Shown here piece after piece: positions 1 through 64,000 of a stretch of DNA of 64,000 nucleotides (position 1 is the first letter of the stretch; each line of letters opens with the position of its first letter). The notes beneath the pieces are model-generated. The model worked only from the letters and a program-made list of their open reading frames with translations, did no database searches and had not been told where the DNA came from. The stretch covers positions 1-64,000 of the forward strand of contig NZ_JBBUKT010000008.1 in NCBI RefSeq assembly GCF_038066715.1, in the 5' to 3' direction. Made by a program: the position numbers and the translations under genes. The stretch is from Luteolibacter sp. Y139 (GTDB lineage: Bacteria > Verrucomicrobiota > Verrucomicrobiia > Verrucomicrobiales > Akkermansiaceae).

Positions 1-345
1 TGTCCGGGCTGTTGTCCCGGTTGGTTTCCCTGGCCGGGTTGATTGCCTGCTTGTTCACCACGCTGACCTTGTCCGGGCTGTTGTCCCGGTTGGTTGCCTT
101 GACCGGGTTGATTGTCTGCTTGTTCACCACGCTGACCTTGTCCGGGCTGTTGTCCCGGTTGGTTGCCTTGGCCGGGTTGATTGCCCGCTTGTTCACCAGG
201 CTGGCCTTGTCCGGGCTGCTGTCCCGGCTGGTTTCCTTGGCCGGGTTGATTGCCCGCTTGTTCGCCACGCTGCCCCTGTCCGGGTTGGCTGTCTGCTTGT
301 TCGCCGGGTTCGCCTTCACCGGGCTGCTGTCCCGGTGGATCGCCT
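1..345 (-). repeat. 69-bp in-frame tandem repeats (23-aa Gln/Gly/Pro units)
   Basis: The 11-mer tgtccgggctg or a close variant recurs at 1, 70, 139, 208 and 277, an exact 69-bp spacing. On the coding (minus) strand each unit reads approximately QPGQQPGQGQRGEQA followed by a variable [GD]NQPGQGN. Units decay towards 345 and probably continue to the left of the window. The array sits in the disordered C-terminal part of the DUF4175-like protein and keeps the reading frame. Confidence 0.93.
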
Positions 346-3269
346 TGCCGTGGCTGGTTGTCAGCTTGCTTGCCGGGCTGACCCTGACCTGTGGCTTGTT
401 CCGAAAGCTGTTGCAGTTGATCGCGCGCATAGCGGAGCGCTTGGGCCTCGTCGCCGAGCACGCGCTCGGCGGCGCCTTCAATTCCTTGTGTTAGATCGGC
501 GATGCCCTCGGCTGCGCGTTCGGCGGCGGGACTCTTGGCACCGGCTTGCTCCATTTGCTCGAGAGAACGGGCGATCTGGTTTTGCTCTGCTCCGCGGAGT
601 GCCTCGGAGAGATCTTTGGATACTAGGGGCTCCGCACGTTCCGCGGATTGGGCGGTCTCGCGGACGTTATCCATCAGCTTCTGGAGGTCGTCACGTTGTC
701 GGGCGATCTCAGGTGTGGCGGCCTCCGATTCGCGCAGACGAGGACTACGGGGCGCTTCCTCCTGAGCACTCGATTCGGCGAGCTGCTGCTGTCGCTCCTT
801 TAGAGCGCGGGCGTCTTGTCGCAGGTCGCGAAGTTGTTCCGCCAGTTGCGCGGCGCTGTTCTTGCGGAAATCTTCATGCTCTTGCTCCAAGGTTTCTTGC
901 GTCCTGCGTCCTGCCGCGAGCGCCTCGCCAAGCTTGTTTTCGGAAAGCTGCTCGCTTGCCTGCTGTGCGCGTTCGCGAGCTTCGTCGAGGGCCTCGCTCT
1001 TGGGCTGTTGGGATCCGTCGCGGGAGGGGTCATTTGTTTGCTCACGAAGCTGGTCCACATCGGCAAGCAATTCGCGCTGCTGCTCGCGGAGTTGCTTGAG
1101 CTGGCGCTCCACCTCGGCGCGCTTCTCGGGTGTGTTGGCTTCGGCAAGCGCGTTTTGGAGGGCTTGTATTTCCTCATTGAGATCGCGCTGGCGTTTGGCG
1201 AGTTCTTCAAGCTTGCGGAGCGTGTCCATCGCTTGGGCTGCTTCACCGGCCGGGGTTTCGGGACGGGCCTGCTTTTCGGCCTGATAGGGCGTTTCTTTCT
1301 GCTCCAGCTCGAGTTCGTCCCGCTGCATTTCCTCGGAGGATGATGACGATTGTTGCCCGGCGTTCTGGCCGGTCATGATCATCGTCTCCGAACTCATGAG
1401 CTGATAGAGATGGCGTAGCGCGACTTGCTCATCGCTGATTGCCTCCTCAAGAGGAGCTGCGGAAGTCTTCTCCTTCGCGCTGGTGAGCTCGCCGAGCGCG
1501 TCCTTCATCGCGAGCCGCGCATCGGTCAGATGCTGGCGGACGGATGGGTTGGTCTGCTCCGCTTCCAACGCGGTTGCGGTTTCAATGGCGATTTCCTGCG
1601 AGCGGCGGAGAGTTTCAAGCTCATCCGATTCGGGTGGCGTGTCGTTGATTTCTGCGTGATCACGGCGAATCGCCCAAGTGGCGTTGAGGATCTGCGTCTC
1701 CGTCTTGATGAGATCTGCGGCACCGCCAGCAGGCTCGCCTTCGGCTCCTGCTTGTTGTTCCTGCTCCCCACCGGGTGGAGCGGCTTGCTGACGGAAGGTC
1801 TCGTCGAAGTCGCGGACGCGGACGATGTGGATGTCGCCGTTGACCCGGCGCTTTTTGCCGTCGGGCCCGAGGTCTTCGGCCCAAGCATTCCACATGAGGA
1901 TGTCCTTTGGCTTCGCTCCGGCTGCTTCAAGATCGATCAGCTCGGAAAGAGGTGCCAGCTTTCCTCCTGCGGCGACCGGAGTTTCAAGCTCGTGCCACTT
2001 CTCGCCATCGAGCGTGTAGCGGAGTCCCTGTGTGAGCAGGCCGGTGTCGTCGGTGATCTTGGCTTCGAGGCGGACCTCCTGGATCGGCGTGGCCTTGTCG
2101 TTCTTGCGAGGCAGCAGGACCTTCACGACGGGTGCCTTGTTAGGGAGCACCTTGATATCGAGCAGGTCCTTGCGCGAGTTGCGGCGTCCAGCGCTATCAG
2201 TGAGGACGAGTTCGTAGCGGGCGCTCTCCTTCGGCGTGAGGTTCGCAAGATAGCGCGCGGGATTGGCGGGGTCCGCGGTGAGCTTCACCGGTTGCTTGTC
2301 CTTTGCATTCAGCGTGGCAGTCAGGCCGGGGAGATTCGCCGTGAAGGAGAGTGCGATCGATGTGCGCTCAGGGACTTGGATGGAGCGCGGATCCTTGATC
2401 GTCTCCGGCTGCTTGGCGAGGTGCTCGGGAAAAGTCAGCACGGCTTGCGAACTGACCAGCGCGGGAAGATCGAAGACGCGAACCTTGAAGGAACGGCTGC
2501 TCCCGCCGGCGGTCACGATACGGTAATCCATCGGCCCGGGGACCGCGGAGAGCCGGGCTTGAAAGACGGGATCCGTAAACGGCCGGGTCATCGGAAGAGA
2601 GCGGACTTGCCCCGACTCATCGGTGGTCTCGAGCGATGCCTCGGCCGGGATGTTGATGCCAAAGCGTGCTTGGATCGTCAGAGAGGTGCCGCGCTCGATC
2701 TCGATGTCGCCGGGTTCCACCGAAATATCCAGCGGCGTGGCGGCGGCGATCTTTTCCTCTGCCGGGGTGGTGTTGGCGACATGTGTCCCGGTGGGAATCA
2801 AGGTCGACACGAGCCCCAGCCCGAACAACGCGATGCCGATGAGATTCAGCGTGCGCAATCCTTTCAGCCGCGGCTGGGGAACGAGCTCGAGCCACTCGTC
2901 GCGCTCGGCGGCGGCGACCGACTCGACGAGCAATCGAAGTTGGAGGTAGTTGAACGAGCCTCCTTCGGGATGTTGGTCGAGTGCGGCGAGCAGCGCGGTT
3001 CTCAGTTCGGGGTATTTCGTTTCCACCAGCTTCGCAACCTCACGGGGATTGCCCAAGCCGCTGCGGCTCCACCACCAGACTGCGGCAGAAGCGACAGCCA
3101 AGAGCGGCAACAAATCCGTGGCCAAGGTGCGCGCTGGAACTCCAGAGCGCCACAGGAGGATGGCGGCGAAGAGGCCCAGCCACCAGGTCACGGCGAGTCC
3201 GCCGTGGAGGCGTTGCTGCTGCCGTCGCCGCGCGAGCTCGGCAAGGATGGCGTGCAATCGGCGGATCAT
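1..3269 (-). CDS. DUF4175-like giant membrane protein, 3' end outside window
   Basis: At least 1089 codons are open on the minus strand and run off the left edge, so the C-terminus is missing. The start ATG (3267-3269) overlaps the TGA of the upstream VWA gene as ATGA, which implies translational coupling. Three hydrophobic segments lie near residues 23-41, 52-67 and 141-157. They are followed by a beta-rich region, then a long Gln/Glu/Arg/Ala-rich coiled coil (about 600-900), and from about residue 970 a Gln/Gly/Pro repeat tract with a 23-residue period. This layout matches the DUF4175-type proteins usually found at the end of MoxR/DUF58/VWA operons. The role is presumably structural in the envelope; no enzymatic motif is visible. 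The antisense frame is also open but is a shadow. Family identity is inferred from layout and context. Confidence 0.85.
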   Translation of the reverse strand, partial: MIRRLHAILAELARRRQQQRLHGGLAVTWWLGLFAAILLWRSGVPARTLATDLLPLLAVASAAVWWWSRSGLGNPREVAKLVETKYPELRTALLAALDQHPEGGSFNYLQLRLLVESVAAAERDEWLELVPQPRLKGLRTLNLIGIALFGLGLVSTLIPTGTHVANTTPAEEKIAAATPLDISVEPGDIEIERGTSLTIQARFGINIPAEASLETTDESGQVRSLPMTRPFTDPVFQARLSAVPGPMDYRIVTAGGSSRSFKVRVFDLPALVSSQAVLTFPEHLAKQPETIKDPRSIQVPERTSIALSFTANLPGLTATLNAKDKQPVKLTADPANPARYLANLTPKESARYELVLTDSAGRRNSRKDLLDIKVLPNKAPVVKVLLPRKNDKATPIQEVRLEAKITDDTGLLTQGLRYTLDGEKWHELETPVAAGGKLAPLSELIDLEAAGAKPKDILMWNAWAEDLGPDGKKRRVNGDIHIVRVRDFDETFRQQAAPPGGEQEQQAGAEGEPAGGAADLIKTETQILNATWAIRRDHAEINDTPPESDELETLRRSQEIAIETATALEAEQTNPSVRQHLTDARLAMKDALGELTSAKEKTSAAPLEEAISDEQVALRHLYQLMSSETMIMTGQNAGQQSSSSSEEMQRDELELEQKETPYQAEKQARPETPAGEAAQAMDTLRKLEELAKRQRDLNEEIQALQNALAEANTPEKRAEVERQLKQLREQQRELLADVDQLREQTNDPSRDGSQQPKSEALDEARERAQQASEQLSENKLGEALAAGRRTQETLEQEHEDFRKNSAAQLAEQLRDLRQDARALKERQQQLAESSAQEEAPRSPRLRESEAATPEIARQRDDLQKLMDNVRETAQSAERAEPLVSKDLSEALRGAEQNQIARSLEQMEQAGAKSPAAERAAEGIADLTQGIEGAAERVLGDEAQALRYARDQLQQLSEQATGQGQPGKQADNQPRQGDPPGQQPGEGEPGEQADSQPGQGQRGEQAGNQPGQGNQPGQQPGQGQPGEQAGNQPGQGNQPGQQPGQGQRGEQADNQPGQGNQPGQQPGQGQRGEQAGNQPGQGNQPGQQPG

Positions 3270-5146
3270 GACGTGGCGGGGTTGGCGCGGTTGCCCGCCA
3301 AGGCAGCCCACGCGGTTTCAGCGAGATAGAATAATGCGGCGGCGACGAGCAGCCACCAGCCAGTGCGTTGGCGGCTTTCCTGCTCGGCACTGGAAAGGGT
3401 GGCGGTCATCGCGTTGGCCTTTGCGATCACCGGTTCATCGAGAGGCAGGCCGAGTGCGCGGAGATCGGCCTCGGGCAAGGGTGTGAGCTCGGATTCAGCG
3501 GGATCGATCTGGATGGCGATCCGCCGGTTGCCCGAGGCGTGGATGCCGGGGGCGTCAATCCCGTCGTAACCGACGAAGTAGACGCCGCGACCTTGGCCAG
3601 CGTTTGCGATCAGCGAGTGAAGCAGCGGCGCGAACTTGGTTGTTAGGGCGAGCTGGCTATCGGCGGGGCGCCAGGTGGTGGTGAGGACGTGGAGGGTTCC
3701 CTTGCCGAGCGGATAGCTCAGCCATGCCGGATCGCCATTGTCGAAGCGGGCGAGCACCTTGCCTGGCGAGACGAGCTTCTCGGGAAGCACGCGATATTTC
3801 CAGATACGGATGCCGCTGAAGTCCGAGTAGCGGGGATCGGCAAACGGCGCGAAGACCGGTGACTTGAAATCGATCTCTCCGAAGCGGGCGTGGTCCTTCA
3901 CTTTTGCTTCGGTCGGTGTGGCATCGGTGACTTGGACGAGATCTTCGAGAACCTTGGCGGCTGAGACATCACGCAGGGTGAGCAAGGCGGTTCCGCCATC
4001 CTCAATCACCTTGCGCAAGGCGGAGACATCTCCCGGTTTCCCATCCGTGATGGTGAGCGCGGGGGCTTCGGTGGTAGGCGTGTCGATGATCTCGACCGAA
4101 TAATCCGCGGTCGGCTGCATGGCACGGTGGAGGAAGTAGGTGGTCTCCGTTGTATCAGTGACTTCGCTGGGACTCGGATGCCAGATCTTCACGACGGGCA
4201 GAGCCGAGGTGGTCCACGAAGCTTCGTTGTCGAACGCGTAGTCGTCTCCGGTGAGGGTGACCTTGCCTTCGGTAGGAACTCCCTCGGGCGCGTCGAAGAT
4301 GGCGCTTTCGCCGGCCGGAACCGAGATTGTGGTCTTCACCGCGGTGCCGCTCCACTCCAGCGTGAACGCGGACTTTGCGGAGCCCGCGGCATTGGTCACG
4401 CGGGCGCGCCGGACTTGCTTTTCCGGTGGTAGCATTTGCACGCCGGCATTGGTCCTGCTGTCGGCAGGAGCGGTGGGATGAAGGACGATGCGCAGGGCGT
4501 CCGGCCATGATTCATTGCGCAGGCGATCCAGTGTGGAGCCTTTCTGAAAGTCACCGAAGAGGTGGAGGTGAAGCGGTGTGTCCCCGCCGGCCGCGGCGAC
4601 GGCGGAGAGGATGGCATCGTCGAGATGGGTGGCCTGCCAATCGGCCTGCACCTCGCCGAGCAAGGCCAGCGCGGTGGACTTGCGTTCGCCGGGCACGAGG
4701 CCGCGGGCGCGTTCAGGATCTAACAAGATGTGGAGACGATCCGAGAAGGTTGCGACCGCGATCGCATCATCCTTTGGCAACTTCTCGATTTCCTCGCGCG
4801 CGGCGGCAATGGCTTTCTCCTCCGGTTCGCCGCGCATGCTGGCGCTGGTGTCGATGAGGATGAAGTGCGTGGTGGCACCGGTGGGCGGGGCGGGGGAGTT
4901 TTCCTTTGCGGGGAAGAATGGCCGGGCAAAGGCGAGGACCATCAGTGCGAGTGCGGCGCAGCGCAGGATGAGCAAGAGGATATCCTGCAGACGCGCGCGG
5001 CGCTTGGTGATGGGCGGATGATCCTCAAAGAACATCAGCGAGGAGAAGGCGACCGTTTCCTTCGGGCGGTTCTTCCGCAGATGCAGCAGGACCGGCAGCG
5101 CGAGGGCTGCCAGTCCGGCGAGGAAGAATGGAGCGAGGAAGGCCAC
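3266..5146 (-). CDS. BatA-type VWA-domain membrane protein
   Basis: This 626-aa protein has the BatA/aerotolerance N-terminal arrangement. A membrane segment lies at about 3-22, then a short basic loop (LRKNRPKETVAFSSL), then a second segment at about 55-75 (ILLLILRCAALALMVLAFARPF). A von Willebrand A-like domain follows, with the metal-ion (MIDAS) motif DTSAS at residues 99-103. A last hydrophobic segment sits close to the C-terminus (about 595-617). In related operons such proteins act with the MoxR ATPase and DUF58 protein in envelope assembly or stress tolerance. It lies 8 bp downstream of the DUF58 gene and overlaps the DUF4175-like gene by 4 bp. Identity as a BatA-like VWA protein is clear; the client is unknown. 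Confidence 0.9.
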   Translation of the reverse strand: MAFLAPFFLAGLAALALPVLLHLRKNRPKETVAFSSLMFFEDHPPITKRRARLQDILLLILRCAALALMVLAFARPFFPAKENSPAPPTGATTHFILIDTSASMRGEPEEKAIAAAREEIEKLPKDDAIAVATFSDRLHILLDPERARGLVPGERKSTALALLGEVQADWQATHLDDAILSAVAAAGGDTPLHLHLFGDFQKGSTLDRLRNESWPDALRIVLHPTAPADSRTNAGVQMLPPEKQVRRARVTNAAGSAKSAFTLEWSGTAVKTTISVPAGESAIFDAPEGVPTEGKVTLTGDDYAFDNEASWTTSALPVVKIWHPSPSEVTDTTETTYFLHRAMQPTADYSVEIIDTPTTEAPALTITDGKPGDVSALRKVIEDGGTALLTLRDVSAAKVLEDLVQVTDATPTEAKVKDHARFGEIDFKSPVFAPFADPRYSDFSGIRIWKYRVLPEKLVSPGKVLARFDNGDPAWLSYPLGKGTLHVLTTTWRPADSQLALTTKFAPLLHSLIANAGQGRGVYFVGYDGIDAPGIHASGNRRIAIQIDPAESELTPLPEADLRALGLPLDEPVIAKANAMTATLSSAEQESRQRTGWWLLVAAALFYLAETAWAALAGNRANPATS

Positions 5147-5154
5147 GGTTCAAT

Positions 5155-6093
5155 TCATGAGCTGCTCTTGCGGACGATGCGTTGGCCGAGCGATTGGCGA
5201 TCGGAAAGGTAGGTGTGGAGGGCGGTCTCCAGCGGCTGGCCGGTCGGCAGCAGGTGATGAAGGATGCCGAGTGTGTCGCAGAGTGACTTGAGGCCCTGCT
5301 GGTGCTCGCTGAACTTCTTTAAGTAGCCCGCGCGCAGACGGTCGGGATCGGCGGGCAGGACGCGGCCGGATTCCATGTCCTCGAAGTTCACGGTGGAATC
5401 GAAGGTGAAGTGGATCTCGGCCGGATCGAGCGTCTGCATCAGGCTGACGTCGTGTCCACAGGCGGCGAGTGCCGATAGAGGGGCTTTCAGTTCTGTGAGA
5501 GGCGTGAGGAAATCGGAAATGACGAAGACCAACCCACGCATGCGGCCGCGGGAGAGGATGGCATCGACCGGGGAATGCAGCGCCGCGCCCAGGCCGAGGG
5601 CAGGACGATCCAGCGCGGCGAGGATGGCATGCAGGTGTCCGCTGCGATGACGCGGCGGGAGATAATCGCGTGCGACTTCGTCGAAGGTGAGCAAGCCGAT
5701 CTCGTCGCCTTGCTGATGAAGGAACATCGCCAGCGTCGCGGCGAGGGTGCGGGCGTATTCGAGCTTGGTGTAGGACTTCGAGCCGTAGCCCATCGAGCGG
5801 CTCAGGTCTAATAGGACGTGGCAGCGGACATTGGTTTCCTCGCGGAATTTCCGGATGAAGGACTTGTCGCGGCGGGCGAGCACTTTCCAGTCGAGATAGC
5901 GGATGTCATCGCCCGGGACGTATTGGCGGTATTCAGCGAATTCGGCGGAGAAGCCGTGCCGCGGACTGCGGTGGAGGCCTTTCCAGAATCCCTCCACTAC
6001 CGTGCGTGCGCGCAGTTCGAGGCTGCGGACGCGCATCAACGCCACCGGATCGGCGAAGTTTGATGAGCGCGGGGATGATGGATTAGGGTTCAT
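5155..6093 (-). CDS. DUF58 domain protein
   Basis: This 312-aa soluble protein carries the DUF58 hallmark region (GFSAEFAEYRQYVPGDD at about 47-63, then IRYLDWK) and a degenerate VWA fold starting with DLSRS at 96-100. DUF58 proteins are almost always partners of MoxR AAA+ ATPases, as here. Its ATG overlaps the stop of the upstream 87-aa gene by one base (TAATG), so translation is probably coupled. The BatA-type gene follows after 8 bp. The biochemical role is unproven for the family; an adaptor between ATPase and VWA substrates is the usual suggestion. Confidence 0.92.
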   Translation of the reverse strand: MNPNPSSPRSSNFADPVALMRVRSLELRARTVVEGFWKGLHRSPRHGFSAEFAEYRQYVPGDDIRYLDWKVLARRDKSFIRKFREETNVRCHVLLDLSRSMGYGSKSYTKLEYARTLAATLAMFLHQQGDEIGLLTFDEVARDYLPPRHRSGHLHAILAALDRPALGLGAALHSPVDAILSRGRMRGLVFVISDFLTPLTELKAPLSALAACGHDVSLMQTLDPAEIHFTFDSTVNFEDMESGRVLPADPDRLRAGYLKKFSEHQQGLKSLCDTLGILHHLLPTGQPLETALHTYLSDRQSLGQRIVRKSSS

Positions 6094-6356
6094 TATTTCA
6101 CTCTCGGATCGAGGTGTCCAAGCAAGTCTGGATCGTCAATTTTCCACCAATACTCATTCTTCGTTCTGGGTTGGTGGAATTCGTGGATGGAAACCAAACC
6201 GAGAAGTTGAATTGGGTCGTCTGCTAGAAAGTGCCATTCTGCATTCCGAGCATGCCACCATTCCCTTTCCTGCTCGAATTCAAGAGACCATCCTTTGCGC
6301 TCAAGGATTACGAGGGCGGTGTTGTAGACGTTCAGGTATGCTCCAATGTCTGGCAT
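6093..6356 (-). CDS. 87-aa hypothetical protein inside the MoxR operon
   Basis: No family is recognised. The protein is small, acidic and Trp/His-rich (EREWWHARNAEWHFLADDP near the middle), with no signal peptide or membrane segment, so it is probably cytoplasmic. A good Shine-Dalgarno (AAGGA, 7 bases before the ATG) supports the start, and the stop overlaps the DUF58 start as TAATG, so it appears to be translated as part of the operon. Its base composition is visibly richer in A+T than moxR and the DUF58 gene on either side, which suggests later acquisition. The aromatic, acidic look recalls small immunity-type proteins, but that is only an impression. Confidence 0.75.
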   Translation of the reverse strand: MPDIGAYLNVYNTALVILERKGWSLEFEQEREWWHARNAEWHFLADDPIQLLGLVSIHEFHQPRTKNEYWWKIDDPDLLGHLDPRVK

Positions 6357-6370
6357 CTTGATTCCTTGGA

Positions 6371-7378
6371 TTACGGAAGTGGCACATGCTTGAGCAGGCG
6401 ATCGACGATACCCTCGGGCGTGACGCCCTCAGCCTCGGCGCGGAAATTCGGTAGGATGCGATGGCGGAGCACGGGATGGGCGAGCGCGCGGATGTCATCC
6501 GGTGTGACGTGGGTGCGACCGGCGAGGAGTGCTCGGGCCTTGCCGCCGATGACGAGGCATTGCGCGGCACGGAGGCCGGCGCCCCAGTTTACCCATTCGT
6601 TGATGAAGTCGGGGGTGCCCGGGCGGTTCGGGCGAGAGGCACCGACGAGGCGCACGGCGTAGCGGGCGGTTTCCTCGGCGATCGGCACCCGCCTCACGAT
6701 TTCATGGAATGCCAGCAGGTCCTCGCCGGTGAAGAGCGCTTCGATGGGCTCCGGGCGCTTCGAGGTGGTGCTGGTGACCACCGCCACCTCATCGTCCTCA
6801 CTGAGGTAGTCGATGCGGATGTCGAACATGAAGCGGTCGAGCTGGGCCTCCGGCAGGGGATAGGTGCCTTCCATTTCCACCGGGTTCTTGGTGGCCAGGA
6901 CGAAGAACGGTTCTTCCAATGGATAGCGCACACCGGCGGCGGTGACCTGGTGCTCCTGCATCGCTTCTAACAGCGCGGACTGCGTCTTCGGCGGCGTGCG
7001 GTTGATTTCGTCCGCGAGGATGAGATTGGCGAAAAGCGGTCCCTTCACGAATTCGAGTCGGCGGCCACCATCCGGAGAATCGCCGAGGATCTCGGTGCCG
7101 GTGATGTCCGCGGGCATCAGGTCCGGGGTGAATTGGATTCGGTTGAAGGAGAGGTGAAAGAGCCTGGCGGTTGATTGGATGAGCAGCGTCTTCGCAAGTC
7201 CCGGTGCGCCGGTGATGAGCGCATGGCCACCGGAGAGCAGCGCGATGAGCAGCAGCTCAATGACGTCGTCCTGGCCGCGGATGACCTTGGCGAGTTCCTT
7301 GCGGATGCGGTCCCGCCCTTCCGAGATGCGGCGGACGAGCTGTTCTTCCGTGGCTAGTGAATCGTTGGCGGTGATCAT
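6371..7378 (-). CDS. MoxR-family AAA+ ATPase
   Basis: This 335-aa protein is the normal length for MoxR ATPases. It has Walker A GAPGLAKT at residues 57-64 and Walker B LILADEINRTPPK near 117-129. Next come the sensor-1 stretch FFVLATKNPVEMEGTYPLPEAQ, an arginine-containing LDRFMFDI segment, and the C-terminal lid with GRTHVTPDDI. MoxR ATPases act as chaperones that mature or insert metal cofactors or assemble complexes with VWA partners. The neighbours on the same strand (DUF4159 upstream; DUF58 and VWA proteins downstream) fit that role. The ATG at 7378 is 10 bp after the DUF4159 stop. Confidence 0.96.
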   Translation of the reverse strand: MITANDSLATEEQLVRRISEGRDRIRKELAKVIRGQDDVIELLLIALLSGGHALITGAPGLAKTLLIQSTARLFHLSFNRIQFTPDLMPADITGTEILGDSPDGGRRLEFVKGPLFANLILADEINRTPPKTQSALLEAMQEHQVTAAGVRYPLEEPFFVLATKNPVEMEGTYPLPEAQLDRFMFDIRIDYLSEDDEVAVVTSTTSKRPEPIEALFTGEDLLAFHEIVRRVPIAEETARYAVRLVGASRPNRPGTPDFINEWVNWGAGLRAAQCLVIGGKARALLAGRTHVTPDDIRALAHPVLRHRILPNFRAEAEGVTPEGIVDRLLKHVPLP

Positions 7379-7387
7379 GAGATAAAG

Positions 7388-8197
7388 TCAGTGGGTCATC
7401 GAATAGACGACGATGTTGATGCCCATCGGAAAGGCGAGCTTCTCGCTGAATTCGGCGAAGTAGAAGGGGTCCTCGCCTTCGCGCTCCCAGCCATCGCCGA
7501 GGTCGGTATTCTGGCAGATGATGACCATCAGGCGGCCCTTGGTATCGAAGATGCCGTGGAAGTGGGCACCCTTCGCACCCTTTTCCCAGAAGACGCCGGT
7601 GTAGCGTCCGCGGAGGGCGACCTCAATCGCCGGGATCTGCGGCTTCACCTTCATCGGGAAGACCGTGCTGAAGATCGGGTGGTCGAGTTCCAGCTCCTTG
7701 ATCGGCAGGTCGGGGAAGACCTTTTTCATCTGGTCGCGGGTGTTCTCCCACTCGTCATCGCCCCAGAAGTCATCGATCATCAGGAATCCGCCATTGAGCA
7801 AATGCTCGCGCAGGATCTTGGTCTCTTCTTCCGTCAGGTCGAGTGAGCCGGTCTCGAGGGTGTAGAGGAAGGGATACTTCTTCAGTTCGGGATCGAGGAT
7901 CGGGAGGATGATCGGCTCCGGATTTACGCGAATCGCGGTCATCTGCTGGAGGCGGAACGAAAAGTTCAGGTCGCTGTCCGGGTAGTCCGTCGCCCACTTG
8001 TAGTGATTCTCGGGGCGCAAGCGGACGAAGCGGAAGGTGTCGTCCGGAAAACGCGGGTCATTGTGCCAGCGCTCCACGCCATTGCGGTCGCCAAGGGTGG
8101 GTTCGCTCCGACGGCCACGACCCCAGCGGCCTTGACCGGAGGAGTCCGCAATGAAGGCGAAGAGCAACAAGCTGGCGATGGCGAGCGCGGGCTTCAT
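7388..8197 (-). CDS. DUF4159 domain protein, exported
   Basis: This 269-aa protein has a Sec-type signal peptide (ALAIASLLLFAFIADSSGQG, residues 4-23), so it should be periplasmic. The mature part has the DUF4159 pattern: a segment with FPDDTFRFVRL, then PFLYTLETGSLDLTEEE, GGFLMIDDFWGDDEWE and a C-terminal GINIVVYSMTH. The fold of the family resembles a glutamine-amidotransferase/ThuA-like domain without proven activity. The start ATG overlaps the TGA of the upstream TPR gene (ATGA, 8194-8197), and moxR begins 10 bp after its stop. Operon membership with MoxR, DUF58 and VWA proteins is typical of the family. Confidence 0.88.
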   Translation of the reverse strand: MKPALAIASLLLFAFIADSSGQGRWGRGRRSEPTLGDRNGVERWHNDPRFPDDTFRFVRLRPENHYKWATDYPDSDLNFSFRLQQMTAIRVNPEPIILPILDPELKKYPFLYTLETGSLDLTEEETKILREHLLNGGFLMIDDFWGDDEWENTRDQMKKVFPDLPIKELELDHPIFSTVFPMKVKPQIPAIEVALRGRYTGVFWEKGAKGAHFHGIFDTKGRLMVIICQNTDLGDGWEREGEDPFYFAEFSEKLAFPMGINIVVYSMTH

Positions 8198-10722
8198 TCG
8201 GCAGGAGGGAAAGTGGTGAGAAGTTCCAAGGCGGCCTGAAAGCGCGGGTTTTCTTCCAGAGCTTTCAACACCTGCCTACGGGACTCCTTGGGATCGGACT
8301 TTCGCAACAGGGTCGCGAGATCGAAATGAAGGCGGCCCGCGTCGCGTGGTTCGAGCGCGAGCAAGGACTCCAGTGACTCGCGGGTGCGCCTTGTATCGCC
8401 GGATTCCTTCGCTGCTGCGGCCAGTGTGCGGTAGGCCTTTTCCTGGAAGGGATTGGTCTGGAGCATTTGGTCGCCTTGGGCCGCGCGTTCGGCGGCGGGA
8501 AGTGTGCCGCCGAGTTCGAGCAGGCGTGCCGCGGCGTCGGAAACGTTCGAATCGATGGAGAGCAGCTTCGTCAGAGCGGCGCGTTCGCCCTCTTCATCGT
8601 TGAGGCCGCGGCAGGCGAGGGCGAGAGACCAGTAGGGATTGAATGACTCGCGGTTGTTCGGTTCGGCGCCGATAATCTTTTCTAACAATGCCTTCGACTC
8701 CTTCCATTTCCGCTCTTCGGTGAGCGAAGAGACGAGCATCATGGTGGCGGCGTAGCGCTTGGGGTTCGCTGCCACCCATGCGGCGGGATCCTTGCGATAG
8801 GCGACGTATTCCTCGTCATCTAGTGGCTTCCAATCGAGATCCGGTCCGTAGGTGGAGGCGATCTTCTTGGCGTAGTCGAGGAAGGACTTGTCCAGCTCCT
8901 CGATCAGCTTGGTGTGGTTGGCGATGGCATCGGCCACCGGCTTGCCATCGGAGAGGTCGGCGAGAATGGAACGCATCGCTCCCATGCCAAAGGTGCGGAC
9001 AATGTATTCCGCAACGAGCGAGGCGTGATAGTAGCCGAGCATGATGTCCTCGCCGGCGAAGGACTCATCGAGCCGGGTGATCGACGGCACATTTCCATCA
9101 AGGAAGCGCTGCCGGAATTCCGAAGTCATGCCCTGGCCCCACCCGGCATGGACCTCCCGCTCCTCGAAGACGCTGATGCCTTCCGAGAGCCAGCGCGGGA
9201 TGCGATGGCGGCTGGCATCGAGGGTGATGGTGTGCGTCATCTCGTGCCACAGCACCGATTCCCAATTCGAGCGGCCCAAGCGACCGCGGGGGCTGGTCAT
9301 GGTGATCAGCGGGCCGAAGCAGACGCCGAGGAATGACTCACCGCCGGGCAGCCCGAAGGTGCGGATCGCGAAGTCTTCCTGCTTCGGCAGGATCTCCACC
9401 ATCATCGGCGCGGAGAGCTTGATGCCGTATTTGTCGGCGAGAGTGTTTTTCGCGCGGGCTGCGAGATTCAGCGCGCGAGTGCCGAAGACGGCCATGTCCT
9501 CGGGCGACATGCGAAGGCGGACGCCTTCTTTGTTTCGCACCGGGTAGTCGCGCAGCTTGTCGCGCAGGGTGATGAGATTGAAGGCGGCGACGTTGTAGGG
9601 GTCCAGCTCGTGTGCTTGGGCGACATTCTCCCAGCCGGGTTCAAGCTGGCCGAAGCGAAGTTGATTCGAACCAAGCTCGAAGAGGATGGAGGGTGACACC
9701 GGATCGAGCTGCCGTGCTTCCTCCAGATACTTGATGCCTTCCTCAAAGCGATACTGTCCTGCCAAGGTCGTGCCGATGATCTCGGGGACGCGTGGGTTCT
9801 CTTCGTAGAACTTGTGAGCCCGTTCGATGGAGGCTTTCGCCTCCTTCTCATCATCCTGCACGAGAGCGATGGCAGCGAGATCGGCCCATGCCTCGGGGTG
9901 ATCCGGATTGATGGCCAGCACCTGTTGAAGGACGTCCTTCGCTTCCTTGAAGGCTTTGCGGCCAGTGAGGAGGGTCGCCTTGTGAAGCAGTGCGGCGGTG
10001 TGCTTCGGATTCGCCTTTAGCGCGAGGTCGAGATAGCTTGCGATACCGGGCTCACGGTTAGCCGCGGGGAGTTCGAGGCCCGACTGGTCGAGTCCGAGGT
10101 TGAAATCCGGATCGCCGGGGAAGCGTTTCAGACCCTCGCGAAAGTATTCCGCAGCGAGTTGGCGGTCATGATTCGCCAGGGCGAGCTTGCCGAGGGCGAG
10201 GTAAGGTTCACGACCTTCGGGGTCGGCCTTTTTCGCCGGCTCCAGCAAACGCTCGAGCACCATCTTCGCATCGACACGGTGATCTAACAGAAGCTCCGCG
10301 TAGGCCGCCGTCTTGCGCGAGTTACCCTTGGTCGGGTGGTCCGGCTGGAATCTCGCCGCGCGCTCGGTCAGCGTGGTCGCTTCCTCCACGGCACCGGTCG
10401 CCCGGTAGGCGCGAGCAGCTTGCAATGCGAGCTCGGGATCGAAGGCGGCTCCCCGGCCGAGTTCATTCGCGCGCTCGGCCGCTTCATGATACTTGCCGGT
10501 CTCCAGCAGCGTGCGGATTTCCAGCGCGGCGAATTCCGGATAGTTGTCATTCACCGGGGTGCCTTTCTTCGCCGCTTCGAGACTGGCTGCGTAGTCACCC
10601 TTCAGAAACGCGCTTCGCCCGGCATCGAGGGTTGCGGGATCCTGAGCGATGGCCGCGGCATGCATCGCCGTCATCGCCAGTGCGACTCTCAAGCTGCGCT
10701 GAAAGCCTGATTCCCACGTCAT
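8194..10722 (-). CDS. TPR protein with gluzincin (peptidase MA-like) domain
   Basis: The start is placed at the ATG at 10722, giving 842 aa. The frame stays open to 10908, but only here does a plausible signal peptide follow (RSLRVALAMTAMHAAAIAQ). The N-terminal half is a run of TPR-like helices (for example HTAALLHKATLLTGRKAFKE and HPEAWADLAAIALVQDDEKE). In the middle there is a zinc-protease motif, HEMTH, within VLWHEMTHTITL near residue 492, followed by WLSEGISVFEE, which supplies the third glutamate ligand of a gluzincin. More TPRs form the C-terminus. It is probably a periplasmic or surface peptidase on a TPR scaffold and is the first gene of the operon. No clear ribosome binding site is seen. 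Confidence 0.85.
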   Translation of the reverse strand: MTWESGFQRSLRVALAMTAMHAAAIAQDPATLDAGRSAFLKGDYAASLEAAKKGTPVNDNYPEFAALEIRTLLETGKYHEAAERANELGRGAAFDPELALQAARAYRATGAVEEATTLTERAARFQPDHPTKGNSRKTAAYAELLLDHRVDAKMVLERLLEPAKKADPEGREPYLALGKLALANHDRQLAAEYFREGLKRFPGDPDFNLGLDQSGLELPAANREPGIASYLDLALKANPKHTAALLHKATLLTGRKAFKEAKDVLQQVLAINPDHPEAWADLAAIALVQDDEKEAKASIERAHKFYEENPRVPEIIGTTLAGQYRFEEGIKYLEEARQLDPVSPSILFELGSNQLRFGQLEPGWENVAQAHELDPYNVAAFNLITLRDKLRDYPVRNKEGVRLRMSPEDMAVFGTRALNLAARAKNTLADKYGIKLSAPMMVEILPKQEDFAIRTFGLPGGESFLGVCFGPLITMTSPRGRLGRSNWESVLWHEMTHTITLDASRHRIPRWLSEGISVFEEREVHAGWGQGMTSEFRQRFLDGNVPSITRLDESFAGEDIMLGYYHASLVAEYIVRTFGMGAMRSILADLSDGKPVADAIANHTKLIEELDKSFLDYAKKIASTYGPDLDWKPLDDEEYVAYRKDPAAWVAANPKRYAATMMLVSSLTEERKWKESKALLEKIIGAEPNNRESFNPYWSLALACRGLNDEEGERAALTKLLSIDSNVSDAAARLLELGGTLPAAERAAQGDQMLQTNPFQEKAYRTLAAAAKESGDTRRTRESLESLLALEPRDAGRLHFDLATLLRKSDPKESRRQVLKALEENPRFQAALELLTTFPPAE

Positions 10723-10854
10723 AGCCCGAAGGGTAGCACTCGGCATGCGCACGGCACGGAAAACCCGGGCGTACGGGAAAATTCCGGAAAGAGAGAAATC
10801 ATCCGTGAGAAGAGGCAATTCTCCGGGCCGCATTCCGACAAAGTGATACGCCAC

Positions 10855-10891
10855 CGAAAAGAACGCGGCCCGGGGGACGGCCGCGTTGCTT
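10855..10891 (-). terminator. Rho-independent terminator of the 268-aa gene
   Basis: There is a 9-bp perfect stem, AACGCGGCC (10862-10870) with GGCCGCGTT (10879-10887), and an 8-base loop. On the minus strand it follows the stop at 10909 and is trailed by TCTTTTC, so it ends transcription before the long operon. The plus side is also T-rich (gctttttc), so it may work in both directions. The promoter of the operon should lie between 10723 and 10860. Confidence 0.8.
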
Positions 10892-10908
10892 TTTCGGGGG
10901 AGATTCAC

Positions 10909-11715
10909 TCATTCCGACAGCAAGCCTGCTGCCGCTTCGGGGATATCGAAGGTGGTGGAGCCGACGCCGGTGAAAGATACCTTGGTGGTGCGATTCACAT
11001 CGCGGTCCTCGCCATTGAAATTCATTTTCCCGGTGAGCGTGAGTTCGTAGCCGGTCAGCACGCCATCGGTGACGGTGAAGCTCACCGAGCCACCGGCTCC
11101 GGAGACTTCCGGCGGCCCGCCATTTCCGCCACCTTGGCCACCGCCGCCACCACCTCCGCGACGGCCGCCGAATCCGCGGAACGAGATCAGCTCTTTCGCG
11201 GTGGCTTCATCGAGCGTTCCTCGGATGCTGCCGTTTTCGAGCTTCACGTCCTTGGCCTTGGAGACCAGGTCTTTGGCGTCGGTGGTGGGTTCGTGGAGGT
11301 TTTGCACCATGCGCGCGACCCAGCGGCCGGGGCCTTGCTCTTCGGTATCGGGATTCGGCACGACCCAGGCGCCATCGCGCTGCATGGCGGCCTTGCCCTT
11401 GCGGGCGAGGACCTGAAACTCCTGATCGCGGCCTGGCATGGTGACGAGGATGTAACCGCCGCTTCCCTTCTTGCCACTGGTGGTGCGGTCGCCGAAATTG
11501 CCGCCGAAGGAGGTCGTGTTGCTCCAGGCGTAGCTGGTGGCCGCGGCGAGTTTCTCGGCGGCGGCGGTGAGGTCAGCCGCGGGATTGGCGGCGGGCTGCT
11601 CCGGCGCGGCGGGCGTTTCGGCCGGGGTTGCCGGAGGGGTTTCCTGAGCCGGGGCGACGGCGGTCGCGAGGAGGACGAAGGTCAGCGGGGCGAATCGAAA
11701 GGCTTTTGGTTTCAT
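10909..11715 (-). CDS. Exported Gly-rich protein of unknown function
   Basis: No family is recognised. The start is placed at the ATG at 11715, giving 268 aa, because a signal peptide follows immediately (KAFRFAPLTFVLLATAVAPAQE); the open frame upstream to 11787 lacks one. After the signal comes a Pro/Ala/Thr linker (about 22-47). A beta-rich domain of about 110 residues follows, then a glycine/arginine tract (FRGFGGRRGGGGGGGQGGG, about 174-192), then a C-terminal beta segment ending SFTGVGSTTFDIPEAA. The overall pattern, LTAAAEKLAAATSYAW near the start and a final test-statistic-like beta domain, resembles LolA/LppX-like lipoprotein carriers, but only weakly. A terminator lies just downstream. 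Confidence 0.75.
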   Translation of the reverse strand: MKPKAFRFAPLTFVLLATAVAPAQETPPATPAETPAAPEQPAANPAADLTAAAEKLAAATSYAWSNTTSFGGNFGDRTTSGKKGSGGYILVTMPGRDQEFQVLARKGKAAMQRDGAWVVPNPDTEEQGPGRWVARMVQNLHEPTTDAKDLVSKAKDVKLENGSIRGTLDEATAKELISFRGFGGRRGGGGGGGQGGGNGGPPEVSGAGGSVSFTVTDGVLTGYELTLTGKMNFNGEDRDVNRTTKVSFTGVGSTTFDIPEAAAGLLSE

Positions 11716-11817
11716 GGCTGGTTGGAGGAAAGGTCCAATGAGATGAAACAGGCGCACCCGGAGAGAAGTTGCAGGGTGTTTTGTCATGAATTTGAAGGGG
11801 GAATTCCGGACTGCCTG

Positions 11818-12528
11818 CTACTCCGGCCACTTGATGTCCGGTGCTGTGCCTTTCCAGAAGGGTTGGCGCGGGTCGAAGATGTCCATGCCGTTGAGCTGGA
11901 CGTGGCCGTGCTTGTCGACGGGAAGATTTTTCCTAGTCCCATCGACGAAGAGAACCACTGCTTTGTCATCGTAGTTGGCCCGCCGCTCAAAGCACCGCTT
12001 CATTGAATTTACGGGTGCCATCAGGACCGGCGAAGTCGGATTGCTGGATGAAGATAGGCCTGCGATGTAAGCAAAAGCGCACTCACCCATTTCCAGTGCA
12101 TGGCTTCCGCTGATGTTATTGTCAGGCTTGTGCGGGGTAATCGAACTCGGTGCCCAAAAGATCCTCTCGCTCTTGGTTCCAGCTGCGATCAGTTGGCGGA
12201 AAATTTCGTTCGAAGACGAGGCACCCAGTGGGAGGGGCGTGCTGGTGGCATCCTTGACGTCTGCGATGGTGGATGCGTTGGGAAAGCTTCCGTAGTCGTT
12301 GTCGAAATCAAGAAGGGCGAGATGAAGGCTTTTTGCGTTGTTGATGGCCTCCTGCCGCTCGGGGAATAGACGTCCTTTGAAGAGAAGCGGCGAGAGAAGT
12401 CCTATCGACAGTGCAATGGAAAGACCTCCGAAGGCTAAGATGCGGCGAAAGATAGTCTTGGACCTAGCCGCCTCCGGTCCCGCTGGCGGGGCGGGGACAT
12501 CGGGAGGCGGCTGGGGTGTCAGTTCCAT
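11818..12528 (-). CDS. Pseudopilin-like (H-X9-DG type) membrane protein, copy 1
   Basis: A 236-aa protein with a proline-rich N-terminus (PQPPPDVPAPPAGPEA), one membrane helix at about 29-51 (ILAFGGLSIALSIGLLSPLL) and an extracytoplasmic domain. That domain contains the pseudopilin-like stretch LALLDFDNDYGSFPN, the ASSSNEIFRQLIAAG motif and a C-terminal VLFVDGTRKNLPVD segment (the DG of H-X9-DG). Such proteins are common in Verrucomicrobiota and Planctomycetota. The classical G/FTLIE prepilin peptidase motif is absent. It is a tandem paralogue of the gene just upstream (12616-13323), nearly identical in layout and ending alike (FWKGTAPDIKWPE). Confidence 0.82.
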   Translation of the reverse strand: MELTPQPPPDVPAPPAGPEAARSKTIFRRILAFGGLSIALSIGLLSPLLFKGRLFPERQEAINNAKSLHLALLDFDNDYGSFPNASTIADVKDATSTPLPLGASSSNEIFRQLIAAGTKSERIFWAPSSITPHKPDNNISGSHALEMGECAFAYIAGLSSSSNPTSPVLMAPVNSMKRCFERRANYDDKAVVLFVDGTRKNLPVDKHGHVQLNGMDIFDPRQPFWKGTAPDIKWPE

Positions 12529-12615
12529 TGGCTAACATTCACCTCGAATGAATCCGGGGGCAAGCTGGCCAATTCACAAGAGCCGCTTGGCCACCTCGCT
12601 TTGCACGGGGATCGG

Positions 12616-13323
12616 CTACTCCGGCCACTTGATGTCTGGAGCCTTCCCCTTCCAGAAGGGTTGGCTGGGGTCGAAGAGGTTCATACCGTTGAGTTCGACT
12701 TGGCCGTGGTTATCGACAGGCAAGAGTTTCACGCTTCCATCGATGAAGAGAATCACTGCTTGATTGTCGTATTCCTTGAACCGTTGGAAGCAATGCGTGC
12801 TAGGAATCACAGGAGTCATCAATAACGGTGCCGTAGGACCAGCAGAGTTCACATAGGCGAAGGAGCACTCACCCTTTTCCAAGGCGTGGCCGGCGCTGAT
12901 GTTCTCGTCCGGCTTGCGCGGTGTTGCTGGGGACCATGCCCAAAAGATTTTCTCGGTCTTGTTGCCGGCCGCAATCAGCTGGCGGAAAATCTCATTCGAA
13001 GACGATGCGCTTGGAGGCAGGCTTGAGCCTGTGGCGTCATTGACATCGGCGATGGTGGAATCGTCGGGAAAGCTTCCGTAGTCATTGTCGAAATCGATGA
13101 AAGCGAGATTGATCTGCTTCGCGTGGTCGATGGCTTCGGTTCTTAGAGAGTAAGGATCGGATTTTCTGATAAGGAGTCTCGAGACGACGCCGAACATGAG
13201 AAGGCCGAGAATGGACAGAGTCCCGGCGATGATGATCCATTTCATGACATGTCGCGACCGCATCGCCTCGGGTCCCGGTGGCGGAGCAGGGGCGTCGGGC
13301 GGCGGTTGTTGAAGCAAGTCCAT
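12616..13323 (-). CDS. Pseudopilin-like (H-X9-DG type) membrane protein, copy 2
   Basis: A 235-aa paralogue of the 11818-12528 product. It shares the Pro-rich N-terminus (LLQQPPPDAPAPPPGPEA), a single helix at about 28-50 (WIIIAGTLSILGLLMFGVV), INLAFIDFDNDYGSFPD, ASSSNEIFRQLIAAGN and the ending FWKGKAPDIKWPE. The gap to the downstream copy is only 87 bp and contains no hairpin, so the two are probably co-transcribed. No function is known. The resemblance to type II secretion/type IV pilus minor pilins is confined to the helix-plus-DFDxDYGSFP region. Confidence 0.82.
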   Translation of the reverse strand: MDLLQQPPPDAPAPPPGPEAMRSRHVMKWIIIAGTLSILGLLMFGVVSRLLIRKSDPYSLRTEAIDHAKQINLAFIDFDNDYGSFPDDSTIADVNDATGSSLPPSASSSNEIFRQLIAAGNKTEKIFWAWSPATPRKPDENISAGHALEKGECSFAYVNSAGPTAPLLMTPVIPSTHCFQRFKEYDNQAVILFIDGSVKLLPVDNHGQVELNGMNLFDPSQPFWKGKAPDIKWPE

Positions 13324-13349
13324 GTCGATCTTTTGCTTTCCGGATCGCT

Positions 13350-13396
13350 GAAACGAAGAGGCCCCTCGACCCTAGAGAGGGAAGAGGGGCTTGGAA
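13350..13396 (-). terminator. Possible terminator of ychF
   Basis: The inverted repeat gcccctc (13361-13367) with gaggggc (13384-13390) lies 41 bp beyond the ychF stop in the direction of transcription. It is followed by TCTTCGTTTC on the minus strand. The T-tract is imperfect, so efficiency is uncertain. Confidence 0.5.
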
Positions 13397-13430
13397 AGTC
13401 AGAGACTCGCGGCGGATAGCCGCGGCTCGA

Positions 13431-14552
13431 TCACTTGCTCACGTTGAAGCGGAACTCGATCACGTCGCCGTCCTTCACGACGTATTCCTTGCCTTCGATG
13501 CGGAGCTTGCCGGCTTCCTTGGCGCCGTGCTTGGTGCCGGCGGCGACGAGGTCGTCGTAGTGGACGACTTCAGCCGCGATGAAGCCGCGCTCGAAGTCGG
13601 TGTGGATGACGCCAGCAGCGGCGGGTGCCTTGTCGCCTTCGTGGATGGTCCAGGCGCGGGTTTCCTGCACGCCGGTGGTGAGGTAGGTGCGCAGGCCGAG
13701 CAGGTGATAGACGGCGCGGATGAGTGCGGACACGCCGGAATCGGAGATGCCCATGTCGGCGAGAAGCTCAGTGGCTTCCTCGGGGGTGAGGTCCACGAGT
13801 TCCTCCTCGATCTTAGCGGAAATGACGACGGCTTCGGCACCGTGCGCTTCAGCGGCGAACTTGCGGACCTTGGCCACCATCGGGTGCGAATCCGGGTCGG
13901 CTTGGGCGGCGGCCAGTTCGTCCTCGGCCACGTTGCAGGCGAAGATGGTCCTTTTGTCGGAGAGCAGGAAGAAGTCCTTCATCAGCTCGCGCTCGGTGTC
14001 GCTGAGCTGGAGCGTGAGCGCGGGCTTTTCGGCGTTGAGGTGCGGCAGCAGTTTGTCGATCAGTTCGACCTCGGCCTTGGATTCCTTGTCGCCGCTCTTG
14101 GCCTTCTTCTCGCGAGAGACACGGCGCTTCTCCATGGCGGCGATGTCGGCGAGGATCAGCTCGGCATTGATGATCTCGATGTCGCGGATCGGGTCGACGG
14201 TGCCGAGCTCGTGAATGATGTCGTCATTCTCGAAGCAGCGGACGACCTGGACGATGGCGTCGGTCTCGCGGATATTGGCGAGGAACTGGTTGCCGAGGCC
14301 GGCACCTTCCGAGGCACCCTTCACGAGGCCGGCGATATCGACGAACTCGATCGCGGTGGGGACCAGCTTCTGGGAGCCGGAGATCTTCGAAAGCACGGCG
14401 AGCCGGGAATCGGGCACGATCACCATGCCTACATTCGGATCGATGGTGCAGAACGGGTAGTTCGCCGCCTCCGCCTTGCGGGAGCGGGTGACGGCGTTGA
14501 AGAGGGTGGATTTTCCGACGTTCGGGAGTCCGACGATTCCGGCTTTGAGCAT
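13431..14552 (-). CDS. ychF: Redox-regulated ribosome-associated ATPase YchF
   Basis: A 373-aa member of the Obg/YchF family (usual length about 363). The start at 14552 gives the canonical [16 protein letters not shown], with the P-loop at residues 8-16; the 13-codon extension upstream is not conserved in style. Other family marks are [12 protein letters not shown] (switch I region), [19 protein letters not shown] (G3), the ACNVAEDEL region replacing NKxD, an inserted coiled coil (about 120-200), and the C-terminal TGS-like domain with [14 protein letters not shown] and [15 protein letters not shown]. YchF binds ATP in preference to GTP and interacts with the ribosome. It is a single gene flanked by putative terminators. 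Confidence 0.97.
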
Positions 14553-14621
14553 GGCGGGGCGAGGGGTAGGGCATGCCCGGCGGCTTGCCAACGTCCGAAT
14601 GACTGCTTCCCGCTGAAAATG

Positions 14622-14657
14622 AAAAAGCCCGGCGGAGGAACCGACCGGGCTTTTCCA
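14622..14657 (-). terminator. Rho-independent terminator of the PEP-CTERM gene
   Basis: A 10-bp perfect stem, aaaagcccgg (14623-14632) with ccgggctttt (14645-14654), has a 12-base loop. It lies 22 bp after the stop at 14679. In the minus direction it ends in a T-run from the stem itself, and it is symmetric enough to work in both directions. Confidence 0.85.
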
Positions 14658-14678
14658 CGGGTATGAGAGAAGGTGAGG

Positions 14679-15305
14679 CTACTTCCGGCGGCGCAGGAGG
14701 GCGAGCAGGCCGAAGGAGCCGAGAAGGGCAGCGGCCGGTTCCGGAACCACCGTGAAATTGAACGCGTAGTTCGCCGTGCTGTTGTTGATCGTGTGGGTTC
14801 CCGAGCCGCCGGTGAAGGTGAAGGGCGCGGTGTAGAAGACCTGGAGCGTGTGATCGCCATTGCTCAGGCCGGTGAGCAAATTGACGTTCGCTCCTTCGCC
14901 ATACCACCGCTGGTCACCGCCTGCTCCGTTCACGTTGTTTTCGTTGAAGGTCAGGTTGAAGGTCTGGAACGAGCCTCCGTCGATGCGGTAGTTCAGGACC
15001 GCGCCGGTGATATTATCGGTGCCGTTCTTGAAGGTCAGCACGTCGCCGCCGCGAAGCACCAACGTATCGCCCACGGTGGGATTGAAGGTGCCGACCGACG
15101 ACGGGATGCCGTCCAGATCAAGCGTGGGTGCCGTGACATTGATGGGAACGTGACGGTTGTCGTTCAGCAACGTCGTCGCATAGAGCGTCTTGGTTCCATT
15201 GACGCCAAGAACGGTGCCCGTGCCGAAAATTCCTGAGGCGGCCGAAGCGACCGGGAGAGTGCCCAGCACAGCGAGGGCGAGGAAAGGGAGGGTTTGGGGT
15301 TTCAT
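14679..15305 (-). CDS. PEP-CTERM sorting-domain protein
   Basis: The start is placed at the ATG at 15305 (208 aa), which gives a clean signal peptide (PQTLPFLALAVLGTLPVASA); the longer open frame to 15509 runs through non-coding sequence. The mature protein is beta-rich (TGTVLGVNGTKTLYATTL, VGDTLVLRGGD). It ends with a PEP-CTERM anchor: VPEP, a hydrophobic stretch (AAALLGSFGLLALL) and RRRK. The family is exported, then processed and anchored by an exosortase, which must be encoded elsewhere. The substrate or adhesive role is unknown. Confidence 0.9.
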   Translation of the reverse strand: MKPQTLPFLALAVLGTLPVASAASGIFGTGTVLGVNGTKTLYATTLLNDNRHVPINVTAPTLDLDGIPSSVGTFNPTVGDTLVLRGGDVLTFKNGTDNITGAVLNYRIDGGSFQTFNLTFNENNVNGAGGDQRWYGEGANVNLLTGLSNGDHTLQVFYTAPFTFTGGSGTHTINNSTANYAFNFTVVPEPAAALLGSFGLLALLRRRK

Positions 15306-15378
15306 CGACGCTTTCCGAATGTGGCCGTTTTCTCCAGGGTTTAGAAAAAACGGTCGGAAAAATCGTCGAGGCCGCAAA

Positions 15379-15741
15379 TCACTCGTCCGCGGGCGGCGGA
15401 GGCAGCAGCTCGCCGTCCATGATGCCGGCATCTGCGGGGAGCGCTGGCTCATGGAAATCCACGGGACCGCGGAACATATTCCAGAAGCTGTTGCGGCGGG
15501 TCTTTTCAAACGCGACCGCTTGCTCCTGCCCGGTCTTCACCGGCTTCAGGTCCTTTTCGCGGACTTCCACGACGGGGATCTTGGGCGGCATGATCTTCGC
15601 CATGGTCGCATCGGTCGCGCTGGCAAGGCCGCTGGAAACCTTCGAAAAACCGCCAACGGTGGCGGTCTTCAATTGGCTGACCTGGGCGCAGGAAGCGAGA
15701 GACAGGGCAGCGATGGCGCAGCAGAGGGGTTTCATAGGCAT
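15379..15741 (-). CDS. Small putative lipoprotein
   Basis: A 120-aa protein starting MPMKPL (ATG 15741; an alternative ATG at 15735 is equally good). The N-terminus is a lipoprotein signal with lipobox LASC (ALSLASCAQ), so Cys would be residue 18. The rest is short and polar, with no recognised family: VPVVEVREKDLKPV-like repeats of charge, FWNMFRGPVDFHEPAL, and a Pro-rich end LLPPPPADE. It is likely anchored to the outer membrane facing the periplasm. It lies 74 bp upstream of the PEP-CTERM start with no hairpin between. Confidence 0.75.
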   Translation of the reverse strand: MPMKPLCCAIAALSLASCAQVSQLKTATVGGFSKVSSGLASATDATMAKIMPPKIPVVEVREKDLKPVKTGQEQAVAFEKTRRNSFWNMFRGPVDFHEPALPADAGIMDGELLPPPPADE

Positions 15742-15905
15742 CGGGGGATGGCGACCTTGGTTTGCGGCAGACGTCTAGCATCGACGCGCGGAGCTGTCCA
15801 AAAGTGAATCCGGCAGCCCCGGGAATGCCCTGATTTCAACGGCTCGCGGCGATGATCTCACCCTCCGGTGAAATTTCACATAGGTGAACCAATTTTCGAA
15901 AATCC

Positions 15906-16838
15906 TCAGCGCCGGGGGACCAGCACGAGGAAGTTCCGCACGGGCTTATTCCAAAACGGGCGCTGGGAGACCGGTCCGCCCGGGACGGACGAGGCCACCC
16001 ACAGGTCGGAGGAGCGGCCGCCGTCGAGATTGAGGACGGTACGGACTTTCACCCCGCCGATTTCCGCTCCGGCGAGCCCCTGGCCGAGGCTGGCGAGTGA
16101 GCAGGCGCCGGTCCGTGCGATGAACCAGCGACTGCCGCCATCCCAGCCGAGGACGCTACGGGCGGTGGAGCTGTCCTGGCTGAGGCCGGAGATCACGTGG
16201 CCATTTTCGACGAGGAAGGGGCCGCTCTGGAGGATCTCCGGAGCGCTGGTGGAGTGGCCGCGCCGCTGGAGGGTGAGGGAGGGGCCGCCAATGAAAAGAC
16301 CTGCGCCGAGCGAGGACGAGTTGTTCACAGGGCTGACCCGCTTGCCGCCCGTGACCACGAGTCCGAGGGGCTTGCCCTCCGGGGTGAAGAAGCCGGCGTT
16401 CACGGCGGCGATTCCGCCGAGCTCTCGTCCGGCCGCGGCAGCATCTGGCCACCGCGATCCGGGGCCGCCGGCTTGGTCGGCGATGGAGAGGTGGTGGGTG
16501 CGGCTGTCGAACGTGACCGCGGTGATGGTGATCCCCGACCGAGTGACTTCGACGACCCGGGTGGCTTCGGCTGGCTGCTGATGCTGCGGAGGAGGGGTGG
16601 AGTGAGAGGTATCAGTCTGGTCTCGAGACGCCGGGGTCTGAGATGCGCCCGGAGGTTCCACAGGGATCCCCGGGAGCGTGACGCTCTCCGTTTTCCGGGT
16701 GCCGCAGGCGGCGAGACTAAGAGCGAGAAGCAGCGGCAGGTGGCGAAGCACGAACCGAACGAATACGGATTCGACCAACGGGTCACGCCAGCATTTGGAG
16801 ATCCGCAGCTTGAAGCAGATGGGAGGCAAACAAGCCAT
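15906..16838 (-). CDS. Phosphodiester glycosidase (NAGPA/DUF2233) family lipoprotein
   Basis: A 310-aa protein; the lipobox LAACG after LLLALSLAACG marks an exported lipoprotein. The true start could be internal (a GTG codon in LVESVFVRF). The body matches the NAGPA-type fold: AAVNAGFFTPEGKPLGLVV, GAGLFIGGP, RSVLGWDGGSRWFIARTG, and the hallmark TVLNLDGGRSSDLWV near the C-terminus. Family members cleave GlcNAc-alpha-phosphodiesters or related exopolysaccharide linkages. No obvious operon partner is present; the next gene on the strand is the lipoprotein 164 bp downstream, and the spacer between holds the perfect palindrome attttcgaaaat (15892-15903). Confidence 0.85.
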   Translation of the reverse strand: MACLPPICFKLRISKCWRDPLVESVFVRFVLRHLPLLLALSLAACGTRKTESVTLPGIPVEPPGASQTPASRDQTDTSHSTPPPQHQQPAEATRVVEVTRSGITITAVTFDSRTHHLSIADQAGGPGSRWPDAAAAGRELGGIAAVNAGFFTPEGKPLGLVVTGGKRVSPVNNSSSLGAGLFIGGPSLTLQRRGHSTSAPEILQSGPFLVENGHVISGLSQDSSTARSVLGWDGGSRWFIARTGACSLASLGQGLAGAEIGGVKVRTVLNLDGGRSSDLWVASSVPGGPVSQRPFWNKPVRNFLVLVPRR

Positions 16839-17090
16839 TGCTTAAAGCATTCGTGTCCCGGGGTGGTGGCATTGTGAATAAATTGGGGATAACTCGCGCG
16901 AAGTTAATTCAAGCGAACGATTGACTATTGGGTGGTGTTGTTCGCTGTAATTGTTTCAAGCGCATCATTGTGAATTGATGTGAATAACTCTATTACTTTC
17001 ATAGAGTTATCGAATCTCTATCGTTTATCCGAAATAACTGTGAGCGGAGTGCGACAACAAATGGCTCTAGATCGCCGTTCGACCAACAAG
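16839..17090. other. A+T-rich intergenic spacer with a perfect inverted repeat
   Basis: There is no coding potential, and the sequence is clearly richer in A+T than the rest of the window. A perfect 10-bp inverted repeat, ataactctat (16984-16993) with atagagttat (17001-17010), has a 7-base loop. Short degenerate direct repeats of the form aatt..ttcaagcg occur near 16900 and 16950, and again as cgattcaagcaattg at the start of the decayed duplicate that follows. No T-tract trails the hairpin, so it looks more like an operator or repeat relic than a terminator. Confidence 0.6.
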
Positions 17091-17330
17091 CGATTCAAGC
17101 AATTGTGAGGTGAGGCTTCTTGGCGACGGCTGGCGGCGTTTGAAAGTGCGGTGGTTCCGACTCGCGATCCGCCCCGGCGGTCTCGACGTTCGCCCGCCGT
17201 CCTCAGCATTGCATCCAGCTCGCCCTCGTTTGTTGGGATGAATCTGCGCTACGAGGTGATCCTCCCGGCCTCCCGGGGCGCTTTCTCCAGGCTGCCAGCT
17301 TGGTGAAGGGCCTGCCGTGGAGTCGCTATC
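17091..17330 (-). pseudogene. Decayed partial duplicate of the ArsR-methyltransferase 3' end
   Basis: The segment aligns by eye with 17376-17655, the 3' end and downstream flank of the intact gene. It shares gcgtttgaaagtgcgg, ccgactcgcgatcc, cggcggtctcga and cagctcgcc in the same order and spacing for about 140 bp. A second block (gcgctttctcc.ggctgcc at 17279, against 17633) follows after an apparent internal loss of about 66 bp. The copy has lost its reading frame and stop. Because the similarity includes sequence beyond the intact stop codon, it arose as a tandem DNA duplication. Confidence 0.75.
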
Positions 17331-17389
17331 GTTTGCCTGAGATGCGGGTGAGCGGGCGCGAAGCCAACACAGCTCGATTCAAACGATCG

Positions 17390-18310
17390 TTAAGCTGGCT
17401 TTTTGGCTACTGCCAGCAGCGTTTGAAAGTGCGGCGGCTCCGACTCGCGATCCACGACGGCGGTCTCGATATTCACAAAGCCCGCCTTCTCTAGCATCGC
17501 GGCCAGCTCGCCTTCGCTGAAGCCGAGCCAGACGTCGGCGTAGAGTTCGCGGGCTTGTTCAAACGTATGTTGGAGTAAATCCAGCACCACCAAACGGCCG
17601 CCGGGCTTCACGATCCGGAATGCCTGTTGGAGCGCCTTCTCGGGGCTGCCGGCGTGGTGGAGGGCTTGGCTCAGGAAGGCGAGGTCCACTGAGGCGTCGT
17701 CGAGTGGCGGCTCTTCGATGTCCCCGAGGCGGTATTCCAGATTCGGCAGCTCGTGCTTCACCGCGAGCTCGCGGCCGAACTCAACCATCTTTGGCGAGAG
17801 GTCCACGGCGATCACTTGGTCGGCCTGCCGGGCGAGCATCTGGGCCAGCGTCCCTTCGCCAGCTCCGAGGTCGGCGACCACGCCTTGGTTGGTCACCTTG
17901 AGGAGGGCTTCTGCGAGACCCTTCCACGAGCGGCCCGGGACGTAGTCCTTGCCGAATCGTCCGGCGAGTTCGTCGAAATAGGCGCGGGTCTTGTCCCGGC
18001 GCTTCCGCTGGAGGTGGCGCAGGGCGGAGGTGTCTTTCTCGACCTCGGGGACCTCCTTGGCGGCTTCCTTGGCGAGCTTGAGGAGGTCGGGACCCATCTC
18101 GGAGCGGTAGAAATTGTGCTTCCCGCTGCGTTCGTCGGTCACCAGGCCACCAGCCTTGAGCTGGGAAAGCTGCGTCGAAATCCGGCTCTGGCCCATTCCC
18201 AGTAGCTCCTGCAGGTCGGCCACGCTCAGCGCCTCCGCATCCAAAAGGAGCAGGATCCGCAGCCGGGTCGGGTCGGTTAGAAGCTTCAGGGATTTCAGCA
18301 TTGACGCCAT
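17390..18310 (-). CDS. ArsR-family regulator fused to SAM-dependent methyltransferase
   Basis: A 306-aa fusion, started at the ATG at 18310 ([11 protein letters not shown] 18301 is also possible). Residues about 1-85 are a winged helix of ArsR type ([38 protein letters not shown]). Residues about 130-300 are a class I methyltransferase with motif [16 protein letters not shown], then [42 protein letters not shown] and [13 protein letters not shown]. Fused ArsR-methyltransferases are known beside methionine/SAM-cycle genes and are thought to sense SAM or SAH. Here it is divergent from metK-ahcY with only 57 bp between starts, which strongly suggests it controls them. Whether the domain methylates anything is unknown. 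Confidence 0.9.
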
Positions 18311-18319
18311 GGCCAACCG

Positions 18320-18350
18320 GATACATCAACCCATCGCGATTTGACGATAC
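18320..18350. promoter_or_regulatory. Candidate operator between regulator and metK
   Basis: In the 57-bp divergent gap there is an imperfect inverted repeat ATCAA (18325-18329), 11 bases, TTGAC (18341-18345), flanked on both sides by direct GATAC. It is the only repeat in the gap and overlaps the region where both promoters must lie. ArsR-family SAM-cycle regulators bind inverted repeats of this kind, but the match here is weak and based on inspection only. There is no room for a SAM riboswitch. Confidence 0.35.
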
Positions 18351-18367
18351 GAAAATTAACCGCCCCA

Positions 18368-19537
18368 ATGAGCACCTACATTTTCTCTTCCGAGTCCGTC
18401 GGCGAAGGCCATCCGGACAAAGTAGCTGACACCATCTCTGACGCGATCCTCGACGCGCTGCTTGCCCAAGACCCGAAAAGCCGGGTCGCCTGCGAAACCT
18501 TCGTGAAGTCGAACATCGTCGTCGTCGGCGGCGAAATCACCTCCAAGGCGAAAATCGACTACGAGCAAGTGATCCGGAATGCCGTCCGCGGCATCGGCTA
18601 CACCAACAGCGACGACATTTTCCATGCCGACACGCTGTTCATTAACAACTACCTCACCGGCCAGTCGCCCGACATCGCTCAGGGCGTCGACGCCAAGAAG
18701 GCCAAGGGCAAGAAGACCGCCGAGCAAGGTGCCGGCGACCAGGGCATCATGTTCGGCTACGCCAGCGACGAAACGCCGGAGCTGATGCCCGCCCCGATCA
18801 TGTATGCGCACCGCCTCGGCCGCGAGCTGACCCGCATCCGCAAGAGCGGCAAGGTCAAGTGGCTCCGCCCGGACGCGAAGTCGCAGGTCTCCGTCGAATA
18901 CGTCGATGGCAAGCCGACCCGCATCGTGAACGTGGTCATTTCCACCCAGCACGCCGCCGGTGTGGAACACGCGGTGATCGAGAAGTTCTGCATCGAGCAG
19001 GTCATCAAGAAGGTGCTGCCGAAGAACATGCTCACCAAGCAGACCGAGTATCTCATCAACCCGACCGGCAACTTCGTGATCGGCGGCCCTCAGGGCGATT
19101 CCGGCCTCACCGGCCGCAAGATCATCGTGGACACCTACGGTGGCATGGGCCGCCACGGTGGTGGCGCCTTTTCCGGCAAGGACCCGTCGAAGGTGGACCG
19201 CTCCGCCGCCTACATGGGCCGCTGGGTTGCCAAGAACGTCGTCGCCGCCGGCCTTGCGAAGAAGGTTGAAATCCAGTTCGCCTACGCGATTGGTCACCCT
19301 CTCCCGGTCAGCGTTCACGTTGACACCTTCGGCACCGGCACCAAGCCCGACGCCGACATCCTCGCCGCGGTCCTGAAGGTCTTCTCCTTCAAGCCCGCCG
19401 ACATCATCAAGCAGCTTAACCTGCTTCGCCCGATCTACGGCAAGTCCACCAACTACGGTCACTTCGGCAAGGATGACGCCGACCTGACTTGGGAGCGCAC
19501 CGACAAGGTCGCCGCCCTCAAGAAAGCCATCAAGTAA
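18368..19537 (+). CDS. metK: S-adenosylmethionine synthetase
   Basis: A 389-aa enzyme making SAM from methionine and ATP in the cytosol. The ATG at 18368 gives the standard N-terminus [18 protein letters not shown] (ATP-binding HPDK at 15-18). Further signatures are [12 protein letters not shown], the [21 protein letters not shown]-type region (central domain), and [19 protein letters not shown] with the catalytic Lys/Asp. Length and order match the family. ahcY follows after 12 bp, so the two are co-transcribed. The fused ArsR regulator is divergent just upstream. Confidence 0.98.
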
Positions 19538-19549
19538 CTCACGAACACC

Positions 19550-20968
19550 ATGTCCACTACCTTCACTGACTATAAGGTCGCCGACATTTCCCTCGCGGAT
19601 TTCGGCCGGAAAGAAATCGAGATCGCCGAGCACGAAATGCCCGGCCTCATGGCGACCCGCGCCAAGTATGGCCCGGAGAAGCCGCTGCAGGGCGTCCGCA
19701 TCATGGGCTCACTGCACATGACCATCCAGACCGCGGTGCTCATCGAGACCCTCGTCGCGCTCGGCGCCGAAGTCCGCTGGGTTTCCTGCAACATCTTCTC
19801 CACCCAAGACCACGCCGCCGCCGCGATCGCCGCTGCCGGTGTCCCGGTCTTCGCTTGGAAGGGTGAGACCCTCGAAGAGTATTGGTGGTGTACCTGGCAG
19901 GCGCTGGTCAATCCGGCTGGCCTTGGCCCGGAACTCATCGTCGATGACGGTGGCGACGCCACGCTGCTCATTCACAAGGGCTACGAGCTCGAGAACGGTT
20001 CCGACTGGGTCAATACCCCGTCCGGCAACCACGAGGAGCAGGTCATCAAGGACCTCCTCAAGGACGTTCACGCCAAGCAGCCCGGCATCTTCGCGAAGAT
20101 CGTGAAGGATTGGAAGGGTGTCTCCGAAGAGACCACCACCGGTGTCCACCGCCTCTATCAGATGGCGAAGGCCGGCACCCTGCTGGTGCCCGCCATCAAC
20201 GTGAACGACTCCGTTACCAAGTCGAAGTTCGACAACCTTTACGGCTGCCGCGAGTCGCTGGTCGATGGCATCAAGCGTGCCACCGACGTGATGATCTCCG
20301 GCAAGGTCGGCGTGGTCTGCGGCTACGGCGATGTCGGCAAGGGTTGCGCCCAGGCTCTCCGCGGCCAAGGTGCCCAGGTCGTCGTCACCGAAGTCGATCC
20401 GATCTGCGCCCTGCAGGCCGCGATGGAAGGCTTCCGCGTGCTGACCGTCGAGGACACCCTCGGCTGGGGCGACATCTACGTCACCACCACGGGTAACTTC
20501 GGCATCATCCGCCTGGAGCACATGGAGAAGATGAAGGATCAGGCCATCGTGTGTAACATCGGTCACTTCGACAACGAGATCGAGATCGACAAGCTCAACA
20601 ACGCCCCCGGCGTGACGCGCACGAACATCAAGCCGCAGGTGGACAAGTACACCTTCCCTACCGGCGACAGCATTTACATGCTGGCCGAAGGCCGCCTGGT
20701 GAACCTCGGCTGCGCCACCGGCCACCCGAGCTTCGTGATGTCCAACAGCTTCACCAACCAGACGCTCGCCCAGATCGACCTCTGGAAGAACAAGGACACC
20801 TACAAGGCCGGCGAAGTGAAGGTGCTCGACAAGAAGCTCGACGAGGAAGTCGCCCGCCTCCACCTCGCGAAGGTGGGTGCCAAGCTGACCAAGCTCACCC
20901 AGGAGCAGGCAGACTACATCAGCGTGCCGGTGGAAGGTCCTTACAAGGCCGACCACTACCGCTACTAA
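19550..20968 (+). CDS. ahcY: Adenosylhomocysteinase (SAH hydrolase)
   Basis: A 472-aa NAD-dependent enzyme that splits S-adenosylhomocysteine into adenosine and homocysteine, removing the product inhibitor of methyltransferases. Seen are the substrate domain ([31 protein letters not shown]), the NAD-binding motif [13 protein letters not shown] at about 261-273, [10 protein letters not shown], and the C-terminal lysine/tyrosine motif KADHYRY that reaches the NAD site of the neighbouring subunit. It has the bacterial-type insertion expected for this length. It is the second gene of the metK operon and ends at a strong terminator. Confidence 0.98.
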
Positions 20969-20989
20969 AGCGCTCCGCTAGTTCCCTTC

Positions 20990-21026
20990 AAAGCCCCGCT
21001 GGTTCGTCCGGCGGGGCTTTTTCTTT
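20990..21026 (+). terminator. Rho-independent terminator of metK-ahcY
   Basis: The stem aaagccccgc pairs with gcggggcttt around a loop of about 11 bases (tggttcgtccg), followed by ttcttt. It starts about 20 bp after the ahcY stop. Confidence 0.92.
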
Positions 21027-21058
21027 GCTGGAGCTGGTTTCTGGGTTCTCTTGATCTC

Positions 21059-22642
21059 GTGCCGCCGAAAGATCACGAGACCAAGCTGGGAACCGTTCTT
21101 GTCCGCAATCCGACCGTTGCCGACATCCCGGCGATCCTGGCGCTTCATCGTCGCTGCTTCCCTCGCGAGAGCGATGCGGGTGGGCCGTGGAATGAGAAGC
21201 ATCTGCGCTCCCACCTTCATGTCTTTCCAGAAGGGCAGCTGATTGCGGAGAAGGATGGGAAGATCCTGGGGGCTGCTTCGTCGTTGATCGTCTCGCTGGG
21301 GCGCAATCCGCTGCGGAAGCACACCTACGACGGCGTCACGGATGCCGGCTATTTCTACAATCACGACCCGCAGGGCGACACGCTTTACGGGGCGGATGTG
21401 TATGTGGATCCGGATGCACGGAAGTTCGGGATCGGGGCCGCGCTTTATGCTGCCCGACGCGATCTGTGCCGCCGACTGAATCTTCGCCGCATTCTGGCGG
21501 GTGCACGCTTGTGGAATTATGACGAGCATGCCGCCCGCCTAACGCCGGAGGAATACGTCTGGCAGGTGCAGGACGGAAAAATCCCTGACCCGGTGCTCGG
21601 CTTTCAGATCAAGCAGGGTTTCGCGGTGCGCGGCATCATGCCGAACTACCTGCACGATCATCGCTCGCGCGACCACGCGGCGCTGATCGAGTGGATCAAT
21701 CCGGAGTATCAGGCGCCCGCCGAGCAATCGACGAAGGTCCGCGTCGCCTGTGTCCAGTATCACATGCGGAAGGTTGCGGACTTCGATGACTTTGCCAGCC
21801 AGGTCCGCTACTTCGTCGAGACCGCGGGAGAAGATTACGGCGCGGAGTTCGTGCTGTTCCCGGAGTTCCTGACGGTCCAGCTGCTCAGCGCGCTGCAACC
21901 GCTCGGCTCGCGCGAGGGGATTCGCAAGCTCTCCGAATACACGGAGCAGTTCATCGAGCTGATGAGCGGCCTCGCCCGGCAGCAGGGGCTTTATCTCATC
22001 GCGGGATCGCATCCGGTGCCGCAGCCGGATGGACGTCTGGAAAACACGGCGATGATTTTCAAGCCGGATGGCACCTACGCCTCCCAGCCGAAGCTGCACA
22101 TCACGCCGTCCGAGAAAACGTGGTGGGGGATTTCCGGTGGTGACTCCTTGATCGTGCTCCAGACGCCTAAGGCGAAGATCGGCGTGCTGATTTGCTACGA
22201 TGTCGAGTTCCCGGAAGCCGCGCGCTATCTCGCTGACCGCGGCGTGGAGATCCTCTTTATCCCGTATTGCACGGACAATCGCCAAGGCTACCTGCGCGTC
22301 AGCCTGTGCGCGGCGGCACGGGCGATCGAAAACCAGATCTTCGTCGCGACCGCAGGTGTCGTGGGCAATTTGCCGGATGTGCCGGCGATGGACATTCACT
22401 ACGGCCGCGCTGCGGTGTTCACACCGAGCGACTTCGAGTTTGCTCGCGATGGCATCCAGGCCGAGGCCGATGCCAACGTGGAGACGATGCTCGTGACCGA
22501 CCTCGACATCACGGATCTCTATCGCTCGCGCCTGAGTGGCAGCGTGACGCCCGTGACCGACCGGCGGACGGATCTATTCGAGTTCCACAACAAGCTCTCG
22601 AACGAGATCATCGCGCCGGGCGTGCAGGAAGGGCACTTGTGA
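21059..22642 (+). CDS. GNAT acetyltransferase-nitrilase fusion protein
   Basis: A 527-aa two-domain protein. The start used is GTG 21059; no better upstream signal is visible. Residues about 15-190 form a GNAT domain (VLVRNPTVADIPAILALHRRCFP, DVYVDPDARKFGIGAALYAARR). Residues about 225-510 form a carbon-nitrogen hydrolase with the expected triad: Glu in FVLFPEFLTVQ, Lys in QPKLHITPSE and Cys in IGVLICYDVEFPE. Fusions with this order are known in bacteria. The probable chemistry is amide hydrolysis linked with acyl transfer, but the substrate is unknown. The gene stands alone and converges on the 1128-aa lipoprotein gene with only 10 bp between stops. Confidence 0.9.
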   Translation: MPPKDHETKLGTVLVRNPTVADIPAILALHRRCFPRESDAGGPWNEKHLRSHLHVFPEGQLIAEKDGKILGAASSLIVSLGRNPLRKHTYDGVTDAGYFYNHDPQGDTLYGADVYVDPDARKFGIGAALYAARRDLCRRLNLRRILAGARLWNYDEHAARLTPEEYVWQVQDGKIPDPVLGFQIKQGFAVRGIMPNYLHDHRSRDHAALIEWINPEYQAPAEQSTKVRVACVQYHMRKVADFDDFASQVRYFVETAGEDYGAEFVLFPEFLTVQLLSALQPLGSREGIRKLSEYTEQFIELMSGLARQQGLYLIAGSHPVPQPDGRLENTAMIFKPDGTYASQPKLHITPSEKTWWGISGGDSLIVLQTPKAKIGVLICYDVEFPEAARYLADRGVEILFIPYCTDNRQGYLRVSLCAAARAIENQIFVATAGVVGNLPDVPAMDIHYGRAAVFTPSDFEFARDGIQAEADANVETMLVTDLDITDLYRSRLSGSVTPVTDRRTDLFEFHNKLSNEIIAPGVQEGHL

Positions 22643-22652
22643 TCACAGGCGG

Positions 22653-25600
22653 CTACGATTCTTCCAGCCACGCCATCAAAGGCCGCAAACGGAAGAGGCA
22701 GGTATCCCCGTGAACGAGGTTCTTTAAGAGCGGCATCGCGGAGTGTTCGGAGCGGAACGCTGCGGCCACTGCGGGGCGTTCGGTCTTGTCTAACAAGCGC
22801 AGCGAGATCTCGGAGAAATACAGCGCGGCATTCATCCGCAGTTCGGGATGCAAGGGATCGGCTATTACTTCCGCAAGGGATTTGAGAGCCACCTGATAGT
22901 TGTGGGATTGCGCTGCGACCGCAGCTTGCAGGACGAGGATGTCCGAATGGCAGCGACCGCCGGGGAAGCGTTTTTCGTGGGCATCCAGTTCCTTCGCCAG
23001 CGCCCGCATGGTGGCTTGGTCTGCCTCGGGAGCGGGTTTGAGTCGCTTGTAGCCTCGCGGGATGGGCGAGTCGGGAAAGAAGAAGGCTTCCACTTGGGGA
23101 ACCGGGTACGCAGCGCGCACTTTCAGGCGCAGCAGACGCAGTGAGGCGGCTTCGGATTTCGGCCCGTTCGGGAAGTCGCGCAGGTATCGTTCCCATGATT
23201 CCACGGTGTCATCGCTTAACTCCGTATGGCCATTGTCCTCCACTTGGACGGGTCGGACGCGGTCGAGGAAGGCTAGCCACGGGGCGAGGGGTGCCCATTC
23301 GCCGGCAGCAGGAGGAGGCGTGGTCTTCCCCCGGCGGAGCGTGGCGTAGCGGCCGAAGAGATCCGGGGTGATGGCGGGGACTTGCGCTGCAGCGGTCAGG
23401 TCATCGAGGTCATCGACCAGAGCGAGCACGTCACCCTCGTCCAGCAGGTGGCGGGTGCGGTTGAAGTCAGCGCGGAAATCGGCGAGCCCCTTGCGGATGG
23501 CAGTCATGTCCCGATCCGGAGCAGCGATGAGATTGGCAAAGTCCTTCTGCAGTCGCTTGCCCTCGTCGGTTCCCGGGTCCGGTCTCCACTCGCGCCAGCG
23601 CCCCAGCTTCGGATCCAGCGCGTTGGACCGGATCTCCTCGGCGGAGTTGCTCGGCGAGTAGTCTCCCGGCATCCATCTGCCTAGCAAGGCTGGCGGGGTG
23701 AAGGTCCACCTGACCGCACGAATAGCCTCGGGGCTGTCAGGGAAATCCTTCCGCAGCCGTTCCACGAGCTTGCGCGACAATCCGGTGGCGTCCGTTTCCG
23801 CCGCCCGTGAGCAACGATAGAGGGAGAACTCCGCCAAGCGGAACAGCGCGTCATTGGCCTCCTCCAGCGCGGGCGCTGCCACATCGGGATCGCTGCTGTC
23901 CGCCGCGGCGAGGAAATGGCGCAGCGCGTGGTGAAGCTCATCGCGAGAGTCGAGTTCCGCGGTCACGGCTTCGGGCTTGAAGCCGAGAAAGGAGGCATTC
24001 TTCCGTCGGAGCTGCTCGAGCTTTTCGTTTTCGCTCTGCGAGTAGTCGAAGAGATCGTGAAGCGGCAAGGTCAGGCGACCGCGCAGCTCCTTCCACCGGC
24101 GTGCGATCTGGAGGTGCTTGCGCGCCTTCTGATCGGCAGGCGCCTGGTCTAACAACTCGGTGGCACCGGCGAGGGATTCGACTTCCTGCTGCCAGATCGC
24201 CGCGGTGAGGCCGATCCCGCGCGGCAACTCGCCGAAACCGTAGCGCTTTTCGTCATTGGTATCGCCCGCTGGATCCAAGTAGCGGCGGGCGAGGTTGAAG
24301 TTCTCGGCGGCCAAGGCACGGCTGCGAACGATCGTCCGCAGGAGCCTCGTCTGGGGATCGCCTTCTGGAAGTCGCGCCAGTGGTGCGGCGAGCTGGTCCA
24401 GCGGCGCGAACTGCGCGATGCTATCGATCCATTGCGACGGCTCGTGTTCCGGATGCAGCGGCGCGGTGGGCAGGTAGGTGCCCTCGGGCTGCATGGCGTA
24501 GAGCATGAGCAGCGCCTCGCCTGCCTCTCCGGCGTGAAAGCGCGCGATGGCGTGATCGAAGGCGGAGTTCTTCGTGATGGGACTTTCGGGAAACTTGCTC
24601 GCCAGCGCTGCATAGGCATCGGCCGCCTCTCGATGACGGCCGAGAGCGGTGAGCGCCAGCGCCCGGCCCTGGATGATCTCTTCGCCTGGTTGGAGCGCCT
24701 GTGCCTGGTCGAACAAGGCAAGAGCCTGCTCCACCTCTCCCTCGCGGTAGGATGCCCAGCCGAGGATGAGCAGGGTGAGCGCGTCAGGCTTTGACACTCC
24801 GCCGCTCTGCACGATGGCAGCTCCCAGCTCGGTCAGCGACCGCCTGGCCAACGGCTGGGGGCGAATGATCCGGCGGTGAAGGAAATCGAGCGTGTCGCGG
24901 TCGCTTTCGAAATTCTCATTGGCGGCAGGCAGGGCTTCCAATGCCTCAGGATCGAGGGCATGTCCGACAAAGAGGCGCGCCACGGCGGGATGCTTCGCCA
25001 TCAACTCGAAGGGCCAATAGCTGACGCGACCGTCTTCGTCGTAGGCGTATTCGAAGCCCCGGTCTCCTTGGAAGACTTCCGTGAAAATCCGGTCGCATTC
25101 CCGGAGGACGGAGCGTGTCACCTCGCGGGTCGGCTGTAGATCCAGCCGGGCAAGTTGCCGGCGCAGGGCTTCGTTGAAATTGTGATGCTGCAGAGCCACG
25201 GCGGCGAGCCAACCGGACGCATCCGCGGCGAAGCGGCCACCGGAGTTGACGCAGGACTCGAATTCTTGGGTTGCTTCCTTCAGTAGCTCGTCAATGCCGT
25301 CCTGTTCCTCACGGGTGAGTTGCGGTTTCTTCGACTCCGCCTTCGCCAACTCGAGCAAGCAGCGCCCGAGCATCAGACGGGCGGGCTCGGTCCGCGGATG
25401 ATCGGGGAAGAGGCCGATCATTCCCGTGAACGTATTCCGGGCCTTGGTGTAGTCACCGTAGTCCATGGCGAGGGCACCGATCTGCACCATCAGGTTGGGG
25501 TGCAGCACCGCGGGACCTGCCGCCATCTCGTGGTCCAGCCATTCGGAGGCTGCGGCTTGGTTCTTGTTGTAGTCGCGGGTGGCGGCCTGGAAGTCGGCGT

Positions 25601-26039
25601 CGCTCATGTCCCAGTTCTTGACCGGAGCGCGGACGATGAGTCCGGCGGGATCTCCGAGTCGTTCGAGACGCCACTTCAAGTAGCTGCTGGCACTGCCGAG
25701 GGTGGCATCGTCGGCGGCGAGTTCGCGCAATTCGAGGAGCAGGTTCGAGGTGCGGAGGCGGAAGTCTCCCTCGCGGTTGCGCGTGAGGAGGGCATCAATC
25801 TTGGAGAGCCGCTCCGCTGGGGTGAGCTTGGGCAGTTCTTCGACGAGAGCCTCGCAGGCGTCGATCAACTGCAGCGAGCTCGCGGCGTCGGCGGGTGCGG
25901 GTTTCGTCTCGGCGAAAATATCGCGCCAGCCCTTGCCGGGGATGCGCTGGGGATAGCTTTCGAGCGGGGGTGGTGCCTGGTAGAAGAATGGACCGCAGGC
26001 GAGGAGTAGGGGCGCCAAAACAAGGACGCGACGTTTCAT
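22653..26039 (-). CDS. Large TPR-rich lipoprotein of unknown function
   Basis: A 1128-aa protein with a lipoprotein signal (VLVLAPLLLACG; lipobox LLAC, Cys at 15). The rest is almost wholly helical and TPR-like, for example YTKARNTFTGMIGLFPDHP, LTLLILGWASYREGEVEQAL and RHREAADAYAALASKFPESP. No catalytic motif was found. Repeats of this sort suggest a periplasmic scaffold or outer-membrane assembly accessory. Its ATG overlaps the TGA of the upstream DUF3142 lipoprotein gene by 4 bp (ATGA 26036-26039), so the two proteins are probably made together and may interact. Confidence 0.82.
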   Translation of the reverse strand: MKRRVLVLAPLLLACGPFFYQAPPPLESYPQRIPGKGWRDIFAETKPAPADAASSLQLIDACEALVEELPKLTPAERLSKIDALLTRNREGDFRLRTSNLLLELRELAADDATLGSASSYLKWRLERLGDPAGLIVRAPVKNWDMSDADFQAATRDYNKNQAAASEWLDHEMAAGPAVLHPNLMVQIGALAMDYGDYTKARNTFTGMIGLFPDHPRTEPARLMLGRCLLELAKAESKKPQLTREEQDGIDELLKEATQEFESCVNSGGRFAADASGWLAAVALQHHNFNEALRRQLARLDLQPTREVTRSVLRECDRIFTEVFQGDRGFEYAYDEDGRVSYWPFELMAKHPAVARLFVGHALDPEALEALPAANENFESDRDTLDFLHRRIIRPQPLARRSLTELGAAIVQSGGVSKPDALTLLILGWASYREGEVEQALALFDQAQALQPGEEIIQGRALALTALGRHREAADAYAALASKFPESPITKNSAFDHAIARFHAGEAGEALLMLYAMQPEGTYLPTAPLHPEHEPSQWIDSIAQFAPLDQLAAPLARLPEGDPQTRLLRTIVRSRALAAENFNLARRYLDPAGDTNDEKRYGFGELPRGIGLTAAIWQQEVESLAGATELLDQAPADQKARKHLQIARRWKELRGRLTLPLHDLFDYSQSENEKLEQLRRKNASFLGFKPEAVTAELDSRDELHHALRHFLAAADSSDPDVAAPALEEANDALFRLAEFSLYRCSRAAETDATGLSRKLVERLRKDFPDSPEAIRAVRWTFTPPALLGRWMPGDYSPSNSAEEIRSNALDPKLGRWREWRPDPGTDEGKRLQKDFANLIAAPDRDMTAIRKGLADFRADFNRTRHLLDEGDVLALVDDLDDLTAAAQVPAITPDLFGRYATLRRGKTTPPPAAGEWAPLAPWLAFLDRVRPVQVEDNGHTELSDDTVESWERYLRDFPNGPKSEAASLRLLRLKVRAAYPVPQVEAFFFPDSPIPRGYKRLKPAPEADQATMRALAKELDAHEKRFPGGRCHSDILVLQAAVAAQSHNYQVALKSLAEVIADPLHPELRMNAALYFSEISLRLLDKTERPAVAAAFRSEHSAMPLLKNLVHGDTCLFRLRPLMAWLEES

Positions 26040-27406
26040 GGGAGTGGAGCGGGAGAGGAGTCGTCAAGAGACCACTGGAGTTCACGGCCACCCCGCACGG
26101 GGATCAGGCCGGATTCGCTCGCGATTTCTTCACCTACGAGCAAGCGCGGAAAAGATAACACAATATTGTGAGAAAATTTCGGCGGAAGGGGAGTGGTGAT
26201 TTCGGTGAACTCACCGGGCCCTGTCGCGGTGAAGGTGCCGGCTTCATCCGTGGTCAATTCAAGCCGGTGAAGTGGAGCGCCGGGAGCCAGTGAAAGGTCG
26301 CCCGGCCCATCGTTTCGCAGGACGATGCGGCCGTCGCTTTCGAGCTTCGCATGCACGCCGTGAGCGGGAGCTTCGCCGCGCGCCAAGGCTGCGAGATGCG
26401 ATGGCGAATGCGCGGCACGCAGGCCGGGTCCGGGCAGGCTAAACCAGACGATGCTGCTCGCTCCGGAGTCGAATGCGGTCTTGATCAAAGCGCGCAGGCT
26501 ATCTTCGTCCGGTGCCCGCCAGACGAGGAGCTGCGATGACTTCAACTGCGTGCCGTAGAGGATCGTGTCGCGTTTGATCCGGTAGCCGGTGCCGCCGGTG
26601 AATTGCGGAAGCGTTTCGAGAAAGTCCGCTCGAGCGATGCTCTCCGGCTGCCACTGCTTGAGATGGCCGACGAGCTTGCCGTCGGCCTCGAACAGCGTGA
26701 GTCGCTCGAAGTTCGCCAGTCCGGCGCGCCATGGAGTGCGGCAGGATTTCCAGCGGGTGATCCACGATGCGGCCTCGGAGCCGGCCATGGGCTTCGCCTT
26801 TCCGGCGACGATGTCCTGCGGGGGATCGGCGGTCAGGTCATAGAACATCGGCACGAGTTCGTCCGCGGCTTCGCCGAGTTGCTTGAATTCGGGTGAATCG
26901 ATCCAGCCGGCGAGCGCGGTGATCGAGATCTCCTTCAGGCCAAGTTCGCCGCGCAGCTCGCGGAGGAAGGTGGCGTAGCGCGGGAGCAGGCGCACGGAGC
27001 AATCGTGGTCGAGCTGGAGCGAGGGCGGGACTTTGTCTTGGAAGTGATGCCGCAGCCACTTCGCGAGCATCGGGGCGGCGTCGGGGCGTTCGAGGACGGC
27101 AGGGCCGGGGTCGAGGCGGACTACCGGGATTTCATTCTCTAACAGGGCCTTCGCCTCCGTCACTGGTCGCGGTGACCAAGATCCATCGCGCCAGCCGAAC
27201 TCGGCGATTTGGCGGTAGAGTCGTCCGCCTGTCGGCACGGAGTCCTTTTCCTGCGTGGTCAAAGCCGACGACCGGTGCCAAATCCAGAAGGCTGGCGTGT
27301 GGTCGGGAGCGGCCGGGGAGGCAACGGACGGCTTGCGATCGCAAGCCGCCAGAACGCAGACGATGAGCCCCAGGATGGAAGGGTGAATGCGCACGGCTAG
27401 CGCCAC
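26036..27406 (-). CDS. DUF3142-like lipoprotein
   Basis: A 456-aa protein with lipobox LAAC (LGLIVCVLAACDRK). The start is GTG 27406, or GTG 27394, which would remove the 10-bp overlap with the phosphatase stop. It has features of DUF3142 proteins: an opening AFWIWHR, a central PSLQLDHDCSVRLLPRYATFL where the Asp-rich LDHD stands at the end of a TIM-barrel-like strand, and ISITALAGWI. The fold is probably a glycosidase-like barrel, but activity is unknown. It is sandwiched between two phosphatase genes and the 1128-aa lipoprotein in one transcription unit. Confidence 0.75.
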   Translation of the reverse strand: MALAVRIHPSILGLIVCVLAACDRKPSVASPAAPDHTPAFWIWHRSSALTTQEKDSVPTGGRLYRQIAEFGWRDGSWSPRPVTEAKALLENEIPVVRLDPGPAVLERPDAAPMLAKWLRHHFQDKVPPSLQLDHDCSVRLLPRYATFLRELRGELGLKEISITALAGWIDSPEFKQLGEAADELVPMFYDLTADPPQDIVAGKAKPMAGSEAASWITRWKSCRTPWRAGLANFERLTLFEADGKLVGHLKQWQPESIARADFLETLPQFTGGTGYRIKRDTILYGTQLKSSQLLVWRAPDEDSLRALIKTAFDSGASSIVWFSLPGPGLRAAHSPSHLAALARGEAPAHGVHAKLESDGRIVLRNDGPGDLSLAPGAPLHRLELTTDEAGTFTATGPGEFTEITTPLPPKFSHNIVLSFPRLLVGEEIASESGLIPVRGGRELQWSLDDSSPAPLP

Positions 27407-27924
27407 TCCTTTACGTAGCGGACCTGCTCCGGTGTTTGGGGCGAGCGGGGATGGCGAACCACCTTTTCCATGCCGGAGGCATAGAGGCGCTGCACTTCAT
27501 CGAGCGCCGCGGTGGCATCCAGGCCGGATTCCTTCAGCCAGCAGCCGATCACGGTGCCGGTGCGGCCGATGCCTCCCCAGCAGTGGACGTAGCAAGTGCG
27601 CCCGGCATCGAGCTCGGCGCGAAGGAGGTCGAGGATGCCGCGCATCACCTGCGGGGTTTCCGGAATGCTCAGGTCGGGGATCTTATGGGAATGGCGCTTC
27701 AGGCCTTCGCCGAGTTCGCGCAGGACCGGTTCGTAGGGATCCAGATGATCATCTGGCGTGGTGAGATCGATGAAGGTTTGGACGCCTCTTTCGAGGAGGG
27801 ACCTCAGGCGATCCTCGGTGACCTCCGGCGCCAGACTTCCCGGATACTCTCCCGCGAACAGGCGGTCGTGAACCTGATAGTGCTGCACGCTGCTACTGAT
27901 GATCATGGCATTCACTCTGGCCAT
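27397..27924 (-). CDS. Dual-specificity/tyrosine phosphatase-like protein, copy 1
   Basis: The start is placed at ATG 27924 (175 aa); ATG 27948 is also possible. It has the phosphatase loop HCWGGIGRTG (CX5R with Cys and Arg present) after TCYV, and a plausible general acid region FIDLTTPDDHLDPYEP. The size fits compact DSP/PTP-like enzymes. It is a tandem paralogue of the gene upstream (27967-28524), sharing LFAGEYPG, YVHCWGGIGRTGTV and the ending ...PRSPQ....YVKEW. It is likely cytosolic; the substrate could be protein, phosphoinositol or nucleotide. Confidence 0.87.
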   Translation of the reverse strand: MARVNAMIISSSVQHYQVHDRLFAGEYPGSLAPEVTEDRLRSLLERGVQTFIDLTTPDDHLDPYEPVLRELGEGLKRHSHKIPDLSIPETPQVMRGILDLLRAELDAGRTCYVHCWGGIGRTGTVIGCWLKESGLDATAALDEVQRLYASGMEKVVRHPRSPQTPEQVRYVKEWR

Positions 27925-27966
27925 GGAATCCGGCCATGGAAATGCCATTCGCTTCACCGCGGCTAT

Positions 27967-28524
27967 CTAATGCCAATCCCTCACGTAGCTCAATTGGACC
28001 TCCTGCTGCGGTGAGCGCGGGTAGCGGGCCTGCTTCTCGGGATCCATGTGGGCGCTATAGAGACGCTGCACTTCCGCCAGTGCGGCGTCGCTGTCCATTC
28101 CGCGTTCCTTCAGCCAGCAGGCGACCACGGTGCCGGTGCGGCCGATGCCGCCCCAGCAGTGGACGTAGCAGGTGCGGCCGGCGTTCGTTTCCTGATGCAG
28201 CAGATCGAGGATGCCTCGCATGACCGAGGGATCTGCTGGGATGCCCATGTCGGGAATCGAGAACGAATGCCGGACTGGTTGGCTGCCGGTCGCAGCGTGG
28301 ATGTCGGCGAAGTGTTGGTCGTAGGGGAGGAGGCCGAGCGAGCGATCCTCCTCGGAAGTCAGGTCGATGTAGTTGAGGACGCCTCGGGCCGCGAGTTCGA
28401 GCAGGCGGGTTTTTGTGAGGTCTTCGTCGTGATCGTGTCCGGGATACTCTCCGGCGAAGAGTGCGGGTTGGACGGGGTAGTGGCACACCTTCACGGCTCG
28501 ACTCTGACGATGGAATCCGGCCAT
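27967..28524 (-). CDS. Dual-specificity/tyrosine phosphatase-like protein, copy 2
   Basis: The start is placed at ATG 28524 (MAGFHRQSRAVKV; 185 aa), which keeps it clear of the tmRNA gene that begins at 28580; the open frame runs on to 28578. The active-site loop HCWGGIGRTGTV is intact, and the acid loop is YIDLTSEEDRSLGLLPYDQ. It ends with RYPRSPQQEVQLSYVRDW, like its paralogue downstream. The two genes are 42 bp apart and probably arose by tandem duplication. Together with the DUF3142 and TPR lipoprotein genes they form a likely four-gene unit. Confidence 0.86.
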   Translation of the reverse strand: MAGFHRQSRAVKVCHYPVQPALFAGEYPGHDHDEDLTKTRLLELAARGVLNYIDLTSEEDRSLGLLPYDQHFADIHAATGSQPVRHSFSIPDMGIPADPSVMRGILDLLHQETNAGRTCYVHCWGGIGRTGTVVACWLKERGMDSDAALAEVQRLYSAHMDPEKQARYPRSPQQEVQLSYVRDWH

Positions 28525-28579
28525 GGAAATTCCATTTGCGCGGCGGGCTCTCAGGAGGCATGGTCCGGCCGTCAGCAAA

Positions 28580-28934
28580 GGGGGCGTACCGGTTTCGACG
28601 GGATGTTCAAAGTGCTGGCTGCACGTGGAGGTTGATCGGCTGGCCTCCTAAAAAGCCGTTCAAAACAAATAAATGCAGACTCTAACGAGCTCGCACTGGC
28701 TGCTTAATTGACAGCCACGCCTGAACCCCGACGCCTACTGAGGGGGACGGCGAACACTTAGCAGGCTGGCCAGGAAGCCGGGGAACCGGGCCTTTTGGTG
28801 AGATCAAACAGGATCCTAGGAAAGAAAACGCCGCCGACGGGCCGAAGCTCTCCGAAATACCAGACCGTCGGATAAACGTGTAGATGCCTGTGCTAAAGAC
28901 GTTTCGGACACGGGTTCAACTCCCGTCGCCTCCA
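28580..28934 (+). ncRNA. ssrA: Transfer-messenger RNA (tmRNA)
   Basis: The 5' end ggggGCG..ACCGGTTTCGACGGG and the 3' end GGGTTCAACTCCCGTCGCCTCC match one-piece tmRNA. The acceptor stem pairs GGGGGCG (28580-28586) with CGCCTCC (28927-28933), and A28934 is the discriminator. The following CCA is not encoded. The tag frame starts at GCA 28675 and stops at TAA 28705-28707, encoding ADSNELALAA with the usual LAA end, so with the alanine from the tRNA part the tag is AADSNELALAA. It rescues stalled ribosomes with SmpB (not in the window). Confidence 0.96.
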
Positions 28935-28941
28935 CTCTTTC

Positions 28942-28977
28942 GATCCCCCTTCGTTCCGGCGAAGGGGGATTTTTTGT
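28942..28977 (+). terminator. Rho-independent terminator of ssrA
   Basis: The hairpin atccccctt-cg-ttccgg-cg-aagggggat is followed immediately by ttttttg, 8 bp after the tmRNA 3' end. Confidence 0.93.
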
Positions 28978-29074
28978 GACTGGATGTAGGCCTTTCAGAT
29001 CCGTCCTTTGCCAGGTTGGTGGGGCTTCGGCGGGGCGCTGCCTGCCGGACCGGGAGGAGAGAATCACTCCAATA

Positions 29075-29106
29075 ATTCCACTATATAGGCATATGGGAAT
29101 AGTGGA
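29075..29106. repeat. Inverted repeat upstream of the 212-aa membrane protein
   Basis: CCACTAT (29077-29083) pairs perfectly with ATAGTGG (29098-29104), and the pairing extends by one A-T and one G-T. The 14-base loop is ataggcatatggga. It lies about 95 bp before the ATG at 29200 in a short A+T-rich patch. It could be an operator or an RNA hairpin in the leader; there is no T-tract. Confidence 0.5.
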
Positions 29107-29199
29107 GTTCGGTGGCTGGGCCGCAACTTCAGGTGAGTCCAATTCCCGCCCGGAATTATCCTTCCGGGAAAGCGATCTCCCGCTAGATTGGCCCTTGCC

Positions 29200-29838
29200 A
29201 TGTCCGAGTCGCCCTCGTCGCCGCCTCCTGTTCCACAGAAGAAGTCCTGTCTCGTGCCGGTATTGATCGGCATCATCGCCGTGCTGGTTGCCGTCATCGG
29301 CGTGATCTGGTGGAACAATCGTCCGATCAAGCCGGTGCAGCTCAGCGCCGAGGAGAAGATGGTGGTGCAGCAGAAGGTGGAGGCGATCCAGCAGGTGGAG
29401 AAGGGGAGCGCTCCCACTCCGCCAAAGCCGGGTGAGCCGACTTATGAGAAGGGCAAGAAGGAGATCGTGCTTACCGAGCGCGAGCTCAATGGCCTGCTCA
29501 ATGAGCACACCACCCTCGGTCAAAAGCTGAAGCTGGAACTCGCCACCGACGCGGTGCACGCGCGGTATGAGACGGATCTGGATCCCGACGTGCCGATCGT
29601 CGGCGGCAAGAAGCTCAAGGCGCGGGCGCGCTTCATCGTAAAGACCGCGGAGGGCAATCCGAGCTTGGTGCTGGATGATTTCACCCTGTGGGGCGTTTCC
29701 CTGCCGAACGAGTGGCTCGGCCAGCTCAAGGGGAGGGATATCCTTCGCGAGATCCTCGGCGGGAAAGGTGGCAGGATCGCCGGGATTGAGGAAATGACGG
29801 TTTCCCCAGGTGAACTGAGGATCAAGCTGAAGGAGTAG
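29200..29838 (+). CDS. Single-pass membrane protein of unknown function
   Basis: A 212-aa protein starting at ATG 29200 (MSESPSSPPPVPQKK; an in-frame start four codons earlier is less likely). A Pro/Ser-rich cytoplasmic tip is followed by one strong helix (LVPVLIGIIAVLVAVIGVIWW, about 18-38), then a 170-residue outside domain. That domain holds QQKVEAIQQVEK, the ITLTERELNGLLN-like segment EIVLTERELNGLLNEHTTL, and a beta-rich end. The ELN..L segment followed by beta strands resembles proteins of the DUF2993/LmeA type only loosely. It is monocistronic. Confidence 0.75.
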   Translation: MSESPSSPPPVPQKKSCLVPVLIGIIAVLVAVIGVIWWNNRPIKPVQLSAEEKMVVQQKVEAIQQVEKGSAPTPPKPGEPTYEKGKKEIVLTERELNGLLNEHTTLGQKLKLELATDAVHARYETDLDPDVPIVGGKKLKARARFIVKTAEGNPSLVLDDFTLWGVSLPNEWLGQLKGRDILREILGGKGGRIAGIEEMTVSPGELRIKLKE

Positions 29839-29907
29839 TTGCGGCGGGGTGCCGAAGTATCCGGCGAACCTACCGGCCGAGCGGGATGAATCCCGCGTTC
29901 CCAGTAA

Positions 29908-29940
29908 AGAAAACGGCGGACAGTGAAGTCCGCCGTTCTG
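29908..29940 (-). terminator. Rho-independent terminator of citrate synthase
   Basis: A 10-bp perfect stem AACGGCGGAC with GTCCGCCGTT (29912-29937) has a 6-base loop and is followed on the minus strand by TTCTTTACTGG. It lies 33 bp after the gltA stop. A second small hairpin, gcgggat-ga-atcccgc (29881-29896), stands just beyond it. Confidence 0.88.
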
Positions 29941-29970
29941 CTATGATCTGATGTTTCGTGCAGCCGCTTC

Positions 29971-31101
29971 TCAGCGCTCGTCGATCGGGGTGATCGGCAG
30001 CGGTCCCTGAGGGCCGGTGTAGAGCGTCAGCGGGCGATACAGGCGGTTGTCGCGGAGCTGCTCCAGCACCTGCGCAGTCCAGCCGGAGGCGCGGGCGATG
30101 GCGAAGATGGGGGTGAAGAGGTCGGTCGGGATGCCCAGCGAGTAGTAAACGGTGGCCGAGTAGAAATCGACGTTGGCGTTGAGGCCCTTGCGGTCGCGCA
30201 TGATTTCGGCGATGCGCTCGGACATCTGGATCCACTTCGGCTCGCCGAGTTCCTCGGTGAGCTGCACCGCCAGCTTGCGGAGGTGGGGGGCGCGGGGGTC
30301 GAGCACCTTGTAGACGCGGTGGCCGATGCCCATGATCTTCTCCTTGCGGGTGAGACGCTCCTCCACCCAGGCATCGACCTTATCGAGCTCGCCGATGCCT
30401 TGGAGCATGTGGATCACGCCTTCATTGGCACCGCCGTGAAGGGGGCCTTTCAGGGTGCCGATGGCCGAGGTGACGGCCGAATACATGTCAGAGAGGGTGG
30501 CGACGGTGACGCGTGCCGAGAAGGTGGACGCGTTCATGCCGTGGTCGGCGTGGAGGATCAGCGCGACGTCGAGGGTCTTGGTGGCGACGTCGGTCGGGGC
30601 TTCACCGGTGATCAGGTAGAGGAAATGGCCGGCTTCGCTGAGGTCGGTGCGGATCGGCGGCAGCTCCAGGCCTTGGCGGAAACGGTGGAAGGCGGCGACG
30701 ATCGTCGGGATCTTCGCACAGATGGAGAGCGCGATGGCGGAGTCCTTCTCGAGGTCCGGCGTGCCAATGGTGGCGCGCTTGTCGTAGAGGCCGAGCATGG
30801 AGACCGCGGTGCGGGTCACATCCATCGGGTTCGCGTCCTTTGGCGCGGCCTTGAGGAAATCGATCACGCCATCCGGCAGGCCTCGCTCGGCACGCAGGCG
30901 GGCTTCGCCATCAGCGAGTTCCGCGCGGTTCGGCAGGCGGCCGCGGTGGAGGAGGTAGACGACTTCCTCGTAGGTGCAGTTTTCGACCAGATCTTCGATG
31001 CTGTAACCGAGGTAGCTGAGGCGGCCTTCGGCACCCTCCACGTTGCTGAGGGCGGATTCATTGGCGATGACTCCTTCGAGGCCTTTGGCGTAGTCGGTCA
31101 T
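29971..31101 (-). CDS. gltA: Citrate synthase
   Basis: A 376-aa short-form citrate synthase condensing oxaloacetate and acetyl-CoA to start the TCA cycle. The catalytic histidines and aspartate are in place: LILHADHGMNASTF, GPLHGGANEGVI and MGIGHRVYKVLDPRAP, with DFYSATVYYSLGIPTDLFTPIF near the end. The 370-380-residue length matches the dimeric type shared with 2-methylcitrate synthases, so activity on propionyl-CoA is an alternative; no prp genes lie nearby. It is monocistronic, ends at a clear terminator, and is divergent from tsaB. Confidence 0.95.
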   Translation of the reverse strand: MTDYAKGLEGVIANESALSNVEGAEGRLSYLGYSIEDLVENCTYEEVVYLLHRGRLPNRAELADGEARLRAERGLPDGVIDFLKAAPKDANPMDVTRTAVSMLGLYDKRATIGTPDLEKDSAIALSICAKIPTIVAAFHRFRQGLELPPIRTDLSEAGHFLYLITGEAPTDVATKTLDVALILHADHGMNASTFSARVTVATLSDMYSAVTSAIGTLKGPLHGGANEGVIHMLQGIGELDKVDAWVEERLTRKEKIMGIGHRVYKVLDPRAPHLRKLAVQLTEELGEPKWIQMSERIAEIMRDRKGLNANVDFYSATVYYSLGIPTDLFTPIFAIARASGWTAQVLEQLRDNRLYRPLTLYTGPQGPLPITPIDER

Positions 31102-31261
31102 GGAAAGCAGGGGTTACGGGTCGGGTACGGGTGCTGAATTTGCACGGAAGAAAGCGGGTCCGCTGGGGGGCTGGCAAGGGGAGAATCCGCGGTGGGGCAG
31201 AATGGCCGGTGGGGAAAGGGTCTGGGCTGGATTGCGGGTTGCGGGGCGGGCGGATTTCCGG

Positions 31262-31939
31262 ATGCTCGGGGGCGTGCCGGACGCCGCCCGATTGTTCATA
31301 GAAAGTAGCACTCCCCGTGCCTCGCTGGCCCTGCTGCGTGGCAGCGCGGTGGTCCACGAGGAGACTTTCACCGGCGACCGCAGCCACAATGCTCTGCTGT
31401 TTGCCCCGCTGGAGCGGGCGCTGGCGGTGTTGGAGACCGGCGAATCGCTGGCCGAGGTGGTGATCGGCACCGGTCCGGGGAGCTACAGCGGCACCCGGGT
31501 GGGAATCGCGGCGGGCCAAGGTGTAGCGCTGGTACATGGCTGCCCGGCCGTGGGGCTCAGCTCGCTGGTGGCGGTGCCGTCGGCGAGACCGGGGGCGCTG
31601 GCGGTGGGGGATGCCCGGCGCGGGAGCGCGTGGCGTGCGGGATTTGGCGAGGAGCCGGAGCTTTGCGGCGTGGAGGAGCTGGCGGAGGAAATCCGCGGGG
31701 TTTTATCGGGGGGGCACGCGGTGTTTTCGTTGGAGACGGTGGGGAAGGTCGGGCTGCCGGGGGATCTGGCGGAGCGGGTTTTGTTGGAGCAGCCGACTGC
31801 GGCGCTTTTGGCGAAGGCGTGGCTGGGGCTTTCAGCGGAGGAACGGGCGAGGCTGGCAGCGCTGCCGGTGCAGCCGGCTTACCTGAGGCCGCCGCATGTG
31901 ACGGAGGCGAAGGGCGGGCATCCGCTGTTACGAAAGTAG
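31262..31939 (+). CDS. tsaB: tRNA threonylcarbamoyladenosine biosynthesis protein TsaB
   Basis: A 225-aa protein with the start placed at ATG 31262 (MLGGVPDAARLFIESST), which puts the ASKHA-fold first strand at the N-terminus; longer frames upstream are not family-like. TsaB marks are FIESSTPRASLALL, HNALLFAPLERAL, the glycine motif VVIGTGPGSYSGTRVGIA, and ALAVGDARRGSAW. TsaB scaffolds TsaD and TsaE in making t6A37 of ANN-decoding tRNAs. The 3' end overlaps the convergent methyltransferase gene by 12 bp. Confidence 0.93.
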   Translation: MLGGVPDAARLFIESSTPRASLALLRGSAVVHEETFTGDRSHNALLFAPLERALAVLETGESLAEVVIGTGPGSYSGTRVGIAAGQGVALVHGCPAVGLSSLVAVPSARPGALAVGDARRGSAWRAGFGEEPELCGVEELAEEIRGVLSGGHAVFSLETVGKVGLPGDLAERVLLEQPTAALLAKAWLGLSAEERARLAALPVQPAYLRPPHVTEAKGGHPLLRK

Positions 31940-32692
31940 TCGCTTCCAAGCCGTGACCATCGAGGCGGTCCACTGGAACTTCCGGGCGGTCTCGCGGATC
32001 AGGAAGGGCTCGTCGTTCACCGAGATCAGTTCGAAATGTCCGCCGAGCTTCTCCTTCAGCCAGTCCAGCGTGCTGCCCTGGGGCCAATTCTGCGGTGGCG
32101 TGTATTCGCCGAGCCAGGTGCAGGGCGTGGCGATCACGAGTTCACCACCGGGGCGCACCAATGACGGCAACCGTTCTAACAAGCGATCCGGCTCGGTCAG
32201 GCGGCACAGCAGATTGGCAGCGTGCACACGGTCGAAGTTCTTGAGGTCGGCGCGAAGGTTCATCGCGTCGCCAGTCTCGAAGCGAACCTGGTTCGGCGGC
32301 AGGCCTTCCGGCAGACGCGCGAGCAGGGGCGTCCGCTTGTGGGCTTCATCGAGGCGGGCGTAGGGCAGGGGAGCGCCTGCCATCGCAGCGGCGGCGCGGA
32401 CGAAGTTCTGGGAAAAATCGATGCCGAGCGTTTCCTGCGAACTACGAGACATCTCGTAGGTGGAGCGGCCCACCGCACAGCCGAGGTCGAGCGTGCGTTC
32501 CACCGTGCCGGGTGAGAAATGCCGGGTAGTCCGCACCGCGAAGTCGAGTGCGTCCCGCATGCCGGCGGGAGCGGACCCGGGCAGGATCTCTTCAGCGGTG
32601 CCGTAGTGGAAGAGCAGGTATTCCGAGAGCAGGCGCTCGGTTTCGTAGGGATTCGAATTCGCGCTCACTCGTTCAATGGACAGGTGTTTCAC
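31928..32692 (-). CDS. Putative 4-mercaptohistidine N1-methyltransferase
   Basis: A 254-aa class I methyltransferase. NPYETERLLSEYLLFHYG at the start, then motif I TLDLGCAVGRSTYEMSR, LGIDFSQNFVRAA and the end segment FLIRETARKFQWTASMVTAWK, matches the family that forms the C-terminal domain of the ovothiol enzyme OvoA and also occurs as a stand-alone protein. The product would be N1-methylated 5-thiohistidine (ovothiol) if a sulfoxide synthase exists elsewhere; none is in the window. The start overlaps the end of the upstream cupin gene by 20 bp, so the two are co-translated. Family recognition is good; the substrate is inferred. Confidence 0.85.
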   Translation of the reverse strand: MKHLSIERVSANSNPYETERLLSEYLLFHYGTAEEILPGSAPAGMRDALDFAVRTTRHFSPGTVERTLDLGCAVGRSTYEMSRSSQETLGIDFSQNFVRAAAAMAGAPLPYARLDEAHKRTPLLARLPEGLPPNQVRFETGDAMNLRADLKNFDRVHAANLLCRLTEPDRLLERLPSLVRPGGELVIATPCTWLGEYTPPQNWPQGSTLDWLKEKLGGHFELISVNDEPFLIRETARKFQWTASMVTAWKRLLS

Positions 32693-33050
32693 CGGGTTTC
32701 GCCGCGGCTTCGTCGTAGTAGAAGTCGGCGTCGTCGTGCTTCGGCACGGGGATGTTGAGAATCTTCATTTTTCCGATCGCGCGATGGCGGCAACCGGGCC
32801 GGATCATCACCGCGCTGAGCGGCTTCACCGGGACCTGCTCGCCATCGAGTTCCAGGAAGCCTTCGCCCTCTAACACCACATAGATCTCGGTGGTCTTCAG
32901 GTGGTAGTGGCTGGTCGGCTCATCCTTCACTTCCAGGTAGTGCGCGGAGGCCGGGGCGTCCGGCAGATCGACAAAGGCCCGCCGGGTGGTGCCGCAGCAG
33001 CAGGCGATTGGCGGCAGCTCCGCGAGGTGGACGGGGTGGTAGCGTTTCAT
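32673..33050 (-). CDS. Cupin-domain protein
   Basis: A 125-aa single-domain cupin with motif 1 SHYHLKTTEIYVVLEGEG (two His and Glu) and motif 2 PLSAVMIRPGCRHRAIG. A Cys-Cys-Cys stretch (IACCCGTTRRAF) near residue 16 is unusual and could bind metal or thiols. It is the first gene of a two-gene unit with the ovothiol-type methyltransferase, and the 20-bp overlap makes a shared pathway plausible. It may be a dioxygenase-like enzyme or a small-molecule sensor. Confidence 0.85.
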   Translation of the reverse strand: MKRYHPVHLAELPPIACCCGTTRRAFVDLPDAPASAHYLEVKDEPTSHYHLKTTEIYVVLEGEGFLELDGEQVPVKPLSAVMIRPGCRHRAIGKMKILNIPVPKHDDADFYYDEAAAKPGETPVH

Positions 33051-33216
33051 GGGAAGGGAGGCTCAGTCCGGCTGGCACCATGGAATGGTCGCGGAAACGC
33101 TCCGGCACAAGGGGCATTTTGCGAACATTTTGCACAAGTTTGATCGCCGTTTGGCGCACGCATTCCCAAGAATGGCTTCCATCGCCACGGAGCATGAATC
33201 CGCTCCGCCCCAACGC

Positions 33217-34674
33217 ATGAAAACCATCCGCTCATTGGTCCTGCTTTTACTGGCGATACCCCTCGCGCTCTGTCCTGCGCAGGAAGAAAATCCCTATCTC
33301 ACCCAATCCGCACCGAAAGCCCCCGCCGGCCCCGGCGGCGATAGCTTCCTCACCCTCACCGAGCACATCATCGTTCCGTCCGACCTGTTGGACTCATGGC
33401 TCGCCAACCACTCGATGGCAAAGGACGCCAGCGAACTCCGCACCGCTGCCCAGAAGTGGATCGAGGAAGGCACCGCCACCATCGATTCCACCGCGCTCAC
33501 CGCCGGCACCGTCGGGCCGTCGCTTGCCAACGAATCGATCGTCGAGCAGATCTACGCCACCGAGTACATGCCCTCTCCATCCCCTGAGGATTGGACCTTC
33601 GCTACATCCTTTGAGACCCGGAACTGCGGCTACTCGATCGATGGAAACTCGGTCCGCGAGCAAGGCGAACTCGTGGTCCGCGCCGAAAACTACTTCGTCC
33701 GCATGCTCCCCCATCGCGCCTACGATCGGGTGAGCGAAAAGACTCGCCAGCCCGACGATATCTTCATTCCCCGGTTCCGCTCGATCGCGACCCACCAGGC
33801 TCTCGCCGGTTTCGACGAGTCATACTCCGACGACCCCTTCGCATCAGCGAGCCCGCCTCCCCGCACCAAAACCCGCCCCAGCTATCCAGCGGGAAAAACC
33901 CATCTCGCCCTCCGCGTCGATGAAGATCTCCCCGAGCCCGCCATCAAATGGCCACTTGAGGAGAAGCGTGACGATGAAGCCGCCGATCCCCTCCCTGAGG
34001 ATCGCCCGGTACGCCTGATCTTCGTCCGCAGCGACAAGATCGACAGCCCACCGGAGAGTACCGAGCCGCTTCCAGCGGACTACCAGCTTTCCGTGAAGCT
34101 TGTCTCCGTGGATCACCTTACTCTCTCCGCTTGGCTTCAGGGCCGCGACTTGGCAACAGCGGCCAAGGAAATGAACGAGGTCATCGAGACATGGAACGAA
34201 GATGAAAAGGTCAACCTCATCAGCACCCTGACCGGTGGCGTCCGGAACGGAACCAGAACCTTGCTCGAGGATATCAAAAAACTGGAATACCCCACTTATT
34301 ATAAGCCCGGCAAGCGCGAGCCCTCGGCCGATGGAAAGTCCACCCAGCTGGGCCTCGCCGTCCCGGGAGATCTCGAAACACGGAACCTCGGCATCAGCCT
34401 CGAAACGGAAATTTCCCCAGGTGCCGGTGACCCGGTGATGCTCCTGTCCTTACGCCGCGTTCTCCTCGGCTGCTACACCGTCCATCATCGGGTCCTCCGC
34501 GATGGGGAATGGATCGCGGATATGACCATGCCCCGCTTCTCCGAAAATAACTGGCTGACTTCGCTGCGTGTGAAGAAAGGAGAGTGGATGTTCGTCGGCA
34601 GCGGCTCCGGCTTTGGAGAAAAGGGCGAACTCGATCCCAGTCGCGCGGTGCTCGCCTTCGTCAAGGTCGACTAA
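33217..34674 (+). CDS. Exported protein with two secretin-like halves, copy 1
   Basis: A 485-aa protein started at ATG 33217, which gives a signal peptide (RSLVLLLLAIPLALCPAQE); the open frame upstream has none. The protein is two related halves. Half 1 has LTEHIIVPSDLLDSWLA, a FETRN motif (ATSFETRNCGYS), then a PRFRS segment. Half 2 has VSVDHLTLSAWLQG, LETRNLGISLETE, then MTMPRFSENNWLTSLRVKKGEW. The pattern of a beta domain with an ETRN strand, a P-x-F segment and a GEWMFVGSG strand resembles the pore-lining repeat of verrucomicrobial secretin-like proteins. No known function. A paralogue lies 33 bp downstream. Confidence 0.8.
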   Translation: MKTIRSLVLLLLAIPLALCPAQEENPYLTQSAPKAPAGPGGDSFLTLTEHIIVPSDLLDSWLANHSMAKDASELRTAAQKWIEEGTATIDSTALTAGTVGPSLANESIVEQIYATEYMPSPSPEDWTFATSFETRNCGYSIDGNSVREQGELVVRAENYFVRMLPHRAYDRVSEKTRQPDDIFIPRFRSIATHQALAGFDESYSDDPFASASPPPRTKTRPSYPAGKTHLALRVDEDLPEPAIKWPLEEKRDDEAADPLPEDRPVRLIFVRSDKIDSPPESTEPLPADYQLSVKLVSVDHLTLSAWLQGRDLATAAKEMNEVIETWNEDEKVNLISTLTGGVRNGTRTLLEDIKKLEYPTYYKPGKREPSADGKSTQLGLAVPGDLETRNLGISLETEISPGAGDPVMLLSLRRVLLGCYTVHHRVLRDGEWIADMTMPRFSENNWLTSLRVKKGEWMFVGSGSGFGEKGELDPSRAVLAFVKVD

Positions 34675-34707
34675 CAGAAGCACGAAACCACCGAACCCCA
34701 ACTACCC

Positions 34708-36168
34708 ATGAAAACCATTTTCTCATCGGTGCTTCTGTCCCTGGCGATTTTGCTCGCGCCCTGCCCAGCACAGGAAGCGAATCCCTACCTAGGCCAACAG
34801 GAAGAAAAAGCCCCTCTCGGCCCCAGCGGCGATAGCTTCCTCACCCTGACCGAGCACGTGCTGGTCCCCGCAGACCTGCTCGACTCATGGCTCGCCGGCA
34901 ATCCCACGAAGGAGGATGCCAGCGAGCTCCGTGCCGCCGTTCAGCGCTGGATCCATGAAGGAAAGGCAACTTTGGATCACTCGGCTCTCAGCGCTGGCAC
35001 CGTGGGACGAGTGTTCCGCAATGAGTCGACCCTTGAGCAAATCTACGCCACCGAGTACATCCCACCGTCATCGCCCGAGGAGTGGGCAGGGCCCACCTCC
35101 TTCGAAACCCGGAACATGGGCTATGGCAGCAATGGAGACGCCGTCCAGAGAAAGGGCGAATTGACAATCCGCCAGAAGGCCGAGCTCTGTAAGATCATGC
35201 TGCCTCATCGCGTGCCCGACAAGGTAAGCGAAGAGAGCAGTCAGCCTGGAGACATCTTCGTTCCAAACTTCCGCGTCTTCTTTGCCGGCCACGCTCCGTG
35301 GACAAGGGAGGATAGCCCGGATGACACTTTCGATGCAGAGTTGTTCCAGCGCCACAGAAAGAGTGCCCCCCCGAGCTATCCGGCGGGAAAGATCTACCTC
35401 GCCCTCCGCGCTGATGAAGACCTCCCCGAGCCCATCGTCAAAAAATCGCCAGACGATAAATCCGCGAGCGAAGCTCCCACGCCCCTGCCCGCAAATCGTC
35501 TCCTGCGTCTGATCTTCGTCCGAAGCGACATGACCGGAAGCACTCCCGGAAGCAGCGACCCCTTGCCAACCGACTACCACGTTTCCGGGAAAATCATTTC
35601 GGTCGACCACCTCGCCTTCTCCGATTGGCTCCAAGGCCGCGACCTCGCCACCGCTTCCAGCGAACTGGACCAAGCCCTCGAGACATGGAACGAGGACGGC
35701 AAGGTCAAGATCCTCCGCAACATCTCGGGAGGAGGTCGGAATGGAACGCGAACGTCGCTGAGTGACATCAAGGAAGTGATCTACCCCACCGAGTTCGAGC
35801 CCGGAAAACGGGAACCCGGAGCTGACGGAAAATCCACACAGTGGGAATTCGCTTTGGCCACCGCCTTCGAAACACGAAATGTGGGCGGATCTCTCGATAC
35901 CGAGATCGAGTCCGATGAAGGCGGTCCCCTGTTGAACTTGGCATTCGACCGCGTGGCGCACGGCGGCTTCTCGGTTCATCACCGGATTCTGCGCGATGGA
36001 GAGTGGGTGCCAGACATCACCATGCCCCTCTTCTCCTGCAACAATTGGAATACCTCGCTGCGCCTGAAGCGGGGCGAGTGGATGCTCGTCGGCAGCGGCT
36101 CCGCCTTCGGTGAAAACAGCCAGTTCGACCCGAGCCGCGTCGTGCTGGCCTTCGTCAAAGTCGAGTGA
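34708..36168 (+). CDS. Exported protein with two secretin-like halves, copy 2
   Basis: A 486-aa tandem paralogue of the preceding gene. It has signal peptide SSVLLSLAILLAPCPAQEA and the same two-half layout: LTEHVLVPADLLDSWLA and SFETRNMGYG in half 1; ISVDHLAFSDWLQGRDLATA, AFETRNVGGSLDTE and LKRGEWMLVGSGSAFGE in half 2. Both end FDPSR.VLAFVKV. The proteins are probably co-expressed and may form a hetero-oligomer in the envelope. Function is unknown. The next gene, a histidine kinase, starts 23 bp later and could be in the same transcript. Confidence 0.8.
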   Translation: MKTIFSSVLLSLAILLAPCPAQEANPYLGQQEEKAPLGPSGDSFLTLTEHVLVPADLLDSWLAGNPTKEDASELRAAVQRWIHEGKATLDHSALSAGTVGRVFRNESTLEQIYATEYIPPSSPEEWAGPTSFETRNMGYGSNGDAVQRKGELTIRQKAELCKIMLPHRVPDKVSEESSQPGDIFVPNFRVFFAGHAPWTREDSPDDTFDAELFQRHRKSAPPSYPAGKIYLALRADEDLPEPIVKKSPDDKSASEAPTPLPANRLLRLIFVRSDMTGSTPGSSDPLPTDYHVSGKIISVDHLAFSDWLQGRDLATASSELDQALETWNEDGKVKILRNISGGGRNGTRTSLSDIKEVIYPTEFEPGKREPGADGKSTQWEFALATAFETRNVGGSLDTEIESDEGGPLLNLAFDRVAHGGFSVHHRILRDGEWVPDITMPLFSCNNWNTSLRLKRGEWMLVGSGSAFGENSQFDPSRVVLAFVKVE

Positions 36169-36191
36169 CATCCACCTGATCGAATGATGTG

Positions 36192-37718
36192 ATGATTGGA
36201 ATGCGAAACGCTCCTCCACCCTGGGCCTGGACCCTCGCGGTCTCGGCCCTGCTGGCTGCCATGGTGGCAGGGGCGGGCATCGTCATGGCGCGGAAGGTGG
36301 AGCACTTCGCCGAGAAGCCGCCGGGCAACCGGGTGGACGATTCCTTCCGCGAGGTCGTCCGCCGGATTGATGCCATGGAGCAGTTCTGGGAGCAGGCGAT
36401 CGCGAGCGAGGCCGAGCGTATGTTGGGTCGCGGCATGGATGCTGAGGACTCCCGTGTCGCGGGGGTCGTCCAGTGCTCGTGGCTCAATCCGAACTTCAAT
36501 GACCCGGAGCGATCCCAGAAACGTTTTGATGGCGGATCCATCGAGTGGCGGCCGGTGCTCGATCGCCAGGCCAAGGGCGAACCGGGAGAGTGGAAGTTCT
36601 CCGACAAGGACATGGCCTCGGGTTCCGGCTGGATCGAGACTCCGGGGCGTCCGCTGGCATGGCGCATGGCGAATGGCCGCAATGCCGTCGTCCTTCAATT
36701 GGATCCGGTGGCAGCCGTGCCGCTCGTGTTGGAAGACCTGGCGAAGCGGAACATCTTGCCTGAGGATGAAGCGGGCTCGCTCACATGGACCAGCCCGTTT
36801 GGCAAGGCATGGCACACCTCCGGCGAACCCAATCCCACGGGCAAGCCGGATGAAATCCTACGCCACGTCTCGCGCTTTGGCGATTGGGCATTGATGCGCC
36901 ACTATCCGGTGCGAACGGTTGTCAGCTATCGCATGCCCGTCCTTGCCGGAGCGTTCTCCATTTCCGCTCTGCTGATCGGCGGAGCGGTCGCAGTCGCCTC
37001 GTGGCAGCGGAAGGCGATCCGCCTGGCGGAAGAGCGGGTAAGCTTCGTGAACCGCGTCTCTCACGAACTCCGCACGCCTCTAACAAATCTGCTGCTGAAT
37101 ACCGACCTCGCTCTCGATGGCTTGCCGGTCGAGGATGCCAAGGTCCGCCGTCGCCTCGGCCTCATCCGCGAGGAGACATCGAGGCTCTCGCGCATCGTCG
37201 ATAACGTCCTCGCCTTCGCCCGCATCGAACGCGGTACCGCCGAGTCTCACGCCACCTATTGCAATGTCGGCCAAGTGGTTGGTGAAGTCCGCGAGAACTT
37301 CGCTCCGCTCTTCCAGCGCAAGTCCATCGTATGCGACTATGATGAGGTGCCCGACGAGGAACTCCGCCTCGATCGCGATGCCCTCTCGCAGATCCTTTCC
37401 AACCTCCTCTCGAACGTCGAGAAATACGCCGGTGAAGGAGCTCGCGCCACCATGCGCTTCACCGTCGAGGCCAGCACCCTGCTCATCGAAGTTGAGGACG
37501 ATGGGCCCGGAGTGCCACCCGATGCACGCCGTCGCATCTTCCAGCCCTTCGAACGAGCTGGCAGCCGCGTCGATGAAGGCGTCAGCGGCACCGGGCTCGG
37601 CCTGGCCATCAGCCGTGAACTCGCCGAGCGGATGGGCGGACGGCTGGATCTGATGGATGCCAAGCGCGGCGCGAAATTCCGTCTTGTGATTCCGATGGGG
37701 GAAAGGAGCCACGCATGA
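36192..37718 (+). CDS. Membrane sensor histidine kinase
   Basis: A 508-aa kinase (ATG 36192; GTG 36189 and ATG 36201 are alternatives). Helix 1 is at about 11-35 (WTLAVSALLAAMVAGAGIVM), then a 210-residue periplasmic sensor, and helix 2 (PVLAGAFSISALLIGGAVAVA). The cytosolic part carries the phosphoacceptor in NRVSHELRTPLTNLL near residue 291 and the ATPase boxes N (NLLSNVEKYA), G1 (EDDGPGVPP) and G2 (GTGLGLAIS). The stop overlaps the regulator start (ATGA at 37715). The signal sensed is unknown; the adjacent secreted pair is a candidate. Confidence 0.93.
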   Translation: MIGMRNAPPPWAWTLAVSALLAAMVAGAGIVMARKVEHFAEKPPGNRVDDSFREVVRRIDAMEQFWEQAIASEAERMLGRGMDAEDSRVAGVVQCSWLNPNFNDPERSQKRFDGGSIEWRPVLDRQAKGEPGEWKFSDKDMASGSGWIETPGRPLAWRMANGRNAVVLQLDPVAAVPLVLEDLAKRNILPEDEAGSLTWTSPFGKAWHTSGEPNPTGKPDEILRHVSRFGDWALMRHYPVRTVVSYRMPVLAGAFSISALLIGGAVAVASWQRKAIRLAEERVSFVNRVSHELRTPLTNLLLNTDLALDGLPVEDAKVRRRLGLIREETSRLSRIVDNVLAFARIERGTAESHATYCNVGQVVGEVRENFAPLFQRKSIVCDYDEVPDEELRLDRDALSQILSNLLSNVEKYAGEGARATMRFTVEASTLLIEVEDDGPGVPPDARRRIFQPFERAGSRVDEGVSGTGLGLAISRELAERMGGRLDLMDAKRGAKFRLVIPMGERSHA

Positions 37719-38386
37719 CCATACTCGTTGCCGAAGACGATGCCGTAACGCGCGAGGCGCTCACGGAGCTGCTCCAGAATGATGGTCACGAGGTGCTCGC
37801 CGCCCGCGATGGGCGCGAGGCGCTGAAGCTCTGGAAAAGCCACCGTCCCGGCCTCGTGCTGCTGGACATCATGATGCCGCATGCGAGTGGCTACGAGGTT
37901 TGTCGTAGCATCCGTAGTGAGGACCGCCGCACGCCAGTGGTGTTCCTTTCGGCGAAGTCGGAGGAGGTGGACGTGGTGTTGGGACTCGAACTCGGGGCGG
38001 ATGATTTCTTGAGGAAGCCGTTCGGAAAGCACGAGCTATTGGCGCGGGTTCGCGCGGTCTTGCGCCGTTACGAGGAACCGGGTGAGGGGGATGAGCTTTC
38101 GTTCGGAGGCTGGAGCGTGTTTCCGAAGCGCCTCGTTGCGCGACAGGGGGAGAGGGAGATCGAACTGACGGTGCGCGAGGTGAAGCTCATTGCCCTGTTA
38201 GCCAGGCGCCGGGGCGAGGTGGTGACGCGGGACGAGTTGCTCAATGAGTGCTGGGGCCTCGAATACTATCCGGAGTCGCGCACGGTCGATCAGCATGTGC
38301 TGAACCTGCGGAAGAAGGTCGAAGCCGACCCGTCGAAGCCGCTCTTGATCGAGACCGTGCGCGGGGCGGGCTACCGGTTTCCCTGA
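37715..38386 (+). CDS. OmpR-family response regulator
   Basis: A 223-aa regulator. The receiver domain has phospho-acceptor Asp51 (VLLDIMMP), acidic pocket EDD at 7-9 and the conserved KPF lysine; the C-terminal winged helix has VVTRDELLNECWG and the final VRGAGYRF. It is translationally coupled to the upstream kinase, its obvious partner. About 250 bp to the next gene contain a G+C-rich inverted repeat (agcggcg near 38401 with cgccgct near 38434) that may act as a weak terminator. Confidence 0.95.
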   Translation: MTILVAEDDAVTREALTELLQNDGHEVLAARDGREALKLWKSHRPGLVLLDIMMPHASGYEVCRSIRSEDRRTPVVFLSAKSEEVDVVLGLELGADDFLRKPFGKHELLARVRAVLRRYEEPGEGDELSFGGWSVFPKRLVARQGEREIELTVREVKLIALLARRRGEVVTRDELLNECWGLEYYPESRTVDQHVLNLRKKVEADPSKPLLIETVRGAGYRFP

Positions 38387-38636
38387 TGGATGAGAGTGAG
38401 AGCGGCGACGCCGTCAAGATGCGCGACTGACGCCGCCGCTTTCACACAACCGAAATGGGATGACAAGAGTGGCGATGCCGCGCCGGATCGCGGACATCTG
38501 CCGCACTTGGTAGCAGGCCGAAGATGAGAAACCGGTGAGTCACGTGCGCTCGCTTTGGAGTCGTTCAAAGGAGCTGGCTCATCAATCTCTCATGAACCGT
38601 CCGGTAAGGTTCGCACGGCTCTGTGCGCTACCACAC

Positions 38637-39437
38637 ATGACTCCTGAATCTTCTTCTGCTGCCGACATCGCTCACTTTCCACGCCGCCTTGAAAGCGCGG
38701 CTCCCGCCAGGGAAAAGCTCGATCATGTCTTCGCCAAGGAAGGCTCCGGCTCCGCGGATTTCACCTTCAATTCCGAGACCGCCGCCGTCTTCGACGACAT
38801 GGTCGACCGCTCGGTCCCTTACTACTCGGAAATCCAGCGCATGTGCTGCGAGCTGGCGGCAGACTTCGCCACTCCGGGCTCGAATCTCTACGACCTCGGC
38901 GTTTCCACCGCCACCACCTTCCTCGCCCTTGATGGCAAGGTCGACCCGTCCATCCATTTCATCGGCGTTGACAACTCCGCGCCGATGCTCGCGGAAGCGA
39001 CCGCCAAGATCAAACGCTCCGGCACCACTCGCCCGATCCAGCTCATCCATGGCGACCTCCACGAAACCCCGGTCATCGAGAACGCGTCGGTGGTGATGCT
39101 GGTCCTGACGCTCCAGTTCATCCGCCCGCTTTACCGCGAGCGCATGATCCAGCGCATCTACGACGGCCTGAACAAGAACGGCTGCCTGATCCTGGTCGAA
39201 AAGATCACCACCGAGAACACCGTCCTGAACCGCCTCTTCATTAAAAACTATTACGACATGAAGCGGCGCGTGGGCTACTCGGACATCGAGATTTCCCAGA
39301 AGCGCGAGGCCTTGGAGAACGTTCTCATTCCTTATCGGCCTGAGGAGAATTCGGCGCTCTTGAAGCAGAGCGGCTTCCACTGCGTGGAAGAATTCTTCCG
39401 CTGGTATAACTTTACCGGCGTGATCGCCCTGAAATAA
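38637..39437 (+). CDS. cmoA: Carboxy-SAM synthase homologue
   Basis: A 266-aa protein (start ATG 38637; the 34-codon extension upstream lacks similarity in style). It follows E. coli CmoA closely: DFTFNSETAAVFDDMVDRSVP, YYSEIQRM, YDLGVSTATTF (usual YDLGCS), IGVDNSAPML, ENASVVMLVLTLQF and the carboxylate-binding region MKRRVGYSDIEISQKREALENVL. CmoA converts SAM and prephenate to carboxy-SAM for the tRNA wobble modification cmo5U. The partner CmoB is not in the window. The next gene, a membrane methyltransferase, starts 13 bp later. Confidence 0.9.
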   Translation: MTPESSSAADIAHFPRRLESAAPAREKLDHVFAKEGSGSADFTFNSETAAVFDDMVDRSVPYYSEIQRMCCELAADFATPGSNLYDLGVSTATTFLALDGKVDPSIHFIGVDNSAPMLAEATAKIKRSGTTRPIQLIHGDLHETPVIENASVVMLVLTLQFIRPLYRERMIQRIYDGLNKNGCLILVEKITTENTVLNRLFIKNYYDMKRRVGYSDIEISQKREALENVLIPYRPEENSALLKQSGFHCVEEFFRWYNFTGVIALK

Positions 39438-39450
39438 TCGCGGCCCTCTC

Positions 39451-40188
39451 ATGAACCTCGTCTACCTCTGGGGCAGCTTCCTTTTCAAATATCGCAACAC
39501 CGTCTTTCCGGTGTTCCTGGCGATCCTGTTCGTGATCTTTCCGCCGGTGCTTTACGGGGGCACGCTGGATAGCGATTTGCGGCTCGACCTCGTCGGCATC
39601 GGCCTTTGCGCCCTCGGCCAAATCATTCGCGGCGCGGTGATCGGCTTCGCTTACATCAAGCGCGGTGGCCTGAACAAGAAGGTCTACGCCGATACCCTCG
39701 TGACCAAGGGGATCTTCGGGGTGACGCGCAATCCGCTCTACGTCGGCAACCTGCTGGCCGCCGCCGGCATTCTGGTGGTCCACAATCATCCGATGGTTTA
39801 CCTGATCGCGGGCCTGTTCACGCTGGTCTCCTACCAGGCGATCGTGCTCACCGAGGAACGCTTCCTGCGGAACAAGTTCGGCGAGGAATTCGAGCAATAC
39901 TGCCGTGAGGTTCCACGCTGGCGGCTGAAACTTTCCAGGCTCCGCGGAGCCACCGACGGGATGACTTTCCAATGGGGGAAAGTGATCCTGAAGGACTACA
40001 GCACCTGCTGCACGTGGGTGGTGATCACCACGCTGCTCTTCATGTATGAGGGCTACCTCTACGGCGGTGGAACCGGCTCCGGCCGCCTGATCATCGGCGC
40101 CATCCTGCTTGCCGGTGCAGGTGCCTTCAGTCTGGTGGTCCACTCGATCAAGAAGAGCGCCTCGCGGAAGCGTGCCGCCCAAGCCTGA
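39451..40188 (+). CDS. ICMT/PEMT-type membrane methyltransferase
   Basis: A 245-aa integral membrane protein with about five helices. The C-terminal SAM-binding region of the isoprenylcysteine/phospholipid methyltransferase family is present: GIFGVTRNPLYVGNLL, and EERFLRNKFGEEFEQYCREVPRW. Two extra helices follow (CCTWVVITTLLFMYEGYLY and IIGAILLAGAGAFSLVVHS). The likely substrate is a lipid or isoprenoid head group. Tight spacing after cmoA suggests co-transcription. Confidence 0.86.
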   Translation: MNLVYLWGSFLFKYRNTVFPVFLAILFVIFPPVLYGGTLDSDLRLDLVGIGLCALGQIIRGAVIGFAYIKRGGLNKKVYADTLVTKGIFGVTRNPLYVGNLLAAAGILVVHNHPMVYLIAGLFTLVSYQAIVLTEERFLRNKFGEEFEQYCREVPRWRLKLSRLRGATDGMTFQWGKVILKDYSTCCTWVVITTLLFMYEGYLYGGGTGSGRLIIGAILLAGAGAFSLVVHSIKKSASRKRAAQA

Positions 40189-40232
40189 GCCGGTCGCCGG
40201 AAAAGGAGCCCGGGCGCGAAACGGGGCTTGGA

Positions 40233-41309
40233 ATGTCCGGCGGGGAAAGCAGTCTCCGGCCCGTGCCCAGGAGACCAACCGATGTCCTGAAAATCTTCGC
40301 CTATGTGGCTGCCGCGCTCGCCTGTGGCGCGCTGCTGGCCCCGTGGCTTTATCAGGCTGGCAAGAACCTGGCTGAGGCCAAGCCGGCATCCGGTCCGCTC
40401 AAGTTCCTGGCGTCCGCTGCCGGGCGTGCGGATTTCCCGACGTTCTTCAACCGTGGCACCCTGCTTTCAGCGCTGGTCCTCATCTTCCCGCTGACCCGCT
40501 GGCTGCGTGCCGGTCAGACAGGGGTCCGCTATCGCGACACGCCGTGGTCGCTGCGCCGCCCGGACGAGAGCGTGGTGCTGGACCAGGGGCAGCCGCTGCG
40601 GCGGAATCCGCGGGGCTGGCGGCAGCTTGGCATGGGATTCCTGCTCGGTGCGGGTCTACTGCTGCTTGGCGGCTGGGGCATGGAGCAGGCGGGGTTTTTC
40701 GTGTGGAAGGACGCGGCGTTTTCCACGCAAGGGGTGCCGAACAAGTTTGTGGGCAGGGTCGAGCTGCTCAAGGCGTTCAAGACCGTGTTGCCCGGGGCGA
40801 TGATTGTGGCATTGATCGAGGAGACCTTGTTCCGCGGGGTGCTGTTAGGGATCTTCCTGCGGGCTCTGAAAGCGGTGCCGGCGATCGTGCTGCTGTCGCT
40901 TCTGTTCGCGTTCGTCCATTTCCTGAAGCCACCGGACGGAGTCAAGATCGTGAATCCCGGGGCGGCTGGTGCAGGCTTTGAGTTGTTAGGCATGATCCTC
41001 AGCCAATATGCCGAGCCGCTGTCGCTCATCTCACGCTTCACGCTGCTGGCGATGGTCGGTGGGACGCTTGCCTACGCCCGCTACCGCACGGCCTCCCTGT
41101 GGCTGCCGCTGGGCATTCACTTCGGCTGGATCGTGGGTGTCGGTCTTTTCAAGGCGGCCACGTGGCCGGTGGTCGGCTTGCCGGAATCCGCACACTGGTG
41201 GGTGGGGGCCAGCCTGCTGGAGGGCGTGCTGCCATTGGGGATCGTCGCCATCACCGGCGTGATCGTTCACTTCGTGACGCTCAGTCCGCGGCGGGCATCG
41301 CAAGCGTGA
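40233..41309 (+). CDS. CPBP-family intramembrane metalloprotease
   Basis: A 358-aa multi-pass protein with the Abi/CPBP motifs: EETLFRG (EExxxR) in VALIEETLFRGVLL, FAFVHFLK (FxxxH), and H in LGIHFGWIVG (the final helix, where Asn/Gln is usual). The family processes CAAX-like or other membrane peptides, or confers bacteriocin immunity. A recognisable AGGAG-type ribosome binding site (aaaggagcc) stands upstream. The 3' end overlaps the convergent kinase gene by 29 bp. Confidence 0.9.
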   Translation: MSGGESSLRPVPRRPTDVLKIFAYVAAALACGALLAPWLYQAGKNLAEAKPASGPLKFLASAAGRADFPTFFNRGTLLSALVLIFPLTRWLRAGQTGVRYRDTPWSLRRPDESVVLDQGQPLRRNPRGWRQLGMGFLLGAGLLLLGGWGMEQAGFFVWKDAAFSTQGVPNKFVGRVELLKAFKTVLPGAMIVALIEETLFRGVLLGIFLRALKAVPAIVLLSLLFAFVHFLKPPDGVKIVNPGAAGAGFELLGMILSQYAEPLSLISRFTLLAMVGGTLAYARYRTASLWLPLGIHFGWIVGVGLFKAATWPVVGLPESAHWWVGASLLEGVLPLGIVAITGVIVHFVTLSPRRASQA

Positions 41310-42720
41310 AGCGGAGGCCATCGCCGGACTTTTCCGCCGAGAGCGTGCCGCCCATCGCGTGGGCCGCATCACGGCTGAGGGTGAGGCCGATTCCCAGATG
41401 CGATGCGGCATCATGACGCGAGGATTCGCGGCGGAACAGCGGCTCGAAGAGACGTTCGACGTCACCGTTGTAGTCCTCGGCAGGATTGGAAACGGAGATC
41501 TCGATATCGCGCTCCGTGTGACGGCCGGTGAGGCGGATCTCACTGCCATCGCTCGCGTAGGAGACGGCATTATCGAGGAGATTGTTGAAGACGATCCGCA
41601 AGAGTGCGGGATCGGCGGGTGCCAGGAGCGGCTCGCTGCCGAGCTCGTCCTTTATCTCCAAGCCACGTTCCCGGGCACGGTGGGCGAATGGTTCCGAGCA
41701 CTCGCGAAGCAGGTGCGTGAGATCCACCGGCTGGTGGGAGGTGGCACCTGATGGCTGGCCGATCCTCGCCAAGGCGGAAAGGCGCTTCACCAGCTCACCC
41801 AGCTCGTCCGCTGTCTTCTGGCAGGTCATCAGATGCGTCGCATAGGAGGCGGCATCGCGTGTCTGGGACAGGGCCAGGTCCGTGGTCGCCCGCAGGCCGG
41901 CGATCGGTGTCCGCAGCTCGTGGGCCGCGTGGCGGATGAAGTCCCTCTCGCGCTGGCGGATCAACGCCACCCGCTCTAACAGGACATTGAAGTGCGTGGC
42001 CAGGCTGGTGAGTTCGGAGGGCAATGCCTCGGGCAGCTCCAGCGGTTCATCCAGCCGGTGCTCGGCGCGATCCTTCACTTGCAAGGACAGCTGGTGGATG
42101 GGGCGCAGCGAAGAGCGGATCGCCCGGTCGATGAGCGCGAAGCCGATGCCCAGGGTGAGAACTCCACCTCCGGCGAGCATCCATCGCAGGCGCTCCAGCG
42201 TTCGGCGGATCGGTTCGCCATCGCGCGCCACCACCAGGACCTGGGGAAGTGTTTTCGGATCGATGACATTGCCCCGCTTCGTCATGGCATCCACTTCGTC
42301 CTGCAGCACGAAGGGATAGACCCTCAGTCCCACGGCCCGCGCGTAGTGACCATCGGGAAGTTGGAGGCTGCGCATCAAGGGCGCGCCATCGACGCCAGTG
42401 AACCGCGGCAAGTCACGGTGGCCCAAGGCCGGTGAACGCGTGGTGGTGCCGTGGACCTTGTCCCAGAATTGGAACAGCGTGTCCTCGGTCAAGCCGCGGT
42501 TGGTGCCGATGCCTTCCTGCCACTCGTAGTTGATCGCCTCGTTTTCCAATTCCACCTGGTTCGCGAGGATGGCAGCGGTATCCCGGATCGAGTCATCGAG
42601 CTCCTGATAGAGGCTCTGCCGGATCATCAGGTAGACGCCCTCCGAGAGCAGCGCCAGCAGGAGTCCGATGCCGATGCCGCAGCGGATCCGCAGGGAACGA
42701 CGGATCGAGGGAATGCTCAT
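41281..42720 (-). CDS. Sensor histidine kinase, duplicated module A
   Basis: A 479-aa kinase with helix 1 at about 12-33, a periplasmic domain of about 130 residues (TLFQFWDKVHGTTTRSPALG, then DLPRF), helix 2 (WMLAGGGVLTLGIGFALI), a HAMP linker, phosphoacceptor HAAHELRTPIAGL, an N box (FNNLLDNAVSYA) and a G2-type GIGLTLSRD. The classical G1 DxGxG is weak (VSNPAED), as in some EnvZ/QseC-like kinases. It overlaps the regulator gene upstream by ATGA. It is a paralogue of the 43509-44954 kinase. Confidence 0.9.
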   Translation of the reverse strand: MSIPSIRRSLRIRCGIGIGLLLALLSEGVYLMIRQSLYQELDDSIRDTAAILANQVELENEAINYEWQEGIGTNRGLTEDTLFQFWDKVHGTTTRSPALGHRDLPRFTGVDGAPLMRSLQLPDGHYARAVGLRVYPFVLQDEVDAMTKRGNVIDPKTLPQVLVVARDGEPIRRTLERLRWMLAGGGVLTLGIGFALIDRAIRSSLRPIHQLSLQVKDRAEHRLDEPLELPEALPSELTSLATHFNVLLERVALIRQRERDFIRHAAHELRTPIAGLRATTDLALSQTRDAASYATHLMTCQKTADELGELVKRLSALARIGQPSGATSHQPVDLTHLLRECSEPFAHRARERGLEIKDELGSEPLLAPADPALLRIVFNNLLDNAVSYASDGSEIRLTGRHTERDIEISVSNPAEDYNGDVERLFEPLFRRESSRHDAASHLGIGLTLSRDAAHAMGGTLSAEKSGDGLRFTLAMPAAD

Positions 42721-43394
42721 GGCTTCGATACTTCGAGGACGTAGCCTTGGCCGCGCCGGGTTTGGATCAAGTCCGGCTCCTTCGCGGCATTCAGCTTCTT
42801 GCGGAGGTAGCCGATGTAGACGTCCACGGCATTGCTGCTGCCGCCGCTGCCGTCTTCGAAGACGTGCTCCCAGATCTCCGTCCGCGAGACCACCTCGCCG
42901 GCCCGGTAAGCCAGATACTCCAACAGGCGGTATTCCAAGGCGGTGAGCTCGATGTCGCGGCTGCCCCGTTTCACACCGCGGCGCGAGGGATCGATCTCCA
43001 AGTCTCCGATCGCGATGACGGGGGATTTCTTGCCAAAGCTGCGCCGCAAGAGGGCCCGGGTCCGGGCCAGCGCCTCGGCGAGCGGGAAGGGCTTCACGAG
43101 GTAGTCATCCGCGCCGGCATCGAGCGCTTCCAGCCGGTCTTCCAGCCCGTCCCGGGCGCTGATGACCAGGATGTGGATCGGGTTCCCTTGGGCGCGAAGT
43201 TGCCGGAGGATGGTCATGCCATCGACGCCGGGGAGCATGAGGTCGAGGATCACGAGATCATATTCGCTGCCTTCGGCGGCCCAGAGGCCTTCATCGCCGG
43301 TGGCCTGGCTGTCGACGAGGTAGCCGGCTTCGCGGAGGAATTGGCAGAGTCCCTCGCGCAGGGCGGTGTGATCTTCAATGACAAGCAAGCGCAT
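42717..43394 (-). CDS. OmpR-family response regulator, duplicated module A
   Basis: A 225-aa regulator with Asp51 (VILDLMLPG), EDH at 7-9, and DNA-binding winged helix (ELTALEYRLLEYLAYRAG, VVSRTEIWEHVFEDG, IQTRRGQGYVLE). It is similar along its whole length to the 44951-45628 regulator. It precedes its kinase, the reverse of the 36-38 kb pair, and the spacing to the second module is 114 bp. Confidence 0.94.
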   Translation of the reverse strand: MRLLVIEDHTALREGLCQFLREAGYLVDSQATGDEGLWAAEGSEYDLVILDLMLPGVDGMTILRQLRAQGNPIHILVISARDGLEDRLEALDAGADDYLVKPFPLAEALARTRALLRRSFGKKSPVIAIGDLEIDPSRRGVKRGSRDIELTALEYRLLEYLAYRAGEVVSRTEIWEHVFEDGSGGSSNAVDVYIGYLRKKLNAAKEPDLIQTRRGQGYVLEVSKP

Positions 43395-43508
43395 CCGGTC
43401 CCAGCGAAGCAGGCCCGGGCGTCATCCTGCAACTCCCGAGTTTCTCACAAAGTCGTCATGAGACCGCCGGATTGCCGGTGGACCTCCGAACCGACCTCAG
43501 CCAAGGCC

Positions 43509-44954
43509 TTACGCGGAGGGGTGGTTGGCGAGCTCGAAGCGGAAGGTGAGAACTGACTTCTCCTCGCTCCAATCGAGCTCAATCGATCCTCCCAGCCGTT
43601 GTGCAATCTCCCGTGCCAGTGCGAGTCCGAGACCGGCTCCGCCTGTATTGACCGAAGTCTTCCGTCCCCGTTGGAAGGGGCGGAAGATCCGCTCGGCATC
43701 CTCCGGATGGAAGCTGCGGGCGTCATTCGCTACCGTTAGAACGAGGCCATCCGGGCCCGGTGAGGCCTCGATCCAGATTCGTCCGCCATCCGGACTGTGC
43801 TGGAATGCATTCTCAAGCAAGATGGAGACGAGGACTTTGAAAAGCCGCTCGTCCCCGATGAGGAGCAATGGTTTCTCCGGCAGGGTCACGCCCAGGTGCC
43901 GGTTGCCTTGATGCCGCTCTTCCTCGCCGATGAGATTCCTGAGGACGGCGATGGGATCAAAGGGCTGCCGGACGATATCATCAATGCCGCCTCTCAACCG
44001 CGCGAGGCTCATGAGGCTCTCCACGGTCCCCCGCATGTCGCGGGTCACCTCCAAGGCGCGCCGGATCCGCTGGCTGAGGGTTTCGGCGTCACGAGGCCGG
44101 GAGATCGCTTGCTCGAGAACGGCGTGTATGCCCGCGATCGGCGTACGCAGCTGATGCGCCGCGCCGAAGGCGAAGTCCTTTTCATGGGCGCGGGCCGTTT
44201 CGACCTTCTCCAGGGCGACCCGGAATGCCGAGGCCAAGGGAACCAGCTCGCGCGGCAAATCCGGAGGGATCTCGGGCAAGGGAGTGGCCACCTCGGTGGA
44301 TCGCTTCAAAAGTGATGATGCCAGCCGGTCCAGCGGGCGCAGCGTCCAATGGGTGATCAACAGGATCGCCAGCCACACGGCAAGGAGTGTAAGCCCTCCG
44401 CTCCAGAGCAGATCCCGCTTCGTTTCATCAAGCCGGTATTCGAGGCCGGTGGTCTCCCGGGCACAGACGATCACCTGTGGATAGTCACGGGGATCGAGGA
44501 TATTGCCACGCCGCCGCATTTCATCGCGGCCGTATTCATTGGTGAAAGGCAGATGGAGGAAGCCGATCGCGCGCAGCGGCTTGCCATTCGCCAGATGGAG
44601 ATCCTGATAGACCGGCTGGTTGATTTCACCGTGGAAGAACTTGAGATCCGCGGTTCCCAAATCGGGGGACCGGCTGGTGGTGCCGGTCTTGAGATTCCAG
44701 AATTGGAACAGGCCTTCGATCCCGAGACCCGCAGTGGACTGGAGCGCCTCCTCCCATTCGTAGATGACGCCTCCGGCTTCGAGCTCCGCGGATTTCGAGA
44801 GCAGGATCGCGGAATGGAGCAGCTGCTCATCGAGTTCCTGGCGCAGGGACCGCTCGATCTCGCGATACATGGTGACCTTCGAGAACAGGAGCACTCCGGC
44901 GATCACCAAGGTGCTTCCGAAGATGAGCCTGACCCGGATGGATGGGTTTTTCAT
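43509..44954 (-). CDS. Sensor histidine kinase, duplicated module B
   Basis: A 481-aa kinase with helix 1 near 7-27 (RLIFGSTLVIAGVLLFS). The periplasmic domain shares FQFW..KTGTTSRSPDLG and DLKFF with module A. Helix 2 follows (SGGLTLLAVWLAILLI), then AFGAAHQLRTPIAGI with the phospho-His, the N box (LLENAFQHSPDGG), G1-like ANDARSFHP and G2 GAGLGLALAREI. HQLRTP replaces the common HELRTP. It overlaps its regulator by ATGA (44951-44954). Confidence 0.9.
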   Translation of the reverse strand: MKNPSIRVRLIFGSTLVIAGVLLFSKVTMYREIERSLRQELDEQLLHSAILLSKSAELEAGGVIYEWEEALQSTAGLGIEGLFQFWNLKTGTTSRSPDLGTADLKFFHGEINQPVYQDLHLANGKPLRAIGFLHLPFTNEYGRDEMRRRGNILDPRDYPQVIVCARETTGLEYRLDETKRDLLWSGGLTLLAVWLAILLITHWTLRPLDRLASSLLKRSTEVATPLPEIPPDLPRELVPLASAFRVALEKVETARAHEKDFAFGAAHQLRTPIAGIHAVLEQAISRPRDAETLSQRIRRALEVTRDMRGTVESLMSLARLRGGIDDIVRQPFDPIAVLRNLIGEEERHQGNRHLGVTLPEKPLLLIGDERLFKVLVSILLENAFQHSPDGGRIWIEASPGPDGLVLTVANDARSFHPEDAERIFRPFQRGRKTSVNTGGAGLGLALAREIAQRLGGSIELDWSEEKSVLTFRFELANHPSA

Positions 44955-45628
44955 GCGGTCTCCGCCGAGATCACGTAGCCGAGTCCACGGATGGTTTGGA
45001 TCAGGTCCGGCTCGCCACCGGCATTGAGCTTGCGGCGGAGGTAGCTGATGTAGACGTCTACCTTGTTGCTATTGCCACTGTCGTGATCCTGATAGACGTG
45101 CTCGCCGATCTCCGCGCGGGAGACCACCTGGCCTTCGCGATGGGCGAGGTAAGCGAGGATGCGGTATTCGAGGCGCGTGAGTGAAATCTCACGTTCCGCC
45201 CTGAAGGCGCGCTTTCGCAACGAATCGATGATCAGGTCGCCGATGCGGATCGTGGGTGACTCGCGATCGTAGCGGCGCCGCGTCAAGGCCCTGACCCTGG
45301 CAAGCAGCTCGATCAGTTCGAACGGCTTCACGAGGTAGTCGTCCGCTCCGGCATCCAGTCCATCGACCCGCTGCTCCACGGCATCACGCGCGCTGATCAG
45401 GATGACGGGGGTCTTGTCATGCTGCTTGCGAAGGCTTCGCAGGATGGTGAGTCCATCCACCTCGGGGAGCATGATGTCCAGAATGATGACCTCGTATTCG
45501 TGGTTCTCAGCGCTCCACTGTCCTTCGTCGCCCGAGCCGTAGTCGTCGACCACATAGCCCGCTTCCCTGAGGCATTCGCGGATGCTCTCACGAAGCGGAA
45601 GGTAGTCTTCGACGAGAAGGCAACGCAT
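44951..45628 (-). CDS. OmpR-family response regulator, duplicated module B
   Basis: A 225-aa regulator with Asp51 (IILDIMLPEVDG), EDY at 7-9, DYLVKPFELIELLARVRAL, and the winged-helix end QTIRGLGYVISAE. It is first in the RR-HK-RR-HK series and faces the TonB receptor gene across a 478-bp divergent gap, so it may regulate that gene or share its promoter region. Confidence 0.94.
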   Translation of the reverse strand: MRCLLVEDYLPLRESIRECLREAGYVVDDYGSGDEGQWSAENHEYEVIILDIMLPEVDGLTILRSLRKQHDKTPVILISARDAVEQRVDGLDAGADDYLVKPFELIELLARVRALTRRRYDRESPTIRIGDLIIDSLRKRAFRAEREISLTRLEYRILAYLAHREGQVVSRAEIGEHVYQDHDSGNSNKVDVYISYLRRKLNAGGEPDLIQTIRGLGYVISAETA

Positions 45629-46106
45629 TGTTAACGAGCGAAGATCGTAAGGAACCGGCGATTCATTGCAACTTCGATCCCTTCCGCAGGGCTCACTTAA
45701 AAACGGAGAAAGTTGGAGAATCTCACCGTTTTCTAATCCTCGCGGTGATACTTCCGATTCGAAAGGAACGAACAGGTGCGCTGCTTAACAGGATAGCGCA
45801 CGCGGCGTCCTCCGAACCAGGGGTGGGGAGGAGGGCGCCCCCCTGTTTTCCCTCACGCTTTTTGGGGGGACGATTGGCGAGGCACTCGTGTTTTTGTTGC
45901 CGCCGTAGTTTGCCACCGAGGCCGGCTGTTCGCTGGGAGCGAACTGCGCGCTGAAGAACGGCGAATGATGCCGTGTGCCGAATAATCGAGCTGGTTAGGA
46001 CTCGGAAAATCAACGCTCCACTCTCGATGATGAGATTCAATCTCATTAATTTCCGAATTCTAATCACTTTCTAATGATTGGGCGGCTACATCGGCGGGCA
46101 CACCAA
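45629..46106. other. Divergent intergenic region before the TonB receptor
   Basis: No gene was found. It holds a G-rich run (ggggtggggaggaggg, about 45820-45835), an inverted repeat CCCCCC (45838-45843) with GGGGGG (45864-45869) around a T-rich loop, and a perfect 7-bp hairpin gttcgct-ggg-agcgaac (45928-45944). A 17-bp palindrome (46030-46046) is listed separately. The last 80 bp are A+T-rich, as expected for a promoter. The six-frame openings here have no coding character. Confidence 0.6.
46030..46046. promoter_or_regulatory. Fur-like palindrome upstream of the TonB receptor
   Basis: The sequence atgagatt-c-aatctcat is a perfect 17-bp palindrome 60 bp before the receptor ATG. Its 7-1-7 core TGAGATT-C-AATCTCA has the shape of Fur/PerR boxes (TGAnAATnATTnTCA) but differs at the inner A/T positions. 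The location before a siderophore-type receptor makes iron control plausible. Confidence 0.45.
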
Positions 46107-48470
46107 ATGAGCCTTCCGTCAGAACAAAACAGTCTCCGTTCGTTCCGCCTGCCCGAGGGGTTTGCGATGACTTCCCTTCTCGCGCTTACTCAGATTCCTG
46201 CCGCCCATGCGGTCGAAAGCGCTCCAGTGAAGGATGAGAAAAAGCCTGAGGAGTTTTCGGATCTTGTGGTGCAGGCCGACCGGGATAAATCGCTCTACAA
46301 GCCGGAGAAGATCGCTTCGCCCAAATACACCAAGCCGCTGGTGGACGTCGCCCAGACGGTGACGGTGGTGCCGAAGGAAGTGATTCAAGAACAGGGGGCG
46401 ACCACGCTTTCCGAGGTGCTTCGCAACGTGCCGGGCATCACGATGCAAGCTGGCGAAAACGGCGGTGCCCACAGCACCGCGGGCGACATGTTCACCCTGC
46501 GTGGATTCGATGCGGCGAACAGCATCTTCACCGATGGCGTCCGCGATGACGGCCTGATTTCACGCGACACCTTCAATCTGGAATCCGTCGAAGCGTTCTT
46601 GGGGCCTGCGGGTTCGGACGTGGGTCGCGGCACGGCCGCTGGATACGTCAACATGCAGACCAAGGTGCCGATGATCGGGAATGCCTATGCGGGATCCACC
46701 GCATTCTCAAGCGGCGACCGGATGCGGAATACCATCGATCTCAATCAGAACCTCGGTCTCGGCAAGGAAGGCGATTGGCTCGGTGGGAGCGCCTTCCGCC
46801 TGAATGGACTCTATCAGTTCGGCGGTGTCGCCGGCCGGGATGAGGTGGAGCGGAATACCTGGGCGATCGCTCCGTCGCTTGCCTTCGGCCTCGGAACCCC
46901 CACGCGGGTCATCTTCCAGTACCAGCACGTGGAGCAGAACAATATCCCTGACTACGGGATTCCCGCGTATCGCGGCCGGCCATTGCCGGGGATCGATCAC
47001 GAGTGGTTCTACGGCTACGTCAATGGCGACTTCGAGGACACCACCCAGGACAGCTTCACCTTCCGCATCGAGCACGATTTCAACGAGAACCTGAAGTTGC
47101 GCAACCAGACGCGCATCAACTCGACCAAGCGGGACGACGTCAACAGCGGCCTCCAGTATTTCCCGTCGACCTACGTTCACACGACTCCGACGAGCGGCTT
47201 CCCGAATACCGTCCGGGTGCTGCGCCAGAGCGATATCCGCGAGAATGAGATCTTCTCGAACATGACGACGCTGAATGCGGCGTTCGACACCGGATCCTTC
47301 AAGCATGCGCTGGTGGGCGGACTGGAGTTCACGAGCGAGAAGCAGGATGGCTACCAGTATCTTCCTTCGTCGCTGGGTGCGGTGATCGATCTCCCGGCGC
47401 CTTACGTTCCGAATCCCTACATCAATCCGCCGGGCTACGCGCCGCGGCTTGACCCCAGCTTCCACACGCGGGGCACGGTCGAGAATGTGGGTCTCTATGT
47501 GTTCGACACCGTGGACATCACCGATCGCTGGATGCTCAGCGGCGGCATCCGCATGGACAGCTACGATACGGACTACATCTCCCGCGCCACGGTCACCAGC
47601 GGTGGTGCACTGGGTGCGGTCACGGGGCCTTTCAGCGCCTCGGACGAAGTCTTCAGCGGCAAGGCGGCGCTCAGCTACAAGCCAACTGCGGACAGCTCGG
47701 TGTATCTGGCCTATGGCCGCACAGTGACGCCTCCGGGCACGGCGAACTTCTCGCTGAACAACACCACCAACGCGGGTTCCGGAGCGATCACCAGCAACGC
47801 GAACATCAATAGCGATCCGCAGGAGTCCACCAACATCGAGCTGGGTGGGAAATGGGATGCCCTGGATGCAAAGTTGAGCCTTACCGGTGCGCTCTTCTAC
47901 ACCCGGAACGAGAACACTATCTATCAGAACGATCCCACCGACCCGACCTCCTACTCGCAGGACGGGGCGCAGGATGTGTATGGTGCGACGATCGGAGCGG
48001 CGGGCTCGATCACGGAGAACTGGAATGTCTTCGCGAATGCCACCTATCTGGACGCGACGCTTGATCAACCCGGAGCAACCACTGGCACTCCGGCGATCCC
48101 GATCGATGGCAATCGCCTTACCCGCACGCCGAAATTCTCCGGCACTGTCTGGAGCACCTACAAGCTGCCCAAGGGCTTTACGGTCGGCGGTGGCATCCGC
48201 TATCAGGGGCGCACCTACACCAGCACCAGCAACCTCATCGATACGGCAGCCTATGCCGTGCTCGACGGCATGGTGCAGTACGACGTGAACGAGAACATCA
48301 ATGTCCGCCTCAACGTCTATAACCTCCTCGATCGCGAATACGTCGCCAGCTCCGGTGGCGGTGGTGGCCAAGGTGGTGGTGCCGTTGGCAATCCGGCCAC
48401 GGCGACCGGCGGACGCGTGAACATGGGTCAGCCAATCTCCTTCATGCTGAGCACGAACTTCTCTTTCTAA
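46107..48470 (+). CDS. TonB-dependent siderophore-type receptor
   Basis: A 787-aa outer-membrane barrel (start ATG 46107; an upstream in-frame start adds 11 residues). An unusually long leader with RSFRLPEGFAMTSLLALTQIPAAHA is followed by the plug domain (VAQTVTVVPKEVIQEQGATT, LSEVLRNVPGI, FTLRGFDA, IFTDGVRDDG, VNMQTKVP). The rest is a 22-strand-type barrel ending VYNLLDREYVASS and the terminal aromatic FSF. The style is that of catecholate/ferri-siderophore receptors (Fiu-like). A Gly-rich loop (SGGGGGQGGGAVGN) sits near the C-terminus. TonB/ExbBD are not in the window. Confidence 0.93.
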   Translation: MSLPSEQNSLRSFRLPEGFAMTSLLALTQIPAAHAVESAPVKDEKKPEEFSDLVVQADRDKSLYKPEKIASPKYTKPLVDVAQTVTVVPKEVIQEQGATTLSEVLRNVPGITMQAGENGGAHSTAGDMFTLRGFDAANSIFTDGVRDDGLISRDTFNLESVEAFLGPAGSDVGRGTAAGYVNMQTKVPMIGNAYAGSTAFSSGDRMRNTIDLNQNLGLGKEGDWLGGSAFRLNGLYQFGGVAGRDEVERNTWAIAPSLAFGLGTPTRVIFQYQHVEQNNIPDYGIPAYRGRPLPGIDHEWFYGYVNGDFEDTTQDSFTFRIEHDFNENLKLRNQTRINSTKRDDVNSGLQYFPSTYVHTTPTSGFPNTVRVLRQSDIRENEIFSNMTTLNAAFDTGSFKHALVGGLEFTSEKQDGYQYLPSSLGAVIDLPAPYVPNPYINPPGYAPRLDPSFHTRGTVENVGLYVFDTVDITDRWMLSGGIRMDSYDTDYISRATVTSGGALGAVTGPFSASDEVFSGKAALSYKPTADSSVYLAYGRTVTPPGTANFSLNNTTNAGSGAITSNANINSDPQESTNIELGGKWDALDAKLSLTGALFYTRNENTIYQNDPTDPTSYSQDGAQDVYGATIGAAGSITENWNVFANATYLDATLDQPGATTGTPAIPIDGNRLTRTPKFSGTVWSTYKLPKGFTVGGGIRYQGRTYTSTSNLIDTAAYAVLDGMVQYDVNENINVRLNVYNLLDREYVASSGGGGGQGGGAVGNPATATGGRVNMGQPISFMLSTNFSF

Positions 48471-48493
48471 GGGTAACCGGCTGTAGCTGCGAA

Positions 48494-48526
48494 GCGGACA
48501 AGGAGACTCATCCTTGTCCGCTTTTC
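48494..48526 (+). terminator. Terminator of the TonB receptor gene
   Basis: The perfect 10-bp stem gcggacaagg with ccttgtccgc (loop agactcat) is followed by ttttctg, 24 bp after the stop. The convergent gene (48508-49809) has its stop codon inside the loop, so one arm of the hairpin also encodes that protein's last residues. Confidence 0.9.
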
Positions 48527-49809
48527 TGTAGCCGGGAGAGTCGCAGGTCGGCGGCTTTCAACGCGTCGATGATGGCGAGTTCCTTCGCATGATCCTCAGG
48601 CTGCAAGGTGGAAGACGCACCGCGCACGAGGGCGTCATCGAGTCCTTGCTTGATCGCCACGGCTGCGGCTTCGAGAAAGCGCGGATCATCCCGGGGTGCT
48701 CCGGGTGTTGTCGCAGGATCAAGCGATTCCAGGATGAATTCCGAAAGGAAGTGGGGTTGGCAAACGCGGTAGATCCTCAGGCCGAGGACAAACAATTCGA
48801 ACGCGATGGTCCGGAAAGCGCGGATGTCACGGGCTGCCCAGTATCTCTCCAGCGAGAGCGCATCCTCGACCGTGTCGCTCGCCTCGGCGATCCAATCGCC
48901 GTTTTCCGCCGGGGTGCCATCTTCGAGTGACTTGACCAGTGCGCGGCACAAGAGGTGGCGGGCATGAAGTCCGACCTCTGCCATCGCGGGATAGCGGCGT
49001 TCGTTTGCCCGGGTGATCGCGATCAGCGCCCTGGCATCCGTTTGCGCGAGGGCCGTGTCGCCGATCTTCGAGAGATGTAGTAGTCCGCGGTGGAGCAGCG
49101 CATGGCAGCGCGTGAGCAGATGTCGGTCCGAGCTACTGTCTGCCAAGAGGTCGATGCCGCGGGAAAAGCAGGCAATCGCTTCATCCGGGGATCCGGTTGC
49201 GAGCCCGCGATTCGTCCAGGCGAGTGCCTTTCTCTGGAGGAGGTCGAAGCCATCGCCGGGGCCGATGTGATCAAGCTCGGTAATGGCCAGGTCGTAAGCT
49301 TCCCGGGCTTCCCCGGTGGGGCCATGCAAGCGGGTCAGGGCATCGCCGCGATTCATGTAGGCGGCGGCCAGTCCCCAGCGCGTGCCGGGGTAACCTTCCA
49401 AGGGAAGCCGGGAGCGAATGCCGATCGCGGCGTCGAAAGCCTCAAGGGCACTGGCGACATGAGCGGGTGTGGCCAATGTTAGATCGCAAATGCCGCGGTT
49501 CATCAAGGCATCTGCCAGAGTCTCCTTCGCGGCGACGCTTCCGGTGTCGAAGGGCTTCGCGATTTCAACGGCCCTCGCGAGATAGGGAAGAGCCTCGAAT
49601 GGCTGGCCGTGATCGCGGAGCAGGATTCCCAGCGTCACGAGACACTCCGTGAGTTCATGCAGGGATTCGCTCCCTTTTTTCTCCTCCAAGGCTTCGATCA
49701 TGGCTCCGACCTGACCGATTGCTTTCCGCAGATCGTCGGACTGAAGCGGGAACTCTGCATGGCGCCATCGTGCAGGAGCGGACACGGGGTCGATTGTCGT
49801 GATCCGCAC
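48508..49809 (-). CDS. TPR-like cytosolic protein of unknown function
   Basis: A 433-aa protein (GTG 49809) without signal or membrane segment. It contains TPR-like helix pairs: LTECLVTLGILLRDHGQPFEA, YLARAVEIAKPF, ADALMNRGICDLTLAT, AAAYMNRGDALTRLHG and ALAWTNRGLATGS. These MNRG/TNRG repeats are typical of TPR scaffolds. No catalytic domain was seen. The stop codon lies within the terminator hairpin of the TonB receptor gene. Confidence 0.78.
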   Translation of the reverse strand: MRITTIDPVSAPARWRHAEFPLQSDDLRKAIGQVGAMIEALEEKKGSESLHELTECLVTLGILLRDHGQPFEALPYLARAVEIAKPFDTGSVAAKETLADALMNRGICDLTLATPAHVASALEAFDAAIGIRSRLPLEGYPGTRWGLAAAYMNRGDALTRLHGPTGEAREAYDLAITELDHIGPGDGFDLLQRKALAWTNRGLATGSPDEAIACFSRGIDLLADSSSDRHLLTRCHALLHRGLLHLSKIGDTALAQTDARALIAITRANERRYPAMAEVGLHARHLLCRALVKSLEDGTPAENGDWIAEASDTVEDALSLERYWAARDIRAFRTIAFELFVLGLRIYRVCQPHFLSEFILESLDPATTPGAPRDDPRFLEAAAVAIKQGLDDALVRGASSTLQPEDHAKELAIIDALKAADLRLSRLQKSGQG

Positions 49810-49858
49810 GGACTCTACAACTCCGGGGAATCAATTCCGGAGAGATCCCGTGGAAATC

Positions 49859-50584
49859 TCATGATGAGCTTGGTGGATTGCCGCCGCGCTCCAGGAGTTG
49901 CCGGAGCAGCTCGGTCTGGATGTTCTGGATTTCCAGAAGGCGCTCGCCGTGGTGGTGGAGCAGGTGATCGAGCTTTTCGTGGAGGTGACGGATCTCGAGC
50001 TCGGCCTTGAGATTGATCTGATAGTCCTGCTCGGCGCGGCGGCGGTCGCGCGCTTCGCCGCGGTTCTGGCTCATCATGATGACCGGCGCCTGGAAGGCGG
50101 CGAGGCAGGAGAGCAGCAGGTTCAGCAGGATGAAGGGATAGGGGTCCGGCGGCTTGGCGATCATGATCGCCACGTTCAGCAGAATCCAGCCGAAGATGAA
50201 GGTGCCGAAGATGATGATGAACTTCCAGCTGCCACCGAAGCTGGCGATGCGGTCGGCCAGGACATCGCCGAAGGTGCGCTTCTCAAGTTCCTCGGCATCG
50301 TCCGGACGCTCGGAGATGATCTCGTGCTCGCGGAGACTGTCGATGACGTTGCGCTCGAGGTCGGTGATCTCGCCGATCTCCTCGCTAAGTGCTTCCTCGA
50401 CGAAGGCGGCTTTCAGTTCCGGAAGGATGTCCCGGGCGATGCACTCGCCCATGCCGAGGTGGGGATGCTTCTTGCGGATGAATGCCAGCAGCGAGGGGCG
50501 GAGCGAGGCGCAGGGGATGCAGTCGCTCGCTGGGACCGTCTTTCCGGATATGGCACAGGTGCGTGTGGCGGAGGAGTCGGTCAT
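49859..50584 (-). CDS. DUF1003 membrane protein
   Basis: A 241-aa protein started at ATG 50584 (MTDSSATRT), 13 bp after the mprF stop; the open frame to 50653 overlaps mprF and is less likely. DUF1003 features are an N-terminal cytosolic part with a Cys pair (CIPCASLRPSL), a helix at KFIIIFGTFIFGWILLNVAIMI, YPFILLNLLLSCLAAFQAPVI, and MMSQNRGEARDRRRAEQDY, followed by a C-terminal coiled coil (LEIRHLHEKLDHLL). Its function is unknown; it is last in the lysyl-phosphatidylglycerol operon. Confidence 0.9.
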   Translation of the reverse strand: MTDSSATRTCAISGKTVPASDCIPCASLRPSLLAFIRKKHPHLGMGECIARDILPELKAAFVEEALSEEIGEITDLERNVIDSLREHEIISERPDDAEELEKRTFGDVLADRIASFGGSWKFIIIFGTFIFGWILLNVAIMIAKPPDPYPFILLNLLLSCLAAFQAPVIMMSQNRGEARDRRRAEQDYQINLKAELEIRHLHEKLDHLLHHHGERLLEIQNIQTELLRQLLERGGNPPSSS

Positions 50585-50597
50585 GAATCTGTTAGAA

Positions 50598-53261
50598 TCA
50601 GGTCTTGGACAGGGTCTTGCGCAGGCCGCCACCGATGAGAGCGGTGGCATCAAGCAGGGCCGGGGGCAGGGACCAGGCGCTGGGCACGGCGATGTAGCGC
50701 GGCAGCCACTCGGGATCGAACTTGTCCTTGAAGGAGCGCAGGCCCTGGAAGTTGTAGAAGCTTTCGCCGCGGTGGAAAATGCGCGCGGCCATCCGGTGCC
50801 ACAGCGGTGCGAGCGCGTGGGTGGAGAGGCCGGACAGGGGAGCCATGCCGAGGTTGAAGTGTTGGTAGCCCTGCTCGCGGCCCCACAGCATCAGCTCGAT
50901 GAAGACGGCTTCCATGACACCCTGTCCCTCTGGCAGCGAGCGCATGAGGTCGACGGAAAGTTCCGCCTTGTCGGTGGTCTCCCAGATATTGGTGAAGGCG
51001 ATGACCTTGCCCGATGCGTCGCGGACGACGGCGCAGGAGAAGCGCTTCACGTAGTCGTCATCGAAGCGTCCGAGCGAGAAGCCTTTCTCGCCGGCCTTGT
51101 GCTCGCCGAGCCATGCATCCGAGATCGCGCGCAGGGTGGAGAGTTCTTCGGCGACCTTGGCCTGAGGCCACATTTCAAAGGTGAGGCCGTCGCGCTGGAA
51201 GCGGCCGCGGGCCTTGCGCAGTTTCTTGCCAGTGCCGCCCTCAAGGGTGAAGTCGCCGAGTGGCACGCGTGCTTCCTCGCCGAGCTTGAAGAGCTTGAAG
51301 CCCATGTCCACCAGGCGCGGCATCTCGGAAACGGAGATCTGATAGAAGACGGGACGCCGGCCTTCGTTCTGCGCTTGTTCGACGAACCGCCACAGCAGGT
51401 CATCCGCGGCTTCGGAATCGCCGAGCGGGTCGCCCATGACGATGCGGCTGCGGCCCTGGTCGGCATGCATCAGGGCGCTGCGGCCATGACGGGAGACGGT
51501 GAACTCCTTGTCGTCGAGGTAGGCGAGGGCGGCGTAGGTGTGATTGCTTTCATGCACCAGCCGCTCGACCGTTTCCGGATCGGTGGGCTCGATATTGCGC
51601 GGGCGTCCGGGACGCAGGGCCTGCGCGATGGCGATGAGGATGAAGACACAGCCCGCTCCGACGGCGGCACGCATGAAGCGGGGGACATCGCCATCCATGG
51701 TGAACTGCCACCACAGGTGACGGTCGTAGGGGACATGGCGTGCGGAAAAGAAGCCCAGCCATACCGCGACGCCGACCAGCGACAGCAGCATGAGCCACCA
51801 GCCAAAGGTGAAGCGCTGAGTCCACAGCGGGGCCTGGCGGTGGAAGTAGCTGCGGAAGGGAACGAGGAAGGAAAGCATCACCGTGAGCAGCACGGCCTCT
51901 TCCCAATCCAAGCCCTTCACCAAAGAGAACGGGATCGCCGCCGACATCAGGACGACGGTGAGCCACCATGCGGCCTGCACGCGGCGCTGCAGGCCACGGG
52001 CTAACAGAATCAGCAGGGCGCCCGCGAGACTCGACATCAGGTGCGATCCTTCCACGAAGGGCAGCGGCACCCAATCGGCCATGCCTTCACGACGTGCCGG
52101 CTCCATCGGGGTATTCGCGGAAAGCAGCAGCATGAAGCCGCCGCCCAGTGCCATCAGGGAAGCGAGCCGTGGTGCGACGAGGCTCCAGCCGCGGATCACC
52201 AGCTTGCCGCCCTTTTGAATGGCCGTCTGCCGCAGCCGCATCTCGCGGATGCCGAGCATCAGGATCGCGATGAAGAAGGGCAGCAGGTAGTAGAGCAGGC
52301 GATAGGTGACCAGCGCACCGGCCAGCACCGGTGCGGCGATGGCTGCCCCGAGCGCCTTCGTGATGGTCAGCTCCAGCACGCCCACACCGCCCGGGACGTG
52401 GGTGAAGGCGGCGACGGCCTGGGCGATGACCACGATCGCGACGAAGGACGCCGCGTCCATCGGCATGCTGCCGGGAAACAGCGACCACATCGCGAGCCCC
52501 GCGCCCAGCCAATCGATGACCGAGATCGCCAGGGTGAGCAGCGCCAGCGGGGGCGATGGCCAGCGCAGCCGCGAGGCGCGGATGTCTTCGACAGGATGAG
52601 AATGGTCTTCGTCAGTGGGCTCGGCGGGCGGGGGGGGCTGCGCAGGCCTGCCCCAAAACAGGCCACCGAGAACCGCGATGAGCGGCACGGCCATCAATAC
52701 CACGCCGATGCCCTTTGCGGCGCTGGCCGGCAGCCAGTCGAGCGGCGGGGAGGCGAAGGTGAGCAGCACGCCGCACAGGAAAATATGACCCGCCCAACCG
52801 GCGAGGCCGCCGAACATCATGATCTTCCCGACCTGGGAGACGCTCAGCTCCTGCGATGCCGCGAAGCGCATGCGGATGCTGCCGCCGCCGAGCACGGTGC
52901 CGCCGGCATTCATGCTGAAGGCGCTGGAGAGATACGAGATCCACGCATCCCGCCACGGGTGACGCAGCGGATGACCGAGCCAACGCTCCGCGATGAGTGT
53001 CAGCCCCGCATTTGCCGCATAGCTCAGGGCAGTGAAGCCGAGCGCCATCGCCAGATGCTGCGGGCCGATGCGTGCCAGAGCATCATCCAGATCCGTGAGG
53101 TGAAAGCCGGACCACTCCTTGTGCAGGCCGTAGAGCGCCCACGCGCAGACGGCCACCCACAGGACCGCGCCGAGACGGGTCAGCCGCGCCTTCCAGACGG
53201 GAGGCGTTGCGGCTTCAGTCAGATCCAGCTCGTGAGTCAGCGACGGGTCTCGAGGGTCCAT
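50598..53261 (-). CDS. mprF: Lysyl/aminoacyl-phosphatidylglycerol synthase-flippase MprF
   Basis: An 887-aa bifunctional protein. The N-terminal half has many helices (flippase region, with the FTALSYAANAGLTLIAERWL, SYLSSAFSMNAGGTVLGGGSIR and THVPGGVGVLELTITKALG motifs of the UPF0104/LPG synthase family). About residues 555-880 form the GNAT-like DUF2156 transferase domain (ALMHADQGRSRIVMGDPLGD, PVFYQISVSEMPRLVDMGFKL, KLRKARGRFQRDGL, FNLGMAPLSGLS). The enzyme transfers lysine or another amino acid from tRNA to phosphatidylglycerol and flips the lipid, lowering surface charge. It overlaps the AcvB/VirJ-type gene upstream by 25 bp. Confidence 0.93.
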   Translation of the reverse strand: MDPRDPSLTHELDLTEAATPPVWKARLTRLGAVLWVAVCAWALYGLHKEWSGFHLTDLDDALARIGPQHLAMALGFTALSYAANAGLTLIAERWLGHPLRHPWRDAWISYLSSAFSMNAGGTVLGGGSIRMRFAASQELSVSQVGKIMMFGGLAGWAGHIFLCGVLLTFASPPLDWLPASAAKGIGVVLMAVPLIAVLGGLFWGRPAQPPPPAEPTDEDHSHPVEDIRASRLRWPSPPLALLTLAISVIDWLGAGLAMWSLFPGSMPMDAASFVAIVVIAQAVAAFTHVPGGVGVLELTITKALGAAIAAPVLAGALVTYRLLYYLLPFFIAILMLGIREMRLRQTAIQKGGKLVIRGWSLVAPRLASLMALGGGFMLLLSANTPMEPARREGMADWVPLPFVEGSHLMSSLAGALLILLARGLQRRVQAAWWLTVVLMSAAIPFSLVKGLDWEEAVLLTVMLSFLVPFRSYFHRQAPLWTQRFTFGWWLMLLSLVGVAVWLGFFSARHVPYDRHLWWQFTMDGDVPRFMRAAVGAGCVFILIAIAQALRPGRPRNIEPTDPETVERLVHESNHTYAALAYLDDKEFTVSRHGRSALMHADQGRSRIVMGDPLGDSEAADDLLWRFVEQAQNEGRRPVFYQISVSEMPRLVDMGFKLFKLGEEARVPLGDFTLEGGTGKKLRKARGRFQRDGLTFEMWPQAKVAEELSTLRAISDAWLGEHKAGEKGFSLGRFDDDYVKRFSCAVVRDASGKVIAFTNIWETTDKAELSVDLMRSLPEGQGVMEAVFIELMLWGREQGYQHFNLGMAPLSGLSTHALAPLWHRMAARIFHRGESFYNFQGLRSFKDKFDPEWLPRYIAVPSAWSLPPALLDATALIGGGLRKTLSKT

Positions 53262-54037
53262 GCGATGGCTTCGTCCAGCTTGGCTTGAAAATCCGGTCCA
53301 GCGCCACCCATATCATGAGGCTTTCCTGGAAGCTTGAAGATACGGTGGGGAACGGAGATCCTCTCAATCCAGTCCGTGTCATCCATCGGATCCAGTCCGG
53401 CGGCGAATTGGGCGACGGCCACGCCGGAGAGCTTCTTGGCCATGTCTTCCAGGGCGAAGGTATCGGGACCGCTGGGGTCGGCACCTAGCAGGTCCCCGGT
53501 GGTGATGCCGTAGCGGGCGTGGGTGCCGGGTGCGGCGAGGAGCAGGCCGACGAGGTTTTCCGGCCGGTCGGGAGAGGTGGCGGCGGCCACGGATTGCTCC
53601 GCGCCGGTGGACCAGCCGCCATACCAGACCGGGATATCGTCATCCGAGTGGGTGCGCTTGATCACGGCTGCCACGGCGGCATTGAAGCCTTCCTCGAGCT
53701 CCTTCTGGCCGTATTTGCGGGTATCGGCGAATTTCCGGCAATCCCAGCCGCCGACCGCATAGCCCTTCTCCATCAGGTGCTTGGCGGTGTTTTCCTCCCA
53801 ATACGACCAGCCGCCGTCGCCGGTGCCGACGATGACGATGCCGATCGGGGGCTGGCCATTGGTGAAGCACGGGACATCGAAGGGCCCGCCTGCGAGGTTC
53901 AGGTGCAGCATTTCACCGCTAGCGGCGACATTCCGCGGCAGCAGCAGGTGCAGGATGAACTTCACCAGCAGCGCGACCACGACTGCCAGCAGCAGCCAGA
54001 GCACGCGACGCCATTTCGACTTTGGTTTCCCCTTCAT
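53237..54037 (-). CDS. AcvB/VirJ-family serine hydrolase
   Basis: A 266-aa protein (ATG 54037), membrane-tethered by WRRVLWLLLAVVVALLVKFILHLLL at about 8-32. The VirJ fold begins with IGIVIVGTGDGGWSYWEENTA. The nucleophile elbow is GWSTG (GGWSTGAEQSVAAA), and Asp/His candidates are DPMDDTDW and KPHDMGG. AcvB of Agrobacterium and AtvA of Rhizobium hydrolyse lysyl-phosphatidylglycerol and lie next to the MprF homologue LpiA; the same pairing is seen here. The expected site is the periplasm. Confidence 0.88.
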   Translation of the reverse strand: MKGKPKSKWRRVLWLLLAVVVALLVKFILHLLLPRNVAASGEMLHLNLAGGPFDVPCFTNGQPPIGIVIVGTGDGGWSYWEENTAKHLMEKGYAVGGWDCRKFADTRKYGQKELEEGFNAAVAAVIKRTHSDDDIPVWYGGWSTGAEQSVAAATSPDRPENLVGLLLAAPGTHARYGITTGDLLGADPSGPDTFALEDMAKKLSGVAVAQFAAGLDPMDDTDWIERISVPHRIFKLPGKPHDMGGAGPDFQAKLDEAIAWTLETRR

Positions 54038-54047
54038 GAAAAATGGT

Positions 54048-54389
54048 TCAAAGGATGGTCCACACGAACAAGCCGCAGGCAACGGCAAGAATGGTCAGGC
54101 CTAACAAGAAAACACCATCCGCAAGTGACTCGATGCGGTGCATCCGCCGTGAGTGTCGTGCCCGTAACACGGCGTAGCTGAGAAAGCAGGCGACCAGGAA
54201 GACCATGGCACCGACGGCGATCAGGTCATCCACGATGGTCTTGAGCTGGCCGGTCTTCGGAAACGAGCGGACCACGCTGATGATGGTCAGGCACAGGCCC
54301 ACCATCACCGAGGAAGTGGTGAAGATATGGGCGGCGATGCCCCGCTCGCGGGAGCCGTCGCTTTCCTGCGAACGCTCGTCTTCGGTCAT
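54048..54389 (-). CDS. Small membrane protein of the mprF operon
   Basis: The start is placed at ATG 54389 (MTEDERSQESDG), giving 113 aa; the open frame continues to 55232 only because it is antisense to the MFS gene. Three hydrophobic stretches are visible: IFTTSSVMVGLCLTIISVV, LIAVGAMVFLVACFLSYAVL and VFLLGLTILAVACGLFVWTIL, with basic RARHSRRMHRI between the last two. No named family is recognised with confidence. The acvB-type gene starts 10 bp downstream. Confidence 0.78.
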   Translation of the reverse strand: MTEDERSQESDGSRERGIAAHIFTTSSVMVGLCLTIISVVRSFPKTGQLKTIVDDLIAVGAMVFLVACFLSYAVLRARHSRRMHRIESLADGVFLLGLTILAVACGLFVWTIL

Positions 54390-54587
54390 GAAAGAACCCC
54401 GGTAAACGCCCGGGGCACGAGAGTAAAGCGAGGCTGGCCGCAAGATTTTTCCGCTAATGACGGGTTGGCTCTGTGTGTGGGTGTAGATTGTTGAATTGGA
54501 GCGGAATGTGACGATCTTGTCGATTCGTGAAGCGGAGCGCGGAGTTTCCCCTTGGCGCGCTAGGCCCGCATGCCTCACAGCTAACAC

Positions 54588-55886
54588 GTGTCCTCGCTTC
54601 TCCACCGCACCGGGCCGTTTGCCCACCGGAATGCGCGGCTTTATGTGCTTTTCACGGTGCTCTACAATGCGCGGGCGTATTATCCCGTGCTGGCGGTGTT
54701 TTTCGTGGATCTGGGGCTGACGCTGGAGCGCTTCGTCTTCCTGAACCTGATGTGGGCGCTGGCGATTTTCACGCTGGAGGTGCCATCGGGCGCGCTGGCG
54801 GACACGCTGGGGCGGAAGAAGCTGATGGTCTTCGCCTCGGTGCTGATGGTGATCGAGATGACGATCCTGCTGTTCGCGCCGAAGAATGGCGGGACGCTGT
54901 TGTTCGCGCTGTGCATTCTGAATCGCTTGCTCTCCGGCACGTCCGAAGCGGCGGCGAGCGGGGCGGATGAGGCGATCGCGTATGATGCGCTGCCTGAAGA
55001 AGGCCGCGACCAGGCGTGGGATGAAGTGCTGTCCGCGGCGATGCGCTGGCGTGCTGCGGGTTTCCTGATCGCGATGGCGCTCGGTGGCCTGCTGTATGAT
55101 CCGGTGTGGCTGGCGAAGCTCGGTATTCACATTCCGGTGGAGATCGCGCATCGCTTGCCGGCGGCGGTGGTGTTTTGCCAAGGCATCGCGTGTGTGATCA
55201 TCACATCGCGGCTGGAGGAAACGCCGCGGCATGAGGAGGGGACAACGGGCGAGCGCTGTCGGACGGCATTCCGGTTGACGATGCAGACGGCGAAGATGGC
55301 ATTCACGACGAGGTCGATCGCGGTGGTGATCGTGGGTGGGCTTCTGATCGATTCGGTGGCGCGGAACTTCGCGACGGTGAACAGCGAATACTTCCGGCTG
55401 ATCGGGATTCCGGAGTGGGCGTTCGGGTTCATCGGGGCGGCGACGGGGTTGACGAATTTCTTCGTGCCGGAGATCGCGCGGAAGCTGAATGCGCGCTTCT
55501 CGCCGCTGGGGGTGCTGGGAATTGCGGGGGCGCTCGCGGTGTTGGCGCTGGCGCTGTTGGCACCGGCATGGCCGTGGTTTGGCATCCTGCCGTCGATGAT
55601 GCTGATGACTTTGTTAGGCTTGGTGGGGTTCACCGTGAGCCGGCATCTGCATGGCTGTGCGGACTCATCGCAGCGAGCGACCTTGCTGAGCGTGCGCGGG
55701 CTGGCATTCAATGTCGGCTACGGCTCGGTGTCGCTGGGGTTCTCGCTGCTCTTGGCGAAGATGCGGGAGGTGCATGGGGACGATGCCTTCCGTCAGGCGC
55801 TGCTATGGCAGCTGCCGGTGATCGCGGTGGGGATCGCGCTGTTCTTTGCGTGGGCTTGGCGGGTGAAATCGAAGTCGGGTCGCTAG
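54588..55886 (+). CDS. Major facilitator superfamily transporter
   Basis: A 432-aa protein (GTG start at 54588, SSLLHRTGPFAHRNARLY) with about 12 helices. The MFS signature between helices 2 and 3 is present as GALADTLGRKKLMV, and the second half has FFVPEIARKLNARFSPLG. It resembles drug/H+ antiporters of the YfmO/Bcr-like group in general form; the substrate is not predictable. It is divergent from the mprF operon. The stretch 54420-54587 holds the promoters and no other signal. Confidence 0.9.
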   Translation: MSSLLHRTGPFAHRNARLYVLFTVLYNARAYYPVLAVFFVDLGLTLERFVFLNLMWALAIFTLEVPSGALADTLGRKKLMVFASVLMVIEMTILLFAPKNGGTLLFALCILNRLLSGTSEAAASGADEAIAYDALPEEGRDQAWDEVLSAAMRWRAAGFLIAMALGGLLYDPVWLAKLGIHIPVEIAHRLPAAVVFCQGIACVIITSRLEETPRHEEGTTGERCRTAFRLTMQTAKMAFTTRSIAVVIVGGLLIDSVARNFATVNSEYFRLIGIPEWAFGFIGAATGLTNFFVPEIARKLNARFSPLGVLGIAGALAVLALALLAPAWPWFGILPSMMLMTLLGLVGFTVSRHLHGCADSSQRATLLSVRGLAFNVGYGSVSLGFSLLLAKMREVHGDDAFRQALLWQLPVIAVGIALFFAWAWRVKSKSGR

Positions 55887-55935
55887 GCGCGCGGCATTCT
55901 TGTCAGCGTGGCCGGATCCTGCTTGTTTCACCGGG

Positions 55936-57174
55936 ATGGAAGGATCGATCCGGAAGCCTCTGGCACCTTGGTTAAAAGGGGGTGCGCTGGGCGCTGCTGT
56001 GTTCTCGATCTTTTGGGCGGGTGTCATCTTCGGCTCCAAGCGGGAGCGAGCCGCTCAGGCCTCCGTGCGGTTGGCTTCCTCGAAAGCGGAGCATCAAGTT
56101 CAATTCGCCAGCGAGGATCGTGACCGCAATCCGCCAAAGCGAGTCGAGCGCTCGGATAAAGCGCCGCAGAAACGCAAGTCAGTGGATGCGATTCTGGCCG
56201 AGTTCAGCGGTCTCCGCGAACGCCTGACAGGACGCGAGCTGGAACAGGCCCAATTCACTCTCATTGATGAAGCCAAGAGCTCGCTGCGAGGCGAGGACGC
56301 CTTGAGATTCCTTGAGGAGCTGATGGCGCACGGTTCTGACAATGCGGTCGTCTACGGGATCCAAATGTGTGCGATGGACATTTTACTCGGCGACCTCCCC
56401 AAGGGCCTCGAGTTGATCTTGGCCAAGGAGGCCAATCCGGACAACCTGAAGCTGGCCAGGGCAGCAGGTTACGGTGTTTCGTCCTGGGGGCAGTATGACG
56501 TGGGGAAGCTCCTGCAGGGATATCCAGACTCGAAGCTCAGGGACGCGATTGTAGCTGGCTATCTTCAATCCCGGGCACGATCGGGCAATATCTCGGCAGA
56601 GGACGTCCGGAAGTTTTGGACTCTGGTCGAGCAAGGGCTGGCCCGAAACAAGGATGTGTACTCGACCTTGGCGGAAGCCGGCAAGGATACGGACTTCGCG
56701 GGTATCCTTGCCAAGGCGACCCAGCTCGATGAGGGGCAGCGTGCCGAGACCTCCCGGGCTGTGGTCGCTGGTTGGTCGCAGGAGAATCCGGCAGCTTGTG
56801 CTGTCTTCTTGAAGGGGCAGATCGGGCAGCTTGCCGGTGGCGACAATCAACCGGCGAAAGAGCTCGTGCAGCAGGTGGAGTTGCTAGTCACTAACTGGGT
56901 GCCCAACAACTCGCGGCAAGCTGCCGAGTGGGTGAGTTCCCTGCCCGCCGGTGAGTTCTATGATGCCGGCGCAGGAAGGCTCTCGATGAAGCTGATGAGC
57001 CGGAATCCCGAAGAGGGACTGGCGTATGCGTCATCCATTTCGGATCCGGGGCTCAAACGGAGTGCGCTGGAACTTTCCCGGGACTGGGCGAGCCGTATGA
57101 ATGATGCGAACTTGCTCGAGAAGGTGAACGGACTTCTTTCCACACTCCCGGAGGGCGGGGAAGAAGCCGAGTAG
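55936..57174 (+). CDS. W..DP..A repeat protein, paralogue 1
   Basis: A 412-aa protein (ATG 55936; GTG 55900 is possible). One N-terminal helix (GGALGAAVFSIFWAGVIFG) acts as a signal anchor, then a charged linker with PPKRVERSDKAPQKRK, then helical repeats with the W-x-x-x-[DN]-P-x-x-A theme (VAGWSQENPAACAVFLK, LVTNWVPNNSRQAAEWVSSLP, MSRNPEEGLAYAS). Two further genes in the window share the theme. Proteins of this sort are frequent in Verrucomicrobiota; no function is assigned. It converges on the CorA-like gene with 11 bp between. Confidence 0.78.
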   Translation: MEGSIRKPLAPWLKGGALGAAVFSIFWAGVIFGSKRERAAQASVRLASSKAEHQVQFASEDRDRNPPKRVERSDKAPQKRKSVDAILAEFSGLRERLTGRELEQAQFTLIDEAKSSLRGEDALRFLEELMAHGSDNAVVYGIQMCAMDILLGDLPKGLELILAKEANPDNLKLARAAGYGVSSWGQYDVGKLLQGYPDSKLRDAIVAGYLQSRARSGNISAEDVRKFWTLVEQGLARNKDVYSTLAEAGKDTDFAGILAKATQLDEGQRAETSRAVVAGWSQENPAACAVFLKGQIGQLAGGDNQPAKELVQQVELLVTNWVPNNSRQAAEWVSSLPAGEFYDAGAGRLSMKLMSRNPEEGLAYASSISDPGLKRSALELSRDWASRMNDANLLEKVNGLLSTLPEGGEEAE

Positions 57175-57185
57175 ACATCCGGTGG

Positions 57186-57971
57186 CTACTTCTTTCCCGT
57201 GCTCGTCAGCGCCAGCACGATCAGTCCGACCACGATTCCTGCGGCCAGCACCAGCCAGAAGCCGGGAGCTTTGATGACTTCTTCGGGAGGACTCATGCCG
57301 AAGATGGCGACCAAGGTTGCCAGCGGGAAGAAGGTGGCCACGAGACGGTTCAGCTTGCGGGCCTCGATGGCGGCTTCATGAGCGAAGCGGGATTGTTCCT
57401 CGGTGTTCTCGGCGAGGGCGAATTCCATGCCGTCCTTGGCATCGGTGGCGACGAGGTCGATGGCTCGATCCAGGTCGACTGCGCGGTCGCGGAAGTTGAT
57501 GAGGCGGCGTTCATCGGGTCGGGCATCGCGCGCTTCTTGCATCACCGCGAGCATGTTTCGCGTGGCACGCAGGAGCGGGTTCACGTGCTTCATGATGTCG
57601 AAGTACTGGCGCGGCGATTTGGCGGCCTCCACGGCGGTATCGAGCGCGTGGATGGTCTTCGCGTAGCTCTCCATGTGGGCATCGAGCGCGGCGAGGCCGC
57701 CGCCCTCGGGCGAGCTTTTCCACTCGCCGGTTGGCTGGCCCCAGATGAGGACCGCCTTGCGGACTTCATCGTCCTCGGGTTCGGGTGGTTGGTGGAGGAT
57801 GAGGAGCAGGTGGCCGTCCTCATCCATGAGGCGCTGGCGGCCGGCGGCGTCACCGAGGCGGCGGCGAATCGATTCAGGGAGTTCCCATGACTTGGGAATG
57901 AATGCGGGTTTCTTCGTTTCCACGTGTCCCGGTCTATCCGGCCGGGCGTCCGCAGGCAAGCGCGCGACCAT
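57186..57971 (-). CDS. CorA-like protein lacking the GMN motif
   Basis: A 261-aa protein with CorA-type architecture: an N-terminal soluble part (PKSWELPESIRRRLGD), a long helical stalk (about 100-200), then two C-terminal helices (LNRLVATFFPLATLVAIFGM and FWLVLAAGIVVGLIVLAL). The signature of CorA Mg2+ channels (YGMN) is replaced by FGMSPP, so the Asn that defines the pore selectivity is absent. It may be a degenerate transporter or a regulatory membrane protein. The start at 57971 is the ATG furthest upstream and is uncertain; a later start near 57924 is possible. Confidence 0.75.
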   Translation of the reverse strand: MVARLPADARPDRPGHVETKKPAFIPKSWELPESIRRRLGDAAGRQRLMDEDGHLLLILHQPPEPEDDEVRKAVLIWGQPTGEWKSSPEGGGLAALDAHMESYAKTIHALDTAVEAAKSPRQYFDIMKHVNPLLRATRNMLAVMQEARDARPDERRLINFRDRAVDLDRAIDLVATDAKDGMEFALAENTEEQSRFAHEAAIEARKLNRLVATFFPLATLVAIFGMSPPEEVIKAPGFWLVLAAGIVVGLIVLALTSTGKK

Positions 57972-57994
57972 TGGGAGAATCGGGGGTTTTTCCC

Positions 57995-58846
57995 ATGGTG
58001 AAGCTGCTCCTGTTCTGTTTGTCTCTGATGCTCGCGACCCATGCTCCGGCGAAGGTGGTGCGCGACCTGCCGTATGCGGGGAAGGGGAGCGGTCCGCTGC
58101 GCACGCTGGACCTGCACACGCCGGATGAAAAGCGCGAGAAGCCGCGGCCGGTCTTTATACTCATCCACGGTGGCGGCTGGCGTGTGGGCGACAAGTCGAA
58201 CGGACACTTCGCCGAGCCGAAGACGCAGTGGTTGTTAGATGCGGGCTATGACGTGGCCTCGATCAATTACCGGCTCTCACCCGCGGTGGAGCATCCCGCG
58301 CATGTGGAGGATGCGTGCAAGGCGATCGCGTGGGTGCAGGGGCACGCTGCGGAGTTCGGCGGCGATCCGCAGCGGATCTATCTGTTAGGCCACAGTGCGG
58401 GTGCGCATCTGGCGGCCTTGGCAGCGGTGGATGTCGAGAGGTTGAAAGCCGCGGGTGCCGATCCGGCGGGGATCATGGGCGTGGTCTTGTTGGATGGTGC
58501 GGGGTATGACATTCCGCTGGAGTATCCCTCCCTGCGCGAGGGCTCGGTGATGCAGAAGATGTATCGCGATGCCTTCACGAGTGATCCGGAGAAGCAACGC
58601 AATGCCTCGCCGGTGTATCGGGTGACGGTGAAGCCGCCGCCGTTTCTGATCCTGCACACCACCCGTCGGTTGGATTCGCCGCGGCAGTCGAAGCTGCTGG
58701 CCGAGGCGTTGCGGGAGAAAGGTGGAACTGTCGAGGTGGTGCCGGTTCCGGGGAAGAACCACGGGACCATCAATGCCGACTGCGGCAAGCCGGGTGATCC
58801 GGTGACGGTGGCGATTGAGAGGTTTCTGGCGCCGAAGGGGAAGTAG
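57995..58846 (+). CDS. Alpha/beta-hydrolase (BD-FAE/carboxylesterase type), exported
   Basis: A 283-aa protein starting at ATG 57995 with signal peptide LLLFCLSLMLATHAPAK. Oxyanion motif ILIHGGGWRVGD, nucleophile GHSAGAH, and a C-terminal acid/His region (TTRRLDSPRQSK; PGKNHGTIN) complete the hydrolase triad. Nearest types are BD-FAE-like feruloyl/carbohydrate esterases and kynurenine formamidase-like enzymes. The signal sequence favours an extracytoplasmic esterase. It is divergent from the CorA-like gene with about 23 bp between starts. Confidence 0.88.
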   Translation: MVKLLLFCLSLMLATHAPAKVVRDLPYAGKGSGPLRTLDLHTPDEKREKPRPVFILIHGGGWRVGDKSNGHFAEPKTQWLLDAGYDVASINYRLSPAVEHPAHVEDACKAIAWVQGHAAEFGGDPQRIYLLGHSAGAHLAALAAVDVERLKAAGADPAGIMGVVLLDGAGYDIPLEYPSLREGSVMQKMYRDAFTSDPEKQRNASPVYRVTVKPPPFLILHTTRRLDSPRQSKLLAEALREKGGTVEVVPVPGKNHGTINADCGKPGDPVTVAIERFLAPKGK

Positions 58847-58852
58847 CGCTCA

Positions 58853-60253
58853 CTACTTCAACCGCTCCAGCGCGCGCTGCTTGCCGGGGCTGTCTGGCAA
58901 GGCTTCCACCCACTTTCTCGCGGCGGTGGGATCAATGCAGTTCCACGTGGCGGCGGCATTTGAAATGGCAGCCTCGCGGAGATCGCCTTCAGGCAGGCCC
59001 TCGACATGGGTGATCGCTGCTGATGGGTCCTGATGCGTCCACACGATCATTCCCGTTTGGAAGGCCTGATCGCGGCTGGCTTCTTCAGGCAGGGCTTGTG
59101 CCCATGCGACTGCTTCCGGTGCATTCTTTTGAGCCCAGGTTTCCACGATCGCGGGAGCCCATGACCGGCGCAGGGCCAGAGGTTGGCGGTCGAGCCATTC
59201 GCCGACGACGGGGCCATAGAGGAAGGGACCTTCGGCAAAGCCGGTGGTGGGAACTTCGGGGATGACGCCGAGACGAGTGACCTCCGCTCCCAACTTCTCC
59301 AAGGCCGGTCCCCAATTTTCCGGACTGCGGGAAGGGATTTCCCCGAGGACATGCTCCATCCCGGCCTTCCGTGCCTCTAGGTTTCCCTCGCGGGCGATTT
59401 CCTGGAGAGTCTCTTCCGGGTGGTCCTCCAATCTCTTGAAAAGCGTGGATCGCGACCCGCCCTTGCTCCGCTCATAGTTGGCAAGGGATGCAGCGGCGGG
59501 GTCGGGTATGGATTCAGGTTCGGGATCGGCTCGATCTGCGATGAAGGCGGCCTCTTTTTCGGACAATTTCCAAAGTTCGTGAACCTTGTTCCGCAGGCCG
59601 TCGTCGCTGAGGCATTCGAGTAAGTTTTCTCCCAAGCGCCTGTCGATCCAATCGTCTTGGTCAGACGGCCCGGCTCCGGAACTTGCCTCGGGGTTCTTGA
59701 CCCGAATCGTTTGGCCGAACAATTGATCCAGGTAGTGAAGCTGCCATTGCCTCGGCTTCGAGCGGATCACTTCAGCGACGAGCTCCGGCTCGGCCTGCTC
59801 GCCATGCTTCAGGGCTTCGCAGAGGCAGTCATTCGCGCGGTAGTTCGACTTGGAGAGGAAATAGCGGATCGCTTCGGCTGGCTTGGCGTCCGCCCAGGCA
59901 GCGGCGACCAGGTTGCAAAAACTGCCACTCGAGACGGGATTGATGAGGAGTTGGTCCAAGGCTGCCACCGGGTCGGTCGCCGCGATGCGGGCGGCATCAT
60001 CGTCCGTATAGCTGCGCCCGAACGTGGTCAGTAATCCGGCGAGCGGCATCGCCTGCTTCTTGTGTTCCCACCGTTCGCTCTTCTCCAAGACAGTGTCCGC
60101 CAGCGCATTCATGCGCTGCTGGCGGCGTGTTTCGCGATGGGCCTCGACCGCGACTGCGACCGGGGGCGATGCCGATGCGGAGGACTTCGAGGGCAGCCAC
60201 GATCCTGCGGCGAAACCCGCTACTGCGACGGCGAGCATGCTCCAAGGTTTCAT
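58853..60253 (-). CDS. W..DP..A repeat protein, paralogue 2
   Basis: A 466-aa protein (ATG 60253 overlapping the upstream TGA as ATGA; the open frame to 60445 is out of frame with the neighbour and not used). The signal/anchor is SMLAVAVAGFAAGSWLP. Repeats run through the chain: VAAAWADAKPAEAIRYFL, IVETWAQKNAPEAVAWAQALP, IVWTHQDPSAAITHVEGLPEG and ATWNCIDPTAARKWVEALPD. The repeat spacing of about 33-35 residues suggests stacked helical hairpins. It is coupled to paralogue 3. Confidence 0.8.
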   Translation of the reverse strand: MKPWSMLAVAVAGFAAGSWLPSKSSASASPPVAVAVEAHRETRRQQRMNALADTVLEKSERWEHKKQAMPLAGLLTTFGRSYTDDDAARIAATDPVAALDQLLINPVSSGSFCNLVAAAWADAKPAEAIRYFLSKSNYRANDCLCEALKHGEQAEPELVAEVIRSKPRQWQLHYLDQLFGQTIRVKNPEASSGAGPSDQDDWIDRRLGENLLECLSDDGLRNKVHELWKLSEKEAAFIADRADPEPESIPDPAAASLANYERSKGGSRSTLFKRLEDHPEETLQEIAREGNLEARKAGMEHVLGEIPSRSPENWGPALEKLGAEVTRLGVIPEVPTTGFAEGPFLYGPVVGEWLDRQPLALRRSWAPAIVETWAQKNAPEAVAWAQALPEEASRDQAFQTGMIVWTHQDPSAAITHVEGLPEGDLREAAISNAAATWNCIDPTAARKWVEALPDSPGKQRALERLK

Positions 60254-62193
60254 GGCGTGGCGAACTCCCGGTTGATGCGTTCCTGCCAGTGCTCCTGTTC
60301 TCCGGGAGGCAGGGTGGCCACGATTTCTTGCAAGGACTCGAGTGTCTTCGGATCGTGTGCAAGCCGCAGGTCCATGCCGAGCGCGTTGAAGACGGTTTCC
60401 AGTGAGTGGCGACGCATGTCCGGATCGTGAAGCGCGGCTGCCCATGGGGCGGCTTGCAGCGGATCGGTATCGGCGGTGGCCGTGACGATCGAACGGATCG
60501 CTGCCTCGCGGGCGGACCCCTCCGCTTGGACCGCGATGGCTTCGGCGGTCGCGCCCGGGTCATCCGAGAATGCCTTTCCGCAGACCGCTTCCCAATCGGC
60601 AGGGGTTGCCGACGCATCGGTGGCGAGATGCATGAGGGCTGCCTGCGAATCGGCGCTTGCCCAATTGTGGTAGATGTCCGTAACCGGTTCTGCCGACTGA
60701 CTGGCAGAGCGGGCATAATCGAGCGCGGCGAGAGGATCGGTTTTGACGAGTTTTTCGACCGCCCGGCCGACTAGGACATCCCGCACCGATCCTTCGGGCA
60801 AGGTCGCGATCAGGTCCGGCAGGGCCTCGGTGTCGGGCCAGTCCCGGGGAAGCAAGGAGACGGCTTCAACGATGTCATCTGCGTGGCCAAGCTTGCGGGC
60901 AAGCCATGGAATGGCGGTATCGGGGTCCTGGCCCGCCCATGACTCGAAGGCCCCCCGGCCGGAGTGCCAGAAGTTCCGGGCGGGGATGATATCGAGGTGG
61001 TGGATCGCCTCCGCGGCATCGGTGTCCATGAGGCCTGCGAGCAACTGGGACTTGATGCCGGCAGGGGACAGGAACTCGAAGTTCCTGATCGCGTCCGAGT
61101 AGTTGCTCAGAGCGTGGGGATCGCCTGTTTCTGACCCGGGCCGGACTTCCAGATGGGGGAGGATCAAGCGCTGGAGGCCTTTTTTCTCGGTCGCGGGATC
61201 GACGGCTCCGAGGATGGCCCATGCCTTGGTGAAATCGGTGAAGGCCGCGACGGAGGCGATCCTGCCGAGGGATTCGGCACGCATCGTTGCATCGGGAATG
61301 ACACGGGCCGCTTCCTTGGCGGCGAAGTCGGGATCGTGGAAGGCGAGGCTTTCCAAGATGAGCTGGATCGAGCTGTTCCGGGCATTGCCGACGGGATAGG
61401 CGTCCGCGATGAGGTCCATCAGGGCTGGCCGGTAGTGCTCGTGATGGCCTTGGATGAAATGGGAGAGGCCGTCCAAGCAGCCCGCCGGATTCTCTTGAGC
61501 GGCCAACCATTTCTGCACGGAGGCGGGATCATACATCCAGCGGCCCCAGAGCAATTGACCCCGCAGGGCATAGAGGCCGAATCGCTTCAGCCACGCTTCG
61601 GCAGCATCAGGATCCTGACTGGCGAATTCAGCGAAGCGGTTTGTTTCGTTCTGGAAATGACCGGCGGTGATGACATCGACTGTGGCTCCGGCGGCGAGTG
61701 CTTCTTCCAAGAAAAGAAATGCCTTTGCCATGTCCTTTTGGAGCGCTCCGTTCACCAGCGCCGTCCACTCGGTGGCCGAGGGAGATGCCAGTGCGGCACG
61801 TGCTGCGGTGGTATCAAACGCGGCCCATTCCTCCAGGGCGATGTTGCGTTGTGCGCCTTCGGTGGAGGCGAAGGCCCATGCGGCAGATGGGTCTTTCTCG
61901 AACCAGCAGGAGAAGAGGCCGTGCCATGCCTTGTCATCGAGTTCGGGGACTTTCGTGAGGCGGGTGGCGATGTCTGCGAGCTGGGTGCTGTTAGAATCAG
62001 TTAGATGATCGGCGAGCCAGATACGGGTGGCGAGGTCGTCCATGCCCTCGGGCATCGGGGGCATAGATGGGGCGGCTGATGCGGAACTCCCGTCTGTTGC
62101 CTTGGCGGACTCGTCCTTCGCTTGGCGCACCATCCAGCCCGCGAACATAGCGAGGATGAAGCAGCCGATGAGGAGCAGGGGACGGGGAAGCAT
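60250..62193 (-). CDS. W..DP..A repeat protein, paralogue 3
   Basis: A 647-aa protein with start ATG 62193 (MLPRPLLLIGCFILAMFAGWMVRQ), giving a signal anchor; the frame is open to 62697, but that stretch covers the cloverleaf-like element and lies antisense to the 224-aa gene. Repeats of the theme are LFSCWFEKDPSAAWAFAS, GRWMYDPASVQKWLAAQ, SWAGQDPDTAIPWLARKL and NWASADSQAALMHLA. It is the first gene of a two-gene unit with paralogue 2 (ATGA overlap). Confidence 0.8.
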   Translation of the reverse strand: MLPRPLLLIGCFILAMFAGWMVRQAKDESAKATDGSSASAAPSMPPMPEGMDDLATRIWLADHLTDSNSTQLADIATRLTKVPELDDKAWHGLFSCWFEKDPSAAWAFASTEGAQRNIALEEWAAFDTTAARAALASPSATEWTALVNGALQKDMAKAFLFLEEALAAGATVDVITAGHFQNETNRFAEFASQDPDAAEAWLKRFGLYALRGQLLWGRWMYDPASVQKWLAAQENPAGCLDGLSHFIQGHHEHYRPALMDLIADAYPVGNARNSSIQLILESLAFHDPDFAAKEAARVIPDATMRAESLGRIASVAAFTDFTKAWAILGAVDPATEKKGLQRLILPHLEVRPGSETGDPHALSNYSDAIRNFEFLSPAGIKSQLLAGLMDTDAAEAIHHLDIIPARNFWHSGRGAFESWAGQDPDTAIPWLARKLGHADDIVEAVSLLPRDWPDTEALPDLIATLPEGSVRDVLVGRAVEKLVKTDPLAALDYARSASQSAEPVTDIYHNWASADSQAALMHLATDASATPADWEAVCGKAFSDDPGATAEAIAVQAEGSAREAAIRSIVTATADTDPLQAAPWAAALHDPDMRRHSLETVFNALGMDLRLAHDPKTLESLQEIVATLPPGEQEHWQERINREFATP

Positions 62194-62266
62194 GTGGAGC
62201 AGCTCATGGTTGCCAGAGCGTGCGGTGAGGGGCAAGGCGGGAGAGAAGGCAGGGAAGGAGATCAGG

Positions 62267-62350
62267 CGTAGGCGCGGTGGTGACACCGCGGAAGCTGTGG
62301 GCGAGGCGGGCTGCTCGGGACCACTCCGCATTCTCACGAATGCGCCTACG
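62267..62350 (-). repeat. 84-nt cloverleaf-like intergenic element
   Basis: The outer stem CGTAGGC (62267-62273) pairs with GCCTACG (62344-62350). Hairpin 1 is GCGGTG-GTGA-CACCGC (62274-62289), a short central hairpin is CGAG...CTCG (about 62302-62317), and hairpin 3 is GCATTC-TCAC-GAATGC (62328-62343). The loops GTGA and TCAC are exact complements and could kiss. It lies between genes 62193 and 62366 and is not part of a convincing reading frame. It may be a REP-like repeat, an RNA leader of the downstream gene, or a recombination site. Confidence 0.6.
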
Positions 62351-62365
62351 GTTAGAAACTGAAGC

Positions 62366-63040
62366 TCAGCGTTTCCGCAGCTCGATTCCCTCGGGCATCC
62401 AGCCCTTCGGCATGCGGGTGATGCTGCCGGGCTGGGCTGGCTCTTGCGCGGTTGGCTGCTGGGGCTTCGTGGAAGAAGGGGTCGCGGCGTGAGTGGCGGG
62501 CGCTGGCGTGGAAGCGGGCTTGGTCGCGGCGGTCGCTTGGGACGCGGGAGGGGCGGCGACGGGCTCGACCGCGGAGGTCGGGGTGATCGCGGGGGCCTCT
62601 TCCGGGGCGGCTGCGGATGCCTGCGCGGTTTTCGGAGCGGGTGCCGGGAGCGCGGGAGGCGGCGGAGGGATGATGCCGGAGGCAGAGCCGGATTCATCCG
62701 CGGGGAGGTAGGCCATTTCGAGGCCGGGGGTGGAGGTCATGGCGACCCGGCCGCCCTTGCGGAAACGGGAGGTCACGGCGACGTCCGAGATCAGGATCGC
62801 GAGGAAGGCGGTGCCGAGCAGCAGCTGGAAGGACGCCAGGACCCGCGCGGCGAAGCCCTTGATCTCCGCATCACCAAACATCGATCTCACCACGATGCAG
62901 CCGAGGCCGCCGGTGAGGGGACCCCAGAGGAAGGGATCGGCGAATTTCGCGGTCTTTCGCACCCAAATGCGGACGCCGCTGAAAATCAGCGCGATTCCGC
63001 AGATTGCTAAAATGATTGGGACGAGAAGCGTTTGCCACAT
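62366..63040 (-). CDS. Proline-rich membrane protein, paralogue A
   Basis: A 224-aa protein with helices at TLLVPIILAICGIALIFSGVRIW (about 4-26), a loop FADPFLWGPLTGGLGC, and ASFQLLLGTAFLAILISDV (about 69-87). A long Ala/Pro-rich disordered tail follows (about 125-210), ending PGSITRMPKGWMPEGIELRKR. The same layout and end motif occur in the upstream gene (63310-63849), so they are tandem paralogues. No function is known; the tail could span the cell wall or bind partners. Confidence 0.78.
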   Translation of the reverse strand: MWQTLLVPIILAICGIALIFSGVRIWVRKTAKFADPFLWGPLTGGLGCIVVRSMFGDAEIKGFAARVLASFQLLLGTAFLAILISDVAVTSRFRKGGRVAMTSTPGLEMAYLPADESGSASGIIPPPPPALPAPAPKTAQASAAAPEEAPAITPTSAVEPVAAPPASQATAATKPASTPAPATHAATPSSTKPQQPTAQEPAQPGSITRMPKGWMPEGIELRKR

Positions 63041-63309
63041 TGCGGTCTGACGAGGGGTGCTGGGCCCGCGCGGCGACTTGCAGGTGAGAGAGGTTTAGTT
63101 CGTTTGTTGCTGATTGGCAATGGTCAAAGATACCAGATTGTTCGCTTTTACTTATGGAGTCATTAGAGTGACGGGTTGAAATGAAGGCTCCGAATGCAAG
63201 CTGGCGCTAAAAAGTTTGGCCGCGGAATCACGCTGGAGAATGCGAAATTTGAAAAAGGAGGGTTAGTGGCACCCGAAAAGCCGCCTCGTTCAAGCCGACA
63301 GGCCTCGCC
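63041..63309. other. Intergenic region between the two membrane paralogues
   Basis: No gene is seen. The stretch 63090-63190 is relatively A+T-rich and probably holds the promoter of the 224-aa gene (minus strand). No hairpin with a T-tract was found. Confidence 0.5.
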
Positions 63310-63849
63310 TCAGGGCCGCGGCCGCAGCTGGATCCCTTCCGGTTTCCAATCCTTCGACATCCGCTCGATGGTGCCGGGCTTTTCCGGAGTCCGTGGTGCT
63401 GCGGTGGCTGGCGGTGCCTGGCCGGCTACAGGAGTCGGCTGGACTGCGGCGACTGGCGGGGCGTCCGGAGGGATGATCGGGGCGGCGGGGGCGGATCCGT
63501 CTGCGGGGAGGTAGGCCATTTCCCGCGCGGGCTCGGCCTCGCGGGGAGGCTGCTTAGCGAAATAGACGGGCCACACGCCGAGGAAGAAGAACATGGCAAG
63601 CATGAGCGTGCCGAAGAACATCTGGAATAGCGCCACCATCCGCGCGGGGAAGCCCGTGATCTGCTCATCACTGTAGAGAAATCCCACGATAAAGCAGCCG
63701 ATGCCGCCGGTGAGCGGCCCCCACAGGAAAGGATCCGCCACCCGTGTGGACTTGCGGATCCAGATCCTGATGCCATTGCCGATGGGGACGATCCCGAGCA
63801 CGAGCAGCAGGACCATTTTCCAGTTGGTGAGGACGGCAGGCAGGGTCAC
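63310..63849 (-). CDS. Proline-rich membrane protein, paralogue B
   Basis: A 179-aa paralogue of the 62366-63040 product. Helix 1 is at about 12-31 (MVLLLVLGIVPIGNGIRIW), with shared loop VADPFLWGPLTGGIGC, then helix 2 (ALFQMFFGTLMLAMFFFLGVW), EMAYLPADG (also in paralogue A), a Pro/Ala-rich tail, and the ending PGTIERMSKDWKPEGIQL. The conserved C-terminal motif after a disordered tail suggests it is a recognition element. Confidence 0.78.
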   Translation of the reverse strand: MTLPAVLTNWKMVLLLVLGIVPIGNGIRIWIRKSTRVADPFLWGPLTGGIGCFIVGFLYSDEQITGFPARMVALFQMFFGTLMLAMFFFLGVWPVYFAKQPPREAEPAREMAYLPADGSAPAAPIIPPDAPPVAAVQPTPVAGQAPPATAAPRTPEKPGTIERMSKDWKPEGIQLRPRP

Positions 63850-63919
63850 GGGAGCCTCTGCTTAGCCCCATCGTTTGGTGATGACAATAGTCGATCTGAG
63901 TTAAGTGATCCGGCTGGAC

Positions 63920-64000
63920 TCACTCGAAGTAAGTATCCTCATGCCGGTACGGCGGGGCGCAGCAGCAGAGGAAGCGCAGGGGCTCGGTGGCGGTGATCTG
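63920..64000 (-). CDS. C-terminal fragment of a probable cupin protein (5' end outside window)
   Basis: On the minus strand an open frame enters from the right edge and stops at TGA 63920-63922. The 26 visible residues (ITATEPLRFLCCCAPPYRHED then TYFE) have the look of the last strand of a cupin domain (EPLxFLCxCxPPYxxEDT). It is too short to be certain. Confidence 0.5.
   Translation of the reverse strand, partial: QITATEPLRFLCCCAPPYRHEDTYFE

Follow-up and report, generated by a model that had tools for sequence, protein, structure and literature searches.

The element described here lies between two genes of Luteolibacter sp. Y139 (7.1 Mb in 31 contigs; assembly 96.7% complete), a member of the Verrucomicrobiota placed in one genus-level group with Haloferula sp. 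BvORR071, within a stretch of 64,000 nucleotides that was analysed as a whole and is referred to as the window. The stop codon of the upstream gene is 15 bases from the element, and the likely start of the downstream gene, judged by the hydrophobic N terminus of its product, is an ATG at 62193, 73 bases away; an 815-aa open reading frame in the frame of this latter gene merely stays open through the element. The upstream gene and one beyond it (62366-63040 and 63310-63849, both on the minus strand) look like paralogs, with 33% identity over 176 alignment columns, and neither has a Pfam match at E up to 0.1. A tmRNA gene, with the tag ADSNELALAA, is found elsewhere in the window, at 28580-28937 on the plus strand; it was the only Rfam match in the window, the region of the element giving none at E up to 1. 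The features of the locus are listed below, the REP ends being matches to the pattern CGTAGGCGC-NNNN-GTGA-NNNN-GCG, in which one base separates the GTAG head from the stem.

60250-62193, minus strand: gene for a 647-aa protein, downstream of the element
62267-62350, no strand: the whole 84-bp element, very probably a REP doublet (BIME/REPIN-type element)
62268-62290, plus strand: first REP, an exact match to the end pattern; GTAG head 62268-62271, stem 62273-62279 with 62284-62290, loop GTGA 62280-62283; stem allele GGTG/CACC
62291-62326: inter-REP spacer of 36 bases, holding a weak third hairpin
62327-62349, minus strand: second REP, inverted, an exact match to the end pattern; GTAG head 62349-62346 (minus strand), hairpin 62327-62344, loop GTGA on the minus strand (TCAC on the plus strand); stem allele ATTC/GAAT
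62366-63040, minus strand: gene for a 224-aa protein, upstream of the element

The element is closed by a 6-bp outer stem, CGTAGG/CCTACG, in which 62267-62272 pairs with 62345-62350, and encloses two perfect 7-bp hairpins, the left one (62273-62290) with the loop GTGA and the right one (62327-62344) with the loop TCAC. All the parts named in a preliminary description of this DNA (a perfect outer stem, two perfect hairpins with complementary loops and a small third hairpin) are thus present, the inner third hairpin being the non-constant part, as the spacer varies among copies. When the element was folded as single-stranded DNA, the cloverleaf was the minimum-energy structure (z -2.7; 2 of 200 shuffles equal or better), and folding as RNA yielded a similar cloverleaf (z -2.9; 0 of 200 shuffles), with a long-hairpin alternative as the centroid. 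The same description had considered the symmetry to be beyond random, and in fact two perfect hairpins of 7 bp with 4-nt loops, together with an outer stem of at least 4 bp, occur once in the window and never in 30 dinucleotide shuffles. The complementarity of the loops is explained without any pairing between them, since a second GTGA, read on the opposite strand, gives TCAC.

A search for copies, which had been suggested as a check, found many, and dispersed. BLAST against the own genome gave 24 matches at E <= 0.001, the element itself included, some spanning the whole element and many only one end. Exact ends, each with GTAG at the foot of a palindrome as in REPs, number 40 in the own genome and 82 (G039), 15, 9 (G108), 2 and 1 in five other genomes of the genus group. 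In all, 7 of the 145 family genomes have an exact end, that of the seventh (G130, from another genus) being a single chance-like match. When up to two mismatches were allowed, 91 matches were found in the own genome versus 63 for the reversed pattern, and 188 in G039, 100 of which are among the matches listed, versus 112 for the reversed pattern; the additional ones are mostly chance-like. The copies are dispersed and mostly intergenic, as expected of REPs: of 85 ends, 6 fall within called open reading frames of at least 200 aa and 11 within shorter ones, as judged by a crude caller. Furthermore, 36 doublets with exact anchors were collected from 4 of the 18 genus genomes, and in these the inverted REPs stand at near-constant spacing, which is the arrangement of BIMEs and REPINs; in G039, doublets also form tandem arrays with periods of about 103 and 120 bases (L160, L162, L163 and L150). 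One copy in the own genome (L047, with an end at G000:C4:221554) has a collapsed form with both heads around one hairpin, and resembles the 'double foot' REPs that PMC6006769 attributes to deletion between two REPs. Four other genus members (G125, G129, G114 and G093) have 15 to 36 RAYT-like matches each and zero exact copies of the GTGA-family end, so other REP families may exist there.

The behaviour of stems and loops among these copies distinguishes a maintained hairpin from a pair of interacting loops. The covariation count used all 30 distinct exact ends, including that of G130; the pattern fixes the heads, the loop and the three lower stem pairs in these, leaving four stem pairs free. 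In the free pairs, 90.0% of the cells are paired versus 78.0% in shuffles, the covariation score is 0.347 versus 0.139, and 29 cells are changed on both sides versus 10.8, none of 500 shuffles being as high in any of the three, and sliding the stem partner abolished the three signals. The other two of the five pair measures, namely the pairs with a double change (4 versus 3.3) and the further pair types, were not above shuffles, of which 157 and 123 in 500, respectively, scored as high. When arm and loop were left free, in 30 distinct arms from the 36 doublets, 112 of 120 cells were paired (shuffle mean 82, maximum 96), and at one locus of a relative (L173) a lower stem pair is also altered on both sides in a compensated manner. 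The hairpin is thus maintained by compensatory change, as in REPs and as the preliminary description had proposed to verify. The co-variation of the two loops, for which it had also asked, was not found. The loop is GTGA in 58 of the 72 ends of the 36 doublets, one loop being altered in 14 doublets and both in none; in an overlapping, wider set of 55 G039 doublets, one loop is altered in 21 and both in 4, and these four combine GTAA with GTGG, so that complementarity is restored in none of them.

The piece of information that connects these repeats to a transposase came from the relatives. In G039 and G071, GTGA-family repeats flank a gene for a protein of 198-199 aa, with 65% identity between both proteins. 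At L150 three tandem doublets stand on one side of the gene and one doublet on the other, at L151 repeat ends are found on both sides, and at L173, in an Akkermansiaceae MAG, a third relative with a broken frame is bracketed by repeat ends. Hence, the gene is bracketed by the same REPs in three loci of relatives, two with intact genes and one with a broken gene. The two intact genes look like RAYTs on the basis of their sequence: their best match among solved structures is 4er8, TnpArep (E 0.0014), and they score 43.0 and 50.9 bits with the NCBIfam model NF047646, REP_Tyr_transpos, neither reaching its 80-bit cut-off, which is a curated value and not a defining residue. Pfam Y1_Tnp matched one of them with 18.3 bits (cut-off 23) and did not match the other. 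Both proteins contain a putative HUH motif (H67-A-H69, HxH), Y128 as the candidate catalytic tyrosine, and N132; by their spacing, Y128 and N132 would be the equivalents of Y115 and N119, the residues named for the E. coli RAYT in PMC8266576 and PMC6006769.

The distribution of this gene only partly follows that of the repeats. At E <= 1e-15, this RAYT is present in 3 of the 18 genus genomes, of which two rank first and third in repeat copies and the third has none; G120 carries a RAYT relative and zero exact GTGA-family ends. At the same threshold none was found in the own genome, which ranks second with its 40 ends, and G108 has its 9 exact ends without a cognate RAYT. Several proteins of the own genome were considered as movers of the repeat and discarded: the Y1 protein L037 is an IS200-type TnpA with no repeat in the scanned stretches, and no repeat was found in those scanned for the RAYT-like L038, L039 and C5:248658 (L152-L154).

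A further clue was derived from synteny. In G039, homologues of both neighbours are found in conserved order, and the element is missing between them (L176); G101 has a homologue of the downstream gene without such an upstream neighbour and without the element. The G039 homologues show identities of 50% over 60 residues and of 40%, and the fact that the element-free site is flanked by proteins only 40-50% identical was counted against the REP/RAYT reading, as were the lack of a cognate RAYT in the own genome at E <= 1e-15, the mismatch between RAYTs and exact ends in G108 and G120, the RAYT profile scores below their cut-offs and the two pair measures not above shuffles. The absence of the element from the one fully comparable locus points to insertion or loss, and not to a conserved leader.

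Considering the copies, the stem covariation, the independence of the loops, the bracketing of RAYT genes in relatives and the element-free syntenic locus, the 84-bp unit is very probably a mobile REP doublet, consisting of two GTAG-headed REP hairpins inverted around a variable spacer and mobilised by a RAYT-type transposase. This was one of three possibilities raised in the preliminary description, a REP-type repeat with its transposase, and the GTAG heads, the compensated stems, the many copies and the bracketed RAYT genes all speak for it. The other two, a structured leader RNA and a pseudoknotted RNA, are not supported. A dedicated leader, or a riboregulator with pairing loops, would agree with the stable fold and with the complementary loops, and is nonetheless highly improbable, given that the element is dispersed in many copies, yields no Rfam hit with E up to 1, and shows no conservation at orthologous gene leaders in L176, the only locus found with both neighbours in order. 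Moreover, its loops change singly in 14 of the 36 doublets, without a matching change on the other side, and the four double changes in G039 are non-complementary. As for other small mobile elements, a MITE of a DDE transposase or an integron attC-like site would likewise have terminal inverted repeats and hairpins, and such an origin is barely credible for an element whose ends bear a GTAG head and bracket RAYT genes, and whose two 20-base flanks contain no target duplication obvious by eye.

Another proposal, compatible with a mobile origin, is that the host has taken over the element, so that its transcribed hairpins guard the upstream mRNA at its 3' end or cause attenuation of the gene downstream, roles that have been proposed for REPs elsewhere. 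The setting is suggestive, as the element lies 15 bases past one stop and 73 before the next start of co-directional genes. In addition, 46 of 73 single or asymmetric ends have, on the GTAG side, a nearest gene of the same direction (crude calls, at any distance), which means that the 3' end of the gene faces the REP. However, the syntenic locus of G039 does without the element, and we consider such a take-over unlikely here.

The mechanism most likely to account for a mobile REP doublet can be described briefly. In a single-stranded stage, as at replication, each REP would fold into its own hairpin. A dedicated RAYT, that is, an HUH-type tyrosine transposase, would recognise the GTAG head and the GTGA loop, would tolerate many complementary stems, and would cut and rejoin the strand, whereby doublets would be copied or moved to new intergenic places. 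We infer that a RAYT of this kind, reading head plus loop, moved the element at 62267-62350, and that this RAYT was later lost from the own genome, which holds remnants.

The GTGA family is not the only one in the genus. A second REP family, GTAGCGGAA...CTGCG...TTCCG, with the head GTAGC, a variable stem and the loop CTGCG, has 46 exact ends in the own genome, where it forms unlike doublets whose ends are separated by 83-85 bases. This second family brackets a RAYT homologue of G120 that shares 54% identity with the G071 protein and contains one stop (L171 1259-2278). Exact copies of it were absent from the one-contig genomes G048 and G019.

In both families, the two stems of a doublet are usually unlike. 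They differ in 35 of the 36 GTGA-family doublets from 4 genomes. Random pairing of these doublets would give only 3.5 identical ones, so this count is in itself weak evidence (P 0.11 by identity, 0.004 by mismatches); on the 22 distinct doublet types, the values are 0.37 and 0.013, respectively. In the overlapping set of 55 G039 doublets the stems differ in 53, leaving 2 identical versus 6.2 expected (P 0.035), and when one doublet per region was taken, 0 of 38 were identical versus 3.9 expected (P 0.012). The departure of the GTGA family from random pairing is thus modest, with P values between 0.003 and 0.37 depending on the test and the set used, among copies that are not independent of each other. 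In the second family, the stems differ in 10 of 10 doublets of the own-genome stretches, one further case representing a chance partner.

An unanticipated regularity concerned single ends, defined as those whose facing partner, if any, has at least 3 mismatches more. Their strand was compared with the GC skew of the surrounding stretch (about 20 kb; 93 stretches, L178-L270, picked around known ends of draft genomes), the skew being taken as a sign of replication. In the GTGA family, 61 of 71 single ends lie on the C-rich strand: 31 of 32 in the own genome, 20 of 27 in G039, 5 of 5 in G071, 5 of 6 in G108 and 0 of 1 in G101, the skews being small in G039, G071 and G101. The figure is 42 of 46 at an absolute skew of at least 0.05, and 45 of 52 by region (p 7e-8). 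All 37 single ends of the second family (33 from the own genome and 4 from G039; 28 of 28 by region) are on the C-rich strand as well. With single ends defined in other ways, the first 53 stretches yielded 40 of 45 and 43 of 50, and the inclusion of asymmetric doublets 63 of 73; the third-position and intergenic skews concur (63 of 73 and 62 of 73). Composition predicts the reverse, since eight scrambled patterns of the same composition placed only 154 of 589 matches on the C-rich strand. Nor does gene direction explain the polarity, as 22 of 24 ends whose nearest gene on the GTAG side is opposite in direction are still on that strand. The identification of the G-rich strand with the leading strand was checked at only two genes: the ribosomal L14 gene of the own genome, encoded on the strand whose G excess shows in a stretch about 27 kb distant, and the tmRNA gene of the window, on the G-rich plus strand.

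Whole G039 doublets had no such orientation bias, the GGTC end being on the C-rich strand in 21 of 40, the GGTG end in 11 of 23 and the better-kept end in 22 of 35. A bias of ends with a degenerate partner, seen in an earlier sample around single ends of G000 and G039 (23 of 26), was discarded, as the larger G039 set disagrees. Separately, contig C5 of the own genome (451 kb) has a very strong GC skew of 0.22-0.41 in stretches from its first 180 kb (L187-L192 and L243), with the same sign in genes of both directions in L187-L192; its intergenic regions contain many short palindromes, and its listed single ends of both families all point one way.

We propose, tentatively and with somewhat less than even confidence, that single REPs of this genus carry a replication polarity, with the GTAG-hairpin running along the C-rich strand, the leading-strand template, in two families, and none in the first-family doublets of G039. 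A RAYT acting on the single-stranded lagging-strand template might remove or rewrite the REPs exposed there, so that singlets would survive on the sheltered strand; alternatively, REPs might be laid down singly with a strand bias. No earlier report of a strand polarity of single REPs was found in our literature search, whose sources were in part excerpts. According to PMC5371812, IS608 and ISDra2 prefer the lagging-strand template for their active strand, which here would be the G-rich one, whereas the REP singlets lie on the opposite strand.

How these repeats relate to described systems can now be considered. The E. coli BIMEs, made of Y and Z REPs and associated with the RAYT TnpA_REP (yafM) (PMC2817692, PMC8266576), share the GTAG head, the hairpin, the two inverted unlike REPs, the tandem copies and a RAYT bracketed by repeats. 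However, the palindromes of the E. coli REPs are longer, imperfect, and contain a bulge without which they are inactive (PMC8266576), while the stem is here a perfect one of 7 bp and its loop has 4 bases, in most cases GTGA. In the Group 3 REPtrons of Stenotrophomonas and Marinomonas (REP_Sm and REP_Mb), GTAG is likewise followed by a short and perfect palindrome, and loop bases matter for cleavage (PMC8266576); these differ in loops and hosts, and in the gap between head and stem, which is of 2 bases in REP_Mb, none in REP_Sm and 1 here. The REPINs of Pseudomonas fluorescens SBW25 are also inverted doublets, with other REP sequences and another host; there, doublets are the likely mobile unit and singlets probable remnants (PMC3116915). 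Singlets in SBW25 are read as decayed doublets, whereas the strand polarity of those described here would not be expected from symmetric decay. According to the same work, tandem REP arrays in SBW25 point forward on one side of its genome, and on the other side they are reversed. Within the same phylum, the GTAG families of Opitutus terrae (Verrucomicrobia) are GTAG-tagged palindromes that form dimers (PMC3733652), a likeness drawn from their description.

The finding extends the REP-RAYT system by a worked example in the Verrucomicrobiota, a little-studied group, with the transposase found in relatives. That the stems are unlike is relevant to the heterodimer preference described for most families in PMC3733652, which sees no obvious explanation for it and suggests an escape from long-hairpin removal. 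A REP with a free upper stem, in which head and loop are largely fixed, offers a natural set of stem alleles with which the features read by a RAYT can be tested, and the one-way orientation of single REPs, should it hold, would give direct access, through genomes, to the way in which REPs spread and disappear at the replication fork.
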